NCBI GenBank assembly: GCA_016868455.1
Contig: VGGV01000006.1
Location: 1 to 64,000, forward strand
DNA: 64,000 bases
Source: Bacteroidota bacterium
Lineage (GTDB): Bacteria > Bacteroidota > Bacteroidia > Chitinophagales > Chitinophagaceae
Direction of reading: 5' to 3'
Below the pieces are notes generated by a model. It saw only the letters and a program-made list of their open reading frames with translations. It ran no database searches and was not told where the DNA came from. Both the position numbers and the translations under genes were made by a program. The stretch's first letter is position 1; the number at the start of each line of letters is the position of its first letter. Below, piece by piece: positions 1 to 64,000 of this stretch.

Positions 1-1
1 A

Positions 2-379
2 GAAGCCGCAGACCGTCTCAGTCGTGTATTGAAAAACGATCCGGGCATGGGTGTCATACGTCATATGGATGCAGGTTATGAAACAGCAAAAGAAACGGCG
101 AAGGCGAATGGTTTAGATATATACCAGGATGAAAAATTATTAACCGGCTGGGCGGGCCTGATGAAGGCCTATATTGCCCCGAAAGAAAAAAAAGGTTTCT
201 TTGAAATCAGGGATAATGTTGTTCTTGTAATCGAATATCGCAACGAAGGAACGAACCAGGGTATCCGCCGCAAAATACCTCTGACCAATACACAGAATAA
301 ATCGGAGGAAGATGTGCTGCAGGCCGTTAATTTTTTCTGGAAAGAATACAAAAGGGAAACCGGGCCAGGGTTGATGTAA
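2..379 (+). CDS. hypothetical protein, 5' end outside the window
   Basis: The frame is open from the window edge ([17 protein letters not shown]...) to the stop at 379; no family recognised. Confidence 0.6.
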
Positions 380-382
380 TAA

Positions 383-1624
383 TTATTTCTTACTGATCCG
401 GTACATATTTCCTCCGTCGGTAACAGCAAACAACATCCCGTTCATATAAGCCACATCCCTGAACCTTTCGTTCTTATCGGTAAGCAGTTTTTCCTCACCC
501 GCCACTTTATTATTAACTATGACCAGCCGGCAGATATGTGCGCTGCTGAGGCCGCCGATGAAAAGGTTGTTTTTCCATTCAGGAATGGCATCGCCGCGGT
601 AAAAAACCATGCCGCTGGGCGAAAGCACAGGGTCCCAGTAATACACCGGCTGTTCCATACCGGCCTTTTGCTGTATGCCATCGCCGATGGTGCTGCCGCT
701 GTATTCAATACCGTAAGTGATGGTGGGCCAGCCATAATTTTTACCAGGTTTAATGATATTGAGTTCATCGCCTCCGCGGGGGCCAAACTCGGCTTCCCAT
801 AATTCGCCGGTTACAGGATGTATATCGAGGCTTTGTGCATTACGTATGCCATAGGCATAAATTTCAGGCATGGCATCCTGACGGTTTAAAAAAGGATTGC
901 CGGGCGCCGGCTTACCGTCTTTGGTAATTTTAAAAATCTTACCAAGGCCAGAGTTCAGCCCTTGCGCCTGTTTTCTTCCCTCCATTATGGATCGTTCGCC
1001 TGTGCTTACAAACAGGTGCCCGTCTTTATCAAAAATGAGCCGTGACCCGTAATGCAGCGTACTTCGCAGGGCAGGGGTAGCCCGGAAGATTACCACAGGG
1101 TTTTCAATAATACCGGCTGCTTCATTCAGTTTTCCTTTTGCCACTGCCATCAGGTTGCCGTTGCCGGATTTTTCGGAGAAAGACCAGTAGATGATTTTGT
1201 TACTGCTAAAATTCGGGTCCAGCGCCACATCCAGCATACCCCCTTGTCCACGGTCATCCACGGCAGGAAAGCCTGTAATTTTTTTTACCAGCGGGCCGGC
1301 GGCATTGTGTATTTCCATATAGCCGCTTTTTTCTGTAAGCAGCAGCCGTCCATCGGGCATGGGTACCACAGCCCAGGGCCTGCCCAGCCCCTGGGCTATC
1401 TTTTCCACCTTATAGGCTGTTCGGGTCTTTACGGCACCAATCCTCGTTTGACCTGCAAAGGCGGGTTTGTATTCCGTGTTGGCTCCAGTGGTTTCTACCG
1501 GCGGGAGGCGGCTGGTATCGCCTGCATCAATTTTAGAGTATGTTGAGACATTTTGGTTGAAATAGTCTGCCGAGTAAAATATGGCGGATGAAATTGCGCC
1601 TAAAAATAATGTCTTTGTTTTCAT
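383..1624 (-). CDS. PQQ-dependent sugar dehydrogenase (YliI/aldose sugar dehydrogenase-like)
   Basis: 413 aa; GLGRPWAVVPMPDGRLLLTEKSGYM, GLNSGLGKIFKI, EAEFGPRGGDELNIIKPGKNYGWP motifs typical of the soluble glucose/sorbosone dehydrogenase family. Confidence 0.9.
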   Translation of the reverse strand: MKTKTLFLGAISSAIFYSADYFNQNVSTYSKIDAGDTSRLPPVETTGANTEYKPAFAGQTRIGAVKTRTAYKVEKIAQGLGRPWAVVPMPDGRLLLTEKSGYMEIHNAAGPLVKKITGFPAVDDRGQGGMLDVALDPNFSSNKIIYWSFSEKSGNGNLMAVAKGKLNEAAGIIENPVVIFRATPALRSTLHYGSRLIFDKDGHLFVSTGERSIMEGRKQAQGLNSGLGKIFKITKDGKPAPGNPFLNRQDAMPEIYAYGIRNAQSLDIHPVTGELWEAEFGPRGGDELNIIKPGKNYGWPTITYGIEYSGSTIGDGIQQKAGMEQPVYYWDPVLSPSGMVFYRGDAIPEWKNNLFIGGLSSAHICRLVIVNNKVAGEEKLLTDKNERFRDVAYMNGMLFAVTDGGNMYRISKK

Positions 1625-1705
1625 GTACTGTCTGAATGAACCGTAAAAATAGCATAACAGCCTGATAAAGCTATCGTCAACTGTTTCACCGGTGCCATTT
1701 CATGC

Positions 1706-1713
1706 TACCTTTG
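1706..1713 (+). promoter_or_regulatory. candidate Bacteroidetes -7 element TACCTTTG
   Basis: Matches TAnnTTTG, 15 nt before the ATG at 1728. Confidence 0.4.
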
Positions 1714-1727
1714 ACATTTCTGAACAT

Positions 1728-2414
1728 ATGAGAAAATTCTTTACGGCTCATATATTGCTATTCTTCGGGAATCTGCTGTATGCCCAGGAACTCAGCCAGA
1801 TCAGTTTTTCTTCAGGCAGTAACCTGTCCCATTTATCGCTGCTTACCGACCGGGAAGTACTGATCCGTATTTCGGAAGATGGTAAAATTCTGGAATGGGG
1901 AATCGAAGTACAGTCTTTCCGTATCAATGATTATTATGCTCCCCGTTTGCAGCCATACCCGGGCAGGGTGGAGTATTATGGCCCGGAAGCAGATTCTGTT
2001 TCAAGAGGCAAAGTAAAAAGCATCGGCTCAGCGGTTATCACTTATTTTGAGGCTTACGAGACTGCCGAAAAAATCGGGAAAGTGAAATCAGTAGGCCGTC
2101 TTTTCTTTGACTATTTCGGCCGGTACGACAACAAGGTGCTTCAGAATAAAATAAAATTAATCGGCAGTCTTTCAATTGACTATTATTCCACCTTTGATGA
2201 CCCGGCTTTGCAGGGAAAGTTAAAGGCGGCAGGCAGCACCCCGATTACCTATTATTCTTCTTTTGATGACAGGTTTATCCGCGGCAAGATCAAAAGCATC
2301 GGTTCTGTAAATTATCATTGGTACACTTCGCTTGACAGGCAGGGGTATGGCGGCGGCCTGAAATCGGGCCCCTTACGGCAATACACAGCCGGTGTGTTAT
2401 ATATACTTCTGTGA
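1728..2414 (+). CDS. secreted protein with five 23-aa tandem repeats
   Basis: ORF listed from 1692; ATG at 1728 gives signal peptide MRKFFTAHILLFFGNLLYAQ. Repeats of GKxKSIGSxxITYYSxFDDxxxx. Confidence 0.75.
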   Translation: MRKFFTAHILLFFGNLLYAQELSQISFSSGSNLSHLSLLTDREVLIRISEDGKILEWGIEVQSFRINDYYAPRLQPYPGRVEYYGPEADSVSRGKVKSIGSAVITYFEAYETAEKIGKVKSVGRLFFDYFGRYDNKVLQNKIKLIGSLSIDYYSTFDDPALQGKLKAAGSTPITYYSSFDDRFIRGKIKSIGSVNYHWYTSLDRQGYGGGLKSGPLRQYTAGVLYILL

Positions 2415-2529
2415 AATTCACCGCCGGTACAAGTTATTCTCATATCATGACATGATATAAATCAGTTCATCCTGTTTACGTCCTGAAGCCGTCCTGATTA
2501 ATTTTACGGTACATCATCCTGTTGAACCT

Positions 2530-3369
2530 GTGAAACCCTGCACCGGATTTTTTTTGGGGAAATGCCATCCTGCTCTGGTAACGCTATACGGTGCGATAAC
2601 CCTGTTTATGGCAGCCTGTGCAGGAAGTAAAAAGCAAACAGCCTTCGGTGATTTCCAGTATAACCAGTTTAAAGATTCTTTGCTCCAGACTGAAACAAAC
2701 CGGCAGGCCGATACCACAAATATTTTTGACAGCAAATCATTTATCCCGGATGTGCATTCGCTGGACACCCTGCTGGTAAGAATCGACACCTTCTGGCAGC
2801 AGGAAGAAGCACATCTTATGGCCCATCTTGACAGTTTGAAGAAGGGGCTGGCAAAAGATCCCGGCTTTTCGGCTGCAGATAAGGCTATCATCAGCGAAAA
2901 CATAAAGGCAGTGGATTCTTTTCTGATGACAAAAGACTCAGCCCGGACCAGCGCCTGCACTATCGGTGACTGCATCCTGTATGTGGTAATTGACAAATCA
3001 AAACAGGTACTGTACCTGTACATACTCGGAGAACTGAAAGACAGCTTTCTGGTATCCACCGGCAGCGGAAAAAAATATGAAACCCCGGAGATGGAGCTTC
3101 ATCCGCAGGGACCGGTGCTTACCCGGTATACCTCCCGGAAGTTTCCGGGAGGTAATTATCAGGGTATGGGTAATATGCCTTATGCCGTTTTCCTGAAAAA
3201 CGGATATGCCATTCATGGCACCACACCGGGCAACTATTCCAAACTGGGTACCCGGGCCTCGCATGGTTGCATCCGGCTGCATCCGGATAATGCCAAGTTG
3301 TTTAATACCCTGGTAAAAACGGTTGGCCTGGAGCAAACCTGGGTATCTGTCAGGGATTCACTCCGGTAA
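2530..3369 (+). CDS. L,D-transpeptidase (YkuD family), lipoprotein-like N-terminus
   Basis: AIHGTTPG...ASHGCIRLHPDNAK active-site motif; N-terminal MAACAG lipobox-like sequence. Confidence 0.9.
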   Translation: MKPCTGFFLGKCHPALVTLYGAITLFMAACAGSKKQTAFGDFQYNQFKDSLLQTETNRQADTTNIFDSKSFIPDVHSLDTLLVRIDTFWQQEEAHLMAHLDSLKKGLAKDPGFSAADKAIISENIKAVDSFLMTKDSARTSACTIGDCILYVVIDKSKQVLYLYILGELKDSFLVSTGSGKKYETPEMELHPQGPVLTRYTSRKFPGGNYQGMGNMPYAVFLKNGYAIHGTTPGNYSKLGTRASHGCIRLHPDNAKLFNTLVKTVGLEQTWVSVRDSLR

Positions 3370-3476
3370 TAAATTATTAAAATGAAAAAGCACCACAGGT
3401 TCATTTATACAGGATTTAAACACCTGGCGCACCCGGTCAGAATTCGTCTTATTTTTACTTCAGGAAATAACAAATT

Positions 3477-4816
3477 ATGAAACCTTATTCAGCCTTATTC
3501 GTTGCCATTGCTGCAGGATTACTGTCCATGGCAACTTTCAATTATGCTTCAGCCCAGCAATACAAACTGAAACAAACTAACAGTATGATGGGAATGAAGT
3601 CAGAGACAACTATCTATGTAAAAGGCATGCGGAAAAGAACAGAGCAGGGGGCTATGATGGGGATGCCCGCCCAGCCTGTGACCATTGAACAATGTGACCA
3701 TTGAACAATGTGACCTGCAACGTACCATTAAAATCAATGATAAAAAGAAACTCTATTTTATTGAGCCTTTTGCAAAGGAATCTGAAGATGAAGTGATAGA
3801 TGAAGATACCAAACCTGTAAACAAGTCAAAACAAGTTACCACTACACCCAGAAAAGGCGGTACTATTACAAACTGGTATAACATAACCGATACGGGAGAA
3901 AGAAAAAAAATGTTCGGATTTACCGCCCGGCATGTGTGGACTTATCAGAAATTGAAACCTTCTCCGAATGCCTGCAGTATGAAGGACAGTTTTATTATTA
4001 AAAACAGACGGATGGTATATTGATCTTCCTCAGTTCAACTGTCCAGTAAGATACAGACCAACAAAAACAAATCCTTCGGCGGAAAAGGAAAAACCCGATT
4101 GCCAGGATAAATTCATTACCCGCAGAAGCGGTAAGGGTAAACTTGGTTTTCCGTTGATTGAAACCACTACTTATATCATGGGCGGCAAGAGGGAGACCGA
4201 TGAATTTAAGTCGGATTTGGAAACGCTGGAACTCACAACCATGAAGCTGGATTCCATGCTTTTTGAAATTCCACCCGGTTATAAAGAAGCGAAAAGTGAA
4301 GATGAACTGCAGGAGAAGCTTGATATCAATGAAATGATGAAGCAATATCAGCAGAATGACCAGGGTAAAGAAGAAAATAACAAAGTGGTATCCGGTGAGA
4401 AGAAAGCCGGTATGATTCGGATAGGTGTGTATGAACCCAAAAACGACGGTCAGCTTCAGGGGCCGTTATTGCAGCAGCATATTGTAACGATGTTGTACAG
4501 CGGTAACGTAGAAGCAGTGGCAGTTGCTTCCGAAGAGGATGCCCGAACTAAGAATTGCGATATGGTGCTGAGTACCGATTTTTTAAAAGTGAAACAGGCC
4601 AGTAAAGTGGGCGGTTTGCTCAAGGCGGTTAAGAACAATGACCCTTCTGCGGCGGTCTCATTTAATATTGAGGCAAGTATGATGCTCACCAGCCTGACTG
4701 ACGGGTCAGTCCGCTCAAAGCAAAATGTAAACGGCAAATTTGAAGGGCAGGCTGATGAAGCAGCCAAAAAATCGCTGGATAAGGGGTGTGAACTGCTGCT
4801 GAAGGATTTAAAATAA
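3477..4816 (+). pseudogene. secreted hypothetical protein gene disrupted by two frameshifts
   Basis: ORFs 3477-3704, 3685-4023 and 4154-4816 lie in three successive frames. Removing one 16-nt duplicate (3678-3709) and one A in the run at 4000-4004 restores a single 440-aa frame. Confidence 0.8.
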
Positions 4817-4879
4817 TCCTGTATCCGGCATTTCCGGGCAGCAGGCCATACTGTATTGTTTTATTCATGAGAGAAATTT

Positions 4880-4912
4880 TTTGCCTTTGATTTCTTCAAT
4901 CTTTTACTTTTG
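4880..4912 (+). promoter_or_regulatory. candidate Bacteroidetes promoter TTTG-N21-TACTTTTG
   Basis: TTTG at 4880-4883 and TACTTTTG at 4905-4912, upstream of the decarboxylase start. Confidence 0.5.
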
Positions 4913-4951
4913 TCCCGGTAAAAAAATTTTATTGCCAACCCATTGCCCGCC

Positions 4952-6352
4952 ATGACCAATTCATACCTGGACCTTGTTAAGCAAACCTTTAATTTTCCTC
5001 AGGAAGGAATTGAGGTTAAAGACGGCAATCTTTTGTTCAACGGGGTGGACCTGAAAGCCCTCATCAGTAAGTATGGCACACCCCTCAAACTCACCTACCT
5101 CCCTAAAATCGGTATGCAGATTAAAAAGGCCCGCCAGTTATTTGCTGCCGCTTTCAAAAAGCACAAGTATGAAGGCAAATATTTCTATTGCTATTGTACC
5201 AAAAGCTCTCATTTCAGTTTTGTTGTGGAAGAAGCGCTGAAAAGCGATATTCATCTTGAGACCTCCTATGCCTACGATATTGAGATCATTAAAAAACTGT
5301 ATGCCCGGAAAAAAATAACAAAAGACACCTATATCATTTGCAATGGCTTTAAACAAAAAGGGTATACAAGACGGATTGCCGGCCTGTTGAATGCCGGCTT
5401 TACCAATGTTATACCCGTTCTGGATAATAAGGAAGAGCTGAAAGATTATGCCCAGTCTGTAAAAGTTCCTTTCAAACTCGGCATCCGGGTGGCTGCGGAA
5501 GAAGAACCCAGCTTTCCCTTTTACACCTCAAGGCTGGGAATAAGAGCCAAAGATATTCTGGAGTTTTATGTGGACAGGATAGAAGGATATGAAAGCAAGT
5601 TTCAGCTGAAGATGCTGCATATTTTCCTGAATAAGGGCATCAAAGACGATATCTACTACTGGAGTGAACTGAATAAGGTTATTAACCTGTATTGCCAGCT
5701 AAAAAAAATTTGTCCCGAACTTGATTCGATTAATATCGGCGGGGGTTTTCCCATTAAACATTCACTTGGGTTTGAATACGACTACCAGTTTATGATCAAT
5801 GAAATTGTGAAAAACATCAAAACTGCCTGTAAAAAAACCAAGGTGCCGATGCCAAATATCTTCACGGAATTCGGGAGCTACACGGTAGGAGAGAGTATGG
5901 CTCATATTTACAGTGTGATATCAGAAAAAGTGCAAAATGACCGGGAAACCTGGTATATGATCGACTCATCTTTTATCACCACTCTCCCCGACACCTGGGG
6001 TATTGGCGAGAAATTTCTGATGCTGCCGGTAAACAAATGGGACCAGGACCATCAACGGGTGGTGCTGGGGGGTATTACCTGCGACAGTCATGATTATTAT
6101 GACTCGGAGGAACATATCAATGAAGTCTTCCTGCCTAAGATCAACGGGAATAAAGAGCCTTTGTACGTTGGATTTTTCCATACCGGCGCCTACCAGGATC
6201 AGATCAGTGGCTATGGAGGCATTAAACACTGCCTCATCCCTTCGCCCAAACATATAATTGTCGGGTATGATAAAAACGGGAAACTGACGGACTGGGTGTA
6301 TGCCCGGCAACAAACCGCCCAAAGTATGCTCAAGATACTTGGATATAAATAG
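4952..6352 (+). CDS. speA: arginine decarboxylase-like PLP enzyme (Orn/DAP/Arg decarboxylase group IV fold)
   Basis: YFYCYCTKSSHFSFVVEEALKSDIHLETSYAYDI, INIGGGFPIKH, TEFGSYTVGESMA motifs. The ORF opens at 4943; ATG also at 4952. Confidence 0.75.
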   Translation: MTNSYLDLVKQTFNFPQEGIEVKDGNLLFNGVDLKALISKYGTPLKLTYLPKIGMQIKKARQLFAAAFKKHKYEGKYFYCYCTKSSHFSFVVEEALKSDIHLETSYAYDIEIIKKLYARKKITKDTYIICNGFKQKGYTRRIAGLLNAGFTNVIPVLDNKEELKDYAQSVKVPFKLGIRVAAEEEPSFPFYTSRLGIRAKDILEFYVDRIEGYESKFQLKMLHIFLNKGIKDDIYYWSELNKVINLYCQLKKICPELDSINIGGGFPIKHSLGFEYDYQFMINEIVKNIKTACKKTKVPMPNIFTEFGSYTVGESMAHIYSVISEKVQNDRETWYMIDSSFITTLPDTWGIGEKFLMLPVNKWDQDHQRVVLGGITCDSHDYYDSEEHINEVFLPKINGNKEPLYVGFFHTGAYQDQISGYGGIKHCLIPSPKHIIVGYDKNGKLTDWVYARQQTAQSMLKILGYK

Positions 6353-6374
6353 GCGCCGGTAAAACTCATGCTAA

Positions 6375-6398
6375 AAGCCCCGCTCTGAGGCGGGGCTT
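6375..6398 (+). terminator. rho-independent-like terminator after the decarboxylase gene
   Basis: AAGCCCCG CTCTGAGG CGGGGCTT followed by AACTTTTT. Confidence 0.75.
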
Positions 6399-6404
6399 AA
6401 CTTT

Positions 6405-6785
6405 TTAACGGCTTTGCCGGCTGTATCTTCTCCACTCATCATATTCCCATCGGGTGTAGCGCAAACTGCCCAGGTAGCTTTGATCAATATAAAACCGGTT
6501 ATCATACCCCTTCCAGTACAAATAGCCCGAAGGGCTCCGGTGATAAAACCTTCCGTTGGGATGCTGCTTCATAATAAAACCTGGTGTGGGAGTAATGATC
6601 AGCATTGCAGGGGCATAATACCGGGGCGGCGGCGGAGGAACTGAGTGTCGGTAAACCTCTGGCTCCCGGTATTCTTTTTCTTCCTTCTTTTTCTTTTTGG
6701 TGGCCCAAACCCTGCTGGGCTGGCAACCGGAAAAAATAATAGCAGCGGCGCCTGCCGCTAGGAAAAGCATAAATGTTCGTTTCAT
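6405..6785 (-). CDS. hypothetical lipoprotein
   Basis: MKRTFMLFLAAGAAAIIFSGCQPS lipobox signal; no family recognised. Confidence 0.65.
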   Translation of the reverse strand: MKRTFMLFLAAGAAAIIFSGCQPSRVWATKKKKKEEKEYREPEVYRHSVPPPPPRYYAPAMLIITPTPGFIMKQHPNGRFYHRSPSGYLYWKGYDNRFYIDQSYLGSLRYTRWEYDEWRRYSRQSR

Positions 6786-6830
6786 AGCTGTTTTTTTGGG
6801 TTAAGAGATGCGGATTATTGCGAAAAGATT

Positions 6831-7292
6831 TTATTCATCACGGCTTTTCTTTTGCCTGACGCCATTAGCAGCGCTGGTTTTTGCTACAGGCTTATCGATG
6901 AAAGGAGTTGTAGTTTTCACCAGCGGTTCTTTAATTTCCTTCGATACGGTTATTGAGTCAGATTTAGGTTTTGCAAGGGGAGAAGCAGGATAAATCATTG
7001 CAAGGTTATCCAGGGCGATACTGTTTCCGGAAGTATCCCTGCCCATTATAATATCTGTTGTTACCCAGTCGCTGGTGTTCTTCTCAGTACTGTCAATATC
7101 AAGAAACCGCAGGGCCAAAGCCTGGCTGTCGTTTACAGGAGGGTTTCGGGGAGCAAACAGTTTACTGGTGTATTCTTTGCTGGCGGAACAACTGGCGGCC
7201 AGCGCCACGATGAGCATGAGGGCGACCGCTTGTAATATTCTTACTGTTTGCATGTCTTCAGGGTTTATTTTAGTTAAATAAATCCAACGCAT
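6831..7292 (-). CDS. hypothetical lipoprotein
   Basis: ILQAVALMLIVALAASCSASK lipobox. Confidence 0.6.
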   Translation of the reverse strand: MRWIYLTKINPEDMQTVRILQAVALMLIVALAASCSASKEYTSKLFAPRNPPVNDSQALALRFLDIDSTEKNTSDWVTTDIIMGRDTSGNSIALDNLAMIYPASPLAKPKSDSITVSKEIKEPLVKTTTPFIDKPVAKTSAANGVRQKKSRDE

Positions 7293-7336
7293 TTATGTTT
7301 CAATTCATTTGCCACAAACTCTTAAAATCATTTTGT

Positions 7337-7795
7337 ATGAAATACTTTTTCATTGTCTTAACAGTATTCTTTTTGGGGACAACTGTAACAGCGCAAACCG
7401 CAGAGGATTCTGTAAAGGCAGTCATCAACACTGTGTTTACGGCCATGAAGAAAGCTGATGGCGATATGCTGAAGAGTTGTTTCTCCGACAGTATCATTCT
7501 TCAAATGATAGGGAGAAATAAAGAAGGAAAAACAATTGTCAGGAATGAAAACCCACAGGCCTTTGTAGACCAGGTCAGCCGGGCCAAGCCCGATTCGCTG
7601 GATGAAAGAATAAGTTTTGAAACAATAAAGATTGACGGGCCCCTGGCAATTGCCTGGACTCCTTACAGTTTTTACTTTAACGGGCAATTCAGCCACTGCG
7701 GGGTCAACTCTTTTCAATTAGTCCGCTTCAACGGTGTTTGGAAAATACAGTACATAATAGATACAAGACGCAGACAGGGGTGCGCCAGTCAATAA
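7337..7795 (+). CDS. secreted NTF2-like/SnoaL-like protein
   Basis: MKYFFIVLTVFFLGTTVTAQ signal peptide; AEDSVKAVINTVFTAMKKADGDMLKSCFSDS and WTPYSFYFNGQFSHCGVNSFQLVRFNGVWKI resemble the NTF2-like fold. Confidence 0.75.
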   Translation: MKYFFIVLTVFFLGTTVTAQTAEDSVKAVINTVFTAMKKADGDMLKSCFSDSIILQMIGRNKEGKTIVRNENPQAFVDQVSRAKPDSLDERISFETIKIDGPLAIAWTPYSFYFNGQFSHCGVNSFQLVRFNGVWKIQYIIDTRRRQGCASQ

Positions 7796-7796
7796 A

Positions 7797-7822
7797 AAAC
7801 CCTCCGTGGAAACGGAGGGTTT
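7797..7822. terminator. bidirectional terminator between convergent genes
   Basis: AAACCCTCCGTGGAAACGGAGGGTTT. Confidence 0.75.
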
Positions 7823-7862
7823 AAACCAAAACCAACTGCTTATGAGAAATCGTTTACAGCGA

Positions 7863-8309
7863 TTAATTTATTTTTATTTCTGTTGCTGATGCTTTGACTT
7901 CCTCTTTCCCCGGAAGGTTTAATACCAGCACTCCGTTGATGTAGGAAGCGCTGATATTCGTTGCATCAATTTTTTTATCTATTGTGAAAGATCTCTTAAA
8001 AGAACGATAGCTGTACTCCCGGCGTATTTGTTTTTCGGTTTCCTTTTTTACCTCGGTTTTTCGCTCTGCAGAAATCGTAAGCAGGTTATTTTCCAGGTTC
8101 ACTTTAAAATCAGCTTTTTCAAATCCGGGCGCCACTACTTCCATTTCAAATGCATTTTCCGTTTCTTTGACGTTTACAGGAACCGAACCCTTCGTCATGT
8201 TTCCGTCATATTCCTGCCTGAACAATACAGGCAGTTCCGAAAACAAATTATCAACAAAGCTGCTGAGGGTGCCTTCAAACGGCCTGCTGTTACATTTTAC
8301 GCTTGTCAT
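7863..8309 (-). CDS. Hsp20/alpha-crystallin family small heat shock protein
   Basis: FEMEVVAPGFEKADFKVNLENNLLTISAERK ... ISASYINGVLVLNLPGKEE. Confidence 0.93.
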   Translation of the reverse strand: MTSVKCNSRPFEGTLSSFVDNLFSELPVLFRQEYDGNMTKGSVPVNVKETENAFEMEVVAPGFEKADFKVNLENNLLTISAERKTEVKKETEKQIRREYSYRSFKRSFTIDKKIDATNISASYINGVLVLNLPGKEEVKASATEIKIN

Positions 8310-8537
8310 GTTTATAAAGTTTTGTATTTTAAAAATTTTGCAATCTGCTTACAATTCTCAAATGTTGTTCCGGCACAGTCTGAGTGAACATTATGTCGGG
8401 TTTGGGTATTGATAGGAGGACAGAATTTCCGAAAAAAGGAATTTTTGCTGACAGAATTTCTATGACCCCCTTAAGGCTGACTGCAACGACAGGTAAATTA
8501 TCTAGCTTTGTACCTTAATTTATAAAACCAAGAAATT

Positions 8538-8954
8538 ATGTATCCTGAAGAAATAGTAATCCCCATGAAAGAAGAGCTCACGGAAAATGGGTTTATTGAA
8601 TTACTTACCTCATCGGAGGTTGAGTCGCAGCTTGAGAAAGAGGGCACCACGCTGGTGATGATCAATTCTGTTTGCGGGTGTTCGGCAGGCACAGCCCGCC
8701 CCGGTGTGCTGATGGCTGTTGCTAATACCCCAAAAAAGCCTGATTATCTCACTACCAGCTTTGCCGGTTTTGATACGGAAGCTGTAAAAACGCTCCGCCG
8801 GCATTTAATGCCTTATCCTCCATCATCCCCGTCAATCGCCCTGTTTAAAAATGGCCGGCTGGTGCATTTTATAGAAAGACACCAGATAGAAGGAAGGCCT
8901 GCCCAGGTAATTGCGCAGAACCTAATAGGGGCCTTTGAGCAGTATTGCAATTAA
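8538..8954 (+). CDS. BrxA/BrxB-family bacilliredoxin
   Basis: MYPEEIVIPMKEELTENGF and NSVCGCSAGTARPGV (CGC motif). Confidence 0.92.
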   Translation: MYPEEIVIPMKEELTENGFIELLTSSEVESQLEKEGTTLVMINSVCGCSAGTARPGVLMAVANTPKKPDYLTTSFAGFDTEAVKTLRRHLMPYPPSSPSIALFKNGRLVHFIERHQIEGRPAQVIAQNLIGAFEQYCN

Positions 8955-9043
8955 AATACACCGGTGCAGTATTGAGGCTGAAATTTTCTTTCAGCCTCAA
9001 CTCATTGCCATAGTCTGTATATTCGCTTTCTTTAAATTACAGC

Positions 9044-10216
9044 ATGTATCCCAACCTGTATTATGCTTTCAAGGATCTTTTTGGCATTGAAATAGAAAAG
9101 CTCCGGTTCATCAATTCTTTCGGCTTTTTTGTTGCTATCGCATTTATTGTGGCAGCTATTCTGTTGGCAAATGAACTCCGGCGTAAAAGCAAACAAGGTC
9201 TGCTTCAGCCGACAGAAATACAAGTCTTGGTTGGTCAACCGGCCACTGCAGCTGAATTATTACTGAATTTCCTTCTCGGTTTTCTTCTTGGCTACAAGAT
9301 TCTGGCTCTATTTATCATGAAAAGTTCAGCCACTGACGACCCTCAGGCCTTTATTTTTTCAACCCTGGGCAGTTGGCCAGCAGGCATCGGGCTGGGCTTA
9401 CTTTTTGCTGGTTTAAAGTGGTGGGATAAGAACAAAAAGAAACTGGCCAAACCAGAAAAAAGAACTGTCAGAATATGGCCGCATGACAGGGTAGGAGAGA
9501 TTACGATTTTAGCCCTTGTTTTCGGGTTACTCGGAGCCAAACTCTTTGACATTTTTGAAAACTGGAGCGGCTTTTTAAAAGACCCTCAGTCATATATTTT
9601 TTCCCCGTCGGGGCTAACGATGTACGGAGGCCTCATCTGTGCAGCCCTTGCCATATGGGGGTATGCAAAGAAGCATAAAATTGGTTTTTGGCACCTGAAT
9701 GATGGCGCTGCCCCTTCCCTGATGCTGGCCTATTCTATCGGCCGCATTGGCTGCCAGGTGGCGGGTGACGGCGACTGGGGAATTCAAAGTGATTTGTCAA
9801 AAAAGCCAGGGTTTTTTCCTGATTGGATGTGGTCTTATAAATTTCCCCGTAATGTGAATGAGACCGGAATACCAATTCCGGGCTGTACAGATACTAAATA
9901 TTGTAACCAGTTGGAATTTGGTGTTTATCCCACTCCATTTTATGAGGTGGTTGCCTGTTTTATTCTCTTTGTTATTCTTTGGTCTCTCAGGAAAAAAATT
10001 AAAATACCTGGGCAACTTTTTGCTTTGTATCTGATTTTTAATGGGTTTGAAAGGTTTTTTATAGAAAAAATCAGGGTAAATAACCGGCTTAGTTTGTTTG
10101 GGTTTAATCCCACCCAGGCCGAGGTTATTTCTACCCTTCTTTTCCTTGCCGGACTGGGTTTGTGGATATATTTAAGCCGGAGGAACAGGCAAAAGAAAGC
10201 CATTTCCGGTGCATAA
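9044..10216 (+). CDS. lgt: prolipoprotein diacylglyceryl transferase
   Basis: SYSIGRIGCQVAGDGDWG and NGFERFFIEKIRVNNR motifs in a multi-TM protein. Confidence 0.9.
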   Translation: MYPNLYYAFKDLFGIEIEKLRFINSFGFFVAIAFIVAAILLANELRRKSKQGLLQPTEIQVLVGQPATAAELLLNFLLGFLLGYKILALFIMKSSATDDPQAFIFSTLGSWPAGIGLGLLFAGLKWWDKNKKKLAKPEKRTVRIWPHDRVGEITILALVFGLLGAKLFDIFENWSGFLKDPQSYIFSPSGLTMYGGLICAALAIWGYAKKHKIGFWHLNDGAAPSLMLAYSIGRIGCQVAGDGDWGIQSDLSKKPGFFPDWMWSYKFPRNVNETGIPIPGCTDTKYCNQLEFGVYPTPFYEVVACFILFVILWSLRKKIKIPGQLFALYLIFNGFERFFIEKIRVNNRLSLFGFNPTQAEVISTLLFLAGLGLWIYLSRRNRQKKAISGA

Positions 10217-10444
10217 TTATTCGGCCTCAGGGCTTTCTGTTTTTAGTTTTCTTTTGAATCTAGTGGTTTGTACACCCCTTGTTGGTAATTTTTGAAAGGG
10301 GAGCTATGAGATACCACGATTAATGAATACCTTTGCAGACAGTCCCGGACGGTGAATTTCAATTTATTGCAATTAACTATCCATTTGTAACAGTTTGCAA
10401 ACAATGACTGTCATTATTTCGTTGATTATTAAATTTCTTTAGTT

Positions 10445-11320
10445 ATGCGGCAGCTCAAGATTGCTACCCAGATTACGAACAGGGATTCCCAGGCAGTTGA
10501 GAAGTATTTGCAGGAGATTTCAAAGATTCCCATGATCACTCCGGAAGAAGAAACAACGCTGGCTCAGCGGATTAAAATGTTCAACCGGAACCCTGTAGAT
10601 TCTCAAAGGGCCCTGGATAAGCTGGTTCAGGCCAACCTTCGTTTCGTAGTTTCTGTGGCCAAGCAATACCAGCATCAGGGGTTGTCACTTAGTGACTTGA
10701 TTAACGAGGGTAACCTCGGCTTGATTAAAGCGGCACAACGCTTTGACGAAACCAAAGGTTTCAAATTCATTTCTTACGCTGTGTGGTGGATCCGCCAGTC
10801 CATACTGCAGGCGTTGGCAGAGCAGGGCAGATTAGTCCGCCTGCCTCAAAACAAAATTGGCACCTATAACAAGGCCAACAAGGCTTACATGGCTTTTGAG
10901 CAGGAACATGAAAGAGAGCCTTCCACCGAAGAACTGGCTGAACTGCTGGAGATGAGTGAAACGGAAATCAACAACATTTTCCAGAGCAACACCCGTCACA
11001 CATCGCTTGATGCACCCGTGCATGAGGCAGAAGATGTGGCTATGGGCGACCTGCTGGAAGGCAGTGATGATACCGATGATGATGTGATGAAAGACTCCCT
11101 GCGAAATGAAATCCGCAGGGTATTAAAATCACTCAGTCCCCGTGAGGCGGAAATCGTAAATGCTTATTTCGGACTTGATGGAGAGAATGGGGTGACCATT
11201 GAGCAGATCGGGCAGAAATACGACCTGACCAAGGAACGTATCCGCCAGATAAAAGAAAGGGCCATTAAGCGGCTTCAGAAAGCAAGGTACAGCAGTGCGC
11301 TGAAAGCATATCTCGGCTAA
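10445..11320 (+). CDS. rpoD: primary sigma factor RpoD/SigA (short Bacteroidetes form)
   Basis: KYLQEISKIPMITPEEE, LVQANLRFVVSVAKQYQHQGLSLSDLINEGNLGLIKAAQRFDETKGFKFISYAVWWIRQSI, region 4 KYDLTKERIRQIKERAIKRL. Confidence 0.96.
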   Translation: MRQLKIATQITNRDSQAVEKYLQEISKIPMITPEEETTLAQRIKMFNRNPVDSQRALDKLVQANLRFVVSVAKQYQHQGLSLSDLINEGNLGLIKAAQRFDETKGFKFISYAVWWIRQSILQALAEQGRLVRLPQNKIGTYNKANKAYMAFEQEHEREPSTEELAELLEMSETEINNIFQSNTRHTSLDAPVHEAEDVAMGDLLEGSDDTDDDVMKDSLRNEIRRVLKSLSPREAEIVNAYFGLDGENGVTIEQIGQKYDLTKERIRQIKERAIKRLQKARYSSALKAYLG

Positions 11321-11344
11321 AAAAAGATGGGTTTAAAATAAGCT

Positions 11345-11385
11345 CCCGTCTCGTTCACCTGCATTTGCAGAAAGAATGAGACGGG
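11345..11385 (+). terminator. terminator after rpoD
   Basis: CCCGTCTC...GAGACGGG followed by TTGTTTTTTT. Confidence 0.75.
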
Positions 11386-11445
11386 TTGTTTTTTTACGTT
11401 TGCCCTACACATTTATCCCCGTTGGCTGTTAATTTTGTATTGTAC

Positions 11446-12336
11446 ATGAAAACTTTTTGTCTCTCCGCCTTTATCCTTTTTGTTGCACTGCCTGCAGGTT
11501 GTGAAAGAGCCGTGGACTTTAAGCTGAATGAAACAGAACCCAGACTGGTGGTTGAAGCCACAATTGAAAACGGTCAGCCACCGGTGGTGTATCTTTCCAA
11601 AAGTATCGGGTTCTTCTCCAAAATTGATCCCCCGACCCTCGTCAATAGTTTTGTAAGGAATGCTGAAGTTTATGTTTCCAATGGTACACTTACACATAAG
11701 CTGAAAGAATATGCTGTACCGGTTGGAGGGGGTTTACATTTTTACTACTATTCAATTGACTCTTCGGCACCGGTCACACTTTTTTTGGGCGAATTGAACA
11801 AAAGGTACTCCCTGAGGATTTTGGCCGAAGGCAGGGAATACAATGCGGAGACCAGCATTCCGGATACCACCCGCCGGATTGATTCACTTTTCTGGAAGCC
11901 TGCGCCGGCCGGCAATCCGCCGGAGAAAGTAGCTGTAATGGTAAGGGCATTTGACAGGCCCGGCTTTGGAGATTATATCAGGTACTATACAAAAAGGAAC
12001 AGAGAGCCATTTTACCCCGGGCTCAACTCCGTTTTTGACGATCAGATAATTGACGGAACAAGTTATGAGGTACAGGTGGAAAGAGGAATTGACAGGGCCA
12101 GAGAAACCACCAGCGAGGGCTATTCATTTTTCAATAAGGGGGATACAGTTATTTTAAAGCTTTGCAATATTGATAAGGCTACTTATGATTTCTGGCGAAC
12201 GATGGAATTTAATTATGTAAGCATCGGCAACCTCTTTTCAACCCCCGCCCGGGTTGTCAGCAATATCAGCGGCGGCGCCCTTGGCTATTTTGGCGGTTAC
12301 GGGGCTAAATTCCGAACTGTCATCATTCCCCGCTAG
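11446..12336 (+). CDS. DUF4249-like lipoprotein
   Basis: MKTFCLSAFILFVALPAGCERAVDFKLNETEPRLVVEATIENGQPPVVYLSKS pattern typical of DUF4249. Confidence 0.8.
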   Translation: MKTFCLSAFILFVALPAGCERAVDFKLNETEPRLVVEATIENGQPPVVYLSKSIGFFSKIDPPTLVNSFVRNAEVYVSNGTLTHKLKEYAVPVGGGLHFYYYSIDSSAPVTLFLGELNKRYSLRILAEGREYNAETSIPDTTRRIDSLFWKPAPAGNPPEKVAVMVRAFDRPGFGDYIRYYTKRNREPFYPGLNSVFDDQIIDGTSYEVQVERGIDRARETTSEGYSFFNKGDTVILKLCNIDKATYDFWRTMEFNYVSIGNLFSTPARVVSNISGGALGYFGGYGAKFRTVIIPR

Positions 12337-12450
12337 TTTTTTATTCACAGGTTTGTATGTTGCTGAATTAAGGTCGTGTAACCGACCCTGCCGATTGAAC
12401 ATTTACCATTAATTTTACCGGATTCTGTAAGAAACTTTAAATAGATAGAG

Positions 12451-13392
12451 ATGGATGCATTGGAAAGGATCACCTGTTTGATTATCGGATCAGGGCCTGC
12501 CGGGTACACCGCAGCCATTTATGCGGCAAGGGCCAATCTTAAACCTGTTTTGTACCAGGGTATTCAGCCAGGGGGACAGCTGACTATTACTACAGAAGTA
12601 GAAAACTATCCCGGTTATGCTGATGGCGTGCAGGGACCGGAGATGATGGTTCATTTTGAAAAGCAGGCGGCCAGAATGGGCGCTGATATCCGCTATGGGT
12701 TGGCCACAAAAGTTGATTTTTCATCACAGCCTTACAAAGTACAGATTGATGAGGAAAAATGGATTGAAGCCGATTCAGTTATCATAGCCACCGGCGCATC
12801 AGCCAGATGGCTGGGTCTGGAAAGCGAACAGAGGCTGAACGGGTACGGAGTGAGCGCCTGTGCTGTTTGCGATGGTTTTTTCTTTCGGGGAAAAGAAGTC
12901 GCTATTGTGGGGGCCGGTGATACCGCTGCCGAAGAAGCGTTATATCTTTCGAAGCTTTGCACCACGGTGCATATGTTGATCCGCAGGGATGCCATGCGGG
13001 CAAGTAAAGTAATGCAGAAAAGGGTACTTCAAAGCCCCAATATTAAAATATACTGGAATACAGAAACAGATGAGGTGCTGGGAGAAAAGCATGTAACGGC
13101 AGTACGCATCAGAAATAATAAGACAGGAGAAAAGCAGGAGATACCGGTGAGTGGTTTTTTCGTTGCCATTGGCCATGAGCCTAACTCAGCCATTTTTAAA
13201 GGCATGATAGATATGGACGAGGCCGGCTACATTAAGACTATACCCGGTACATCCAAAACAAATGTGGAAGGAGTATTTGCGGCCGGTGATGTGCAGGACA
13301 AAATTTACAGGCAGGCAGTAACCGCCGCGGGCAGCGGTTGTATGGCTGCGCTGGATGCCGAAAGATATCTGGGAGCAAAAGGTATCCATTAA
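12451..13392 (+). CDS. trxB: thioredoxin-disulfide reductase
   Basis: GSGPAGYTAAIYAARA, CAVCDGFFF, GAGDTAAEEALYL, GVFAAGDVQDK. Confidence 0.96.
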   Translation: MDALERITCLIIGSGPAGYTAAIYAARANLKPVLYQGIQPGGQLTITTEVENYPGYADGVQGPEMMVHFEKQAARMGADIRYGLATKVDFSSQPYKVQIDEEKWIEADSVIIATGASARWLGLESEQRLNGYGVSACAVCDGFFFRGKEVAIVGAGDTAAEEALYLSKLCTTVHMLIRRDAMRASKVMQKRVLQSPNIKIYWNTETDEVLGEKHVTAVRIRNNKTGEKQEIPVSGFFVAIGHEPNSAIFKGMIDMDEAGYIKTIPGTSKTNVEGVFAAGDVQDKIYRQAVTAAGSGCMAALDAERYLGAKGIH

Positions 13393-13401
13393 ATAACAGT
13401 T

Positions 13402-13755
13402 ATGATAACGGTTGAACTAAGACAGGTCCGGTTCTTTGCTTATCACGGTTTGCACCCTGAAGAAAAAAAGACGGGGAATGAGTTTGAAATCACCCTCTCT
13501 GTTTCATATGAACCGGAACATGTTATTATAAGCGATATTCATTCCACCATCAACTATGTACGTTTGTATGAATTGGTGCAGGCAGAAATGCGAACACCCG
13601 TTGATCTGCTGGAAACGCTGGCTGCAAATATTGCAGGTTCCGTTAAATCTGCATTTCCCCAAACCAAGAATATCCTGGTTTCAATCACAAAACTTAATCC
13701 GCCCATAGCGGGTTTTTTTGGAAAAGTAAAGGTGATTCTTAAGAGGGAATTTTAA
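13402..13755 (+). CDS. folB: dihydroneopterin aldolase
   Basis: FFAYHGLHPEEKKTGNEFEITL, VDLLETLAANIA, KLNPPIAG. Confidence 0.9.
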   Translation: MITVELRQVRFFAYHGLHPEEKKTGNEFEITLSVSYEPEHVIISDIHSTINYVRLYELVQAEMRTPVDLLETLAANIAGSVKSAFPQTKNILVSITKLNPPIAGFFGKVKVILKREF

Positions 13756-15128
13756 ATCACTTTCGTCTTCCATTTACCGCTTCTTATATACAGGAACGAA
13801 AGTATAAAAAGGACCGACCAGTAAAGAATTTCTGACGCCCAGGCCCATACCAGACCCAGGTTCCATACTTTCAGCACCAGCCAGATATAAAGAGTGTAAA
13901 GCAATATGGCAATTATTTCAATGGCAAGATTGATTTTGGTATTACCGGTACCGGTTACGGAGTTCAGCCATACAGTAGCAATTGACATAAATAATATACC
14001 AGCCGTTACCATCCTGATTACAGGAACTGCATCTGAGGAAAAGCTTTTATCCCTTCCGAAAATGCTCAGGAACAGGTCCGGGAACAAGTTGGCAACTACG
14101 CAAAGTATAAAAGTGAAACCAAAGCTGAACCGCATTATCTTATTGATAAGCGGAATAACCGCTTCCTTTTTTCCCTGACCAATTACATTGCTCACCATGG
14201 CATTGGCCGTGCTGGCAAATGCCCAGCAGAAAATACCGAATATGCCAAAGATCGTTCGCATGGTATTGCTGATGGCCAGTTGTCTTTCTCCCTTGTGTTC
14301 AATAAACAAATAAAACAGTAGCCAGGCAAGTATACTCAAGAGGTATTGGGCCACCAACGGCGATGATATCCGCACTATAAGTGCCGCCAAATGCGAATTA
14401 TACCTTCTGTGTTCAAACAGGCTGAAGCGGTGATGAAATTTTTTATACAGCAGTATTGAAAGTACCACCAGCAATCCCGTTGCTTCCGCTATCACAGAAG
14501 CATAAGCTGCGCCATCAAAACCCAGACGGGGCATTCCAAGATTACCAAAAATAAGTGCATAGTCCAGCAGGATATTTACGCCGGCCTGCAGCCAAAAGCC
14601 GTATTTCATATACCGGCTGTTGCTGGTGCTTACCAGCAGGGCATTACACATCTGAAAGAGGTATAAGAAGGGCACACCCCAAACCCTTATTTTTAAAAAG
14701 CCTATTGCCTCATCATAAACCTTTTCAGAGCGGATACTTTGAGATAATATCCATGGTCCGATGACGTAAGTAATAAAAACTGCGATGGCGGCAAAAAACA
14801 TTGCAATCCACATACCCTGGATAAACAGCCTACCCATTTCTTCAGGGCGGTTTTCGCCTGCCCTGCGGGATAGCAGGCCCTGCAGGCCGCTGTTCAATCC
14901 GTTACCGGCCAGCGAAAAGATGAGATAAAAAACGCCGGTTATACCGGCTGCACCCAGTATTCTTTCGGCTATCTGAGCATCATCATCAATACGGCCAAGG
15001 AATGCCATATTAATAACAAGATTTAAATTGGGAACCAGCAATGCAAGGCTGATGGGTAATGCAATTTTCAGTATCTGCCTGTTGCTAACCTCTACCCGCA
15101 GGTCGTTGTATATTGTTTCTGTTGCCAT
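13752..15128 (-). CDS. MATE family efflux transporter
   Basis: Multi-TM 458 aa; SLALLVPNLNLVINMAFLGRID, GLNSGLQGLLSRRAGE. Confidence 0.9.
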   Translation of the reverse strand: MATETIYNDLRVEVSNRQILKIALPISLALLVPNLNLVINMAFLGRIDDDAQIAERILGAAGITGVFYLIFSLAGNGLNSGLQGLLSRRAGENRPEEMGRLFIQGMWIAMFFAAIAVFITYVIGPWILSQSIRSEKVYDEAIGFLKIRVWGVPFLYLFQMCNALLVSTSNSRYMKYGFWLQAGVNILLDYALIFGNLGMPRLGFDGAAYASVIAEATGLLVVLSILLYKKFHHRFSLFEHRRYNSHLAALIVRISSPLVAQYLLSILAWLLFYLFIEHKGERQLAISNTMRTIFGIFGIFCWAFASTANAMVSNVIGQGKKEAVIPLINKIMRFSFGFTFILCVVANLFPDLFLSIFGRDKSFSSDAVPVIRMVTAGILFMSIATVWLNSVTGTGNTKINLAIEIIAILLYTLYIWLVLKVWNLGLVWAWASEILYWSVLFILSFLYIRSGKWKTKVI

Positions 15129-15172
15129 TATAAAAGTGGCGCAAACCTACGATAATTAAAATTTGTCTATTA

Positions 15173-15988
15173 TTGCAGCGTTTGAAAAAAATATTTGACA
15201 TATCATCTTCTGTAAAGGGAGAAATAGTGCAGCCGGTTTTAAGTATCAGGATAGGGGAAAAATACTTCTGCTATGCTGTTTCAGCTTATTCTTCGGGAGA
15301 ATGCCGGGATCTTTCTTACTGGACTAACGATGAAATAAGCGCTGATTCTGTTTCTGAAATATTGCAGGATGATAAAGCACTGAATCATTCATTTTACCAG
15401 GTAAAAATCTGTTATGATTATTCCGGCAATACCCTGGTGCCCGGCGCAGGTTTCCGGCATGAGGATGCGAATTTGTTCAAACTAAATGTCCCCGGATCAA
15501 CGGCAACCATCACTGAAAAGATAGGGGAATGGCAGTTGTATAATGTTTACCGTGTACCTAAGGGAATACATGATTTGCTTACCCGAAAATTTCCTTCGGC
15601 CAGATGCTGGCACCACGCAACGGTGGGTCTTCAATTTGTCAATACAGCTTTGCCGGAAGGATATATCCAGCTCGATATACGACACCACGACTTTTATGTA
15701 CTTGCTGTAAAGGCAGGCAGGTTGCTGACAGCGCAGTCATTTGAATACAATAACCCGGAAGATGTTATCTATTATTTGCTGAAGATCTGCCGGCAATATT
15801 CATTATCGCAAAGTGAAGTGCAGGTTGGCCTTTCAGGGCTGGTAGAAAGGGAATCCTCTTTATTTAAAGAGCTGTATCAATACTTTGGCAACCTGCATTT
15901 GCGGGAAGCAGAATGGAAACCAGCTCAGAATATATATCCGTTGCATTTTTTTACCACACTTAACGACCTGGCAAAATGCGCATCATAA
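15173..15988 (+). CDS. DUF3822-like protein (non-ATG start)
   Basis: 271-aa ORF just upstream of and overlapping rsmD; candidate TTG starts at 15173 and 15182. Confidence 0.7.
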   Translation: MQRLKKIFDISSSVKGEIVQPVLSIRIGEKYFCYAVSAYSSGECRDLSYWTNDEISADSVSEILQDDKALNHSFYQVKICYDYSGNTLVPGAGFRHEDANLFKLNVPGSTATITEKIGEWQLYNVYRVPKGIHDLLTRKFPSARCWHHATVGLQFVNTALPEGYIQLDIRHHDFYVLAVKAGRLLTAQSFEYNNPEDVIYYLLKICRQYSLSQSEVQVGLSGLVERESSLFKELYQYFGNLHLREAEWKPAQNIYPLHFFTTLNDLAKCAS

Positions 15989-16521
15989 GCGGCGAACTGG
16001 GAGGAAGGCGTTTCAATCCGCCTTCTAAAATGCCGCATACACGGCCTACAACGGATATTGCCAAAGAGGGGTTGTTTAATATCCTTCAAAACAACCTTGC
16101 GTTTAAGGACCTTAAGACGCTTGACCTTTTCGGCGGCACAGGCAGCATAAGTTATGAGTTGGCTTCAAGAGGAGTTACTGACCTTACCATTGTTGAAAAG
16201 GACCCGGTGATGTATGAGTTCATAAAGAAAACCTGCGCTGAGCTAGGTATTCATAACCTGAAACCGGTTAAAATGGATGTATTTAAATTCATCAATACCT
16301 GTACAGCTAAATTTGACCTGATCTTTGCAGGCCCTCCTTATGCACTTTCAAATATTGATGACCTGCCAAAACGGATTTTTGAAAAAGGGTTATTAAATAA
16401 AGACGGTTGGTTTATTCTGGAACATACACCCAGAAATGATTACAAAGCATTCCCTTTCTTTAAACATGAACGCAACTATGGCACTACCGTGTTTTCTGTT
16501 TTTATCAAGAAAGGGGAATGA
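15976..16521 (+). CDS. rsmD: RsmD-family 16S rRNA (guanine-N2)-methyltransferase
   Basis: MRIISGELGGRRFNPP...RPTTDIAKEGLFNIL, LDLFGGTGSISYELASRG, FAGPPYAL. Confidence 0.9.
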   Translation: MRIISGELGGRRFNPPSKMPHTRPTTDIAKEGLFNILQNNLAFKDLKTLDLFGGTGSISYELASRGVTDLTIVEKDPVMYEFIKKTCAELGIHNLKPVKMDVFKFINTCTAKFDLIFAGPPYALSNIDDLPKRIFEKGLLNKDGWFILEHTPRNDYKAFPFFKHERNYGTTVFSVFIKKGE

Positions 16522-16567
16522 TTTTTTTTGGTTTACCTTTATTTTTCCATTATGCTTTAATTTGTCT

Positions 16568-17641
16568 ATGTTCTCAAACCTGTTCCTGAAATCATTTCGA
16601 ATATTGCTGTTTCCGTTTTCACTGCTGTACTGGCTGTGTATTGCTGTCCGGAATTTTTTGTATGATACAAATATTCTCAAATCAACCGGGTTCGCCCTTC
16701 CGCTGATCTGTGCAGGTAACCTCAGTACAGGAGGCACAGGAAAATCACCGATGGTGGAATACCTGGTGGAACTGCTGCAACACCGGTTCAGAATTGCCAC
16801 CCTAAGCCGTGGCTATAAACGGAAAACCAGGGGCTATGCGCTGGCCGGAAAAAGCACCATCGCACTGGAAATAGGGGATGAACCCATGCAGTTTCACCGG
16901 AAATATCCGGATGTACCCGTTGCAGTGGGGGAAGAAAGGTTGGTGGCCATACCACAATTACTGCATGATAAACCGGATACAGAAGTCATCCTCCTGGATG
17001 ATGCATTTCAGCACAGGGCTGTAAAAGCAGGTTTGAATATATTGCTTACCGACTACAATAACCTTTTTACAAGGGATTTTTACCTGCCCACCGGCGACCT
17101 GCGGGATCTAAAAAGGAGTTATAAAAGGGCTGAGATCATTATCGTAACAAAATGCAAAGAGAATATTTCTGCTGCTGAAAAAGCGGAACTTATAACAGAA
17201 ATAAACCCGGTAAGCGGACAGAAAATTTATTTCACCTCCATTGAATATGAAAGACCCCGCCATTTCATCAGCCATAGGCAGATTGAACTGCAGGAAAACA
17301 CCGAAGTATTGCTTGTTACGGGTATCGCCAACCCCCGCCCGATAAAGAAAATGCTGGAGCAACATCATAATGGCTACCTGATGATCCAGTTCCCGGATCA
17401 TCATATTTTTACTATTGATGATTGGAGGGAAATTAAAAAGAGATTTGATGCAATAAAAGCAACAGATAAAATAGTTCTTACCACAGAAAAGGATGCGGTC
17501 AGGCTGGAAAAATTTAAACCGGAAATTCAGGATATGCCATTATATGTAATTGCAATCCGGCATAAGTTTCTTTTCGGAGAAGGAGAGTTGTTCAACAGGA
17601 CAGTAATTGATTTTATAGAGGATTTTAAGAAGCATCATTAA
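16568..17641 (+). CDS. lpxK: tetraacyldisaccharide 4'-kinase
   Basis: ICAGNLSTGGTGKSPMVEYL P-loop, LLDDAFQHRAVKAGLNILLTD. The ORF extends to 16436, but ATG 16568 fits the family start. Confidence 0.92.
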   Translation: MFSNLFLKSFRILLFPFSLLYWLCIAVRNFLYDTNILKSTGFALPLICAGNLSTGGTGKSPMVEYLVELLQHRFRIATLSRGYKRKTRGYALAGKSTIALEIGDEPMQFHRKYPDVPVAVGEERLVAIPQLLHDKPDTEVILLDDAFQHRAVKAGLNILLTDYNNLFTRDFYLPTGDLRDLKRSYKRAEIIIVTKCKENISAAEKAELITEINPVSGQKIYFTSIEYERPRHFISHRQIELQENTEVLLVTGIANPRPIKKMLEQHHNGYLMIQFPDHHIFTIDDWREIKKRFDAIKATDKIVLTTEKDAVRLEKFKPEIQDMPLYVIAIRHKFLFGEGELFNRTVIDFIEDFKKHH

Positions 17642-17651
17642 CCGAATAACA

Positions 17652-19667
17652 ATGGGAAGAAAAAATTCACAAAAGCGAAAGAAAAAGGAAAAACTACGCC
17701 AGCCCGGAGACCAGTTGCTGAAGGGTGCACTGGAGATTACCCGTTCCGGAGTGGGTTTTGTTATAGCAGATGATGTGGATGTTGATATCCTTATCCGCCC
17801 AGGTGATTTTAATACGGCATTGCACGGAGATAAAGTGCGGGTGGTCATAAAAGAAGTGAGAAGCGGCGGCCGCCGGATGCAGGGGGTAATAAAAGAAGTG
17901 TTGCAGCGAAAGCGGACTGAATTTATCGGGAGGCTTGAGATGAACAAAGGATTTGCTTTTTTTATTGCAGAAATGGATAAGCCAATGCCGGATATATTTA
18001 TCCCGCTGGAAAATATCAATGGTGCAAAAGACAACGACAGGGTAGTAGTAAGGCTGCTGAACTGGGAAAATAATGAGAAGCGGCCTACCGGCGAAGTAAT
18101 GAGTGTGCTGGAAGAGGAAAGCGGCAACGATGCAGCGATGAAAGGAATTCTTCTGGAAGAAGGATTCCCGCTTTCCTTTTCTGATGATGCACTTGAAGTA
18201 GCGGCAAGAATACCGGATATTATTTCAGGAGAAGAAATAAAAAGAAGAAAGGATGTAAGAGATATACTTACTTTCACTATTGACCCTGTGGATGCAAAAG
18301 ATTTTGATGATGCCATTTCGCTCAGGAAACTTAAAACCGGTAACTATGAAATAGGGGTGCATATTGCAGATGTAAGCCACTTTGTAGAACCAGATACAAG
18401 CCTTGATAAGGAAGCATTCCAAAGAGGCACTTCTGTATACCTGCCCGACAGGGTGAACCCGATGCTGCCGGAACATATCTCCAATTTTCTTTGTTCATTA
18501 CGTCCAAGAGAAGATAAGCTTACTTTCTCCGTCATCTTCCAGGTAACGCCCAAAGGGGAAGTAAAACAGTTTTGGCTGGGCAAAACCCTGATCCATTCCG
18601 ACCACCGGTTTACGTACGAGGAAGTACAGGCCATCATCGAAGAGAAAGCCGGTTTGTATGCCGAAGAAATTTTGATATTGAATGAAATAGCGCAGCGGCT
18701 GAGAAAAAAGCGGTTCAATGCCGGAGCCATCAACTTTTCATCGCAGGAAGTTCGGTTTAAACTGAATGATAAAGGCGACCCTGTCGGCATTATGGTAAAA
18801 GAAAGTAAGGAGGCCCATCAGCTTATTGAAGAACTCATGTTGCTGGCCAACCGTACGGTGGCGGAGAACATTACAAAATTGAAAATTAATAATAAGCCAT
18901 TGCCTTTCCCCTACCGCATCCACGATGATCCGGATGAGGAAAAGCTGGTGCCTTTTGCCGCTTTTGCCAAAAAATTCGGCCATAAATTTGATACATCATC
19001 CCCGGACGCTATTGCCGCATCATTTAATCAGTTATTGAAAGATGTGCATGGCCGGCCTGAACAGCATGTGCTGGAGCAACTGGGCATTCGCACCATGGCC
19101 AAAGCAAAGTACACATCCAAAAATATCGGTCACTATGGGTTGGGGGTTGAGAACTATTGTCACTTTACTTCTCCCATCCGCCGTTACCCGGATGTAATGG
19201 TGCACCGGATACTTTTTGAGGTTTTAAACAATAAGATACAACCTGATAAAAAGCTTGAAGATAAATGCAAACACTGCAGTGAAAGGGAAAGGGCAGCTAT
19301 GGAGGCAGAAAGAGCCGGCAATAAATACATGCAGGTGCTGTATATGAAAAATTACCTGGGAGAGGAATTTGAGGGAGTGATAAGCGGCGTTGCCTCATTT
19401 GGTTTTTGGGTGGAAACAGTGGAGCATAAATGTGAAGGCCTTGTGAGTATAAACAGCCTGCTGGAATATGATGAGTTCAGGCATGAGGAAACCGAATATT
19501 GCCTGTCAGGCAGGCGGAGCGGCAAAAAATTCCGGATGGGTGACAAGGTTTGGATTAAAGTGGTGGCGGCCAACCTTACAAAAAGACAGCTGGATTATGA
19601 GTGGGTGGTGGCCGGTGAATTTGCGGCTGAAAAAAGCGGGAAAGAAAAAGGCAGGAAAAGAAAGTAA
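17652..19667 (+). CDS. rnr: ribonuclease R
   Basis: TIDPVDAKDFDDAISL, GVHIADVSHFV, HYGLGVENYCHFTSPIRRYPDVMVHR, C-terminal S1 domain. Confidence 0.95.
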   Translation: MGRKNSQKRKKKEKLRQPGDQLLKGALEITRSGVGFVIADDVDVDILIRPGDFNTALHGDKVRVVIKEVRSGGRRMQGVIKEVLQRKRTEFIGRLEMNKGFAFFIAEMDKPMPDIFIPLENINGAKDNDRVVVRLLNWENNEKRPTGEVMSVLEEESGNDAAMKGILLEEGFPLSFSDDALEVAARIPDIISGEEIKRRKDVRDILTFTIDPVDAKDFDDAISLRKLKTGNYEIGVHIADVSHFVEPDTSLDKEAFQRGTSVYLPDRVNPMLPEHISNFLCSLRPREDKLTFSVIFQVTPKGEVKQFWLGKTLIHSDHRFTYEEVQAIIEEKAGLYAEEILILNEIAQRLRKKRFNAGAINFSSQEVRFKLNDKGDPVGIMVKESKEAHQLIEELMLLANRTVAENITKLKINNKPLPFPYRIHDDPDEEKLVPFAAFAKKFGHKFDTSSPDAIAASFNQLLKDVHGRPEQHVLEQLGIRTMAKAKYTSKNIGHYGLGVENYCHFTSPIRRYPDVMVHRILFEVLNNKIQPDKKLEDKCKHCSERERAAMEAERAGNKYMQVLYMKNYLGEEFEGVISGVASFGFWVETVEHKCEGLVSINSLLEYDEFRHEETEYCLSGRRSGKKFRMGDKVWIKVVAANLTKRQLDYEWVVAGEFAAEKSGKEKGRKRK

Positions 19668-19682
19668 TACTTATTTTCAGTT

Positions 19683-20648
19683 ATGCAAAGTTTTGAACTT
19701 TTATCTCAGAAATTTAACCTCTACTTTGATAAACGGCATTTCCCGGAGGAACCGGCCAGTTTATATGAACCCTGTGAGTATTTTTTGGGGATCGGTGGTA
19801 AAAGAATAAGGCCGGTGCTTTGCCTGATGGGTAATGAATTGTTTGAAGAAATCAGGGAGGATGCCTGGCATGTAGGAACTGCTATCGAGCTTTTCCACAA
19901 CTTTACCCTGATACATGACGATATCATGGATAAAGCACCTCTCAGGAGAGGCAAGGAAACAGTTCATCATAAATATGGCGGCAATACAGCTATACTTACC
20001 GGGGATGTGATGCTCTTAAAGGCCTATGAGGAGCTGAATAAGATTAATATCAGCTTTCTTCGTGCTATTCTCACATTATTTAATAAAACAGCTACCCGTG
20101 TTTGTGAAGGCCAGCAAATGGATATGGATTTTGAGCAAATGGAAAACGTAAGCCTGGATGCATACCTCAAGATGATTGAGCTCAAAACTTCGGTTGCACT
20201 GGCAGCGAGCCTGCAAACAGGTTCTATAATCGGGGGTGCAGGTGAACGAAATCAAAACCTGCTTTCTGAGTTTGGAAAAAAATTGGGTATTGCCTTCCAG
20301 GTGCAGGACGATTACCTGGATGCTTTCGGCGATCCGGGAAAATTCGGCAAACAGGTTGGAGGCGATATTCTTGCCAATAAAAAAACTTTTTTGCTCATCC
20401 ATGCGATGGAAACAGCATCCCCTGCTATGAAAAAAGAATTGGCAGATTTGCTTTCGGGCAAAAGTGCGAAGAAAGTTGACCGGGTACTGCAGATATACCG
20501 TGACTGCAAGGCAGACAGCTGGGCCCTGCAGCTAAAAAATAAATACCTGGACGAAGCGTTTGAACACCTGGAAGATATTGCGGTTCTTTCTAAAAGAAAA
20601 GAACCGCTCAGAGAGCTGGCTCATTTCCTAATCAAGAGGGATCATTAA
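19683..20648 (+). CDS. polyprenyl (trans-prenyl) synthetase family protein
   Basis: GGKRIRPVLCLMG, LIHDDIMDKAPLRRG, FQVQDDYLDAFGD. Confidence 0.93.
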   Translation: MQSFELLSQKFNLYFDKRHFPEEPASLYEPCEYFLGIGGKRIRPVLCLMGNELFEEIREDAWHVGTAIELFHNFTLIHDDIMDKAPLRRGKETVHHKYGGNTAILTGDVMLLKAYEELNKINISFLRAILTLFNKTATRVCEGQQMDMDFEQMENVSLDAYLKMIELKTSVALAASLQTGSIIGGAGERNQNLLSEFGKKLGIAFQVQDDYLDAFGDPGKFGKQVGGDILANKKTFLLIHAMETASPAMKKELADLLSGKSAKKVDRVLQIYRDCKADSWALQLKNKYLDEAFEHLEDIAVLSKRKEPLRELAHFLIKRDH

Positions 20649-20653
20649 CCCAT

Positions 20654-21028
20654 TTATACATAAGTTGCATTTACATCAAAGCCGTTGGCGATACAGACAG
20701 CGATAATGACCAGGTCAACCAGCAGGCTGAAGAAGAAAACTGGGATGGTAATCCTGGTAGGCATAGCTGCCAGATTGGTGACCACACAAACAGCCATCGC
20801 AACGATGGCAAAGGGCCAGAAGATAAAATGATTGCCTGTAAAAACGATGGCGAGCATGGTAAGGATGGTAGCTACGCAGCCATGCCCGGCAAGTATGCCT
20901 GCTGTCCATCCAAACCGGTTCTTTTCCTGCCCGTCGGCCCATTGAATAAAACGTTTCCATAATGAAGGATGCGATTGGCCCAGGGTTTGGCTATCAGAAA
21001 ATACCTGTTGGTGAATTGTTGTCTGCAT
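20654..21028 (-). CDS. hypothetical membrane protein
   Basis: 124 aa with about three predicted TM helices; convergent with the upstream gene. Confidence 0.6.
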   Translation of the reverse strand: MQTTIHQQVFSDSQTLGQSHPSLWKRFIQWADGQEKNRFGWTAGILAGHGCVATILTMLAIVFTGNHFIFWPFAIVAMAVCVVTNLAAMPTRITIPVFFFSLLVDLVIIAVCIANGFDVNATYV

Positions 21029-21198
21029 ATAAATGGTTTATGTGCAAAAATCCCCAGCTCTTCCATTTTGGTATATGATGTTTTACAACCGGAGATATGA
21101 TTTTTGTCAACCCTGTCCGCTCTACTGTGGAGAAAGTTGTACAGAACTGCTTTGGAAACGGGTTTTTCCCCTATTTTGACACAACAAAACCAACTGCC

Positions 21199-22842
21199 AT
21201 GCTCAATCAACTCTTCCGGAAGAAATCAATACCCCATATTCTCAGAGAAGCCGAAGCCGGCCTGCATGACGGGCACGGTACCGGCCTAAAAAAAGTGCTG
21301 GGTGTCCGTGACCTTACCTTTTTTGGCATAGCGGCTATTATAGGCGCCGGCATTTTCAGCGGTATCGGTCAAGCCGCTTCCAATGGCGGACCGGGAGTTG
21401 TTTTTCTTTACATGTTTACAGCAATGGCCTGTGGTTTTGCAGCTTTATGTTATGCTGAGTTTGCTTCCACAGTTCCGGTTTCAGGCAGCGCCTATACCTA
21501 CTCCTATGTTGCCTTTGGAGAAATTTTTGCCTGGATCATTGGGTGGGATTTACTGATGGAGTATGCTATCGGAAATATTGCAGTGGCTATATCCTGGAGT
21601 GATTATTTTACCCGGCTGATGGATTCGGCCGGTATGCATATACCCGATTGGATGACGATGGATTATATGACTGCGAAGGCGGGAGCCACCGCAGAAGCAC
21701 TATCGGCCTGGGCCAATGCACCGAAATTAATCGGCTTTAGACTCATTATGGATGTACCGGCCTTACTGATTGTGGCACTTATAACTTATATTGTTTTTGT
21801 GGGCATTAAAGAATCCCGTTCGGCCAGCAACGTCATGGTAATATTGAAGCTGGCAGTTATTTTCCTGGTAATAGTTTTGGGAGCATTTTATATCAACCCG
21901 GATAACTGGTCGCCCTTTACACCCAATGGTTTTGGCGGCATCATGAAGGGGGTTTCTGCTGTATTTTTTGCCTATATCGGGTTTGATGCAATCTCAACCA
22001 CCGCAGAAGAATGTAAAAACCCGCAACGGGATTTACCGAGGGGAATGATCTACTCACTCATTATCTGCACGGTTGTATATGTGTTGCTGGCATTGGTGCT
22101 TACGGGCATGGTGCATTATACCAAATTGGCGGTGGGCGACCCGCTGGCCATGGTATTTGATGCAAAGGGTATGAAATTTATTTCGGGTATCGTAGCTGTC
22201 AGCGCTATTATAGCTACGGCCAGTGTGCTGCTGGTATTCCAACTGGGACAACCAAGGATATGGATGAGTATGAGCCGGGATGGTTTGCTCCCAAAGATAT
22301 TTTCCAGGATACATCCAAGACATGGTACACCATCATTCTCTACAATTCTTACTGGCCTTTTTGTAGCTATTCCGGCGCTGTTCCTGAATCTGGGCGAAGT
22401 GCTTTCTTTAACCAGCATCGGAACTTTGTTTGCCTTTGTGCTGGTATGCGGTGGTGTACTGGTATTGCAGACAAGAAAAGATAAACCGGAAAGCAAGTTC
22501 AAAGTGCCGTATGTAAACGGACAGCTGATCTACCCACTGTTGCTGGTTGCAGGAATAGTATTGATACAAATTAAAGTTCCTTCACATTTTACTGAGGATA
22601 TCTGGACAAAAGATACCTGGGTGATGGCCATATTCTGGCTGATTGCTGTTATAATGGCTGTTTTGGCCATTATGAAAAAACTTTCACTGCTGCCGGTTCT
22701 TGGCTTGATAAGCTGTTTATACCTGATGGCCCAGGAAACGCATAAGGTATGGATGCGGTTTCTTGTCTGGCTTGGTATTGGCCTCGTTATTTACTTTCTG
22801 TATAGCTACAGCCATAGTAAACTGGCGAAACGGAAAGAATAA
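21199..22842 (+). CDS. APC-superfamily amino acid permease
   Basis: GLKKVLGVRDLTFFGIAAIIGAGIFSGIG, YIGFDAISTTAEECKNPQRDLPRGM. ATG 21199 preferred over ORF start 21097. Confidence 0.92.
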   Translation: MLNQLFRKKSIPHILREAEAGLHDGHGTGLKKVLGVRDLTFFGIAAIIGAGIFSGIGQAASNGGPGVVFLYMFTAMACGFAALCYAEFASTVPVSGSAYTYSYVAFGEIFAWIIGWDLLMEYAIGNIAVAISWSDYFTRLMDSAGMHIPDWMTMDYMTAKAGATAEALSAWANAPKLIGFRLIMDVPALLIVALITYIVFVGIKESRSASNVMVILKLAVIFLVIVLGAFYINPDNWSPFTPNGFGGIMKGVSAVFFAYIGFDAISTTAEECKNPQRDLPRGMIYSLIICTVVYVLLALVLTGMVHYTKLAVGDPLAMVFDAKGMKFISGIVAVSAIIATASVLLVFQLGQPRIWMSMSRDGLLPKIFSRIHPRHGTPSFSTILTGLFVAIPALFLNLGEVLSLTSIGTLFAFVLVCGGVLVLQTRKDKPESKFKVPYVNGQLIYPLLLVAGIVLIQIKVPSHFTEDIWTKDTWVMAIFWLIAVIMAVLAIMKKLSLLPVLGLISCLYLMAQETHKVWMRFLVWLGIGLVIYFLYSYSHSKLAKRKE

Positions 22843-22862
22843 TTATCTGATAAAGATATCAG

Positions 22863-22891
22863 GAGTGCCGCAGTTAAGAACTGCGGCACTC
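22863..22891 (+). terminator. strong terminator after the permease gene
   Basis: Perfect 13-bp stem GAGTGCCGCAGTT AAG AACTGCGGCACTC then TTATTTTTG. Confidence 0.85.
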
Positions 22892-22892
22892 T

Positions 22893-22900
22893 TATTTTTG
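22893..22900 (+). promoter_or_regulatory. candidate -7 element TATTTTTG overlapping the terminator T-tract
   Basis: TAnnTTTG match ending 5 nt before the ATG at 22905. Confidence 0.35.
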
Positions 22901-22904
22901 TACC

Positions 22905-23924
22905 ATGAAGTACCAGGTTGGAGATACAGTTCTCATTTTACACTCGGGCGAAGAGGCGGTGGTAACAGACATCATCAATGACAAGATGTTGATGGTGGAT
23001 GTAAAGGGGGTGACCTTTCCCGTTTACATGGACCAGGTGGATTTCCCTTACTTCAAAAGGTTTACTGAAAAAAAAATAACTCCCGCCAAAAAAGAAAAAC
23101 AATACATAGATGATGTAAGAAAAGAAAAAAGGGCAGAGCAAAACAAGGTGGAGGACGGCGTATGGCTTACCTTTCTGCCGGTAATGGATACCGATGAGTT
23201 TGGGGACGTGTTGGTGGAAGAGCTGAAGCTTCATCTTGTCAACCATACATCCGCAGCCTATAATTTTACATACAAACTGCATTATTTCGGCAAGCCTGAT
23301 TTTCAGTTAAAGAATATGGTGCATCCTCTTGAAGATTTTTACCTGCACGACATCCCTTTTGAAGATCTGAATGACAGTCCCTCTTTTGAGTTTAATTTTT
23401 CACTATCCGAAGCGAACAAAAAGAAGGCTGATCATTTTGAATCGGCCGTAAAACTGAAACCCAAACAGCTTTTTGCCAAAATTGAGGAACTGAAACAAAA
23501 GAACCAGGCCACTTTTTCCCAACTTTTGTTTGAAAAATTTCCTGATAAAGTACATGAAGACAAACCTGAACCAGGAAGGTTTGTTGCAAAAGGGCACAAA
23601 ATTTACGACGCTTCTGAGGCACGGCAACACCTGGAGCCGGCAAGGTCAGTGGTTGATCTGCATATTGAAAAACTGACAGACGACTGGAAGCACCTGAGCA
23701 ATTACGAGATAATGAGCCTGCAGTTAAAAACATTTGAAAACTATTATCACCTCGCCGTTGCCCATTACCAGCCTTCACTGATTGTGATTCATGGAGTGGG
23801 AGAGGGTGTGCTGCGGAATGAAATACATGATATTTTAAGGTTGAAGAAGGAAGTAAAATCGTTTGTAAACCAGTATCATCCGAGCTTCGGATACGGGGCC
23901 ACGGAGATATTTTTTGAGTATTAG
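22905..23924 (+). CDS. DUF2027/Smr domain-containing protein
   Basis: N-terminal MKYQVGDTVLILHSGEEAVVTDI; C-terminal Smr VVDLHIEKLTDDW...IVIHGVGEGVLRNEIHDIL. Confidence 0.88.
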   Translation: MKYQVGDTVLILHSGEEAVVTDIINDKMLMVDVKGVTFPVYMDQVDFPYFKRFTEKKITPAKKEKQYIDDVRKEKRAEQNKVEDGVWLTFLPVMDTDEFGDVLVEELKLHLVNHTSAAYNFTYKLHYFGKPDFQLKNMVHPLEDFYLHDIPFEDLNDSPSFEFNFSLSEANKKKADHFESAVKLKPKQLFAKIEELKQKNQATFSQLLFEKFPDKVHEDKPEPGRFVAKGHKIYDASEARQHLEPARSVVDLHIEKLTDDWKHLSNYEIMSLQLKTFENYYHLAVAHYQPSLIVIHGVGEGVLRNEIHDILRLKKEVKSFVNQYHPSFGYGATEIFFEY

Positions 23925-24013
23925 AATAATTGAAAGCTGAATAGCGAACAGAACATACAAGAGTGCGGCGCAATAAAAGTGGATAATAACAATATAGCCG
24001 GCTAATAAATATT

Positions 24014-24021
24014 TATCTTTG
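24014..24021 (+). promoter_or_regulatory. rnpB -7 promoter element TATCTTTG
   Basis: TAnnTTTG match 5 nt upstream of the P1 helix. Confidence 0.6.
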
Positions 24022-24024
24022 CAG

Positions 24025-24476
24025 CGCTACAAGCCGGGCTATCGCTCCCACGCCTGCCTGTCAGCAGACAGGCTTCCAGTGGGGGAGGAAAGTCCGGACA
24101 GCACAGAGCAATGCACCGGTGAAGAGCCGGGTTCTGCTACGGCAGGAACAGACAGTGCCACAGAAAATAACCTCACCCCCAAACCCCTCTCCACCCGGTG
24201 GAGAGGGAGAGCAAGGAGTGAAAGGGTGAAAATGTGAGGTAAGAGCTCACAGCTTTTGATGGTAACATCATCGGCGGGTAAACCTTGCATGCTGAAATGC
24301 CACATATAGTACCGTTTTGAGGACTGCTCGTCCAAGCCTGCCTACCGGCAGGCAGGGTACAGGGTAGGCAGATTGATCCCCTAAAGTAATTTTGGGGACA
24401 GATAAATGATAGTCTATATCCACTTTTGCCAAGGCTATCGTGGATGAAACAGAATCCGGCTTACAGGCTTCTAGCA
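24025..24476 (+). ncRNA. rnpB: RNase P RNA (bacterial class A)
   Basis: GAGGAAAGTCCGGAC, ACAGAAAATAACC, GTGAGGTAAGAGCTCAC, GATAAATGATAGTC, ACAGAATCCGGCTTA. P1 pairs 24026-24035 (GCTACAAGCC) with 24466-24475 (GGCTTCTAGC); P2 pairs 24037-24043 with 24408-24414. Confidence 0.95.
24171..24211 (+). repeat. dispersed-type palindrome within the P12 region of rnpB
   Basis: CCTCACCCCCAAACCCCTCTCCACCCGGTGGAGAGGGAGAG. Confidence 0.6.
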
Positions 24477-24521
24477 CCTCACCCCCGGCCCCTCTCCGTC
24501 TGGAGAGGGGAGGCGGAGAGG
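24477..24521 (+). repeat. second CCTCACCCCC...CCCCTCTCC palindrome directly after rnpB
   Basis: CCTCACCCCCGGCCCCTCTCCGTCTGGAGAGGGGAGGCGGAGAGG. Confidence 0.65.
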
Positions 24522-25430
24522 CTAATAAAAGTTATTTCCAATATAGCCTCCCAATTCCATCATCCAGGCAATGCCAAGATGAACCAGGAAACCGCCCCAG
24601 ATGGATCGGGTATTATAGACGATAATTCCAAGAATAATTCCCCCAAAGTAAGAGCTGATGCATTCGCCAAGCGGTTTGCCGAAATGTATGGTGCAGTAAA
24701 AACAGGCCATCGGTAGTATGGCATCCCTGCCTGCCCATTTTACAAATGCCAGCACCAAAAAGCCGCGGAAAAAAAGTTCAATTGTAATAAAATCGCTGCC
24801 GTATGAAAACTCAAAGAGCAGTTTGTGCCACCCGGTGATGCGGTCATCCTGAAATACACCTTCAATGGATTTTAATTTTGGATAAACAGCGAGAAAATCC
24901 GCTTGAGTGGAAGCTGCCGCCACCAGCGGCAGCATGATGAGCAGCATTATAAAATAGGGCTTCCGGTTAAATCCTTTTGTCTCCAGGCCATAGAAAGGCT
25001 GATCGGAGTCAAATATTTTCCAAATAATAAATAATAAGCTCCCAATAACAAGAACCAGTAAGGGCCAGTAAAACACATGGTTCCAGTACTCATTCCAACC
25101 TTTATCATCGGAAAAATGGAGGGGGATATCCAATGACAATTTCAATGCAAAAATGGCCGGGGCAATCAGCAATAATAGTATAAAACGGAGCGGATAAAAG
25201 GATTTACGGCCCATCAGCCGGCAAAAAAAATAGGGCAGGATAAAGGCGGCCGCAAAGACCAGGTACCAGCCGGTAAGTTTAACGGAAAATGGATTTTTTC
25301 TTATCAGCCCATCCAGGTCAAAGTGATAATTAGTAAATATTAAAACCGCTGTAAATAGTGTAGTTAGAGCGAATATTTTTTTATCTGCCTGACGGCTATA
25401 GAGTTTTATATAGTTAATGATCGTTTTCAG
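24522..25430 (-). CDS. CPBP-family intramembrane metalloprotease, probable CTG or lost start
   Basis: FSYGSDFITIELFFRGFLVLAF (CPBP E-rich/FRG motif). The frame stays open and coding-like upstream of the listed ATG (25214) to 25430, adding two TM segments. Confidence 0.7.
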   Translation of the reverse strand: MKTIINYIKLYSRQADKKIFALTTLFTAVLIFTNYHFDLDGLIRKNPFSVKLTGWYLVFAAAFILPYFFCRLMGRKSFYPLRFILLLLIAPAIFALKLSLDIPLHFSDDKGWNEYWNHVFYWPLLVLVIGSLLFIIWKIFDSDQPFYGLETKGFNRKPYFIMLLIMLPLVAAASTQADFLAVYPKLKSIEGVFQDDRITGWHKLLFEFSYGSDFITIELFFRGFLVLAFVKWAGRDAILPMACFYCTIHFGKPLGECISSYFGGIILGIIVYNTRSIWGGFLVHLGIAWMMELGGYIGNNFY

Positions 25431-25581
25431 AACCCGAAAAATAAAATATTTTACCGGTCTTTAAACTTTCTTGCTCCGCCCACTTCAAAAGTTGCGTTAA
25501 AACTACTACGCTCTTAAAAAAATGAAACAATCATGAGCCCCGTAGTTCACCTTATTTTGAAACCCTAAAAAAAGTATAGCC

Positions 25582-26469
25582 ATGAAAACTATCTTTTTTA
25601 ACCGGATAACCCTTGCAATACTTGCCCTGTTATTTACCGGTTTCCTTTTTTCCTGCCAGAAAGAAACAAGTTCTTCAACCGACGGACTGACTGATGAGCA
25701 GGCAACCACCTATTCTGACGAAAGCGCCCAGGCAGAAGCCAGTTTTGATGATGTGGAAGATATCGGTATGATTGCCGCAGAAGAAGAAGGCGTTGCCAGC
25801 ACCGGCCGCGGATATCATCCCCTTTTTGAAGAACTCCGGCTGCGTCTCGGTCCCTGCGCCACAATTACTGTTACACCTAATGACAGCACCTACCCCAAAA
25901 CAATAACCATAGATTTTGGGCCGGTGGGTTGTCTGTGTGCAGATGGGAAATACCGCAGAGGCGCCATCGTCATACATTTAACTGCCCCTATCCGCAGACC
26001 CGGGGCTGTAATGACCATCACTTTCGTTGACTTTTATTTAAACAGGGCCCATATTGAAGGCACCAAGATTGTAAGCAACCTGAGTGAGGGCGGCAATATC
26101 AAATTCACGGTGCAGGTGGTGGATGGTAAAGTAACTTTCCCCAATGGAAGAGGCTGGCAGTATGATGCACTAAAATTTGTTGCCCAGATTGAGGGTGGCG
26201 CTACACGAATTGTACGGGATGATGTGTATAAAATAGAAGGCCGGTCAAAAACGGTATTTAATAGCGGTCTTACAGTTAACCTGAACACGGAATCTCCGCT
26301 GATAAAGAAAGTGGTTTGTCCCTGGATCAGCAATGGCACTTTGAAAATTAAGATCAACAGCCGGGTACTGTTTCTAGACTATGGTGCACCGAATAATGGA
26401 GAATGCGATAACAAAGCATTACTTTCATGGAACAACGGTAATAACCACAGGCTGATCACACTTCCTTAA
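25582..26469 (+). CDS. hypothetical lipoprotein
   Basis: MKTIFFNRITLAILALLFTGFLFSCQKE lipobox. Confidence 0.75.
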   Translation: MKTIFFNRITLAILALLFTGFLFSCQKETSSSTDGLTDEQATTYSDESAQAEASFDDVEDIGMIAAEEEGVASTGRGYHPLFEELRLRLGPCATITVTPNDSTYPKTITIDFGPVGCLCADGKYRRGAIVIHLTAPIRRPGAVMTITFVDFYLNRAHIEGTKIVSNLSEGGNIKFTVQVVDGKVTFPNGRGWQYDALKFVAQIEGGATRIVRDDVYKIEGRSKTVFNSGLTVNLNTESPLIKKVVCPWISNGTLKIKINSRVLFLDYGAPNNGECDNKALLSWNNGNNHRLITLP

Positions 26470-26495
26470 TCCATCTTTTTTTAAGAATAAACTGA

Positions 26496-26520
26496 AAGCT
26501 TCCGGCATTGCCGGAAGTTT
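26496..26520. terminator. bidirectional terminator between convergent genes
   Basis: AAAGCTTCCGGCATTGCCGGAAGTTT. Confidence 0.7.
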
Positions 26521-28113
26521 TTACTTTTCAATAACCTCTATTGATTTTTTGATAACCGGGTCATCCGTATTGATGACCTGGTAGAAACCGGAATTTCGCC
26601 ACCGGTACCGGGCCAGCATGCCTTTCAGTCGTAGTTGCAGTTTTTCTTTTTCTGCATTGCTGAGGCTGGAAACGGAAAGGCTGTCGCCTGCTGTTTTTTG
26701 AACGATGCTTTCCCAGAGCTTTACTGCGGAGAAATTACGGGTATAGTCTGTAACCGAAGCAAACCGGTTTAACTCGTCCTTATGCTCAAGATAAAAAGTA
26801 TATACAAATTGATTAAGCCGGTTGCTGCCCAGCCATTTGTTGATATTCTCATACGAAAAGGAGGTATCCACCGGCACAAAAATATCGGGAGTAATGCCAT
26901 CGCCCTCGTATAAGGTGTCATTGCAATGGTTTGGGAATTTTTTGCCGTTCTTATGGTTGCGTACCGAATCAAGAGAAAACATTTCACCGCTGCTGTATCT
27001 TTCCCATAATTCATCCATATAAATTTTTTTCCCTTTTGCGTACGAACGCTGTATGCTGCGGCCAAGAGGGGTATAGTAACGGGCAATGGTGAGCCGGAGA
27101 GCTGCGCCGTCGCTAAGGGGATATTGTTGTTGTACTAATCCTTTGCCAAAAGTGCGGCGTCCGATAATTTTGGCCCGGCACCAGTCCTGAAGAGAACCAG
27201 CCAGCACTTCGCTTGCGCTGGCCGACAGTTCATCTACCAGCAACACCAATTTACCCTTTTCAAGCAGGCCCGGTCTTTTACACCGGTACTCCTTTTTTTT
27301 GGTGTTTGCACCCTGCATATATACCACCAGTTTGTCGCCATCCAGAAATTCGTCGGCCATATCCACGGCTTCCTCCATCAGTCCGCCTCCGTTTCCCCTC
27401 AAATCAAAAACCAGTTGCTGCATACCCTGTTTTTTCAAGGCTTCAAGCGCCTGCATAAACTCCTCATAACTTTTTTCTGAAAATTTATCCAGCCGGATAT
27501 AACCGGTCGTTTTATCCAGCATATAACTGGCATCAACCGAGGAAACAGGTATTGTGCCCCTTGTGATGGTAATTGCCAGTTGCTGCCTGCCTCTTTGGAT
27601 CAGCAGCCGGGCTTTGGAGCCGGCAGGGCCTTTGATATACTTTTTTACAGCGTCCGCGTCAAATCCTCTTTTGGTTATTACTGAGTCGTTTACCCGGAGT
27701 ATCTGGTCGCCGGTAATAAGTCCTGCTTTTTCGCTGGGCCCCCCGGGTATTACGTAGATTACGTTTACTGTATCATTGAAAATGTTGAACTCAACTCCAA
27801 TGCCCTGGAAATTGCCTGCCAGATCTTCATTGGCTTCCTTTACATCTACAGGGGGCAGGTACACAGAATGCGGGTCAAGTTCCGTCATCATTTCCTCAAT
27901 GGCCCTTCCTTCGAGTGAGTCAATATTTACCGTGTCAACGTATTTTATCCGGATAATATCCAAGGCCTCCTGCAGGGGGGTGCGCCGGTTGGATGTAAAG
28001 AAATTATTTTTACCCTTTTTGTTCATCTGGTAGCCAAGGAACATGCCCGCAATAAGTACAAGGGAAAAAAGCAACGGAAGCCAGACCTGCAATTTTTTAT
28101 TCCCCATCATCAT
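26521..28113 (-). CDS. S41 family peptidase (C-terminal processing protease)
   Basis: PDZ domain (GPSEKAGLITGDQILRVNDS) and VDELSASASEVLAGSLQDW...GRRTFGKGLVQ. Confidence 0.93.
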   Translation of the reverse strand: MMMGNKKLQVWLPLLFSLVLIAGMFLGYQMNKKGKNNFFTSNRRTPLQEALDIIRIKYVDTVNIDSLEGRAIEEMMTELDPHSVYLPPVDVKEANEDLAGNFQGIGVEFNIFNDTVNVIYVIPGGPSEKAGLITGDQILRVNDSVITKRGFDADAVKKYIKGPAGSKARLLIQRGRQQLAITITRGTIPVSSVDASYMLDKTTGYIRLDKFSEKSYEEFMQALEALKKQGMQQLVFDLRGNGGGLMEEAVDMADEFLDGDKLVVYMQGANTKKKEYRCKRPGLLEKGKLVLLVDELSASASEVLAGSLQDWCRAKIIGRRTFGKGLVQQQYPLSDGAALRLTIARYYTPLGRSIQRSYAKGKKIYMDELWERYSSGEMFSLDSVRNHKNGKKFPNHCNDTLYEGDGITPDIFVPVDTSFSYENINKWLGSNRLNQFVYTFYLEHKDELNRFASVTDYTRNFSAVKLWESIVQKTAGDSLSVSSLSNAEKEKLQLRLKGMLARYRWRNSGFYQVINTDDPVIKKSIEVIEK

Positions 28114-28245
28114 CTTTTATTACGTAATTTGACGCAAAATAGAGAAAAGTTGCTGGTTTCTGCTTACTTATCACTGCTTCGCACAACCGGGCTGTGTTAA
28201 AAGAAGATCATACAATAACCGGTAGCCATCGCTTTTAATTGAATC

Positions 28246-29088
28246 ATGCCGCAATCCATTCTCATAGCCGACAGCGGGGCCACAAAGGCGGAGTGGTGTC
28301 TGCTGGGTAATGGCAAAAGAAAAATCATCTTTACCCAGGGCATAAGTTCCTATTTCCTCAACACTGACCAGATCACTGACCTGCTGTTGAAAGAGTTGAA
28401 GCCGAAACTTAAAAATGTGCAGATTGATCATGTGTTTTATTATGGAACAGGCTGCGCAAACCCGGTTAATGCGAAGTCTGTAAAAAAAGCAGTCAGCAAG
28501 GTCTTTCCCGGTTCAAAAGCAGATGTCAATCATGACCTGATGGCTGCTGCGAGGGCTTTATGCGGAAGAAAAAAAGGAATTGCATGCATACTTGGTACAG
28601 GCTCCAATTCCTGTTATTATGACGGGAAAAGAATTGTAAAAAACAGTCCTGGCCTGGGCTATGTATTGGGTGATGAGGGCAGCGGGGCTTATCTTGGCAA
28701 AAAAGTAATACAGTATTATCTCTATGGCACATTTGATGATGAACTGAGAGGAAGGTTTGATCTTACCTATACAACCAATACAACCGAGATACTGGAGAAT
28801 GTTTATAAGAAACCATTACCCAACAGATACCTTGCAGGTTTTTGCAAGTTCCTTGCTGAAAACAGGGGACATTATATGATTGAGAATATTATTGAGGACG
28901 GTTTGAATGATTTTTTCTTTAACCATCTGTGCAAGTATCGGGAAATATGGACACTGCCTGTTCATTTTACCGGCAGTGTGGCATTGGGTTTTAAGGATGT
29001 CTTGCAGCACCTTTGTGACTCTTATGAGTTTGAACTGGGTAAGGTTATAAAAGCGCCGATGGAAGGATTAATCGAGTATCATAGTTAA
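28246..29088 (+). CDS. N-acetylglucosamine kinase-like BadF/BadG ATPase
   Basis: ILIADSGATKAEWCLL, CILGTGSNSCYYDG, GYVLGDEGSGAYLGK. Confidence 0.85.
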   Translation: MPQSILIADSGATKAEWCLLGNGKRKIIFTQGISSYFLNTDQITDLLLKELKPKLKNVQIDHVFYYGTGCANPVNAKSVKKAVSKVFPGSKADVNHDLMAAARALCGRKKGIACILGTGSNSCYYDGKRIVKNSPGLGYVLGDEGSGAYLGKKVIQYYLYGTFDDELRGRFDLTYTTNTTEILENVYKKPLPNRYLAGFCKFLAENRGHYMIENIIEDGLNDFFFNHLCKYREIWTLPVHFTGSVALGFKDVLQHLCDSYEFELGKVIKAPMEGLIEYHS

Positions 29089-29098
29089 ATCACGCCGC

Positions 29099-29914
29099 AT
29101 GGCTTTTGAAAAAATTACTGAGCAACCAAGTAATTACCGCCACCTTGAAAAGATGCCTCTTGGCGAATTACTGGTAAATATTAACAACGAAGATGCTACC
29201 GTGCCGGCTGCTGTAAAAAAAGCAATACCTCAAATTGAAAAACTCGCTGAAGCGGCAGCTGATAAAATGCTGATGGGTGGCCGCATGTTTTATATCGGAG
29301 CCGGCACCAGCGGGCGGCTGGGTATCGTGGATGCCAGCGAATGTCCGCCGACTTACGGGGTACCCCACGGTCTTGTTATTGGCATTATTGCCGGGGGAGA
29401 CAAAGCTATTACCACCGCAGTGGAATTTGCAGAAGATGACCGGGAACAGGGCTGGAAGGACCTGCAAACATATAATGTAAGCGATAAGGATGTGGTAATT
29501 GGCATTGCTGCCAGCGGCACCACTCCTTATGTAATCGGTGCACTGGAAGAATGCAGAAAAAGAGGAATTTTAACGGGGAACATTTCCTGCAACCCGGATT
29601 CGCCGGTCAGCGCAGCGGCAGATTATCCGATTGAAGTGGTGGTGGGACCGGAGTTTGTTACCGGCAGCACCCGTATGAAAAGCGGTACAGCTCAAAAGCT
29701 GGTGCTGAATATGATTTCAACGGCCATAATGATTCAATTAGGCAGGGTAGAAGATAATAAGATGGTGAACATGCAGCTTACCAACGATAAACTTGTTGAC
29801 CGCGGCACCCGGATACTGATGGAGCGCATTAAACTAAGTGATTACGAAAAAGCAAAATCCCTGTTACTAAAACACGGAAGTGTAAAAAAAGCGGCTGACG
29901 CATTTGTTCTTTAA
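29099..29914 (+). CDS. murQ: N-acetylmuramic acid 6-phosphate etherase
   Basis: FYIGAGTSGRLGIVDASECPPTYG, GIAASGTTPYVIGALE, TGSTRMKSGTAQKLVLNMIST. Confidence 0.95.
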   Translation: MAFEKITEQPSNYRHLEKMPLGELLVNINNEDATVPAAVKKAIPQIEKLAEAAADKMLMGGRMFYIGAGTSGRLGIVDASECPPTYGVPHGLVIGIIAGGDKAITTAVEFAEDDREQGWKDLQTYNVSDKDVVIGIAASGTTPYVIGALEECRKRGILTGNISCNPDSPVSAAADYPIEVVVGPEFVTGSTRMKSGTAQKLVLNMISTAIMIQLGRVEDNKMVNMQLTNDKLVDRGTRILMERIKLSDYEKAKSLLLKHGSVKKAADAFVL

Positions 29915-29939
29915 AAAACCAGCATACTCCAGGCCTTAG

Positions 29940-29947
29940 TATCTTTG
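29940..29947 (+). promoter_or_regulatory. candidate -7 element TATCTTTG
   Basis: TAnnTTTG match 17 nt upstream of the ATG at 29964. Confidence 0.45.
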
Positions 29948-29963
29948 CAGGGAAGATTTTGTT

Positions 29964-30527
29964 ATGCAGGATATCGAACCTTTTTATAACTGGCGGCATA
30001 TATACATAAGCGAGGAAGACCAACGGTCGCCTTTTTTCGGAAGAACCTATTCTGAGTTTGAATTCTCCCAAACGGTTTACAATTATTATATCCATCCGCA
30101 ATGGGATGATTTTGGCAGCAGAACTTTGTACCTGAAAGTGCTGCTGGCGGATTATGACGAGAAATATGCGGTGATCGAACTGATTGGTGAATGGAATGAT
30201 GCTATTGAGAATGACATTATGGAGCTAAAGCGGGAGGTGCTGGAAAAGTTTATGTATGAGGGGATTTACAAATTCATCCTGGTGGGGGAAAATGTGCTCA
30301 ATTTTCACAGCGATGGTAAAGAATATTATGAAGAACTGTTTGAAGAAGTAACAGATGAAAACGGCTGGGTGGTTTGTTTAAATATGCCGGAACAGACACA
30401 GTATGATTTTAAACATGCACACCTGAACCGGTTTATCGAACTGATGGAACTGGATAACTGGCGAACTTATAAGCCTTTTCATCTGTTTAAAAAAATAAAT
30501 AATGAACTGACGGCAAGGTTAAAGTAA
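29964..30527 (+). CDS. hypothetical protein
   Basis: 187-aa ORF with a candidate promoter; no family recognised. Confidence 0.7.
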   Translation: MQDIEPFYNWRHIYISEEDQRSPFFGRTYSEFEFSQTVYNYYIHPQWDDFGSRTLYLKVLLADYDEKYAVIELIGEWNDAIENDIMELKREVLEKFMYEGIYKFILVGENVLNFHSDGKEYYEELFEEVTDENGWVVCLNMPEQTQYDFKHAHLNRFIELMELDNWRTYKPFHLFKKINNELTARLK

Positions 30528-30530
30528 TAA

Positions 30531-31064
30531 TTGTTTATGACAGGTATCCATAAAGTTGCTTTGCTATTATGCCTGATTTTTCTTTTTCAGAATGCATATG
30601 TTTGGGGCCAGGATTGCCAGGGTGTTTCTGCAAGGAAAGATAAGACAAAGAACTCCCGTATTTTCTCAGGAATCTCTTCATCAGACGAGTTTTTCAGTTT
30701 ACTTATCTCAAAGTAAATAGCTGAAAATACTGATTCCATATCATCTGATAATTACTCGTTATTTCTTAATGTGGCGTCAAGGGTGTTATTCACTGACAGC
30801 ATCCTGGAAACTACCGGCACATTTGAGTTTGTTTTTTCCGATGGCTCGTCAGTAGTTTTTAATAATGTGCAGCCCTTGAATAATCCGATGGGGTATTGCT
30901 GTAGTCTGGGATTTACATGTAAGCTCGCCAATGAGCAGTTTGAGCAACTGACAAGGCAGCCTTTCGAAAAGATTATTGCTTTCAACACAGTAGTTGTCCG
31001 GTTTTCGGGGAAAAAGCAGAAGAGGCTTGCAAGTATGCTTACCTGCATCTACGGGAAAAAGTAG
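30531..31064 (+). pseudogene. secreted protein ORF interrupted by one in-frame TAA
   Basis: Signal peptide (HKVALLLCLIFLFQNAYVWGQ); TAA at 30714-30716; the same frame stays open to 31064. Confidence 0.6.
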
Positions 31065-31136
31065 CTCCCGTTTAATAATAAATTTCACAAGAGTGTTTAT
31101 CGTTAAATCTTTTACTGGTTTTTGCCCCCGGCGCAG

Positions 31137-31144
31137 TATTTTTG
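31137..31144 (+). promoter_or_regulatory. candidate sdhC -7 element TATTTTTG
   Basis: TAnnTTTG match upstream of the ATG at 31178. Confidence 0.45.
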
Positions 31145-31177
31145 CAGCAAATTTGATTACCCTCTATAACTGCACTT

Positions 31178-31846
31178 ATGAAATGGTCTGAGCTGTTCAC
31201 TTCTTCGGTTGGTAAAAAGTGGGTGATGGCGCTGACGGGTTTGTTTCTTATTACTTTTTTGGTGGTGCATGCGGGCATTAATGCCTGTATCTGGGCCAAT
31301 GACGGCGGCGCAATGTTTAACGATGCTGCCCATTTCATGGGTTCGTCCTGGGTAATAAGGATAATTGAGATCGGGCTGATGGCCGGGTTTCTTATTCATA
31401 TTGTGCAGGGTAGTGTGCTGGAAATACAAAACCGAAGAAAAAGAAAGAAGGGATATGCCGTGGCAATGGGAAATAAAGGAAGCACATGGTACAGCCGCAG
31501 TATGGGGTTGCTGGGTACCCTGATAGGGATTTTCCTTATCATTCATCTTTCGCATTTCTGGGTGCCCAACAGAAGTCACCAGGGCTGGTTGCTGGGCGAA
31601 GAACTGAATCTGTATGAAGAAATGAAAGTAAGATTCCAGGCAGAATGGGTGGTGATTGTGTATGTTCTTGGATGTTTTTCGCTGGCATGGCACCTGGTAC
31701 ATGGTTTTCAAAGCGCCTTCAGAACGATTGGAGTGAGTAACAAAAAGTATTTGACGTTGCTGAATACAGCGGGTATTGCATTCTCAATTATCGTTCCGCT
31801 GGTTTTTGCAATGATGCCGGTGAGTTTTTATCTGGGATGGATATGA
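31178..31846 (+). CDS. sdhC: succinate dehydrogenase cytochrome b subunit
   Basis: MKWSELFTSSVGKKWVMALTGLFLITFLVVHAG; GLMAGFLIHIVQG; followed by sdhA and sdhB. Confidence 0.93.
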   Translation: MKWSELFTSSVGKKWVMALTGLFLITFLVVHAGINACIWANDGGAMFNDAAHFMGSSWVIRIIEIGLMAGFLIHIVQGSVLEIQNRRKRKKGYAVAMGNKGSTWYSRSMGLLGTLIGIFLIIHLSHFWVPNRSHQGWLLGEELNLYEEMKVRFQAEWVVIVYVLGCFSLAWHLVHGFQSAFRTIGVSNKKYLTLLNTAGIAFSIIVPLVFAMMPVSFYLGWI

Positions 31847-31880
31847 GGCCTCCCCAAACCCCTCCGAAGGAGGGGCTTAT
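31847..31880 (+). repeat. palindromic repeat abutting the sdhC stop codon
   Basis: GGCCTCCCCAAACCCCTCCGAAGGAGGGGCTTAT. Confidence 0.6.
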
Positions 31881-31969
31881 GGTCTCGGGTTATTTGAAAG
31901 CTCTTTACCGTGTTTGGATATGATATAATGATGTAAAATTTTCTTACAGCCTCGTAGAAGCTGAATATC

Positions 31970-32155
31970 GGTAGCCCCGGATGAAATCCGGGGAAAATAA
32001 AAGTGAAGATTTTATGGAACCCCGCAGGGGTTCCATATTGTTGATTAGAGTTAATAGTGTTGAACGGAGCGTCGCAACGGAAGATGCTCAGGGAACAGGA
32101 CGATGATAAAAAATAATGAACCATCAGGTCGCTTTTAGCGACCCGACGGATAAAC
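31970..32155 (+). repeat. hairpin-rich non-coding element between sdhC and sdhA
   Basis: Hairpins 31975-31993 (CCCCGGAT GAA ATCCGGGG), 32014-32036 (ATGGAACCCC GCA GGGGTTCCAT), 32127-32143 (GGTCGCT TTT AGCGACC). Confidence 0.55.
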
Positions 32156-32164
32156 GTTAAGGAT

Positions 32165-34141
32165 ATGCTTGAATCAAAAATTCCTTCAGGGCCTTTAGAA
32201 CAAAACTGGACGTATTATAAAGGCCATTGCAAACTGGTGAACCCGGCCAACAAAAGAAAGCTCGATGTAATTGTGGTTGGAACCGGTTTGGCCGGCGCTT
32301 CTGCCGCCGCTTCATTGGGAGAACTGGGTTATAAAGTAAAGGCATTTTGTTTTCAGGATTCGCCGCGGAGAGCACACAGTATTGCTGCGCAGGGCGGCAT
32401 TAATGCTGCGAAGAATTACCAGAATGATGGCGACTCGGTATTCCGTTTGTTTTATGATACGGTGAAGGGCGGCGACTATCGGGCAAGAGAGGCCAATGTT
32501 CATCGCCTCGCCGAAGTAAGCGTAAACATCATTGACCAATGCGTTGCGCAGGGTGTACCTTTTGCAAGGGAGTATGGAGGTTTGTTGAATAACCGTTCAT
32601 TTGGTGGTACACAGGTGAAAAGAACTTTTTATGCGGCAGGACAAACGGGCCAGCAATTATTGATAGGCGCTTACCAGGCCATGGAAAGACAGGTGGCGCT
32701 TGGAAATGTGCAACAGTTTACCCGGCATGAGATGCTGGATGTGGTGATCATTGATGGAAAGGCGAGAGGTATCATTGCCCGGAATCTTATAACAGGAAAG
32801 CTGGAAAGACATTTCGGCCATGCTGTATTGCTTTGTACCGGTGGGTATGGCAATGTCTTTTATCTTTCTACCAATGCGATGGGCAGCAATGTTACTGCCA
32901 TCTGGAAAGCGCATAAGCAAGGCGCTTATTTTGGTAATCCCTGCTTTACACAAATTCACCCGACCTGTATTCCTGTAAGCGGTGATCATCAAAGCAAACT
33001 GACATTGATGTCCGAGTCATTAAGAAATGATGGTCGTATTTGGGTCCCGAAGAAAAAAGATGATAACCGCAAACCGAATGATATTCCGGAAGAAGAAAGG
33101 GATTATTATCTGGAGCGGCGTTATCCTGCATTTGGAAATTTAGTACCAAGAGACGTAGCATCAAGGGCGGCGAAGGAAAGATCTGATGCGGGATATGGTG
33201 TGGGAACAACAAAGCAGGCGGTTTATCTGGATTTCAAATACAACCTCATCAATAAATACGGAAGGGCAGAAGCCACGAAGAGGGGTATTCAAAATCCTGA
33301 TGAAGCAACGCTGGTTTCATTGGGTAAAGAGGTGGTGAAAGAGGAATATGGCAACCTGTTTGATATGTATGAGAAGATAACAGGTGAAAATCCGTATGAA
33401 GTGCCCATGCGGATTTATCCTGCCGTGCATTATACCATGGGCGGCCTGTGGGTGGATTATGAACTGATGACAAATATAAAGGGCCTCTATGCGTTGGGAG
33501 AAGCCAACTTCAGCGATCATGGCGCTAACCGCCTTGGTGCTTCTGCATTGATGCAGGGACTGGCCGACGGATATTTTGTGATTCCTTATACTATCGGCAA
33601 CTACCTTGCTGATGAAATTGCGACAAAGCCGGTTCCAACAACGCATGAGGCATTTGAAAAAACGGAAAAGGAAGTTGCGGACCGTATCAATACTTTAATG
33701 AACATAAGAGGCAAACAGACTGTTGAAAGTTTTCATAAGCGATTGGGAAAAATAATGTGGGAGAAATGCGGCATGACCCGTAATGCACTGGGATTGCAGG
33801 AAGCTATCACTGAAATACGGGCATTGAAAAAAGAATTCTGGAGAGATGTATGCATTCCCGGCGCCATTCATGAAATGAATCCTGAGCTGGACAAAGCCGG
33901 CCGTGTGGCTGACTTTATAGAATTAGGTGAACTGATGTGCAAAGACGCATTGGACAGAAATGAAAGCTGCGGCGGGCATTTCCGGGAAGAAAGCCAGACG
34001 GAGGAAGGAGAAGCGAAGAGGGATGATGCGAATTATAGTTATGTTGCGGCATGGGAATATGCCGGTGAAGGCCATTGGAATTTGTATAAAGAAGTATTGA
34101 ATTTTGAAGTGGCTAAACCTACTCAACGATCTTATAAATAA
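32165..34141 (+). CDS. sdhA: succinate dehydrogenase/fumarate reductase flavoprotein subunit
   Basis: [65 protein letters not shown]. Confidence 0.96.
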
Positions 34142-34170
34142 ATTGCTAACTGAACAATAGTTGTTGTTTT

Positions 34171-34935
34171 ATGGAGCACTATACAATGAACCTGACATTG
34201 AAAGTATGGCGGCAAAAGAATACAGATGACAGAGGAGGGTTTGAAACTTACCCGGTAAAGAATATTTCCTCCGAAATGTCTTTTCTTGAAATGTTTGATG
34301 TACTGAACGAAGAACTGATCCGTGAAGGAAAAGATCCGATCGCTTTTGACCACGATTGCCGTGAAGGTATCTGCGGCATGTGTTCCATGTATATCAATGG
34401 CCGGCCGCATGGCCCCTGGAAGGCCAACACCGTTTGCCAACTCCATATGCGGGCTTATAAGGATGGAGATACGATTGTAGTGGAGCCATGGAGGGCCAAT
34501 GCCTTTCCGGTTATTAAGGATTTGATGGTTGACAGAACCGCTTTTGACCGCATCATTCAGGCCGGAGGTTTTATTTCAGTCAATACCGGCAATGCATTGG
34601 ATGCCAATGCTATACCGGTTCGAAAAGATAAGGCCGATGCAGCTTTTGCCGCTGCTGCCTGCATTGGGTGTGGAGCCTGTGTGGCCGCCTGTAAAAATTC
34701 TTCAGCTATGCTGTTCCTGTCGGCCAAGGTTTCTCATCTGGCCTTATTACCACAAGGAGCTCCTGAAAGAAAAACAAGAGCGATGAATATGGTGGCGCAA
34801 ATGGACAAGGAGGGTTTTGGCGCCTGCACCAATACCGGGGCCTGTGAGGCAGTTTGTCCCAAAGAAATTTCTATTGATACTATTGCCCGGCTAAACAGGG
34901 AATATATGCTGGGGGCAGCTACCGTTGAAAGTTAG
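34171..34935 (+). CDS. sdhB: succinate dehydrogenase/fumarate reductase iron-sulfur subunit
   Basis: [45 protein letters not shown]. Confidence 0.96.
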
Positions 34936-34958
34936 TTTTTGGTTTAAATCACTGAAGC

Positions 34959-34979
34959 AGCCCTTTTCTGTAAAGGGCT
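34959..34979 (+). terminator. terminator after sdhB
   Basis: AGCCCTTTTCTGTAAAGGGCT then TTTTTTATTT. Confidence 0.7.
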
Positions 34980-35029
34980 TTTTTATTTCAGGCCGATCGC
35001 CTTACATTCGCAATCCTAAACTTGCATCT

Positions 35030-37189
35030 ATGAACAGTAAAAACATTTTTCCGTTAATAGCTTTAGTTATTTTATCAGCATGTAAGAATTCAACAACCGT
35101 GGATAAAGAAACCTACAAATGGCCCGAAGGAGTAATGCCGCCTGTTGCCGAAAAAATGAATAAAGAACTGGTTGCCAATGGCGATAAACGTATTGATGAG
35201 TACTACTGGATGAACGATTATTTCAAAAAGGGACCTGACAGTACCAAAGTGGTGGACTACCTAAAAGCCGAAAATGCCTACCTGGATAGCATGATGGCCG
35301 GTACCAAAAAATTCCAGGAAGACCTGTTCAATGAGATGAAGGCAAGGATTAAGGAACAAGATGAATCAGTACCGGCGCTGAAAAACGGATATTATTATTA
35401 CAGAAGGACCGAAGAGGGCATGCAGTACTATAAATATTGCCGTAAAAAGGGCAGCCTGGATGCGCCTGAAGAAATGCTGCTGGATGTAGACAAGATGGCC
35501 GAAGGGTCAAACTATTTTTCGGTCGCAGGAATGGTGGTAAGTCCCGATAATAAGTTGCTTGCTTACGGCGTGGACAAACTTTCCCGGTGGCAGTACACTA
35601 TTTACATCAAAGATCTGGAAACAGGAGAACTGCTCAGCGACCAGATCGGCAACACCGAAGCTGACCCGGTATGGGCCAATGATAACAAGACCATATTCTA
35701 TACCTCTAAAAACCCCCTGACACTTCTTTCGGAAAAGATCATGAAACACAAACTGGGTGCACCGGCATCTGCCGATGCACTGGTCTATGAGGAAAAAGAT
35801 AAGAGCAACTATATCGGGGTCGGCAAGACAAAATCAGACAAATTCATTATTATCTCTTCTTCTGCAACACTTTCTTCTGAACACAGATTGATCGATGCGG
35901 ATGCGCCGGATGGACCGGTGAAAATTTTTCAACCGCGCTTGAAAGATGTCCTTTACAGTATTGACCATTGGGGAGAAAAGTTTTTGATAGTTACCAATAA
36001 GGACGCAAAGAATTTTAAACTGGCGGAAACCCCGGCGGATAAAACAGGTATTGATAACTGGACAGATGTTATCCCTCACCGAACAGATGTGCTGGTGGAA
36101 GGAATTGATGTTTTTAAAAATCATTGGGTGATAACAGAACGTAAAAGCGGATTACTTCAGTTAAGAATACGCAATACCGGCACCGGGGCCGAGCATTACC
36201 TCGATTTTCGTGAACCGGCCTATGCTGCTTATACTACAGGCAATCTGGAGTTTAACTCCGGGGTGTTGAGATACAGCTACACATCGCTTACCACGCCTAA
36301 CTCCATTTTTGATTACAATATGGAAACCAAAGAAAAGAAACTGATGAAAGAACAGCCCGTGCTGGGAGGATTTGACAAGAATGATTATGCTACGGAACGC
36401 ATCTATGCCACCGCAGGCGATGGAACCAAAGTACCTATTTCACTAGTTTATAAAAAAGGAACAAAAAAAGATGGCAGCGCCCCGCTTTTACTCTATGGTT
36501 ATGGTTCCTACGGCGCCAGTATGGATGCCAGTTTCAGTAGCTCAGAGCTTAGTTTGCTGAACAGGGGATTTATCTATGCAATTGCTCACATACGTGGCGG
36601 GCAGGAAATGGGGAGGCAATGGTACGAGGATGGCAAACTGATGAAAAAGAAAAACACATTTACCGATTTTATTGACTGCGGCAAATATTTGATCAGTGAA
36701 AAATACACTTCTGCCGGTCACCTGTACGCTATGGGCGGAAGCGCCGGAGGATTATTGATGGGCGCAATTGTAAATATGGCGCCTGACCTGTGGAACGGGG
36801 TAGTGGCCCAGGTTCCTTTTGTGGATGTGGTAACCACAATGTCAGACCCGACAATTCCGCTTACCACCAATGAATATGACGAATGGGGAAACCCTGCTGA
36901 CAAGGATGCCTATTTTTATATGAAGTCTTATTCTCCTTATGATAATGTAGAGAAGAAGAATTACCCGAACATGCTGGTGACAACAGGCCTGCACGACAGC
37001 CAGGTGCAATATTTTGAGCCGGCCAAATGGGTGGCCAGGTTAAGGGCAATGAAGACAGACAAAAACCTGTTGCTCTTTAAAACGCAATTAGAAGCAGGAC
37101 ATGGCGGAAAATCAGGCAGGTTTGACAAACTGCGGGAAACAGCTTTGCAATATGCATTCCTGCTTGCGCTTGAAGGAATACAAAGCTGA
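35030..37189 (+). CDS. S9 family peptidase (prolyl oligopeptidase/oligopeptidase B-like), lipoprotein
   Basis: MNSKNIFPLIALVILSACKN lipobox; AMGGSAGGLLMGAIVNMAPDLWNGVVAQVPFVDVVTTM; EAGHGGKSGR. Confidence 0.93.
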   Translation: MNSKNIFPLIALVILSACKNSTTVDKETYKWPEGVMPPVAEKMNKELVANGDKRIDEYYWMNDYFKKGPDSTKVVDYLKAENAYLDSMMAGTKKFQEDLFNEMKARIKEQDESVPALKNGYYYYRRTEEGMQYYKYCRKKGSLDAPEEMLLDVDKMAEGSNYFSVAGMVVSPDNKLLAYGVDKLSRWQYTIYIKDLETGELLSDQIGNTEADPVWANDNKTIFYTSKNPLTLLSEKIMKHKLGAPASADALVYEEKDKSNYIGVGKTKSDKFIIISSSATLSSEHRLIDADAPDGPVKIFQPRLKDVLYSIDHWGEKFLIVTNKDAKNFKLAETPADKTGIDNWTDVIPHRTDVLVEGIDVFKNHWVITERKSGLLQLRIRNTGTGAEHYLDFREPAYAAYTTGNLEFNSGVLRYSYTSLTTPNSIFDYNMETKEKKLMKEQPVLGGFDKNDYATERIYATAGDGTKVPISLVYKKGTKKDGSAPLLLYGYGSYGASMDASFSSSELSLLNRGFIYAIAHIRGGQEMGRQWYEDGKLMKKKNTFTDFIDCGKYLISEKYTSAGHLYAMGGSAGGLLMGAIVNMAPDLWNGVVAQVPFVDVVTTMSDPTIPLTTNEYDEWGNPADKDAYFYMKSYSPYDNVEKKNYPNMLVTTGLHDSQVQYFEPAKWVARLRAMKTDKNLLLFKTQLEAGHGGKSGRFDKLRETALQYAFLLALEGIQS

Positions 37190-37193
37190 TGTG

Positions 37194-37730
37194 TCAAAAA
37201 CAATAGTTTGCCGTAAGTGAGCCTGACCAAAGCGGCCGGGCCCCTGTTTCTGTTATCATCAAGATACCGGGGCTTATTCCCCATTTAGGGGAAAAATACC
37301 AGGAAGAATGAAGCGCCGAACTGATATTGAAGCGTATTGTTTTTTTATAATAACTCAGTGCCGGCCCGGCAGTAAGCCGGATATTAACTGATGTTACCGG
37401 GTTATACATCACTCCTCCGGATATATGAAATACAAAATAATCTGAATAAGAAAAAGAATAGCCGCTTTTTTCTTCTTTACGTCCGGGATAATAATCCAAA
37501 CGGCTGCCAAGAATATAGGCCCATTTGTTTTCATGAAGTGAATCAAACTTTCCGAAACGGTGTTTGCTGTATTCAATCCCGGCGCTGATGCCGGGGAAAT
37601 GTGTTTCATGAAAGATACCTGCGGGCAAGTGACCGCCTGCAGCAATATTCCAGACATAACCATCCGGCTGTGCTCCGGCTTTTTCAAAACAAAAAAAAGC
37701 TATACCAGCATATAGCAGTTTGGCATACAT
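37194..37730 (-). CDS. hypothetical secreted protein, possible small beta-barrel
   Basis: 178 aa with signal-like N-terminus and alternating aromatic strands. Confidence 0.6.
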   Translation of the reverse strand: MYAKLLYAGIAFFCFEKAGAQPDGYVWNIAAGGHLPAGIFHETHFPGISAGIEYSKHRFGKFDSLHENKWAYILGSRLDYYPGRKEEKSGYSFSYSDYFVFHISGGVMYNPVTSVNIRLTAGPALSYYKKTIRFNISSALHSSWYFSPKWGISPGILMITETGARPLWSGSLTANYCF

Positions 37731-37755
37731 ATGGGACTATACTGTCTTGATTGAT

Positions 37756-39906
37756 TTAACGGATAATGATAAAAGTTCCTTTTCGGTTGTGCTGTTTACC
37801 GGTTCTTGGATCCAGCGCTTTTACCACCCACACAAATGTGCCGGAATCCCGCAACACGTCATTGATTTTACCGTTCCAGCCTTCATCTTTCAGGCTAGTG
37901 GTAAAAATCCGCTGTCCCCACCGGTTGTAAACACTGAACTCAAGCAGGGTATATGCCCTTGGCATAAACGGCCGCATCACATCATTTCTTCCGTCATTGT
38001 TAGGTGTAAAGGCTCCAGGAACATAGATATCATTTACATCATCAGGCAGTTTAACGGTAATCTTTACAGAATCTTCACTCCGGCAATTATTGGCATCGGT
38101 TGCTGTTACTTTATACAGAATGGTTTCCCTTGGTTTAGCAACGGGACTTTGAGCAGCACTGTTGTTTAACCAGCTTGGAGGGTCCCACACATACGAAGCT
38201 ATAGGTCCGGTCGTAGTCAGCATCACAGATTCTCCGAAATTAATTATCTGGTCAGGAATGGTATTTATGGTAAAAGTTTGTACATCCACACGGATAGTAA
38301 GAGAATCATCAAAGCAGGGAGAACCTGTAAGAATTTTAAGTTTGACATCATACGGGCCGGTGCTGGCATAAGTATGTTTTGGGTGCACATCTGTTGAAGT
38401 GTTGCCATCGCCAAAATCCCATAAATAAGTAATGCCGGGAACCTGGAGTGATGAACTTTTATTGGTAAATCGGTAATACCCCGAGTCACAAACATTCGCA
38501 AATTCAAAATCCGGGGTTTGGTCTGCAAATCCAGAAGGAAAAACCTGGCGGGTACGGGTCACTTTTCCGCAAAAGGACAGTGAAGTAATGGTGAGCTTTA
38601 CTTTATAAACCTGCGAAGGGTTTGAAAATGTATGAACAGGATTTTGCTGGGTTGATGTGTTCCCATCGCCAAAATCCCACTGCCAGCTTATTACAGGCGG
38701 AAGCGTGGTGCTGGCATTAAACTGAACCTGGCCGGTGCAACGGTCAATAATGGTGTAATCAAATCCGTTGAACCTGTTGCCAACAATATCATTGATATGG
38801 GAGGGGAGGCCGATAAAAGCAGTGCCGGGCTGCAGGTCAATTACATTCCGCTGAAAATCGCAGGCTGCGCCTTTCTGGTTTGGCTGGTTAATCACAGCCA
38901 GCAACTGGTTGGATTGTGTCAGGTAAATTTTTTCATTTACCGCCATCTGGATATCATAATAGCTTACCTGTGTGGGAAAACTTATCCTTGATGACTGAAT
39001 AGCCGCAACGGTGGGAAGAGTTACTTCAAGCTGATCAAGCTGCATATCATCTTTACGGGTAAGGTAAAGCAGTTTTGAATCTGGTGAAAACTCACAGTGA
39101 TTGTATCTGGTGTTGGGCAAAGAGATGCTCCTTGCATTACTAAGCACACCGGTTGAATTGTCAAAATCAAAAATCTGGAAAAAATTAGAGGGTGAACCAC
39201 CAACGGGGAAATGTGTCTGGCATAACATTCTTCCGTCCGGGCTTGCTTTCAGCACTCCTACATTCATCAGCACATGCTGGTCCATAGTGGGCCCCAGAGT
39301 GGAAACAACAGGGTTTAGCTGCAGCCCGTTGCAGTCAATAAGCCATGCCCTGAAAACATTGGACTCATGATCATTGGTTATCAGCCACACATATACGCCG
39401 TTGGAGTGCCGTACAGTAGCAAGCCTTTCGGTGCAGGATGACCAAAGCAGGTTATTCTTGCTTGTTACTTTCCCGTTGCCCCCATTCTGCGACATATCAA
39501 CTACGGAATAGCGATACCCGTTTACAAAATCATCCTCAATGGCATCAGCTGTAAAGATGTAAAACAGATCGGGGTTCCCGGGGTGCGGAACAATACTCAT
39601 CTGGCAGGCAGAAATATTACCGCCAAGGTTATCGCCATTAAGCATGAGCTGGTGGTTCCTGTCATAAACATCCACCCCGCTTGAATAGAAGAGCAGGTTG
39701 CCATCGTCATCAGAAATAGCTGCTGCAGCTTCGGCTGAAATCATAGCGCTGTTGGTTAGAACCTGGGGGCCGGTTACACTGAAATTAAGACCCGCTCTTC
39801 TTCCAAAATACCAGTTATTATCGTATTGCCCTTTTGCGCAAAAGGCAAATACAACAGCAATAAAAGTCTGAAACAAACAATTCAAATGCCTGTATTTGCG
39901 CTGCAT
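37756..39906 (-). CDS. PKD-domain protein with T9SS type B sorting domain
   Basis: Two PKD-like blocks (WQWDFGDGNTSTQQNPVHTF; YLWDFGDGNTSTDVHPKHTY); C-terminal VPGAFTPNNDGRNDVMRPF...FSVYNRWGQRIFTT...GWNGK. Confidence 0.93.
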   Translation of the reverse strand: MQRKYRHLNCLFQTFIAVVFAFCAKGQYDNNWYFGRRAGLNFSVTGPQVLTNSAMISAEAAAAISDDDGNLLFYSSGVDVYDRNHQLMLNGDNLGGNISACQMSIVPHPGNPDLFYIFTADAIEDDFVNGYRYSVVDMSQNGGNGKVTSKNNLLWSSCTERLATVRHSNGVYVWLITNDHESNVFRAWLIDCNGLQLNPVVSTLGPTMDQHVLMNVGVLKASPDGRMLCQTHFPVGGSPSNFFQIFDFDNSTGVLSNARSISLPNTRYNHCEFSPDSKLLYLTRKDDMQLDQLEVTLPTVAAIQSSRISFPTQVSYYDIQMAVNEKIYLTQSNQLLAVINQPNQKGAACDFQRNVIDLQPGTAFIGLPSHINDIVGNRFNGFDYTIIDRCTGQVQFNASTTLPPVISWQWDFGDGNTSTQQNPVHTFSNPSQVYKVKLTITSLSFCGKVTRTRQVFPSGFADQTPDFEFANVCDSGYYRFTNKSSSLQVPGITYLWDFGDGNTSTDVHPKHTYASTGPYDVKLKILTGSPCFDDSLTIRVDVQTFTINTIPDQIINFGESVMLTTTGPIASYVWDPPSWLNNSAAQSPVAKPRETILYKVTATDANNCRSEDSVKITVKLPDDVNDIYVPGAFTPNNDGRNDVMRPFMPRAYTLLEFSVYNRWGQRIFTTSLKDEGWNGKINDVLRDSGTFVWVVKALDPRTGKQHNRKGTFIIIR

Positions 39907-40021
39907 GATTTCCTCAATAAGGGTCTGAAGTGAATATCGGTTTTTCAGGATTTACGGTTTACTGGTTACCTTCACACAATAAAACTACAAAAATAGCGAT
40001 TTTGAAGTAAACTGGCTGTTA

Positions 40022-43000
40022 TTGAACAGTTTATACCGTATATCATTATTTGTTGCCGCCTTATTGATTACTGAACTGACGAGGGCACAGGTTCCTTCAG
40101 AAAACCAGCCCGTTTCAAACCTTCGTTTGAAAACGCTCAAAATAAATGCCGATTCACTGATGCTTGACACCCTCAGCATCATCCCCGGCACATTTGCTGT
40201 AAAAAATATTCCTGCCACCCAGTACAGGCTTGATTTTGTTAAAGCCATTCTTTATTGGAAACAAAAACCTGCTGCCGACAGTATGCTGTTAAGTTACCGG
40301 GTTTTTTCTTTCCGGCTGAATGCTGCTGCCCAGCACCTGCAGTATGACAGTGTGAAGAATAACTTTTATGTAAAACCTTTTGAATTTAATGCAGGGCTTC
40401 CCGATGACCAGCGGGGCATTTTTGATTTCGGCAAAATAAAGGCTGAAGGAAGTTTTGGCCGGCAGGTTGGGTTCGGCAACAGCCAGGATGTTGTATTGAA
40501 CTCCTCTTTCAACCTGCAGCTGAGCGGCATGCTTGGCGACAGTATCGAGATACAGGCTGCCATTACGGATAACAATATCCCCATTCAGCCGGATGGCAAT
40601 ACCCAGCAGTTGAATGAATTTGACCAGGTGTTTCTGCAGTTCCGCAAGAAAGGTTGGCAACTGAATCTCGGTGATATTGACCTGCGGCAAACCCAATCGT
40701 ATTTTCTTAATTTTTATAAACGCCTCCAGGGTATTTCTTTTCAAACCACAAACCGGATTTCAGATAATCTTGCCTCAAAAACACTGGTAAGCGGCTCAAT
40801 AGCCAAGGGAAAATTTACCCGCAACCTGCTGAATACATTGGAAGGAAACCAGGGGCCTTACCGGCTAAGAGGGGCCAATAACGAATTTTTCTTTATTGTG
40901 CTGGCAAATACTGAACGGGTTTTTTATGACGGCCAGTTGCTGCAGCGGGGAGAAGACCAGGATTATGTTATCAACTATAATACCGCCGAAATAACATTTA
41001 CACCCCGACGGATGATCACCAAAGACAGCAGGGTGCAGGTGGAGTTTGAATATGCAGACAGGAATTATCTCAATGCAAATCTCTATCTCTCGCAGGAACT
41101 GGAAATAAACAATAGGCTCACCCTGCGACTGGGCGCTTTTCAAAACAGCGATGCCAAAAACTCCCGCATTAACCAGGAACTGGACGATAAACAAATTCAG
41201 TTTCTTGCCTCGCTGGGCGACAGTGTGCAAAAAGCATTTTACCCCGCAGCAGTGATTGATACATTTGCAGCAGGAAAGATCCTGTATGAAAAAATATTTG
41301 TGGGGATTGATTCTTTTTACCAATATTCAACTGATCCGCTGCTTGCCAGGTACAGCCTGTCGTTTGCAGATGTAGGTCCCGGTAACGGAAATTATACACC
41401 CGATTTTAATGGCGCTAACGGGAAAGTGTACCGCTATGTACCGCCTGTGGGCTCTGTTAAACAAGGCCAGTATGAACCTGTACAGATATTGGTGGCCCCA
41501 AAAAAGCAGCAGCTCATCAATTTTGGAGTTGATTATAAAATGAACGCCAACAGTAGTATAAAGGCTGAAATAGCAACCAGTAATAATGACGTTAACACTT
41601 TTTCTTCGAAGGATGGCGGAGACGACAGGGGCTGGGCAGGAAAAATTCAGTTTAGCAATGATAAATTCTTTTCATCTGTCCGCAAACTGCAGCTGACCAC
41701 CTTCCTGGATTATGAATATGTGCAGCAGAAATTCAGGCCGCTTGAACGACTGCGCCATGTGGAGTTCTCAAGAGACTGGGGACTGAACCTGCAGGCCGTG
41801 CCGCTACCGGTTGATGAAAATATTATCAGGGCTTCGGCCAGGCTGAAAGATAAATACAGTCATTCAGCCACTTTTCAGTTTACACACTATCGCCGCAGCG
41901 ATGATTACACAGGATTTCAAAACACTGTTTTACATAAGGCTAACTGGAAAGGCTGGCAAATCAATAACCAGCTGATGGTAACCCGGTTTACCGGGCTGAA
42001 TACAAAAGGAGCTTTCCTTCGGCCGGTTATAGATGTAAGCAAGGAGTTGGCCCGTATGGATAAATGGAGGCTTGGGTTTACTTATTCACTTGAAAAAAAT
42101 AATAACAGAACAAAGGCAATTGATTCATTGCTGCCTGCAGCTTTCTGGTTTGATATCTATTCAGCATATCTGCAATCCAGTGATGCGAAACGAAACCGGC
42201 ACAGGATTACTTTCTTTACCCGTTCAGATAAATACCCGGTAAAAAATAGTTTTGTAAGGGGCGACAGAAGCCTGAACCTGAATCTTCAATCCGAATTACT
42301 GGCCAACCCTAAAAGACAATTCTACCTGAATACCACTTTCCGAAAACTGAAAGTGTATGATACCACTGTTTCCAAACAAAAAGCAGATGAAACCATACTG
42401 GGAAGGGCCGAATACATTATGAACGAATGGAAAGGACTGCTTACCGGTAATCTTCTTTATGAAGTAGGAGCAGGGCAGGAGCAGCGAAGGGATTTTGCCT
42501 ACCTGGAAGTACCCGCAGGCACGGGACAATATGCATGGATTGATTATAACAACGACGGCGTTCAGCAGCTGAATGAATTTGAGATAGCCGCTTTTCCCGA
42601 CCAGGCAAAATTCATCCGCATTTTTACCCCCACCAACGACTTTATAAAAGCCAACTATATCACTTTCAATTACAGCCTGAACATCAGCCCCCGTTCACTG
42701 CTCCGCGCTCCCGACCTGAAAGGGTTTAACAAGCTGCTCTCAAAATTTATTTTCATCACCTCACTGCAGATAAATAAAAAATCTGTAGCGAACGGCAATT
42801 TTGAATTCAATCCATTTAAATACGGGGTGAACAACACCGGGCTGATCATACTGAACACCACACTGCTGAATACCGTTTCGTACAACCGTTTCAGCAGTAA
42901 ATGGGGTGTTGACCTGAGCAACCTGCGCAACAACGGCAAATCGCTGCTCACCTATGGCTATGAAAGCCGGAAGCTGAATGACTGGGCAATAAAATGGCGC

Positions 43001-43498
43001 TGGAACATCAGCCGTACTTTACTTTTTAGCCTGAATGGCAAAAAGGGACTGAATGCACTTTACACTCCCCAGTTCGCCAACCGTAATTATGAGTTATCGG
43101 TTTACAGTGCGGAGCCCTTTCTTACATTTATTAAAGGAACAACCTTCCGGCTGGTTGCCGGTTACAGGGTTGACTATAAAAAGAACCTGCCACTGTACGG
43201 AGGGGAAAAATCAACTGCCAACTCGCTGAACATTGAATCAAAATACAACATCCTGCAAAGCAGCTCCGTCAGCGGTAAATTCACTTTTAATAATATCAGC
43301 TATCATTTTCCTGCCAATACCACCGTAAGTTATATCATGCTCGATGGCCTGTTGCCCGGAAAGAATTTTCTGTGGAACCTTAGTTTTTCAAAACGGCTGC
43401 TGAACAACCTGGAGTTAAACTTTCAGTATGACGGGCGGAAGGCGGGCAGTGTAAAAACAGTTCACCTGGGCCGGGCGGGGATAACCGCATTGTTCTAA
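40022..43498 (+). CDS. large predicted outer-membrane beta-barrel protein, TTG start
   Basis: 1158 aa, signal peptide NSLYRISLFVAALLITELTRAQ, alternating beta-strand pattern, barrel-like C-terminus. Confidence 0.75.
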   Translation: MNSLYRISLFVAALLITELTRAQVPSENQPVSNLRLKTLKINADSLMLDTLSIIPGTFAVKNIPATQYRLDFVKAILYWKQKPAADSMLLSYRVFSFRLNAAAQHLQYDSVKNNFYVKPFEFNAGLPDDQRGIFDFGKIKAEGSFGRQVGFGNSQDVVLNSSFNLQLSGMLGDSIEIQAAITDNNIPIQPDGNTQQLNEFDQVFLQFRKKGWQLNLGDIDLRQTQSYFLNFYKRLQGISFQTTNRISDNLASKTLVSGSIAKGKFTRNLLNTLEGNQGPYRLRGANNEFFFIVLANTERVFYDGQLLQRGEDQDYVINYNTAEITFTPRRMITKDSRVQVEFEYADRNYLNANLYLSQELEINNRLTLRLGAFQNSDAKNSRINQELDDKQIQFLASLGDSVQKAFYPAAVIDTFAAGKILYEKIFVGIDSFYQYSTDPLLARYSLSFADVGPGNGNYTPDFNGANGKVYRYVPPVGSVKQGQYEPVQILVAPKKQQLINFGVDYKMNANSSIKAEIATSNNDVNTFSSKDGGDDRGWAGKIQFSNDKFFSSVRKLQLTTFLDYEYVQQKFRPLERLRHVEFSRDWGLNLQAVPLPVDENIIRASARLKDKYSHSATFQFTHYRRSDDYTGFQNTVLHKANWKGWQINNQLMVTRFTGLNTKGAFLRPVIDVSKELARMDKWRLGFTYSLEKNNNRTKAIDSLLPAAFWFDIYSAYLQSSDAKRNRHRITFFTRSDKYPVKNSFVRGDRSLNLNLQSELLANPKRQFYLNTTFRKLKVYDTTVSKQKADETILGRAEYIMNEWKGLLTGNLLYEVGAGQEQRRDFAYLEVPAGTGQYAWIDYNNDGVQQLNEFEIAAFPDQAKFIRIFTPTNDFIKANYITFNYSLNISPRSLLRAPDLKGFNKLLSKFIFITSLQINKKSVANGNFEFNPFKYGVNNTGLIILNTTLLNTVSYNRFSSKWGVDLSNLRNNGKSLLTYGYESRKLNDWAIKWRWNISRTLLFSLNGKKGLNALYTPQFANRNYELSVYSAEPFLTFIKGTTFRLVAGYRVDYKKNLPLYGGEKSTANSLNIESKYNILQSSSVSGKFTFNNISYHFPANTTVSYIMLDGLLPGKNFLWNLSFSKRLLNNLELNFQYDGRKAGSVKTVHLGRAGITALF

Positions 43499-43563
43499 AC
43501 GGCCTTCCCAGAACTTCGTTCGTTCCCTTGAGTTCACTCGGGAACCTCCGAAGGAAGGGTTTA
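43499..43563 (+). repeat. palindromic repeat abutting the stop of the 1158-aa ORF
   Basis: GGCCTTCCCAGAACTTCGTTCGTTCCCTTGAGTTCACTCGGGAACCTCCGAAGGAAGGGTTT, related to 31847-31880. Confidence 0.5.
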
Positions 43564-43582
43564 ATGTATTACCCGTCTCCTG

Positions 43583-44701
43583 TTATACATTAAAACGGAA
43601 GTGGATCACATCTCCGTCTTTTACCACATATTCTTTTCCTTCAATTCTTAGTTTGCCCGCTTCCCGGCAAACGGCTTCTGAACCGTATTGAACATAATCG
43701 TCGTAGCTAATCACTTCAGCCTTGATAAATCCCTTTTCAAAATCGGTATGAATGACACCGGCGGCCTGCGGCGCCTTCCAGCCCTGGTGGATGGTCCATG
43801 CCCTTACTTCCTGCTCACCGGCGGTAAAAAAAGTGTATAGGTCCAATAAGTGATAGGCTGAATGAATAAGCCGGTCTAATGCCGGTTCCTCCATTTTATA
43901 TTCATTCATGAATAGTTGCTTATCTGCCGGGTTTCCCATGGAAGCGATCTGTGCTTCAATTGAAATGTTCATGATGATCATTTCTTCAACCGTATGACCG
44001 GCGTGCAAATTATCCTCTTTTATGGCTTGTTGCAGGGCTTCGGTAAACTTATTCCCTGTGTGCATGGAGGCCTCATCCACATTGGCGACATATAGAACAG
44101 GTTTATCCGTAAGTAAAAATAAATCGGCTATAGCCGCATTCTCTTCCTTTGTTAAACCAAGTTCTCTTATACTTTTTCCTTTTTCGAGGTGTGCTTTACA
44201 CCGGACCAGCACATCCAGTTCCGCTTTTAATTTCGGATCGATCCTTGCCTGCTTTTCTGTTTTGGATATTTTTTTCTCCACACTTTCCAGGTCTTTCAGT
44301 TGAAGTTCCGTATCAATGATTTCTTTATCGGCTACCGGGTTAATGGCCCCCTCATCCCGCAGGATATTTTCATCTTCAAAACAGCGGACCACATGCATGA
44401 TGGCATCCACTTCCCGTATATTGGCCAGAAATTTATTTCCGAGGCCTTCGCCTTTGCTGGCGCCCCTAACAAGTCCGGCAATATCAACAATCTCAATTTG
44501 TGTGGGGATGATCTTTGGGGGTTTCATTAATTCGGCAAGCCTGTATAAACGGGGATCGGGCACATCCACCAGCCCCACATTGGGGTCAATGGTGCAGAAC
44601 TGGTAATTACTCGCCTGCGCTTTGGCGCTGCTGCTTACTGCATTGAACAAAGTTGATTTACCTACGTTGGGAAGACCTACAATACCTGCCTGTAATGCCA
44701 T
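43583..44701 (-). CDS. ychF: redox-regulated ATPase YchF (Obg-like)
   Basis: [58 protein letters not shown]-terminal TGS-like domain. Start trimmed from 44764. Confidence 0.96.
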
Positions 44702-44863
44702 ATTCTGTTTATAGTTTATGGTTTTTAGTTTATGGCTAAAACCTCTTATTTTTAAGAGCCGCAAAAGTAAACCATTATTCTTTTACTGCAGAGATAAATA
44801 GAAAACAAATTATCATTTAAATCCAATAACAATAAACTGTAAACTTAAAACCACAATCATTAC

Positions 44864-46264
44864 ATGGTATTAAGCAGAATCTGGACCGCCTTTATCCTGG
44901 TTGCATTACTCACTGCTGCTGCAAGATTTGCTTTTCAGCCCGGGCAGCAGGGTATTTTCAGCCAACTGGTTACCGGAAAGAACACCGACACCATAGCTGT
45001 GCGGATAGCGGATTCAGCATCCGTGCCGGCCATTGTTCACCAGCAGCTCAGCAACCAGAAACTGGCTGTGTGGGGAAAAGAAAAAGTATATAAAGCAGGC
45101 GATAACAGCTACCGTGCCTACAAACAGTTGCCGGCCAACGGCATTTTTGAAACCTGCAAGGATGCCGTAACGCTTTGCATCGGGCTTATTGGCATCATGG
45201 CGCTGTTTATGGGATTTATGAATATTGCCGAGAGGGCAGGGGGCATCCGGTTTTTATCCCGCATCATCGGCCCTTTTTTTTCCAGGATATTTCCCGATGT
45301 ACCCAAAGACCATCCTTCGATGGGGCATATGGTGATGAATTTTTCCGCCAACCTGATGGGGCTTGATAATGCAGCCACTCCGTTTGGCATTAAAGCCATG
45401 GAAAGCCTGCAGGAAATAAACCCCGATAAAACCAGGGCATCCAATCCGCAGCTGATGTTTCTATGCCTGCATGCTTCGGGTCTTACCCTTATTCCTACAG
45501 TCATCATTGCAGACCGGGTGGCTATGAAATCCGCACAGCCTGTAAGTATTTTTATTCCCTGCATGATTGCCACTTTTGTGGCCACCATGGCGGCAATGAT
45601 GTTAGTTGCAGTACGGCAGCGTATCCGCCTGTTTCAGCCGGTTATCCTGATGTGGGTATTTGGAATTACAGCTGTTATCGCTGCATTGATATTTTATATC
45701 AAAACTCTCGATGCACAGGGAGTTCAGCTTTTTTCCACCAGCCTGAGCAACGGGATCATCCTCATTATCTTTCTGCTGATCATACTGGGGGCCATCTATA
45801 AACGTACCAGCATTTTTGATGCCTTTATTGAAGGGGCAAAAGGCGGGTTTGAAACGGCGGTCCGCATTATCCCTTACTTAGTGGGTTTGCTGGTTGCCAT
45901 CAGTTTGCTGCGCAACAGCGGTGCCTTTGAGTTTATACTGGATGGCATTAAAAATATTTTTGTTATGCTGAACGGCGATACCCGTGTGGTGGACGCTATG
46001 CCAACCGCCCTCATTAAACCTTTAAGCGGCAGCGGTGCCCGGGCCGTAATGATTGATACGCTGAATGCACATGGGCCCGACTCATTTGCAGGTAATCTTG
46101 CTTCCGTATTCAGGGGTTCGGCCGATACCACATTTTATATTATTGCCGTTTATTTCGGGGCAGTAGGTATCAAAAACAGCCGTTATGCTGCAACTACCAT
46201 GCTGCTGGCCGACCTGGCGGGAATTATAACGGCAATTGCGCTGGCATATATCTTCTTTGTATAA
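44864..46264 (+). CDS. nucleoside recognition domain protein (SpmA-SpmB-like fusion)
   Basis: GLIGIMALFMGFMNIAERAGGIRFLSRIIGPFFSRIFPDVPKDHPSMGHMVMNFSANLMGLDNAATPFG; C-terminal GGFETAVRIIPYLVGLLVAI. Confidence 0.9.
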   Translation: MVLSRIWTAFILVALLTAAARFAFQPGQQGIFSQLVTGKNTDTIAVRIADSASVPAIVHQQLSNQKLAVWGKEKVYKAGDNSYRAYKQLPANGIFETCKDAVTLCIGLIGIMALFMGFMNIAERAGGIRFLSRIIGPFFSRIFPDVPKDHPSMGHMVMNFSANLMGLDNAATPFGIKAMESLQEINPDKTRASNPQLMFLCLHASGLTLIPTVIIADRVAMKSAQPVSIFIPCMIATFVATMAAMMLVAVRQRIRLFQPVILMWVFGITAVIAALIFYIKTLDAQGVQLFSTSLSNGIILIIFLLIILGAIYKRTSIFDAFIEGAKGGFETAVRIIPYLVGLLVAISLLRNSGAFEFILDGIKNIFVMLNGDTRVVDAMPTALIKPLSGSGARAVMIDTLNAHGPDSFAGNLASVFRGSADTTFYIIAVYFGAVGIKNSRYAATTMLLADLAGIITAIALAYIFFV

Positions 46265-46273
46265 CCGGATATT

Positions 46274-48913
46274 TTAATTACCGGTGTTCATCATATCTCC
46301 TGCTCCGTTGTCCTGCTCCCGCTGATTTTTCCGTTTGAAAAGATTGGGATCAAATTTGCCGAAGCGCCAGTTGAAACTGAAACGAAGAACCTGGGGGTCG
46401 CGGCGACGGAATACATTTTGAATAAAGTCCGGCGACTCTGAGTAAATATCCTGTCTGCGGGTTCTGAAAATATCATTCATGTTTAATGATAAGGATGCCT
46501 GTCTGTTCTTCAGGAATTCAAAACGGATACCCATATCCACAAAATAATTGGCTCTTGAATAACCCTGCGATACCGTGGTTTGGCCAAACATGCCGCCACC
46601 CCCGAACATACCACCACCACGGCCGCCTCCGCCGCCCCTGCCGCTGGTTCCGGCGCCGCCGGGGGGTAATACAGTTCTGGACTGATATTCACCCGAAAGC
46701 TGTATAGTAAAATTCTTAGGCAGTTTAAATGTATTGTTCAATTTCAGAAACCAGCTGCCAAACTGGTTTTGTTCCGGCAACGCCGGATCGTTCAGGTTGA
46801 TTTTGGATGTAAACAGGTTCAGATTGGAGACCAGTTCCCACCATTTGGTCATCTTGTTTTTGGATATCAGTTCAAGCCCCGTTACATAACTTGAGTTGGC
46901 ATTAATGTACGTATTCACCAGTATCTGCTTATTATTAGCGGGATTGGTTTCTTTTACCTGGAAACGGGAGATCAGGTCATTGGTTCTTTTATAATAGGCA
47001 GATGCGATAAAGTTGTCTTTATTCTTAAAAGTTTTCTGGTAGGATAGCTCGAAGGAATTGGTAAACTCAGGGCTCAGGTTCGGGTTGCCCCGGCTGATGT
47101 TCAGCGAATCCGAGTAATCGGTAAAAGGATAAAGCTGGAAGAAATTGGGCCGGTTAATTTTCCGGGTATAATTCAGCTGCAGGTCCTGTTCTTTTTTTAA
47201 TTTTTGCGACAGGAAAACACTGGGGAACAAAGAAACCGGGAAATCTATGTTAAACACTTCGTTTTTATCAGGCAGCCGTCCCTGGTAATCGGAGCTTTCA
47301 ACCCGCAAACCCAACTGGTAACCAAAATTCTTAATCCTGTTGGCAAATGTGGTGTATGCTGCATATACATGGTCGGTACTGTTGTAATTAACTGAAAGCA
47401 GGGGATTGTATACCGGCAGGCCGGCGGCATCAAAGAAAAAGAAATCATTCCTGTTCTCCACTTTTCTTATTTGCGCCCTTACGCCCAGTTCCAGCTTGGA
47501 ATTTTCACTGAGCGGTTTTGCATAATCAGATTGTATCACAATATTCTGGTTATTGCCCTTGCCGTTTTGCTGTTGTTTAAAGGCATTGGAAAAGGTATAT
47601 CCCGGAAGGATGAAGTAATTATTGGTAATCACATTCTCATTACGGTTACGGCTGCTGTTATAATTCACATCGGCTGTCAGTTCTTCTCCCTGTTTGGGAA
47701 AATTGTGTTTATAGCTGAGCGAAACCCCGTTGTTTTGGAAACGGGATTTACTGTTGGACAACCGTTCTGAAAAAGACGATTTTACAGTGCTGTATAAGGA
47801 GTCAATCAGGATATCACTTTCGCTGTAGGGAGTAAATCGGCCTTCGGCCCGGTTACCGGAAATAGAAAGGGTATTGCGGTTGTCAACAAAAAAGTCAAAC
47901 CCGCCCCGCAAAAAAGTAAAGTAGCCTTCCTGAACGCTCCGGTCTGTTTGTTTTAAAAAAGTATTGGGTGTGCTGATAAGGGTGGTTCTGTCGGTGGTTC
48001 CGTTGCTGATGGATTTACGCTGGTTATAATTAGCGCTCAGGAAAAAATTTACTTTATTCTGCCGCACATTAATATCTCCGCCCAGGCCGATCCTGCCGCG
48101 GGAATCCAAATTGGTTCTTACGCTTCCACTGTAACCAACCCTTTTATTTTTTTTCAGGATGATATTCAGAATGCCGGCAGTACCACCCGATGCGTCGAAT
48201 TTGGCCGAAGGATTGGTGATGAGCTCTATGCTTTCAATGGCATCGGCGGGTATTTGTTCCAGTTCCATGGTGGTGGGCCTGCCATCCACAAAAATCTGCG
48301 GAGAGTTGTTGCGCATTGTAACATTTCCGTCAATATCCACATTGATGGAAGGCACATTCCGCATTATATCCACGGCTGTGCCGCCTGCAGAAACCAGGTT
48401 TTTGTCTACATTAAACACTTTTCTGTCAATACCCAGTTGCAAACCGGGTTTCGTGGCGGTTACCGTTACATTCTCCAGCACTTTGTCTTCAAATTCTATT
48501 TTGATATTGCCAAGATCTTTGTCCAGTGCGGCCATCATTCCGCCCATATCACCGTTGTTTCCGCCGGGTTTTAAGTCAAATGAAACATTCTGCTCAAAAG
48601 TTTTAAACCCTACAACTGTTATCTTCAGTTTGGATTGCCCAAAAGCAGGCACATTTTCAAGGCTGAATTCACCATTGGTTTTGGTAATCATGCCGGCGAC
48701 CACCACTTCTTTTCTTTTTTTGGTAACCGTGTCCATCCTGTTTTGCACCAGCTGCACCGAGGCGTATTCAATGGGTTTTCCTGTTTTGGCCTCCACCATT
48801 TTACCATAGAACCGGCCGACCGGCATCTGGCCGCCTCCCTGCCTTCCGGCTTGCTGGGCTGAAAGTGTATAAACAATTAAGAAAGAAGCTACAAAGCCAA
48901 ACAAATGTCTCAT
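46274..48913 (-). CDS. outer membrane beta-barrel/TonB-dependent receptor-like protein with carboxypeptidase-like regulatory domain
   Basis: GRFYGKMVEAKTGKPIEYASVQL; plug-like VDIMRNVPSINVDIDGNVTMRNNSPQIFVDGRPT; C-terminal barrel. Confidence 0.9.
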   Translation of the reverse strand: MRHLFGFVASFLIVYTLSAQQAGRQGGGQMPVGRFYGKMVEAKTGKPIEYASVQLVQNRMDTVTKKRKEVVVAGMITKTNGEFSLENVPAFGQSKLKITVVGFKTFEQNVSFDLKPGGNNGDMGGMMAALDKDLGNIKIEFEDKVLENVTVTATKPGLQLGIDRKVFNVDKNLVSAGGTAVDIMRNVPSINVDIDGNVTMRNNSPQIFVDGRPTTMELEQIPADAIESIELITNPSAKFDASGGTAGILNIILKKNKRVGYSGSVRTNLDSRGRIGLGGDINVRQNKVNFFLSANYNQRKSISNGTTDRTTLISTPNTFLKQTDRSVQEGYFTFLRGGFDFFVDNRNTLSISGNRAEGRFTPYSESDILIDSLYSTVKSSFSERLSNSKSRFQNNGVSLSYKHNFPKQGEELTADVNYNSSRNRNENVITNNYFILPGYTFSNAFKQQQNGKGNNQNIVIQSDYAKPLSENSKLELGVRAQIRKVENRNDFFFFDAAGLPVYNPLLSVNYNSTDHVYAAYTTFANRIKNFGYQLGLRVESSDYQGRLPDKNEVFNIDFPVSLFPSVFLSQKLKKEQDLQLNYTRKINRPNFFQLYPFTDYSDSLNISRGNPNLSPEFTNSFELSYQKTFKNKDNFIASAYYKRTNDLISRFQVKETNPANNKQILVNTYINANSSYVTGLELISKNKMTKWWELVSNLNLFTSKINLNDPALPEQNQFGSWFLKLNNTFKLPKNFTIQLSGEYQSRTVLPPGGAGTSGRGGGGGRGGGMFGGGGMFGQTTVSQGYSRANYFVDMGIRFEFLKNRQASLSLNMNDIFRTRRQDIYSESPDFIQNVFRRRDPQVLRFSFNWRFGKFDPNLFKRKNQREQDNGAGDMMNTGN

Positions 48914-49055
48914 TATTATAGTTTAAATATGAAGCTGCTGATTAGACGGGCAAAGCTTGCTGAACTTGCTGACAATGCCATGACAACTTGATGAAAGGCT
49001 ATTGACAATTTTCAAAGGGAAATGTTCAGGTTATTCACGGATGTTGGCAAATAAT

Positions 49056-49661
49056 TTAAAGGGCCAGCCATGTTATAAGCACCTGAGCGACGCCGATAAT
49101 AAACCCGATAAAAGCGCCTAATAGCTCAACAAATCTGAATTCCTTGGACATTATCTGGTATAATATTTCCTCCAGCTTATCCGATGAAAATGCTGATACC
49201 TTCTGTACTACGATATGCTCCAGGTCGAGTTCGTTTTTCAGGTTGGCGGTATATTGTTTCATTACAGGCGGGAACAGTGTTTCTATTTCCTGCATAAAGG
49301 CAGATTTCATTCTTCCGATAGTTTTATCGCCAATAAACATGCTGATGACCGGCATTTCATCGCTGAGGCGAACCCGCAGAAAATGGTCCACATGATTTTC
49401 TATCATCGGCATTATCTTTTTCAGGTTTTCGGGGTTACTGATCTTATGTTCAATATCTGCATAGGACAAAAATTCATTGCTGACGATCTTTCCGAGTTTT
49501 TCTGCAAATTGATACTGACGTTTGGGAAAAATGCCCTGGAAAGTAATGCCGAGTATGCGTTTGGGTTCACGGGGATGAAACAGCATTTTAATGGCAATCC
49601 AGTTGGTTATCCATCCGATAAACGCTGAAATAAACGGGATGAGGATGAGCCAGTAGTTCAT
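49056..49661 (-). CDS. DUF445 family membrane protein
   Basis: FIGWITNWIAIKMLFHPREPKRILGITFQGIFPKRQ. Start trimmed from 49763, which would overlap the tRNA. Confidence 0.85.
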   Translation of the reverse strand: MNYWLILIPFISAFIGWITNWIAIKMLFHPREPKRILGITFQGIFPKRQYQFAEKLGKIVSNEFLSYADIEHKISNPENLKKIMPMIENHVDHFLRVRLSDEMPVISMFIGDKTIGRMKSAFMQEIETLFPPVMKQYTANLKNELDLEHIVVQKVSAFSSDKLEEILYQIMSKEFRFVELLGAFIGFIIGVAQVLITWLAL

Positions 49662-49696
49662 TGGTAAGTATGAATTGAAGCATAAATAAAATGAAA

Positions 49697-49718
49697 CCCC
49701 GTTTCTACCGAAACGGGG
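49697..49718 (-). terminator. terminator of the tRNA-His transcript
   Basis: Minus strand CCCCGTTTCGGTAGAAACGGGG then TTTCATTTTATTT. Confidence 0.7.
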
Positions 49719-49723
49719 CCTTG

Positions 49724-49797
49724 GGTGGCTAATGGGACTCGAACCCACGACCCTCAGAACCACAATCTGATGCTCTAACCGACTGAGCTACAGCCAC
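49724..49797 (-). tRNA. tRNA-His (GTG anticodon)
   Basis: Minus strand GTGGCTGTAGCTCAGTCGGTTAGAGCATCAGATTGTGGTTCTGAGGGTCGTGGGTTCGAGTCCCATTAGCCACC; loop TTGTGGT. G at 49798 could serve as G-1. Confidence 0.96.
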
Positions 49798-50025
49798 CAT
49801 ATGCTGAAATTTCAATCATCAAATAATAAATTTCAGCGGGTTGCAAAAATAGGCAAATTAGGTTTTGTTGAAAAATAAAAGCCTGATTACTACCTGCTTT
49901 CAATGAAGTAACGGAATAGCCAGCCACTTATCAAAATCCCTTGTTAAATGCCTGTAAAAGCAAGAAAAACAAGGATTCTGCGTTATTTTTGGATTATGTC
50001 AGGCACCCTAAAATACCTGTTGAAT

Positions 50026-52179
50026 ATGAAAAGACTACCCGTAGTAATCCTGATGGTCGTTGCCGGTTCATTTCTTGCTTTTAAAACCATGGGAACCGGT
50101 ACTGCTGATCCGAACCCGCCCAGCAAATATGAAGATATTCTGCGGCTGATTGGTAAAATGCTTGCCGAAGCACATTACAGCCCTCAAAGCATCAATGATG
50201 CTTTCTCAAAAAAAGTATTTAAGAAATACATGAATGACCTGGATCCGGAAAAAAATATTTTTCTCCTGTCAGATCTTTCAGGTCTCCGGAAACATGAAAC
50301 CAGGATAGATGATGAGCTAAAAGGTTCGCCGGTTGAATTTTTTCTTGCCGCCGGTAAAAATTTCAATACAAGATTAGAAGAGGCTGCTGTGACATACAGT
50401 GAAATTCTTTCGAATCCTTTTGACTTTACTCTTGATGAAGAAGTGATACTGGATGGTGACAAACTGGATTATCCCGCTAATGAATCAGAGCGAAAAGACC
50501 GCTGGAGAAAAAAACTGAAATACCTGGCGCTGGAGCGCTACATTGATCTGCTGGATACCCGTGAAAAGAACAGGGGCAAGGAAGGGTTTGCGGTAAAAAC
50601 GGATGAACAACTGGAGAAAGAAGCCCGGGAAAAAGTAAAGCGGCTGATGGACCGGACTTTTGACAGATTCCGCCACAAGTTTAATGATGATGATAAATTC
50701 AGCGTATTTGTAAATGCCATTACTACTACCATGGATCCGCACACGGAGTTCTTTCCGCCTGTGGACAAACGGTATTTTGATGAAGAGATGAGCGGCCGCT
50801 TTTTCGGTATTGGCGCTTCATTGCAATACGATGAAGGGAATATTAAAGTAAGCAGTGTGCTTACCGGCAGCCCGGCCTGGAAATCCGGTGAAATTCAGCC
50901 CGGCGACATCATTATTAAAGTGGCCCAGGGCAGTGAAGAACCGGTTGACCTTACGGGTTTTGTGGTAACCGATGCTGTTAAGATCATCCGCGGTAAAAAA
51001 GGTACAGAAGTAAGGCTAACTATTAAAAAACAGGACGGCACTATTAAAATGATTTCGCTGATACGGGATGAAATAGTACAGGATGAAACATTTGCCCGCA
51101 GCGCAATTGTGAAAAATGTCAATACCAAAACCGGATACATCTTTCTGCCTGAATTTTACGCTGATTTTGACCGGCCCAATGGCAACCGCAGTTTTGTGGA
51201 TGTTGCAAAAGAGGTAACCAAGCTGAAGGAAGAAAAAGTGGATGGTATCATCATAGACCTGCGCAATAACGGCGGTGGCTCCCTCTATGATGTGGTGCAG
51301 ATGGCCGGACTCTTCATTGACGAAGGCCCGATAGTGCAGGTAAAAGACAGGGATAATAAGCCTACGGTTTTAAAAGATAAAGACCGCAACGTACTATATA
51401 CGGGTCCGCTGGCAGTAATGGTGAATGAATTCAGCGCCTCCGCTTCCGAAATATTTGCAGCAGCCATACAGGATTATAACCGGGGCGTGGTTATCGGCAG
51501 TACTTCCACCTATGGCAAAGGAACCGTACAGCGTAATATCGGGCTGGATACTGAATCAGGTTTTTCCATGACCGATTCAGACCTGGGTACTGTAAAACTT
51601 ACGTTGCAGAAATTTTACCGTATCAACGGGGGATCAACCCAATTAAAAGGCGTCAACTCTGATATTGTTCTGCCCGATAACCTGGAGTACCTGAAAGTAC
51701 GGGAAAAAGATGATGAGGACGCATTGCCCTGGGATGAAATCAATAAAGCCAGCTATACTAACTGGAATCCCGGGTATGATATAAAAACCATCCAGCAACT
51801 CAGCCAGCAAAGACTGGAAAACGATAACACATTCCAGCTGATAAAGGAAAATACGGAGTGGTTGTCCAAACAAAACGACAAGCATTATTCCCTGCAGATA
51901 GATAAATACAGGGAAGAGCAAAATGCTATCCGTAATACCATCAAGCAACTGGAGTCGCTGTTAAAACTGAAAGGCGAACTGGATGTTACCGCCCTGCCCA
52001 AAGAAGTAAACCGCTGGGAAAATGACAAGAACAAGCAGGAGCGTTTTCAGCAATGGCTGAAAAACCTGCAGAAAGACATTTATCTTGACCAGGCCGTAAA
52101 AGTGATGAATGATATGATCAGCCAGCAAAACCTGGTAAAGGCTAAAACCGGTGACGAGCCTTCGAAAAAAGGATTCTGA
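50026..52179 (+). CDS. carboxy-terminal processing peptidase (Prc/Tsp-like S41)
   Basis: PEKNIFLLSDLSGLRKHE, PDZ domain, VNEFSASASEIFAAAIQDYNRGVVIGSTSTYGKGTVQ. The ORF opens at 49948. Confidence 0.93.
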   Translation: MKRLPVVILMVVAGSFLAFKTMGTGTADPNPPSKYEDILRLIGKMLAEAHYSPQSINDAFSKKVFKKYMNDLDPEKNIFLLSDLSGLRKHETRIDDELKGSPVEFFLAAGKNFNTRLEEAAVTYSEILSNPFDFTLDEEVILDGDKLDYPANESERKDRWRKKLKYLALERYIDLLDTREKNRGKEGFAVKTDEQLEKEAREKVKRLMDRTFDRFRHKFNDDDKFSVFVNAITTTMDPHTEFFPPVDKRYFDEEMSGRFFGIGASLQYDEGNIKVSSVLTGSPAWKSGEIQPGDIIIKVAQGSEEPVDLTGFVVTDAVKIIRGKKGTEVRLTIKKQDGTIKMISLIRDEIVQDETFARSAIVKNVNTKTGYIFLPEFYADFDRPNGNRSFVDVAKEVTKLKEEKVDGIIIDLRNNGGGSLYDVVQMAGLFIDEGPIVQVKDRDNKPTVLKDKDRNVLYTGPLAVMVNEFSASASEIFAAAIQDYNRGVVIGSTSTYGKGTVQRNIGLDTESGFSMTDSDLGTVKLTLQKFYRINGGSTQLKGVNSDIVLPDNLEYLKVREKDDEDALPWDEINKASYTNWNPGYDIKTIQQLSQQRLENDNTFQLIKENTEWLSKQNDKHYSLQIDKYREEQNAIRNTIKQLESLLKLKGELDVTALPKEVNRWENDKNKQERFQQWLKNLQKDIYLDQAVKVMNDMISQQNLVKAKTGDEPSKKGF

Positions 52180-52203
52180 TCGCTTTCACCGCATAAATTA
52201 TTC

Positions 52204-52227
52204 AGCCCCTGTTTGCAAGCAGGGGCT
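52204..52227. terminator. terminator between convergent genes
   Basis: AGCCCCTGTTTGCAAGCAGGGGCT then TTTTATT. Confidence 0.75.
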
Positions 52228-52253
52228 TTTTATTCACTTGTGGTTAAGGTTCA

Positions 52254-52766
52254 TCAATTAAGATATCTTTCCTGTATAATGCTGATATGATGCTCTACAT
52301 GCCCGGATATGATAAATCCGATGCCCATCACATATACGGGTTTGCCGCTGGAAGTGCCGGATGTTTCCAGTTGCATAGTATCAAATGAACGGAAAAGTAT
52401 TTCAGTCGTTTTTCGTACGGCGCTGAACTCCTCTACCATATCATTCCAGTCGCGGTTGGTGGCTTTACAATTTTCGGCGTACAGGTTTTCATCAAACGAG
52501 GGCAGGGGGGTGCTGTCTTGCCGGGCAATACAGAGTGCCCGGTAAGCAAATATCCTTTCTGCATCCAGTATATGCTGCAGCACTTCTTTCAGCGTCCATT
52601 TTCCTTCGGCATAACGGTAATTGTATTTCTCAGCAGGAATACTTTTAAAAAAAGCAAGAGCTTTGGAATGCTGATTATTTAATGCAGGTAACAAATCAAC
52701 CTCCGGAACCTGGTTGATGTAACGGTGATAATATTCAGGTACTCTTGTTAAATCGGGCCGGGGCAT
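52254..52766 (-). CDS. DinB family protein
   Basis: YAEGKWTLKEVLQHILDAERIFAYRAL; GHVEHHISIIQERYL. Confidence 0.9.
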   Translation of the reverse strand: MPRPDLTRVPEYYHRYINQVPEVDLLPALNNQHSKALAFFKSIPAEKYNYRYAEGKWTLKEVLQHILDAERIFAYRALCIARQDSTPLPSFDENLYAENCKATNRDWNDMVEEFSAVRKTTEILFRSFDTMQLETSGTSSGKPVYVMGIGFIISGHVEHHISIIQERYLN

Positions 52767-52771
52767 ATCTG

Positions 52772-53533
52772 TCAGTTATTTTTTTCTTTTTCTTTATTTA
52801 CAGGCGAAGGCTTACTGTTAAGCGGTGCGCCCACTGCAATATCACAACGGTGACCGGGCTCGCCGTGTGGCGGGTTCATACCGGGGGCAGTGGTAGTGGT
52901 GGTTCCTGTTTTTACAGGTTCAGCAGGTGTTACTATAGGTGTGGGTTTTATGGCATCAGATGGTACAGTTGTACCCGGTTGGGTAACTGTGACGGGTTGT
53001 GTTACAGGCTTGCTGTCAAGCGGTGCGCCAACGGCAATATCACAGCGATGTCCGGGCTGGCCGTGCGCCGGATTTAATCCCTTAGCAGAAGTGATTGCCG
53101 GAGCAGTTGTTTTAGCGGGAGCGGTAGTGAGTGTAGCTCCTTCTGCCGGAGCGGAAGGAGTTATAGTAAGGCCGGAATTTGCAGTTGGGGCAGTTGGGGC
53201 TGCAGGTTGTTTTGTGGTTTCAGGATTATTTGCGGGCTTACTGTCAAGCGGTGCCCCAACAGCAATATCACAGCGGTGGCCGGGCTGCCCGTGTTCAGGG
53301 TTAAGGCGTGTTGATGCAGTTGCAGGGGCAACAACCGGCACTTGTACTGGTACGGGCAAAGTTGAAGTTTTGTTGGTGTCCGGAGTATTGATTACAGGGG
53401 TTGTTAAGGGTGCGTTTACAGGGGCACCACCTGTATCAGTTCTGGGTACACTGGTTTCTTCATCAGCAGAATTTCCGCAGCCTATATACACAGATACAGA
53501 CAATAACAATATCAGAATTTTAAGACCTGGCAT
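52772..53533 (-). CDS. lipoprotein with three NPxHGxPGHRCDIAVGAPLxSKP motifs in Pro/Thr/Ala linkers
   Basis: ILLLSVSVYIGCGN lipobox; motif copies at 52808-52879, 53006-53077 and 53234-53305. Confidence 0.8.
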   Translation of the reverse strand: MPGLKILILLLSVSVYIGCGNSADEETSVPRTDTGGAPVNAPLTTPVINTPDTNKTSTLPVPVQVPVVAPATASTRLNPEHGQPGHRCDIAVGAPLDSKPANNPETTKQPAAPTAPTANSGLTITPSAPAEGATLTTAPAKTTAPAITSAKGLNPAHGQPGHRCDIAVGAPLDSKPVTQPVTVTQPGTTVPSDAIKPTPIVTPAEPVKTGTTTTTAPGMNPPHGEPGHRCDIAVGAPLNSKPSPVNKEKEKNN

Positions 53534-53590
53534 TTTAGATTTTTTAGGTTGTGTAAAATACTCAACTTTTCCGGTAGCTGGTAAAAAAAG

Positions 53591-53621
53591 GGCCCTGTGT
53601 TGCCGGATACAAAACAGGGCC
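53591..53621 (-). terminator. terminator after the S8 peptidase gene
   Basis: Minus strand GGCCCTGTTTTGTATCCGGCAACACAGGGCC then CTTTTTTT. Confidence 0.75.
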
Positions 53622-53643
53622 GGATATTTTCATTTATGAATAT

Positions 53644-55320
53644 TTAGCCCTTCGGCCTGGGCTTTACTGTTGTGCTGGGTTTAACCGCCGCCGATTTCTT
53701 TTCACCTTTGGTAACCGATGCCAGTTTTATGGCTTCATATGCATTCACAATACCTCCTGATTTGCTTAGATCACTAAGATTGACCATTTCATCGTTACCG
53801 GGGTTTCTTACTTCAGTGCCCGGATTACCGGAAGATTTTTCAATAATCATTTTTACCTGCCGGGCACTCAGGTTTGGGTAATAGGACATAATGAAAGCGG
53901 CAAGACCTGCTACCACCGGGGATGCCATGCTGGTACCCTGCAGGTTCTGGTAAGTATTGCCGCCGGGAACCGTTGAATAGATTTTTACACCGGGTGCAAA
54001 AACATCCACTTCTTTTTTGCCATAGTTGGAGAAACCGGCAGTGAGACCTCCGGCTTTCGGGTCTCCGCTGGCTCCCACGGTTATCCAGTTCTCGGGCCGC
54101 TTGTTATCCAGGAAAAGCGGGCAGGGGTAGTTAAATGATGTATCAAGATTTTTGGCATCATTTCCGGCGGCATGCACCAGCAGTACACCTTTGCTTTCTG
54201 CATACTGCACCGCTTCATCCACCCATTTCTTTTCAGGAGAAAAACTTTTGCCAAAGCTCATGTTTATAACATGTACTCCGTTGTCAACTGCATATCGGAT
54301 GGCCAGCGCTACATCTTTATCATGTTCATCACCATCGGGAACGGCCCGAAGAGTCATTATTTTTACATTGTCAGCCACACCGTCCATTCCCTTGCCATTG
54401 CCCCTTACGGCGCCAATAATACCCGATACATGGGTACCATGAAGGGCAGATTTGTTGCTTACCATTACATTGTTGTTGCCATAGAACCTGTCATTGAAAT
54501 CATCATAGTTATCCTGTACGACCTCGTCCCTGTATTTTTTTGGGATTTTTTCAGATGCTTCCATTTTATTTAAATCGCCTTCCAGCTGATCTAATATTTG
54601 CTGGTTGGTGATTTCCTCATTGTCATTGTCACTGCAGATGCTAAGTAAAAATTCCCTTGTGCGCTGTGCAGAATTGTTGGCTGTAGAATATGAGGCGAGA
54701 TCTTTACAGGTATATTCATCTTTCTTGATGTCTTTACGGATAACGGAGTCGCCGGTCTTCATGGTTTTTGATATGCGGCGAAGCTGCAGCACTTCCAGGG
54801 GGTTAATTTCACCAACAATTTCCTGCTTGGCCCGCACCCACATCCGGTACTCAAAGGCATCTTCCGGAGAAAGTGTTTCCTCTGTCACTTTCTTATCGGC
54901 ATATTTTGATTTGTATTTGTGATATACCCGGGCAGCCTCGTATGAGTCCTGTTCCACATTTCTGCCGTCACGGCCGCCGAGGAAATTCCAGCCGTATATA
55001 TCATCCACATAGCCGTTCTTGTCATCGTCAATACCGTTTCCGGGAATTTCTTTCGTATTTTTCCAGAGGGCCGGCTTCAGGTCTTCATGGAGGGTATCCA
55101 CACCGGAATCAATTACAGCCACAATGACGGTATTGCTTTTTACTTTTTTTGCCTTTACAAACTCATAGGCTTTGTCAAGGCTGATGCCGTAGTAACCGTT
55201 TTTTGTTTTGTCGAGAAGATGCCATCCGTAGGGAACAGTATCCCTTTTCTGGCTAAAGCCGCAGATGGCGAGGAAGGAACTAACAGCTGTCAAACAGGTA
55301 CGTTTCAGGATATTAACCAT
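53644..55320 (-). CDS. S8 family (subtilisin-like) peptidase
   Basis: VIAVIDSGVDTLHEDL (Asp), LHGTHVSGIIGAVRGN (His), GTSMASPVVAGLAAF (Ser). Confidence 0.95.
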   Translation of the reverse strand: MVNILKRTCLTAVSSFLAICGFSQKRDTVPYGWHLLDKTKNGYYGISLDKAYEFVKAKKVKSNTVIVAVIDSGVDTLHEDLKPALWKNTKEIPGNGIDDDKNGYVDDIYGWNFLGGRDGRNVEQDSYEAARVYHKYKSKYADKKVTEETLSPEDAFEYRMWVRAKQEIVGEINPLEVLQLRRISKTMKTGDSVIRKDIKKDEYTCKDLASYSTANNSAQRTREFLLSICSDNDNEEITNQQILDQLEGDLNKMEASEKIPKKYRDEVVQDNYDDFNDRFYGNNNVMVSNKSALHGTHVSGIIGAVRGNGKGMDGVADNVKIMTLRAVPDGDEHDKDVALAIRYAVDNGVHVINMSFGKSFSPEKKWVDEAVQYAESKGVLLVHAAGNDAKNLDTSFNYPCPLFLDNKRPENWITVGASGDPKAGGLTAGFSNYGKKEVDVFAPGVKIYSTVPGGNTYQNLQGTSMASPVVAGLAAFIMSYYPNLSARQVKMIIEKSSGNPGTEVRNPGNDEMVNLSDLSKSGGIVNAYEAIKLASVTKGEKKSAAVKPSTTVKPRPKG

Positions 55321-55492
55321 GTAAAACTGATTTTTTACTGCAAAGTTGAAAAACTTTTAAAAATACTGATTACCATTCATATATTTTGCATAAAAAGGAA
55401 ACTTAAAACGGACAAAAACCTGCTTTTGTTGATGCCTGTCAATACAATATGGTTGTCAGCCAGATAATTGTATATTGATTTTTCAGGATTTG

Positions 55493-57016
55493 TTAAATGT
55501 TAAACTGAATTCCCTGTGCCAGGGGGAGAGAAGTGCTGTAATTAATGGTGTTGGTTTGCCTGCGCATATATACTTTCCAGGCATCACTTCCGCTTTCCCG
55601 GCCACCGCCGGTTTCTTTTTCACCGCCAAAGGCTCCGCCAATCTCTGCTCCTGATGTGCCTATATTAACATTGGCAATACCACAGTCGCTGCCTGCATGA
55701 GAAAGGAATAATTCAGATTCTCTTAAGTTTAATGTCATAATAGACGAAGAAAGTCCCTGCGGCACTTCATTTTGAATTGCAATAGCCTCTTCTATTGCTT
55801 TATATTTCAGCAGGTAGAGTATAGGGGCAAATGTTTCATGCTGTACTATTTTAAAACCGGTTTTCGCCTCTGCAATGCAGGGCTTCACATAGCACCCGCT
55901 TTCATAGCCTTTGCCGTTCAAAACTCCGCCTTCCACAATAAAGTTACCGCCTTCGGCTTTGCATTTTTCAATTGCCTCCAGGTACATCTTAACGGCATCT
56001 TTGTCAATAAGGGGTCCTGCATGATTGGCCGGGTCAAGCGGGTTGCCTATCCGAAGTTGCTGATAAGCCTTCACCAGTCTCGTCTTTACTGAGTCGTAAA
56101 TATCCTCATGTATAATCAGTCGTCTTGTAGTAGTGCAACGCTGACCGGCAGTGCCGACGGCGCCGAACAATGAACCGGGAATAGCAATATCCAGGTCTGC
56201 ATCTTTTGAAATAATGATGGCGTTGTTTCCGCCAAGTTCCAGCAAGGCCCTGCCAAGCCTTGCGCCCACAACTGCGCCAACAGCTTTGCCCATTCTTACA
56301 GACCCTGTTGCAGAAATTAATGGAATTCTAGTATCAGCTGCAAGCCATTCACCCGCTTCACGACCACCATTTACAATGCAGGAAACGCCTTCCGGAACAT
56401 TGTTTCTGGCAAATACATCCGCAACAATATGCTGGCAGGCCAGGGAACAAAGGGGTGTTTTTTCTGAAGGCTTCCACACACATACATCACCGCACACCCA
56501 GGCCAGCATACAGTTCCAGCTCCACACTGCTACAGGAAAATTGAAGGCAGAAATAATACCTGCTATGCCGAGCGGATGATATTGCTCATACATTCTGTGT
56601 CCGGACCTTTCGCTGTGCATTGTAAACCCGTGCAATTGTCTTGACAGGCCCACGGCGAAATCGCAGATATCAATCATTTCCTGCACCTCGCCCAGTCCCT
56701 CCTGTAAACTTTTGCCCATTTCAAACGAAACCAGTTTGCCAAGCGGTTCTTTGTTTTGGCGCAGGGCTTCGCCGATTTGTCTTATCACTTCGCCCCGTTT
56801 AGGGGCAGGTACCATGCGCCAGTTTTCAAATGCTTCCTGCGCTGTTCTTATTACTGTTTCAAAACTTTCTTTATCAGTGGCTATAACTGAGGCGATCATG
56901 CTGCCATCAACAGGAGAGAAGGATTCAATGATCCCTCCTTTGGAACTTATCCATTTTGCTCCTGTACCAACACCTTGATTGGTTGCATCAATGCGAAGAG
57001 CCCTCAAAAATTCCAT
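55493..57016 (-). CDS. aldehyde dehydrogenase (ALDH7/aminoadipate semialdehyde-like)
   Basis: LLELGGNNAIIISKDADLDIA, GTAGQRCTTTRRLIIHE, ETGGGRESGSDAWKVYMRRQTNTINYS. Confidence 0.92.
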   Translation of the reverse strand: MEFLRALRIDATNQGVGTGAKWISSKGGIIESFSPVDGSMIASVIATDKESFETVIRTAQEAFENWRMVPAPKRGEVIRQIGEALRQNKEPLGKLVSFEMGKSLQEGLGEVQEMIDICDFAVGLSRQLHGFTMHSERSGHRMYEQYHPLGIAGIISAFNFPVAVWSWNCMLAWVCGDVCVWKPSEKTPLCSLACQHIVADVFARNNVPEGVSCIVNGGREAGEWLAADTRIPLISATGSVRMGKAVGAVVGARLGRALLELGGNNAIIISKDADLDIAIPGSLFGAVGTAGQRCTTTRRLIIHEDIYDSVKTRLVKAYQQLRIGNPLDPANHAGPLIDKDAVKMYLEAIEKCKAEGGNFIVEGGVLNGKGYESGCYVKPCIAEAKTGFKIVQHETFAPILYLLKYKAIEEAIAIQNEVPQGLSSSIMTLNLRESELFLSHAGSDCGIANVNIGTSGAEIGGAFGGEKETGGGRESGSDAWKVYMRRQTNTINYSTSLPLAQGIQFNI

Positions 57017-57127
57017 ATAATTTTTTTATTGAGGTGCAAAGGTAAGAAGAGAGAGGGACTACAGGCAATGACCCATGCAAACGGGAAACCGGCAAGATGC
57101 CTTCAGGCGGATAAAAGAATGGCGGGA

Positions 57128-57943
57128 TTAATACTGTTCTTTTTCATTCGGGAAACTTTTTTCTTTCACATCCCTGATATATTGCTTTACCGCAGCAGAA
57201 GACAACTCATGAATATTAAGATATTGACGAAGAAAGCGGGGTTTGAATTCTGTATTGATGCCCAACATATCATGCATTACCAGTACCTGTCCGTCGCAAT
57301 CGGCGCCGGCTCCAATACCAATAGTCGGGATGGACAGACTCAGTGAAACTTCTTTGGCCAGTGCCGCCGGTATTTTTTCCAAAACAATGGCAAAGCAGCC
57401 GGCTTCTTCCAGCAGTTTTGCATCCCTGCGAAGTTTATTGGCTTCGTCTTCTTCTTTGGCTCTTACAGTATAAGTGCCGAATTTATAAATGGATTGTGGC
57501 GTTAAACCCAGATGCCCCATTACCGGTATACCGGCAGCTACAATTCTTTTAACTGAATCAAGAATTTCTTCACCTCCTTCCATCTTCACCGAATGGCCCC
57601 CTGTCTCTTTCATAATACGAATGGCTGATGCAAGGGCAATATCCGAATTAGACTGGTAGGTTCCGAACGGCATATCTACTACCACCAGGCACCGGTCAAT
57701 GCCCCGAACCACACACTGAGCATGATAAATTATATTTTCCAGTGTAAACGGTACAGTGGTTTCATGTCCTGCCATGACATTGGAAGCCGAATCACCAACC
57801 AGTAATACATCGATGCCCGCCCCGTCAATGATTTTTGCAAAAGAGAAATCATATGCCGTAAGCATGCTGATCTTTTCTCCGGCAGCTTTCATTTTTTGCA
57901 GGGTGTTGGTGGTTACTTTTTTGATCTCTTTGTTAATACTCAT
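57128..57943 (-). CDS. panB: 3-methyl-2-oxobutanoate hydroxymethyltransferase
   Basis: [69 protein letters not shown]. Confidence 0.96.
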
Positions 57944-57978
57944 GGATCAAAGTTAACCGGGAAAATTGAATTCATACT

Positions 57979-59317
57979 TCAGCCAACTTTTGGGGAAGGA
58001 AGTGTTTGCAGTTGCTTCAATTTATCCTCGATGCTTTTAATCAGCCGCAGTACCTTTATCCAGTTGGTCCCCACTTCTATGAGCCCCTGTTGAAAACTGG
58101 TAATGGCAGCGGCGGTCATTATCTGGCTGATCGGTTTGTTCTTATCTGCATTTTTATACGTTCCAGGAATTGTCCGAGTTTATTAACGGAAGCGTTAGAC
58201 GCAGCTATGGTTGATTCGGCTGATCCAATATCGGCCCTCAGGCCGGAATGAATGCTCCCGGCCTCTTCATCCATTCGCTTCATTTCATCTCTTTGATCAC
58301 TTATTACAGTACTGTTAACTGGTTTTGGCTGCTGTTCCTTTGGGATCTCGGCGGTACAGAGTTCGCTTAATTTATTATATTCCAGTATTGCATACAACCA
58401 GGATTGGTAAGCCTCAAACCTTCTTTCTCTCATTTTATTCAACTCTTCATTGATCTGGCCGGTCTCCTGTATGACAACGATCCCTTTTGCATTGAGATTC
58501 CCCAGGTCGATCAGCATATCAGCGGTCAAAACAATCCAGACCCCTGTTTCGGCAGCGATCTTGCCGGTACTCTGTGCAAGGTCTTTTACAAGATCAGCCC
58601 AGCTTTCAATAGCACCTGCGGGGTCATCGGAATAATTGAAAGTCCCGACCCTTGCTGGCGGCGGTACCACTGTGTTTAGAAATCCCTCCTCTATCTGTGC
58701 ATCCAGTTCTTCGCCCAGCCGGTCGACTGCTTCCGTTGAACTCTTACTCACGTCATCGCAGGCACTTACCTGGTCTTTAAAACTTTCTGCTTTCCGGTCT
58801 ACTTCGGCTGCCAGTCTTTCCAGCTCCTTTTTACAATCGGTACGGGTGAGACCGAATGGTTCATCATAATCCATACTGGGTTCCCTGGTGAAATTCACTT
58901 CCTTTCCGTCCCTGATCTCATGCATGTACCACTCAATGCGGGCCGTGCCTTTGATGGAAGTTTCCGTGACAGAGCTTACTTTACAGGGGCTGGTCCAGCG
59001 GTCCGACAACCCGTCATCCCGCATGGCTTTTTTATGTGTACAACGGAGCATCGTCAGTTCCATTTTATTATTGGGGCCAACGGTACCCTTCAGGTAGTAT
59101 GCTCCACCGCCTCCCAGAACACAATTATGACCGGTGGGGCAATCTCCCGGGTTGAGGTATTTAACCACGATGGATGATCCGGTATGGGTAATATTCACCA
59201 ATACATCCTTAGAACTTCTCCAGAGGCCATTAAAATCAATACCGGTTTGCGAGATACCAGGTGTGGTGGAAACGAGCAGGCAAGAAAGCAGGGCATTGTC
59301 GAAGTGGACCTTTTCAT
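57979..59317 (-). pseudogene. secreted hypothetical protein with two 1-nt frameshifts
   Basis: Main ORF 58119-59201. Adding one A near 59311-59314 gives MKKVHFDNALLSCLLVSTTPGISQTGIDFNGLW; adding one near 58151-58155 extends to ...SFQQGLIEVGTNWIKVLRLIKSIEDKLKQLQTLPSPKVG. The repaired length (1341 nt) is a multiple of 3. Confidence 0.7.
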
Positions 59318-59421
59318 GTTCAGAAGTTTAGATTGTCATCAAAACATCATTTCATGTATCCATTCCGGGCAGGACGGGCCGGAAAACTATTTCCCGGCGG
59401 GTATATCGAAGGTAATGTCTT

Positions 59422-60317
59422 TTATTCAGACAGCTCTTTTCCTTTCACTTCTTCATACAGGGCGTGGATCAGCCCGTCGGCAAGCCCGATCTTGGGAACA
59501 TATATTTCCTCTGTGTCGGCCCACCGCATTGCATTAATATAAATAAGCAGGGCGGGAACAATTACATCAGCCCGGTCTTCCCGCAGTTTGTGGAGGCTGA
59601 TGCGTTGTGCCACGGAAAGATTACTGAACTCCTTGTAATAATCACGGAGCAGATCAAGGGTAAGAGCTTTGCCTTCTTTTCTTTTTGATAAAGAGAATAT
59701 TTTGTTGATGTTTCCGCCCGATCCAATAGCCGTTACGTGGTGGTAGCCTTTTGTTTTCTGGCGTATAAATTCTTTCATCTCATCCCAGGCGGCTTCTGTC
59801 ACCTTGTTTTTCAACAGTCGGATGGTTCCGATATTAAACGATTCCTTAAATACCAGTTTATTGTCACTGAAAAAGGTAAGTTCGGTACTGCCGCCGCCCA
59901 CGTCAATATACAGGTACGATTCATCAGCAGACATATTTTCAGCAATATGGTTTTCGTAAATGAAGGAAGCTTCTTCCCGGCCGCTGATGATCCGGATTTC
60001 GATTCCGGTTTCTGTTTTTACTTTTCTTATGATTTCTGCGGCATTTACGGCATCCCGCATAGCGGAGGTGGCACATGCTTTCAGGTGCTTTACTTCATAA
60101 ACATCCAGCAACAGTTTGTAGGTCTTAACCGTTTGGATGATTTTTTCTGCTTTGGCAGCAGAAATTTCGCCTTTGTCGAACACATCAAAACCCAGACGGA
60201 GCGGTACCTTACCAGCACCACTTTTATGAACTCCGGCACATCCTGCAGGCCGGAGATAACATCGGTGATCAATAATCTTGCCGCATTACTGCCAATATCA
60301 ACGGCTGCCAGTCTCAC
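59422..60317 (-). pseudogene. Ppx/GppA-family exopolyphosphatase with one frameshift
   Basis: N-terminus MRLAAVDIGSNAARLLITDVI (GTG start at 60317) in one frame; the rest from VFDKGEISAAKAEK in another. One extra base near 60207 gives VRVPLRLGFDVFDKG and 897 nt. Confidence 0.8.
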
Positions 60318-61166
60318 TCAGAACCTGTGTTTTTTTGTACAGATAATTATAGGTTCCCACCTGTGACCGGATTTTCTTACGGGTTGTTCTTACATATTCA
60401 TTGCTCAACTGGTTATCGAGCCACCGGGCTTTCACAATTATCCTGGAGCTGAATGTTCAGAATGTCTTTCAGTTCCTGTTTCAGTTCCTCATTCCAAATG
60501 GGACAGGTGGCTTCCACCCGGTGTTCAAGGTTTCTCAGCATCCAGTCGGCCGAAGATATATAAACTTTCTCTTTGCCCCGGTTGTGAAAATCCACACCCG
60601 GGCATGCTCGAGGTACTCGTCCACAATACTGATGGCCCTTACCGGCACTTCAAACTTTTTATGCTCAGAATACATGCAGAATATGCCACGGATGATAAGT
60701 TTTAATTGCACACCGGTCCTTGCCGCTTCGTATAATTTCTGGATCATTTCTTCATCTGAAAGCGAATTCATCTTTAATGTAATGGCTGCAGGTTTCTTTT
60801 TGCGGGCCTGCCTTATTTCTTCATCAATCAGCTGCAGCATTTCTTTTTTTACAATATGCGGACTCGGGATGATATATTTACAGTCCTTGAGAAACCCACC
60901 GCCGGTTTTCGGCTGTTCCAGGTAACTGAACATCCGGTTTGCATCCGACATTATTTTTTGATTGGAAGTAAGCAGGCAGTGATCGGCATATACTTTTGAC
61001 GTTTTTTCATTCAGGTTGCCGGTACTGAAAAAGCCATACTGAACAAAATTGTTGTCGTTTGTTCTTTTCCGGATTACATAAATCTTGGAATGCACTTTCA
61101 TGCCCGGTATCTCAATCAGCACTTTGGCGCCTTCCTCTTCCAGCCATATAAAGAATTTTCAACCAG
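60303..61166 (-). pseudogene. ppk1: 5'-truncated polyphosphate kinase 1 fragment with two frameshifts
   Basis: WLEEEGAKVLIEIPGMKVHSKI, LKMNSLSDEEMIQKLYEAARTGVQLKLIIRGIFCM, EYLEHARVWIF/HNRGKEKVYISSADWMLRNLEHRVEATCPI. N-terminal and H domains absent. Confidence 0.85.
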
Positions 61167-61223
61167 GAATAAAGTTACTGAACGTAAAAAGAGAAAGATA
61201 TTAAGATTTTGGGCTAAACCAAA

Positions 61224-61751
61224 TCATTTCTTTTGCATTCGCTGAATAAAGGAGGTAGTGGAGAAGCCTTCCAGCAGGGGATTGATGACCACCCTGCCGC
61301 CATAGGCGATTACTTCTTTGGCTCCGGCTATCTGATCAACCGAATAATCTCCGCCCTTAACCAATACATCCGGCTTCAGGCTTTTGATTAGTTCAGCAGG
61401 AGTATCTTCTTCAAAGATAACTACCATATCTACTATCGCTAATGAAGAAAGAATCAGGGCCCTTGAATCCTGGCTGTTAACCGGCCGGTTATTTCCCTTT
61501 AATCTCTTTACAGATGCATCTGAATTCAATCCCACTATCAAAAAATCTGCTTCGGCCGCCGCCTGTGACAGGGAGTAAATATGGCCCTGGTGCAGGATAT
61601 CAAAAACGCCGTTTGTAAAAGCAACGGTTTTACTTATTAACCTGAGTTGGGCAACTTTTTGTTTTGCCTGCGTCAATGAAAGAATTTTAGAGAGTATCAG
61701 GTCTGACCGTTTCAAGTTTCCTGTTTTTATTGTAATAAGGGATGGCCACAA
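61224..61751 (-). CDS. rfaE2: D-glycero-beta-D-manno-heptose 1-phosphate adenylyltransferase
   Basis: VAFTNGVFDILHQGHIYSLSQAA, LIVGLNSDASVKRLKGNNRPVN. True start probably inside the listed ORF. Confidence 0.9.
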   Translation of the reverse strand: MWPSLITIKTGNLKRSDLILSKILSLTQAKQKVAQLRLISKTVAFTNGVFDILHQGHIYSLSQAAAEADFLIVGLNSDASVKRLKGNNRPVNSQDSRALILSSLAIVDMVVIFEEDTPAELIKSLKPDVLVKGGDYSVDQIAGAKEVIAYGGRVVINPLLEGFSTTSFIQRMQKK

Positions 61752-62715
61752 AGCTAATCAAACCCCCGATGATAATGACTGCGGTGGTTGCCAGCCAAAG
61801 AATCCACCCAAAAGCGATGGCTACAGGCTGGCTGAGACCGTACAGGATCATCGTTTTTTCAATCATAAAGGCATAAGCGCCTATGCCGCCGGGAGAAGCT
61901 ATCATGCCGATGCTGCCGGCCGATAATACCGTAAAAGCCTCCCGTACCCCATATATTTGCGTCTCCTGAAACGCCATGAAACCCACATAACCTCCCATAA
62001 AATAGAGTGTCCAGAGGGCAACTGTGAGGAATATAAACTGCCATCTTTTTTTAAGGTGCCGGATGGCACCCACACCTTCGGCAATTCGCAGACCAATTTT
62101 TTTCAGGATACGGCCCACATCCCTAAAGGTTTTCTTTTTGACCAGGATCCAGACGAAAAAAAGAAAAACCACAATGCCAATCATAGTCAGTGTAATGAAG
62201 GTATAAGATGTTTTCTTTGCCGTTCCTTCATCCCGGGAATTGAAGAATGTGTCAATGATATTGGTGTACAAATCAGGCTGAATGGCCAGCGTAATACCAA
62301 AAACAAGGAGGAGGGTTATGGCGTCAATGATCCTTTCAAGAATGATTGTGCCGATCAGTTTTTCCACCGGAATTTTTTCGTAACGGCCCAGCACGGTGCA
62401 TTTAACTACCTCGCCCAGTCGGGGCACCCCCTGGTTCACCAGGTAACCAATCATCACTGCGAAAAAAGAATTCAGGCGGGATGGTGAGTAACCCAGCGGC
62501 TGAATCAGGAGGCGCCAGCGCAAGCCCCTTATATAATGGCTAAGAAAAAGAATGACAAAAACAAGAACAATCAGCCAGTGTCTTGCATTGCTGAAAGCAG
62601 TTTTTATTCTTTCCGTGCTTTCCTTATCGAGGTTTTTCAACGACAGCCATGCAAAGAAAATACCCAAGCCAAGAAAAAAAAGGTATTGAAGTATAGTGCG
62701 GAGACGCCTGTTCAT
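61687..62715 (-). CDS. lysylphosphatidylglycerol synthase TM-region (UPF0104-like) membrane protein
   Basis: 342-aa multi-TM; YLVNQGVPRLGEVVKCTVLGRYEKIPVEKLIGTIILERIIDAITLL; SPGGIGAYAFMI. Confidence 0.88.
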   Translation of the reverse strand: MNRRLRTILQYLFFLGLGIFFAWLSLKNLDKESTERIKTAFSNARHWLIVLVFVILFLSHYIRGLRWRLLIQPLGYSPSRLNSFFAVMIGYLVNQGVPRLGEVVKCTVLGRYEKIPVEKLIGTIILERIIDAITLLLVFGITLAIQPDLYTNIIDTFFNSRDEGTAKKTSYTFITLTMIGIVVFLFFVWILVKKKTFRDVGRILKKIGLRIAEGVGAIRHLKKRWQFIFLTVALWTLYFMGGYVGFMAFQETQIYGVREAFTVLSAGSIGMIASPGGIGAYAFMIEKTMILYGLSQPVAIAFGWILWLATTAVIIIGGLISFVAIPYYNKNRKLETVRPDTL

Positions 62716-62842
62716 GAGTACCGAAAATAGGTTAGCCTGGGAAGAAAGTCAAATAAGTCATATAAGTAAAATTTGTTCAACGAAGATTTAGCGTAGTCGG
62801 GTGGATCATAGAGTTCATGAATTTTTTATGCGGCATATCTGT

Positions 62843-63730
62843 TCATGAAATTTCACCAGTTAGCTGTAAGTTATCAATTAGCCTTATATCGTTTAAAAAC
62901 GCTGCAATCACCGCCACCAGGGGCTGTTTCCCGTTCCACTCATGTACGATGTTCAGGTTTTCTGCATCGGCAATCTCGGCATAATCGGGCCTGAAGCCTG
63001 AGTGGATAAGGCGGCTTACTGCTTTTTCCTTAATCTTCTCCAAATTGCCTTTGCTCAGATTCTTTTTTATTTGCAGCAGGCACTGGTAAATGCCGGCAGC
63101 GGATTTTCTTTCCTTTTCATTCAGCCGCATATTCCGGCTGCTCATGGCCAGTCCGTCTGCCTCACGAAGGGTGGGGCATATCCTGACTTTTATTTTGCCT
63201 TCCTTACCGGTAAGTATTATCATACGGGTAATCACCATACATTGCTGGTAATCTTTTTGTCCGAGGTATATTTTATTGGGGTTTACAATATCAAGAAGCC
63301 TGTCAACCACCAAACACACACCCTGAAAATGCCCCGGCCGGTATTTGCCTTCAAGTATGGTTTCAAGGTAACTCAAATCAAAATGCCGGAGGTGCAACAA
63401 TCCCATTGGGTAGATTTCAGCTACAGAAGGCAGAAAAAGAACATTACAACCCGCCTCCTCCAGCAGGGCAATATCCTGCTCTATAGTAACAGGATATTTT
63501 TCAAAATCTCCCGGGTCATTAAACTGGGCAGGATTTACAAATATGCTGCAAACAGTTACATTGTTTTCTGCTTTTGAAGTATGAATGAGTGAAAGATGCC
63601 CCGGGTGCAGGGCGCCCATGGTAGGCACAAAACCCACATGCAGCCCTTTTTTTCGCTGAGCATCAAGCCATTTATTAAGGTCATTTATTTTTTTAAATAA
63701 AATCACTCCGGTTCGGGTATTTGTATACAA
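62843..63730 (-). CDS. panC: pantothenate synthetase
   Basis: VGFVPTMGALHPGHLSLI, VNPAQFNDPGDFEKYP, YLGQKDYQQ. Confidence 0.96.
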   Translation of the reverse strand: MYTNTRTGVILFKKINDLNKWLDAQRKKGLHVGFVPTMGALHPGHLSLIHTSKAENNVTVCSIFVNPAQFNDPGDFEKYPVTIEQDIALLEEAGCNVLFLPSVAEIYPMGLLHLRHFDLSYLETILEGKYRPGHFQGVCLVVDRLLDIVNPNKIYLGQKDYQQCMVITRMIILTGKEGKIKVRICPTLREADGLAMSSRNMRLNEKERKSAAGIYQCLLQIKKNLSKGNLEKIKEKAVSRLIHSGFRPDYAEIADAENLNIVHEWNGKQPLVAVIAAFLNDIRLIDNLQLTGEIS

Positions 63731-63766
63731 ATGATTTCATTATCACAGCAATTCGCTGTAAAAGGT

Positions 63767-63774
63767 TACCTTTG
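63767..63774 (+). promoter_or_regulatory. candidate -7 element TACCTTTG
   Basis: TAnnTTTG match upstream of the partial gene at 63831. Confidence 0.5.
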
Positions 63775-63788
63775 CTGCCTTTTATCAG

Positions 63789-63810
63789 CCTGCCCGCTTT
63801 GGCCGGCAGG
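63789..63810 (+). repeat. palindrome CCTGCCCGCTTTGGCCGGCAGG in a putative 5' UTR
   Basis: Inverted CCTGCC/GGCAGG ends, similar to the 24335-24355 palindrome in rnpB. Confidence 0.5.
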
Positions 63811-63830
63811 AATTCATCAAAAAGGAGCCC

Positions 63831-64000
63831 ATGTCAGCAAAGAAAAGAATTTTATTCATCGCCAACGAAATGTCGCCCTACCTGGAGCTGACGGAATTTT
63901 CAGAGATTGTAAATAAACTGGCCATTAAATCCAATGATAATAATTTTGAAGTACGCTGCATTATGCCCCGGTTCGGGATTATTTATGAACGCCGCCACCG
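63831..64000 (+). CDS. glycogen/starch synthase-like protein (partial)
   Basis: MSAKKRILFIANEMSPYLELTEFSEIVNKLAIKSNDNNFEVRCIMPRFGIIYERRH; runs off the window. Confidence 0.75.
   Translation, partial: MSAKKRILFIANEMSPYLELTEFSEIVNKLAIKSNDNNFEVRCIMPRFGIIYERRH

Follow-up and report, generated by a model that had tools for sequence, protein, structure and literature searches.

The gene at this locus encodes bacterial class A RNase P RNA (rnpB) and belongs to a 64,000-nt stretch of Bacteroidota DNA, the whole of which is hereafter called the window. The RF00010 model aligns to the gene end to end (model positions 1–367) with a score of 219.7 bits (E = 5.8e-70) against a gathering score of 100 bits, which places it in the family, and this is the sole full RF00010 match in the genome that holds the window (G000; 2.64 Mb in 64 contigs, examined by pattern searches). 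A second candidate in the same genome (G000:C5:116358) was rejected as an rnpB fragment, its score of 20.3 bits (E = 2.4e-4) lying under the cut-off and its position lying within protein-coding sequence.

Palindromes assigned to families A and B, together with one resembling family C, occupy the gene and its 3' border (table 1). The P12 arm reads CCTCACCCCCAAACCCCTCTCC-ACCC-GGTGGAGAGGGAGAG, and its tag pairs with positions 24215–24220; the element that follows the gene reads CCTCACCCCCGGCCCCTCTCC-GTCT-GGAGAGGGGAG, a single base (24476) separating it from the end of P1. An earlier reading made from the sequence alone (the sequence-only reading) had given the sequences and positions of these two elements correctly and had called them nearly identical, a description that is apt for the left 21–22 nt (one indel, two substitutions) and wrong for the loops and right flanks. 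It missed the family B copies in P3 and beside P17, the C-like palindrome in P19 and the loss of a T-run described below. Repeat invasion of this rnpB is real, and it is larger than was first noted.

Table 1. Positions in the window of rnpB and the palindromes at it
Feature	Position	Strand	Basis
rnpB, bacterial class A RNase P RNA	24026..24479	+	RF00010 match; P1 closes at 24475
Family B palindrome in P3	24052..24073	+	Clean 20-nt insertion into GC-TTCCAG loop; absent in relatives; family B dispersed
Family A element forming P12, tag CCTCACCCC plus hairpin, forward	24171..24211	+	RF00010 insertion in P12; genome-wide copies
Family B palindrome between P17 and P16 3' strand	24336..24356	+	Site filled in G127, empty in G143 and G147
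C-like palindrome in P19	24419..24444	+	2 mismatches to family C pattern
Second family A element directly after P1	24477..24512	+	Replaces relatives' terminator T-run

Exactly two occurrences of CCTCTCC-N2-14-GGAGAGG are present in the window (P12 and post-gene), against none in 100 shuffles, and strict patterns place three A/B copies within 500 nt at rnpB, for which P is ~3e-8 when 30 copies are placed randomly and 3e-5 if one-tenth of the genome is open. Tandem copies of A or B were not found in rnpB. In the rnpB alignment, the P3 insertion is missing from G125, G132, G152, G148 and G147, and the B site beside P17 differs in occupancy between G127 and G143 even though their rnpB cores are identical at 232 of 235 positions. 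When the family C pattern (TCCRCCTTYGCYWARGCT..) was searched, other places in the genome matched with 3 mismatches and the control gave none; because the pattern was partly designed on the P19 copy itself, that copy is graded only as probable, and from its sequence it is probably a decayed member of family C.

Downstream of P1, four or more consecutive T are present in 102 of 113 rnpB genes, and three of them (G147, G150, G126) read TAGC-TTTTTT where G000 has the second A element. No T-rich terminator was found on the forward strand after rnpB in G000, nor any T-run past the second A element; judged by the alignment, the post-gene A copy has replaced the terminator T-run. Adjacent to the lost terminator, P1 contains a C-C mismatch (GCTACAAGCC/GGCTTCTAGC, 24466–24475) where relatives have G and read GGCTTGTAGC. 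Recruitment of the element to give rnpB a new 3' end or terminator would fit its location, which is exactly that of the T-run in those 102 genes, and its predicted hairpin of about -30 kcal/mol; however, since no T-run follows, the element is not a canonical intrinsic terminator, and other A copies also lie inside genes, such that we hold recruitment to be doubtful.

Dispersal through the genome, tmRNA and proteins

The pattern CCCTCTCC-N2-8-GGAGAGGG finds family A at 17 places in G000 (14 with a stricter pattern), whereas the reversed control pattern finds none. Alignment of the 17 copies resolves a common architecture, consisting of the tag CCTCACCCC, a short spacer, the hairpin CCCCTCTCC/GGAGAGGGG and a terminal AG; the sequence outside tag and hairpin varies from copy to copy, and in some copies a family B palindrome sits between the two. 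Family B (GCCTGCC/GGCAGGC) has 13 sites in the genome, with no match to its control. The elements are 20–45 nt long.

A second RNA gene is affected. The tmRNA of G000 (G000:C14:49166-49564; L253, 1501–1899) measures 399 nt, as compared with 371–373 nt in four relatives, and the extra sequence (CATCCGCCGTAGCTTAAGCGAAGGTGGAT) is a family C palindrome of ~28 nt in the loop of the model's last stem (the last pseudoknot region), missing from four relatives; it is lacking in G147 and G137. C-like hairpins (CGCC..TTCGCT..AGCT..GGCG) were also seen in P12, the P17 side or P19 of rnpB in G137, G140, G146, G149, G075 and G072; the family C regular expressions are too loose for counting rnpB copies across relatives.

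Open reading frames also hold A or B copies: two in a gene for a nitrilase-family protein and one each in those for dihydroorotase, an amidohydrolase, a serine-hydrolase-like protein and YebC. The two palindromes of the nitrilase-family gene (G000:C10:62681 and 62918; L182, 1411–2277) are in-frame family A copies, and palindromes of the two families likewise lie in frame in dihydroorotase and YebC (G000:C24:3339, L188; C23:27770, L041). Compared with solved homologues, all three of these proteins have ~12–13 extra amino acids exactly at the palindromes.

Capture of P12 across Bacteroidota

The comparison of P12 covered ~113 rnpB genes, drawn from the genus and family of G000 and from GTDB hits. 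The strict P12 pattern matched only G000 in a phylum sample of 398 genomes, and a GTDB-wide scan was therefore needed; 11 of the 16 stretches it returned are RF00010 rnpB and the other 5 are not, and every GTDB hit counted here is RF00010. At least 12 species have family A in P12, in one orientation or the other: it is forward in G000, G084 (Terrimonas pollutisoli), L237 and L248 and reversed in G119, G149, G075, G013, L235 and L243, with a longer P12 variant in L239, L245 and L246 (Bacteroidales). Most relatives have a short, unrelated P12, and every P12 variant is predicted to fold as one hairpin helix. The arm of G147 starts with CCTCACCCC and ends with GTGAAAGGGTGAAAA, and by this likeness the P12 elements of G000 and its relative G147 may descend from a single insertion. 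G130 and G122 have cores identical at 226 of 232 positions, yet their P12 arms are wholly different (91 versus ~37 nt), that of G130 containing a family B palindrome.

A tree built from the rnpB core, with the variable arms left out, requires 11 changes to account for 12 carriers, and grouping the ten carriers of either orientation in one clade is rejected (p-AU 0.0014), as is a clade of forward carriers alone (0.017) or reverse carriers alone (0.049), in searches whose held-clade likelihoods suggest incompleteness. Because the tree is poorly resolved, with few supported branches, it is used only together with the two orientations. On this combined reading of the sequences, P12 has been captured independently and repeatedly in Chitinophagales and other Bacteroidota, and a single origin is rejected.

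Occupancy of P12 also follows the abundance of family A in the genome. Among 80 genomes, the six P12 carriers have 15, 16, 9, 19, 21 and 24 A copies besides those at rnpB and the 74 non-carriers a median of 0 (Mann–Whitney p = 1.2e-5), an association that may be inflated because the set was partly picked for long P12 arms outside the genus. Within the genus, for which sampling is nearly complete, the three carriers have the three highest A counts. P12 is occupied in 6 of the 11 genomes with at least nine copies, whereas random placement predicts ~0.002 hits in all 11, or 0.02 if only 10% of the genome is open. G040 (30 copies), G014 (16) and G088 (15) are A-rich without A in P12.

Probable mode of insertion and alternative explanations

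The sequence-only reading had proposed that a mobile palindrome family colonised a permissive helix of a catalytic RNA. Sequence comparison and structure prediction bear this out, through 17 dispersed copies, filled and empty sites, in-frame protein copies, both P12 orientations, predicted helices and several origins in place of a single one; the opposite pattern, in which no further copies exist and P12 is an ancestral helix shared across relatives, is contradicted by the dispersal of the copies and the variation of P12. We consider it very likely that short dispersed palindromes of at least two, and probably three, unrelated families insert genome-wide and are kept where the hairpin spares the product. 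Tolerated sites would comprise variable apical helices (P3, P12, beside P17 and P19, and the last pseudoknot region of tmRNA), in-frame protein loops and intergenic DNA. In RNA genes, the element would add to or replace an apical hairpin, and in P12 its own hairpin would become the arm. In the forward orientation, the tag is predicted to pair with GGAGTG of the rnpB 3' strand; in the reverse orientation, GGGGTGAGG stands in for the native GGTRAGG, one form of which, GGTGAGG, is native in 13 of 101 non-carriers. Since the asymmetric tag would thus pair with the opposite rnpB strand whichever way it is read, the helix would survive either orientation. Retention in P12 would reflect tolerance rather than benefit.

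As to movement, we infer that the copies are mobilized as DNA by a putative enzyme acting in trans, for which REP/RAYT-like single-strand transposition is the leading candidate. G000 has more than one Y1 transposase gene. The best of them (RAYT-like; G000:C19:35510, L198) is flanked by a different palindrome, ACTCCGCAGGAGT and variants, and this enzyme finds no support as the mover of A or B. One A copy lies ~0.6 kb from a Y1 gene in G103, no Y1 transposase was seen in the A-rich G013 (72% complete), and none of the RAYT loci read is flanked by A or B. Target-site duplications, which together with terminal inverted repeats would mark a MITE, were not seen at the aligned rnpB sites; at the P12 and post-gene sites, host sequence is replaced rather than merely interrupted.

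The sequence-only reading had offered, as its alternative, that rnpB itself seeded the repeats, with copies of an ancestral P12 arm spreading through the genome. Indeed, the reversed tag resembles the native P12 3' strand, of which the non-carriers with GGTGAGG are examples; however, the dispersed copies share only tag and hairpin, and none of the 17 aligned copies has the rnpB flanks ACAGAAAATAAC or TGAAAA, which already disfavours seeding. With several genomes A-rich but without A in P12, with P12 short and unrelated in most relatives and with A present there in both orientations, we regard this origin as scarcely credible. Convergence, by which the likeness would stem from chance plus selection for stable arms in a helix that is a G+C-rich hairpin anyway, is very improbable. 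Native G+C-rich hairpins do occur in P12 and beside P17 of many relatives, from which substitutions could produce one B-like hairpin, but the match takes in the 9-nt tag, which is unpaired, as well as the loop style typical of the family, P12 occupancy tracks genome copy number, and near-identical cores differ in filled and empty sites (G127 versus G143; G130 versus G122).

A more specific proposal is that P12 is a real target site and not only a tolerant one, the elements preferring rnpB for the tag complement, GGTGAGG, in the 3' strand of its P12. The excess of P12 copies over random placement, the native occurrence of this motif in non-carriers and the exact junction of reverse-oriented copies at GGTGAGG are consistent with targeting; conversely, forward-oriented copies leave the motif unused, the tag in dihydroorotase is part of the insert and not of the host sequence, and B and C enter rnpB without such a motif. 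Targeted insertion is, in our judgement, unlikely. The same low likelihood attaches to the broader notion that P12 of Bacteroidota is a true family A landing site, reached via the tag complement in its conserved 3' strand, with an essential ribozyme serving as a safe harbour that lets a short hairpin element persist within a lineage.

Comparison with known palindromic elements

The sequence-only reading invoked a cyanobacterial precedent. In heterocyst-forming cyanobacteria, the P12 region of RNase P RNA reportedly contains STRR repeats that are shared with the rest of the genome. STRR are short tandem repeats, in contrast to the single tagged hairpins of several families and in several helices described here, which do not qualify as such. 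The double-hairpin elements and GC clusters of fungal mitochondria are likewise mobile hairpins, which genes for structured RNAs accommodate in their variable regions; they are organellar, differ in sequence and, as far as is generally known, lack protein-coding copies of the type found here. REP elements share the arrangement of a short tag and hairpin, dispersed, intergenic and sometimes genic, but bear GTAG or CGTC tags (PMC3733652). Among our 17 A copies, which have CCTCACC as the common tag, GTAG is absent and CGTC occurs once, at no conserved position, and with the tag CCTCACCCC the family falls outside the REP superfamily.

The closer precedent is that of the Rickettsia palindromic elements (RPE), which are reported to occur in tmRNA and M1 RNA (Ogata et al. 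2002, via PMC2229807) and for which in-frame protein copies have been described (PMC10969869). As with RPE, several palindrome families share a genome, and conserved proteins hold in-frame copies that keep the frame and appear as insertions against homologues (the nitrilase-family protein, dihydroorotase and YebC). The RNA genes hit are likewise the same two, rnpB and tmRNA, and the insertions in P3, beside P17 and in tmRNA have empty sites in relatives. RPE are alphaproteobacterial and 105–146 bp long, however, so the 20–45-nt elements of Bacteroidota do not match them in length, and they are probably unrelated to them in sequence. Unlike RPE, the present elements occur as several copies in one rnpB and have captured P12 independently across Bacteroidota.

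P12 is described as having no universally conserved nucleotides and as dispensable in some cyanobacteria (PMC2858038). A literature search with few subscription journals covered did not turn up these Bacteroidota families within RNase P RNA, nor multiple families per ribozyme or repeated P12 capture. The kind of phenomenon is known, and the host group, the number of families and the recurrence are new; the case itself is confirmed and well supported. Additional arms in RNase P RNA are usually regarded as structure that drifts slowly; short repeats that also occur elsewhere in the genome can exchange them rapidly. Within a single bacterial phylum, the erratic lengths of P3, P12, P17 and P19 thereby find a ready explanation, and the arms offer a natural set of insertion experiments on a ribozyme that is essential. 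What had been described mostly in Rickettsia now extends to free-living Bacteroidota, in which the same two RNA genes are hit.
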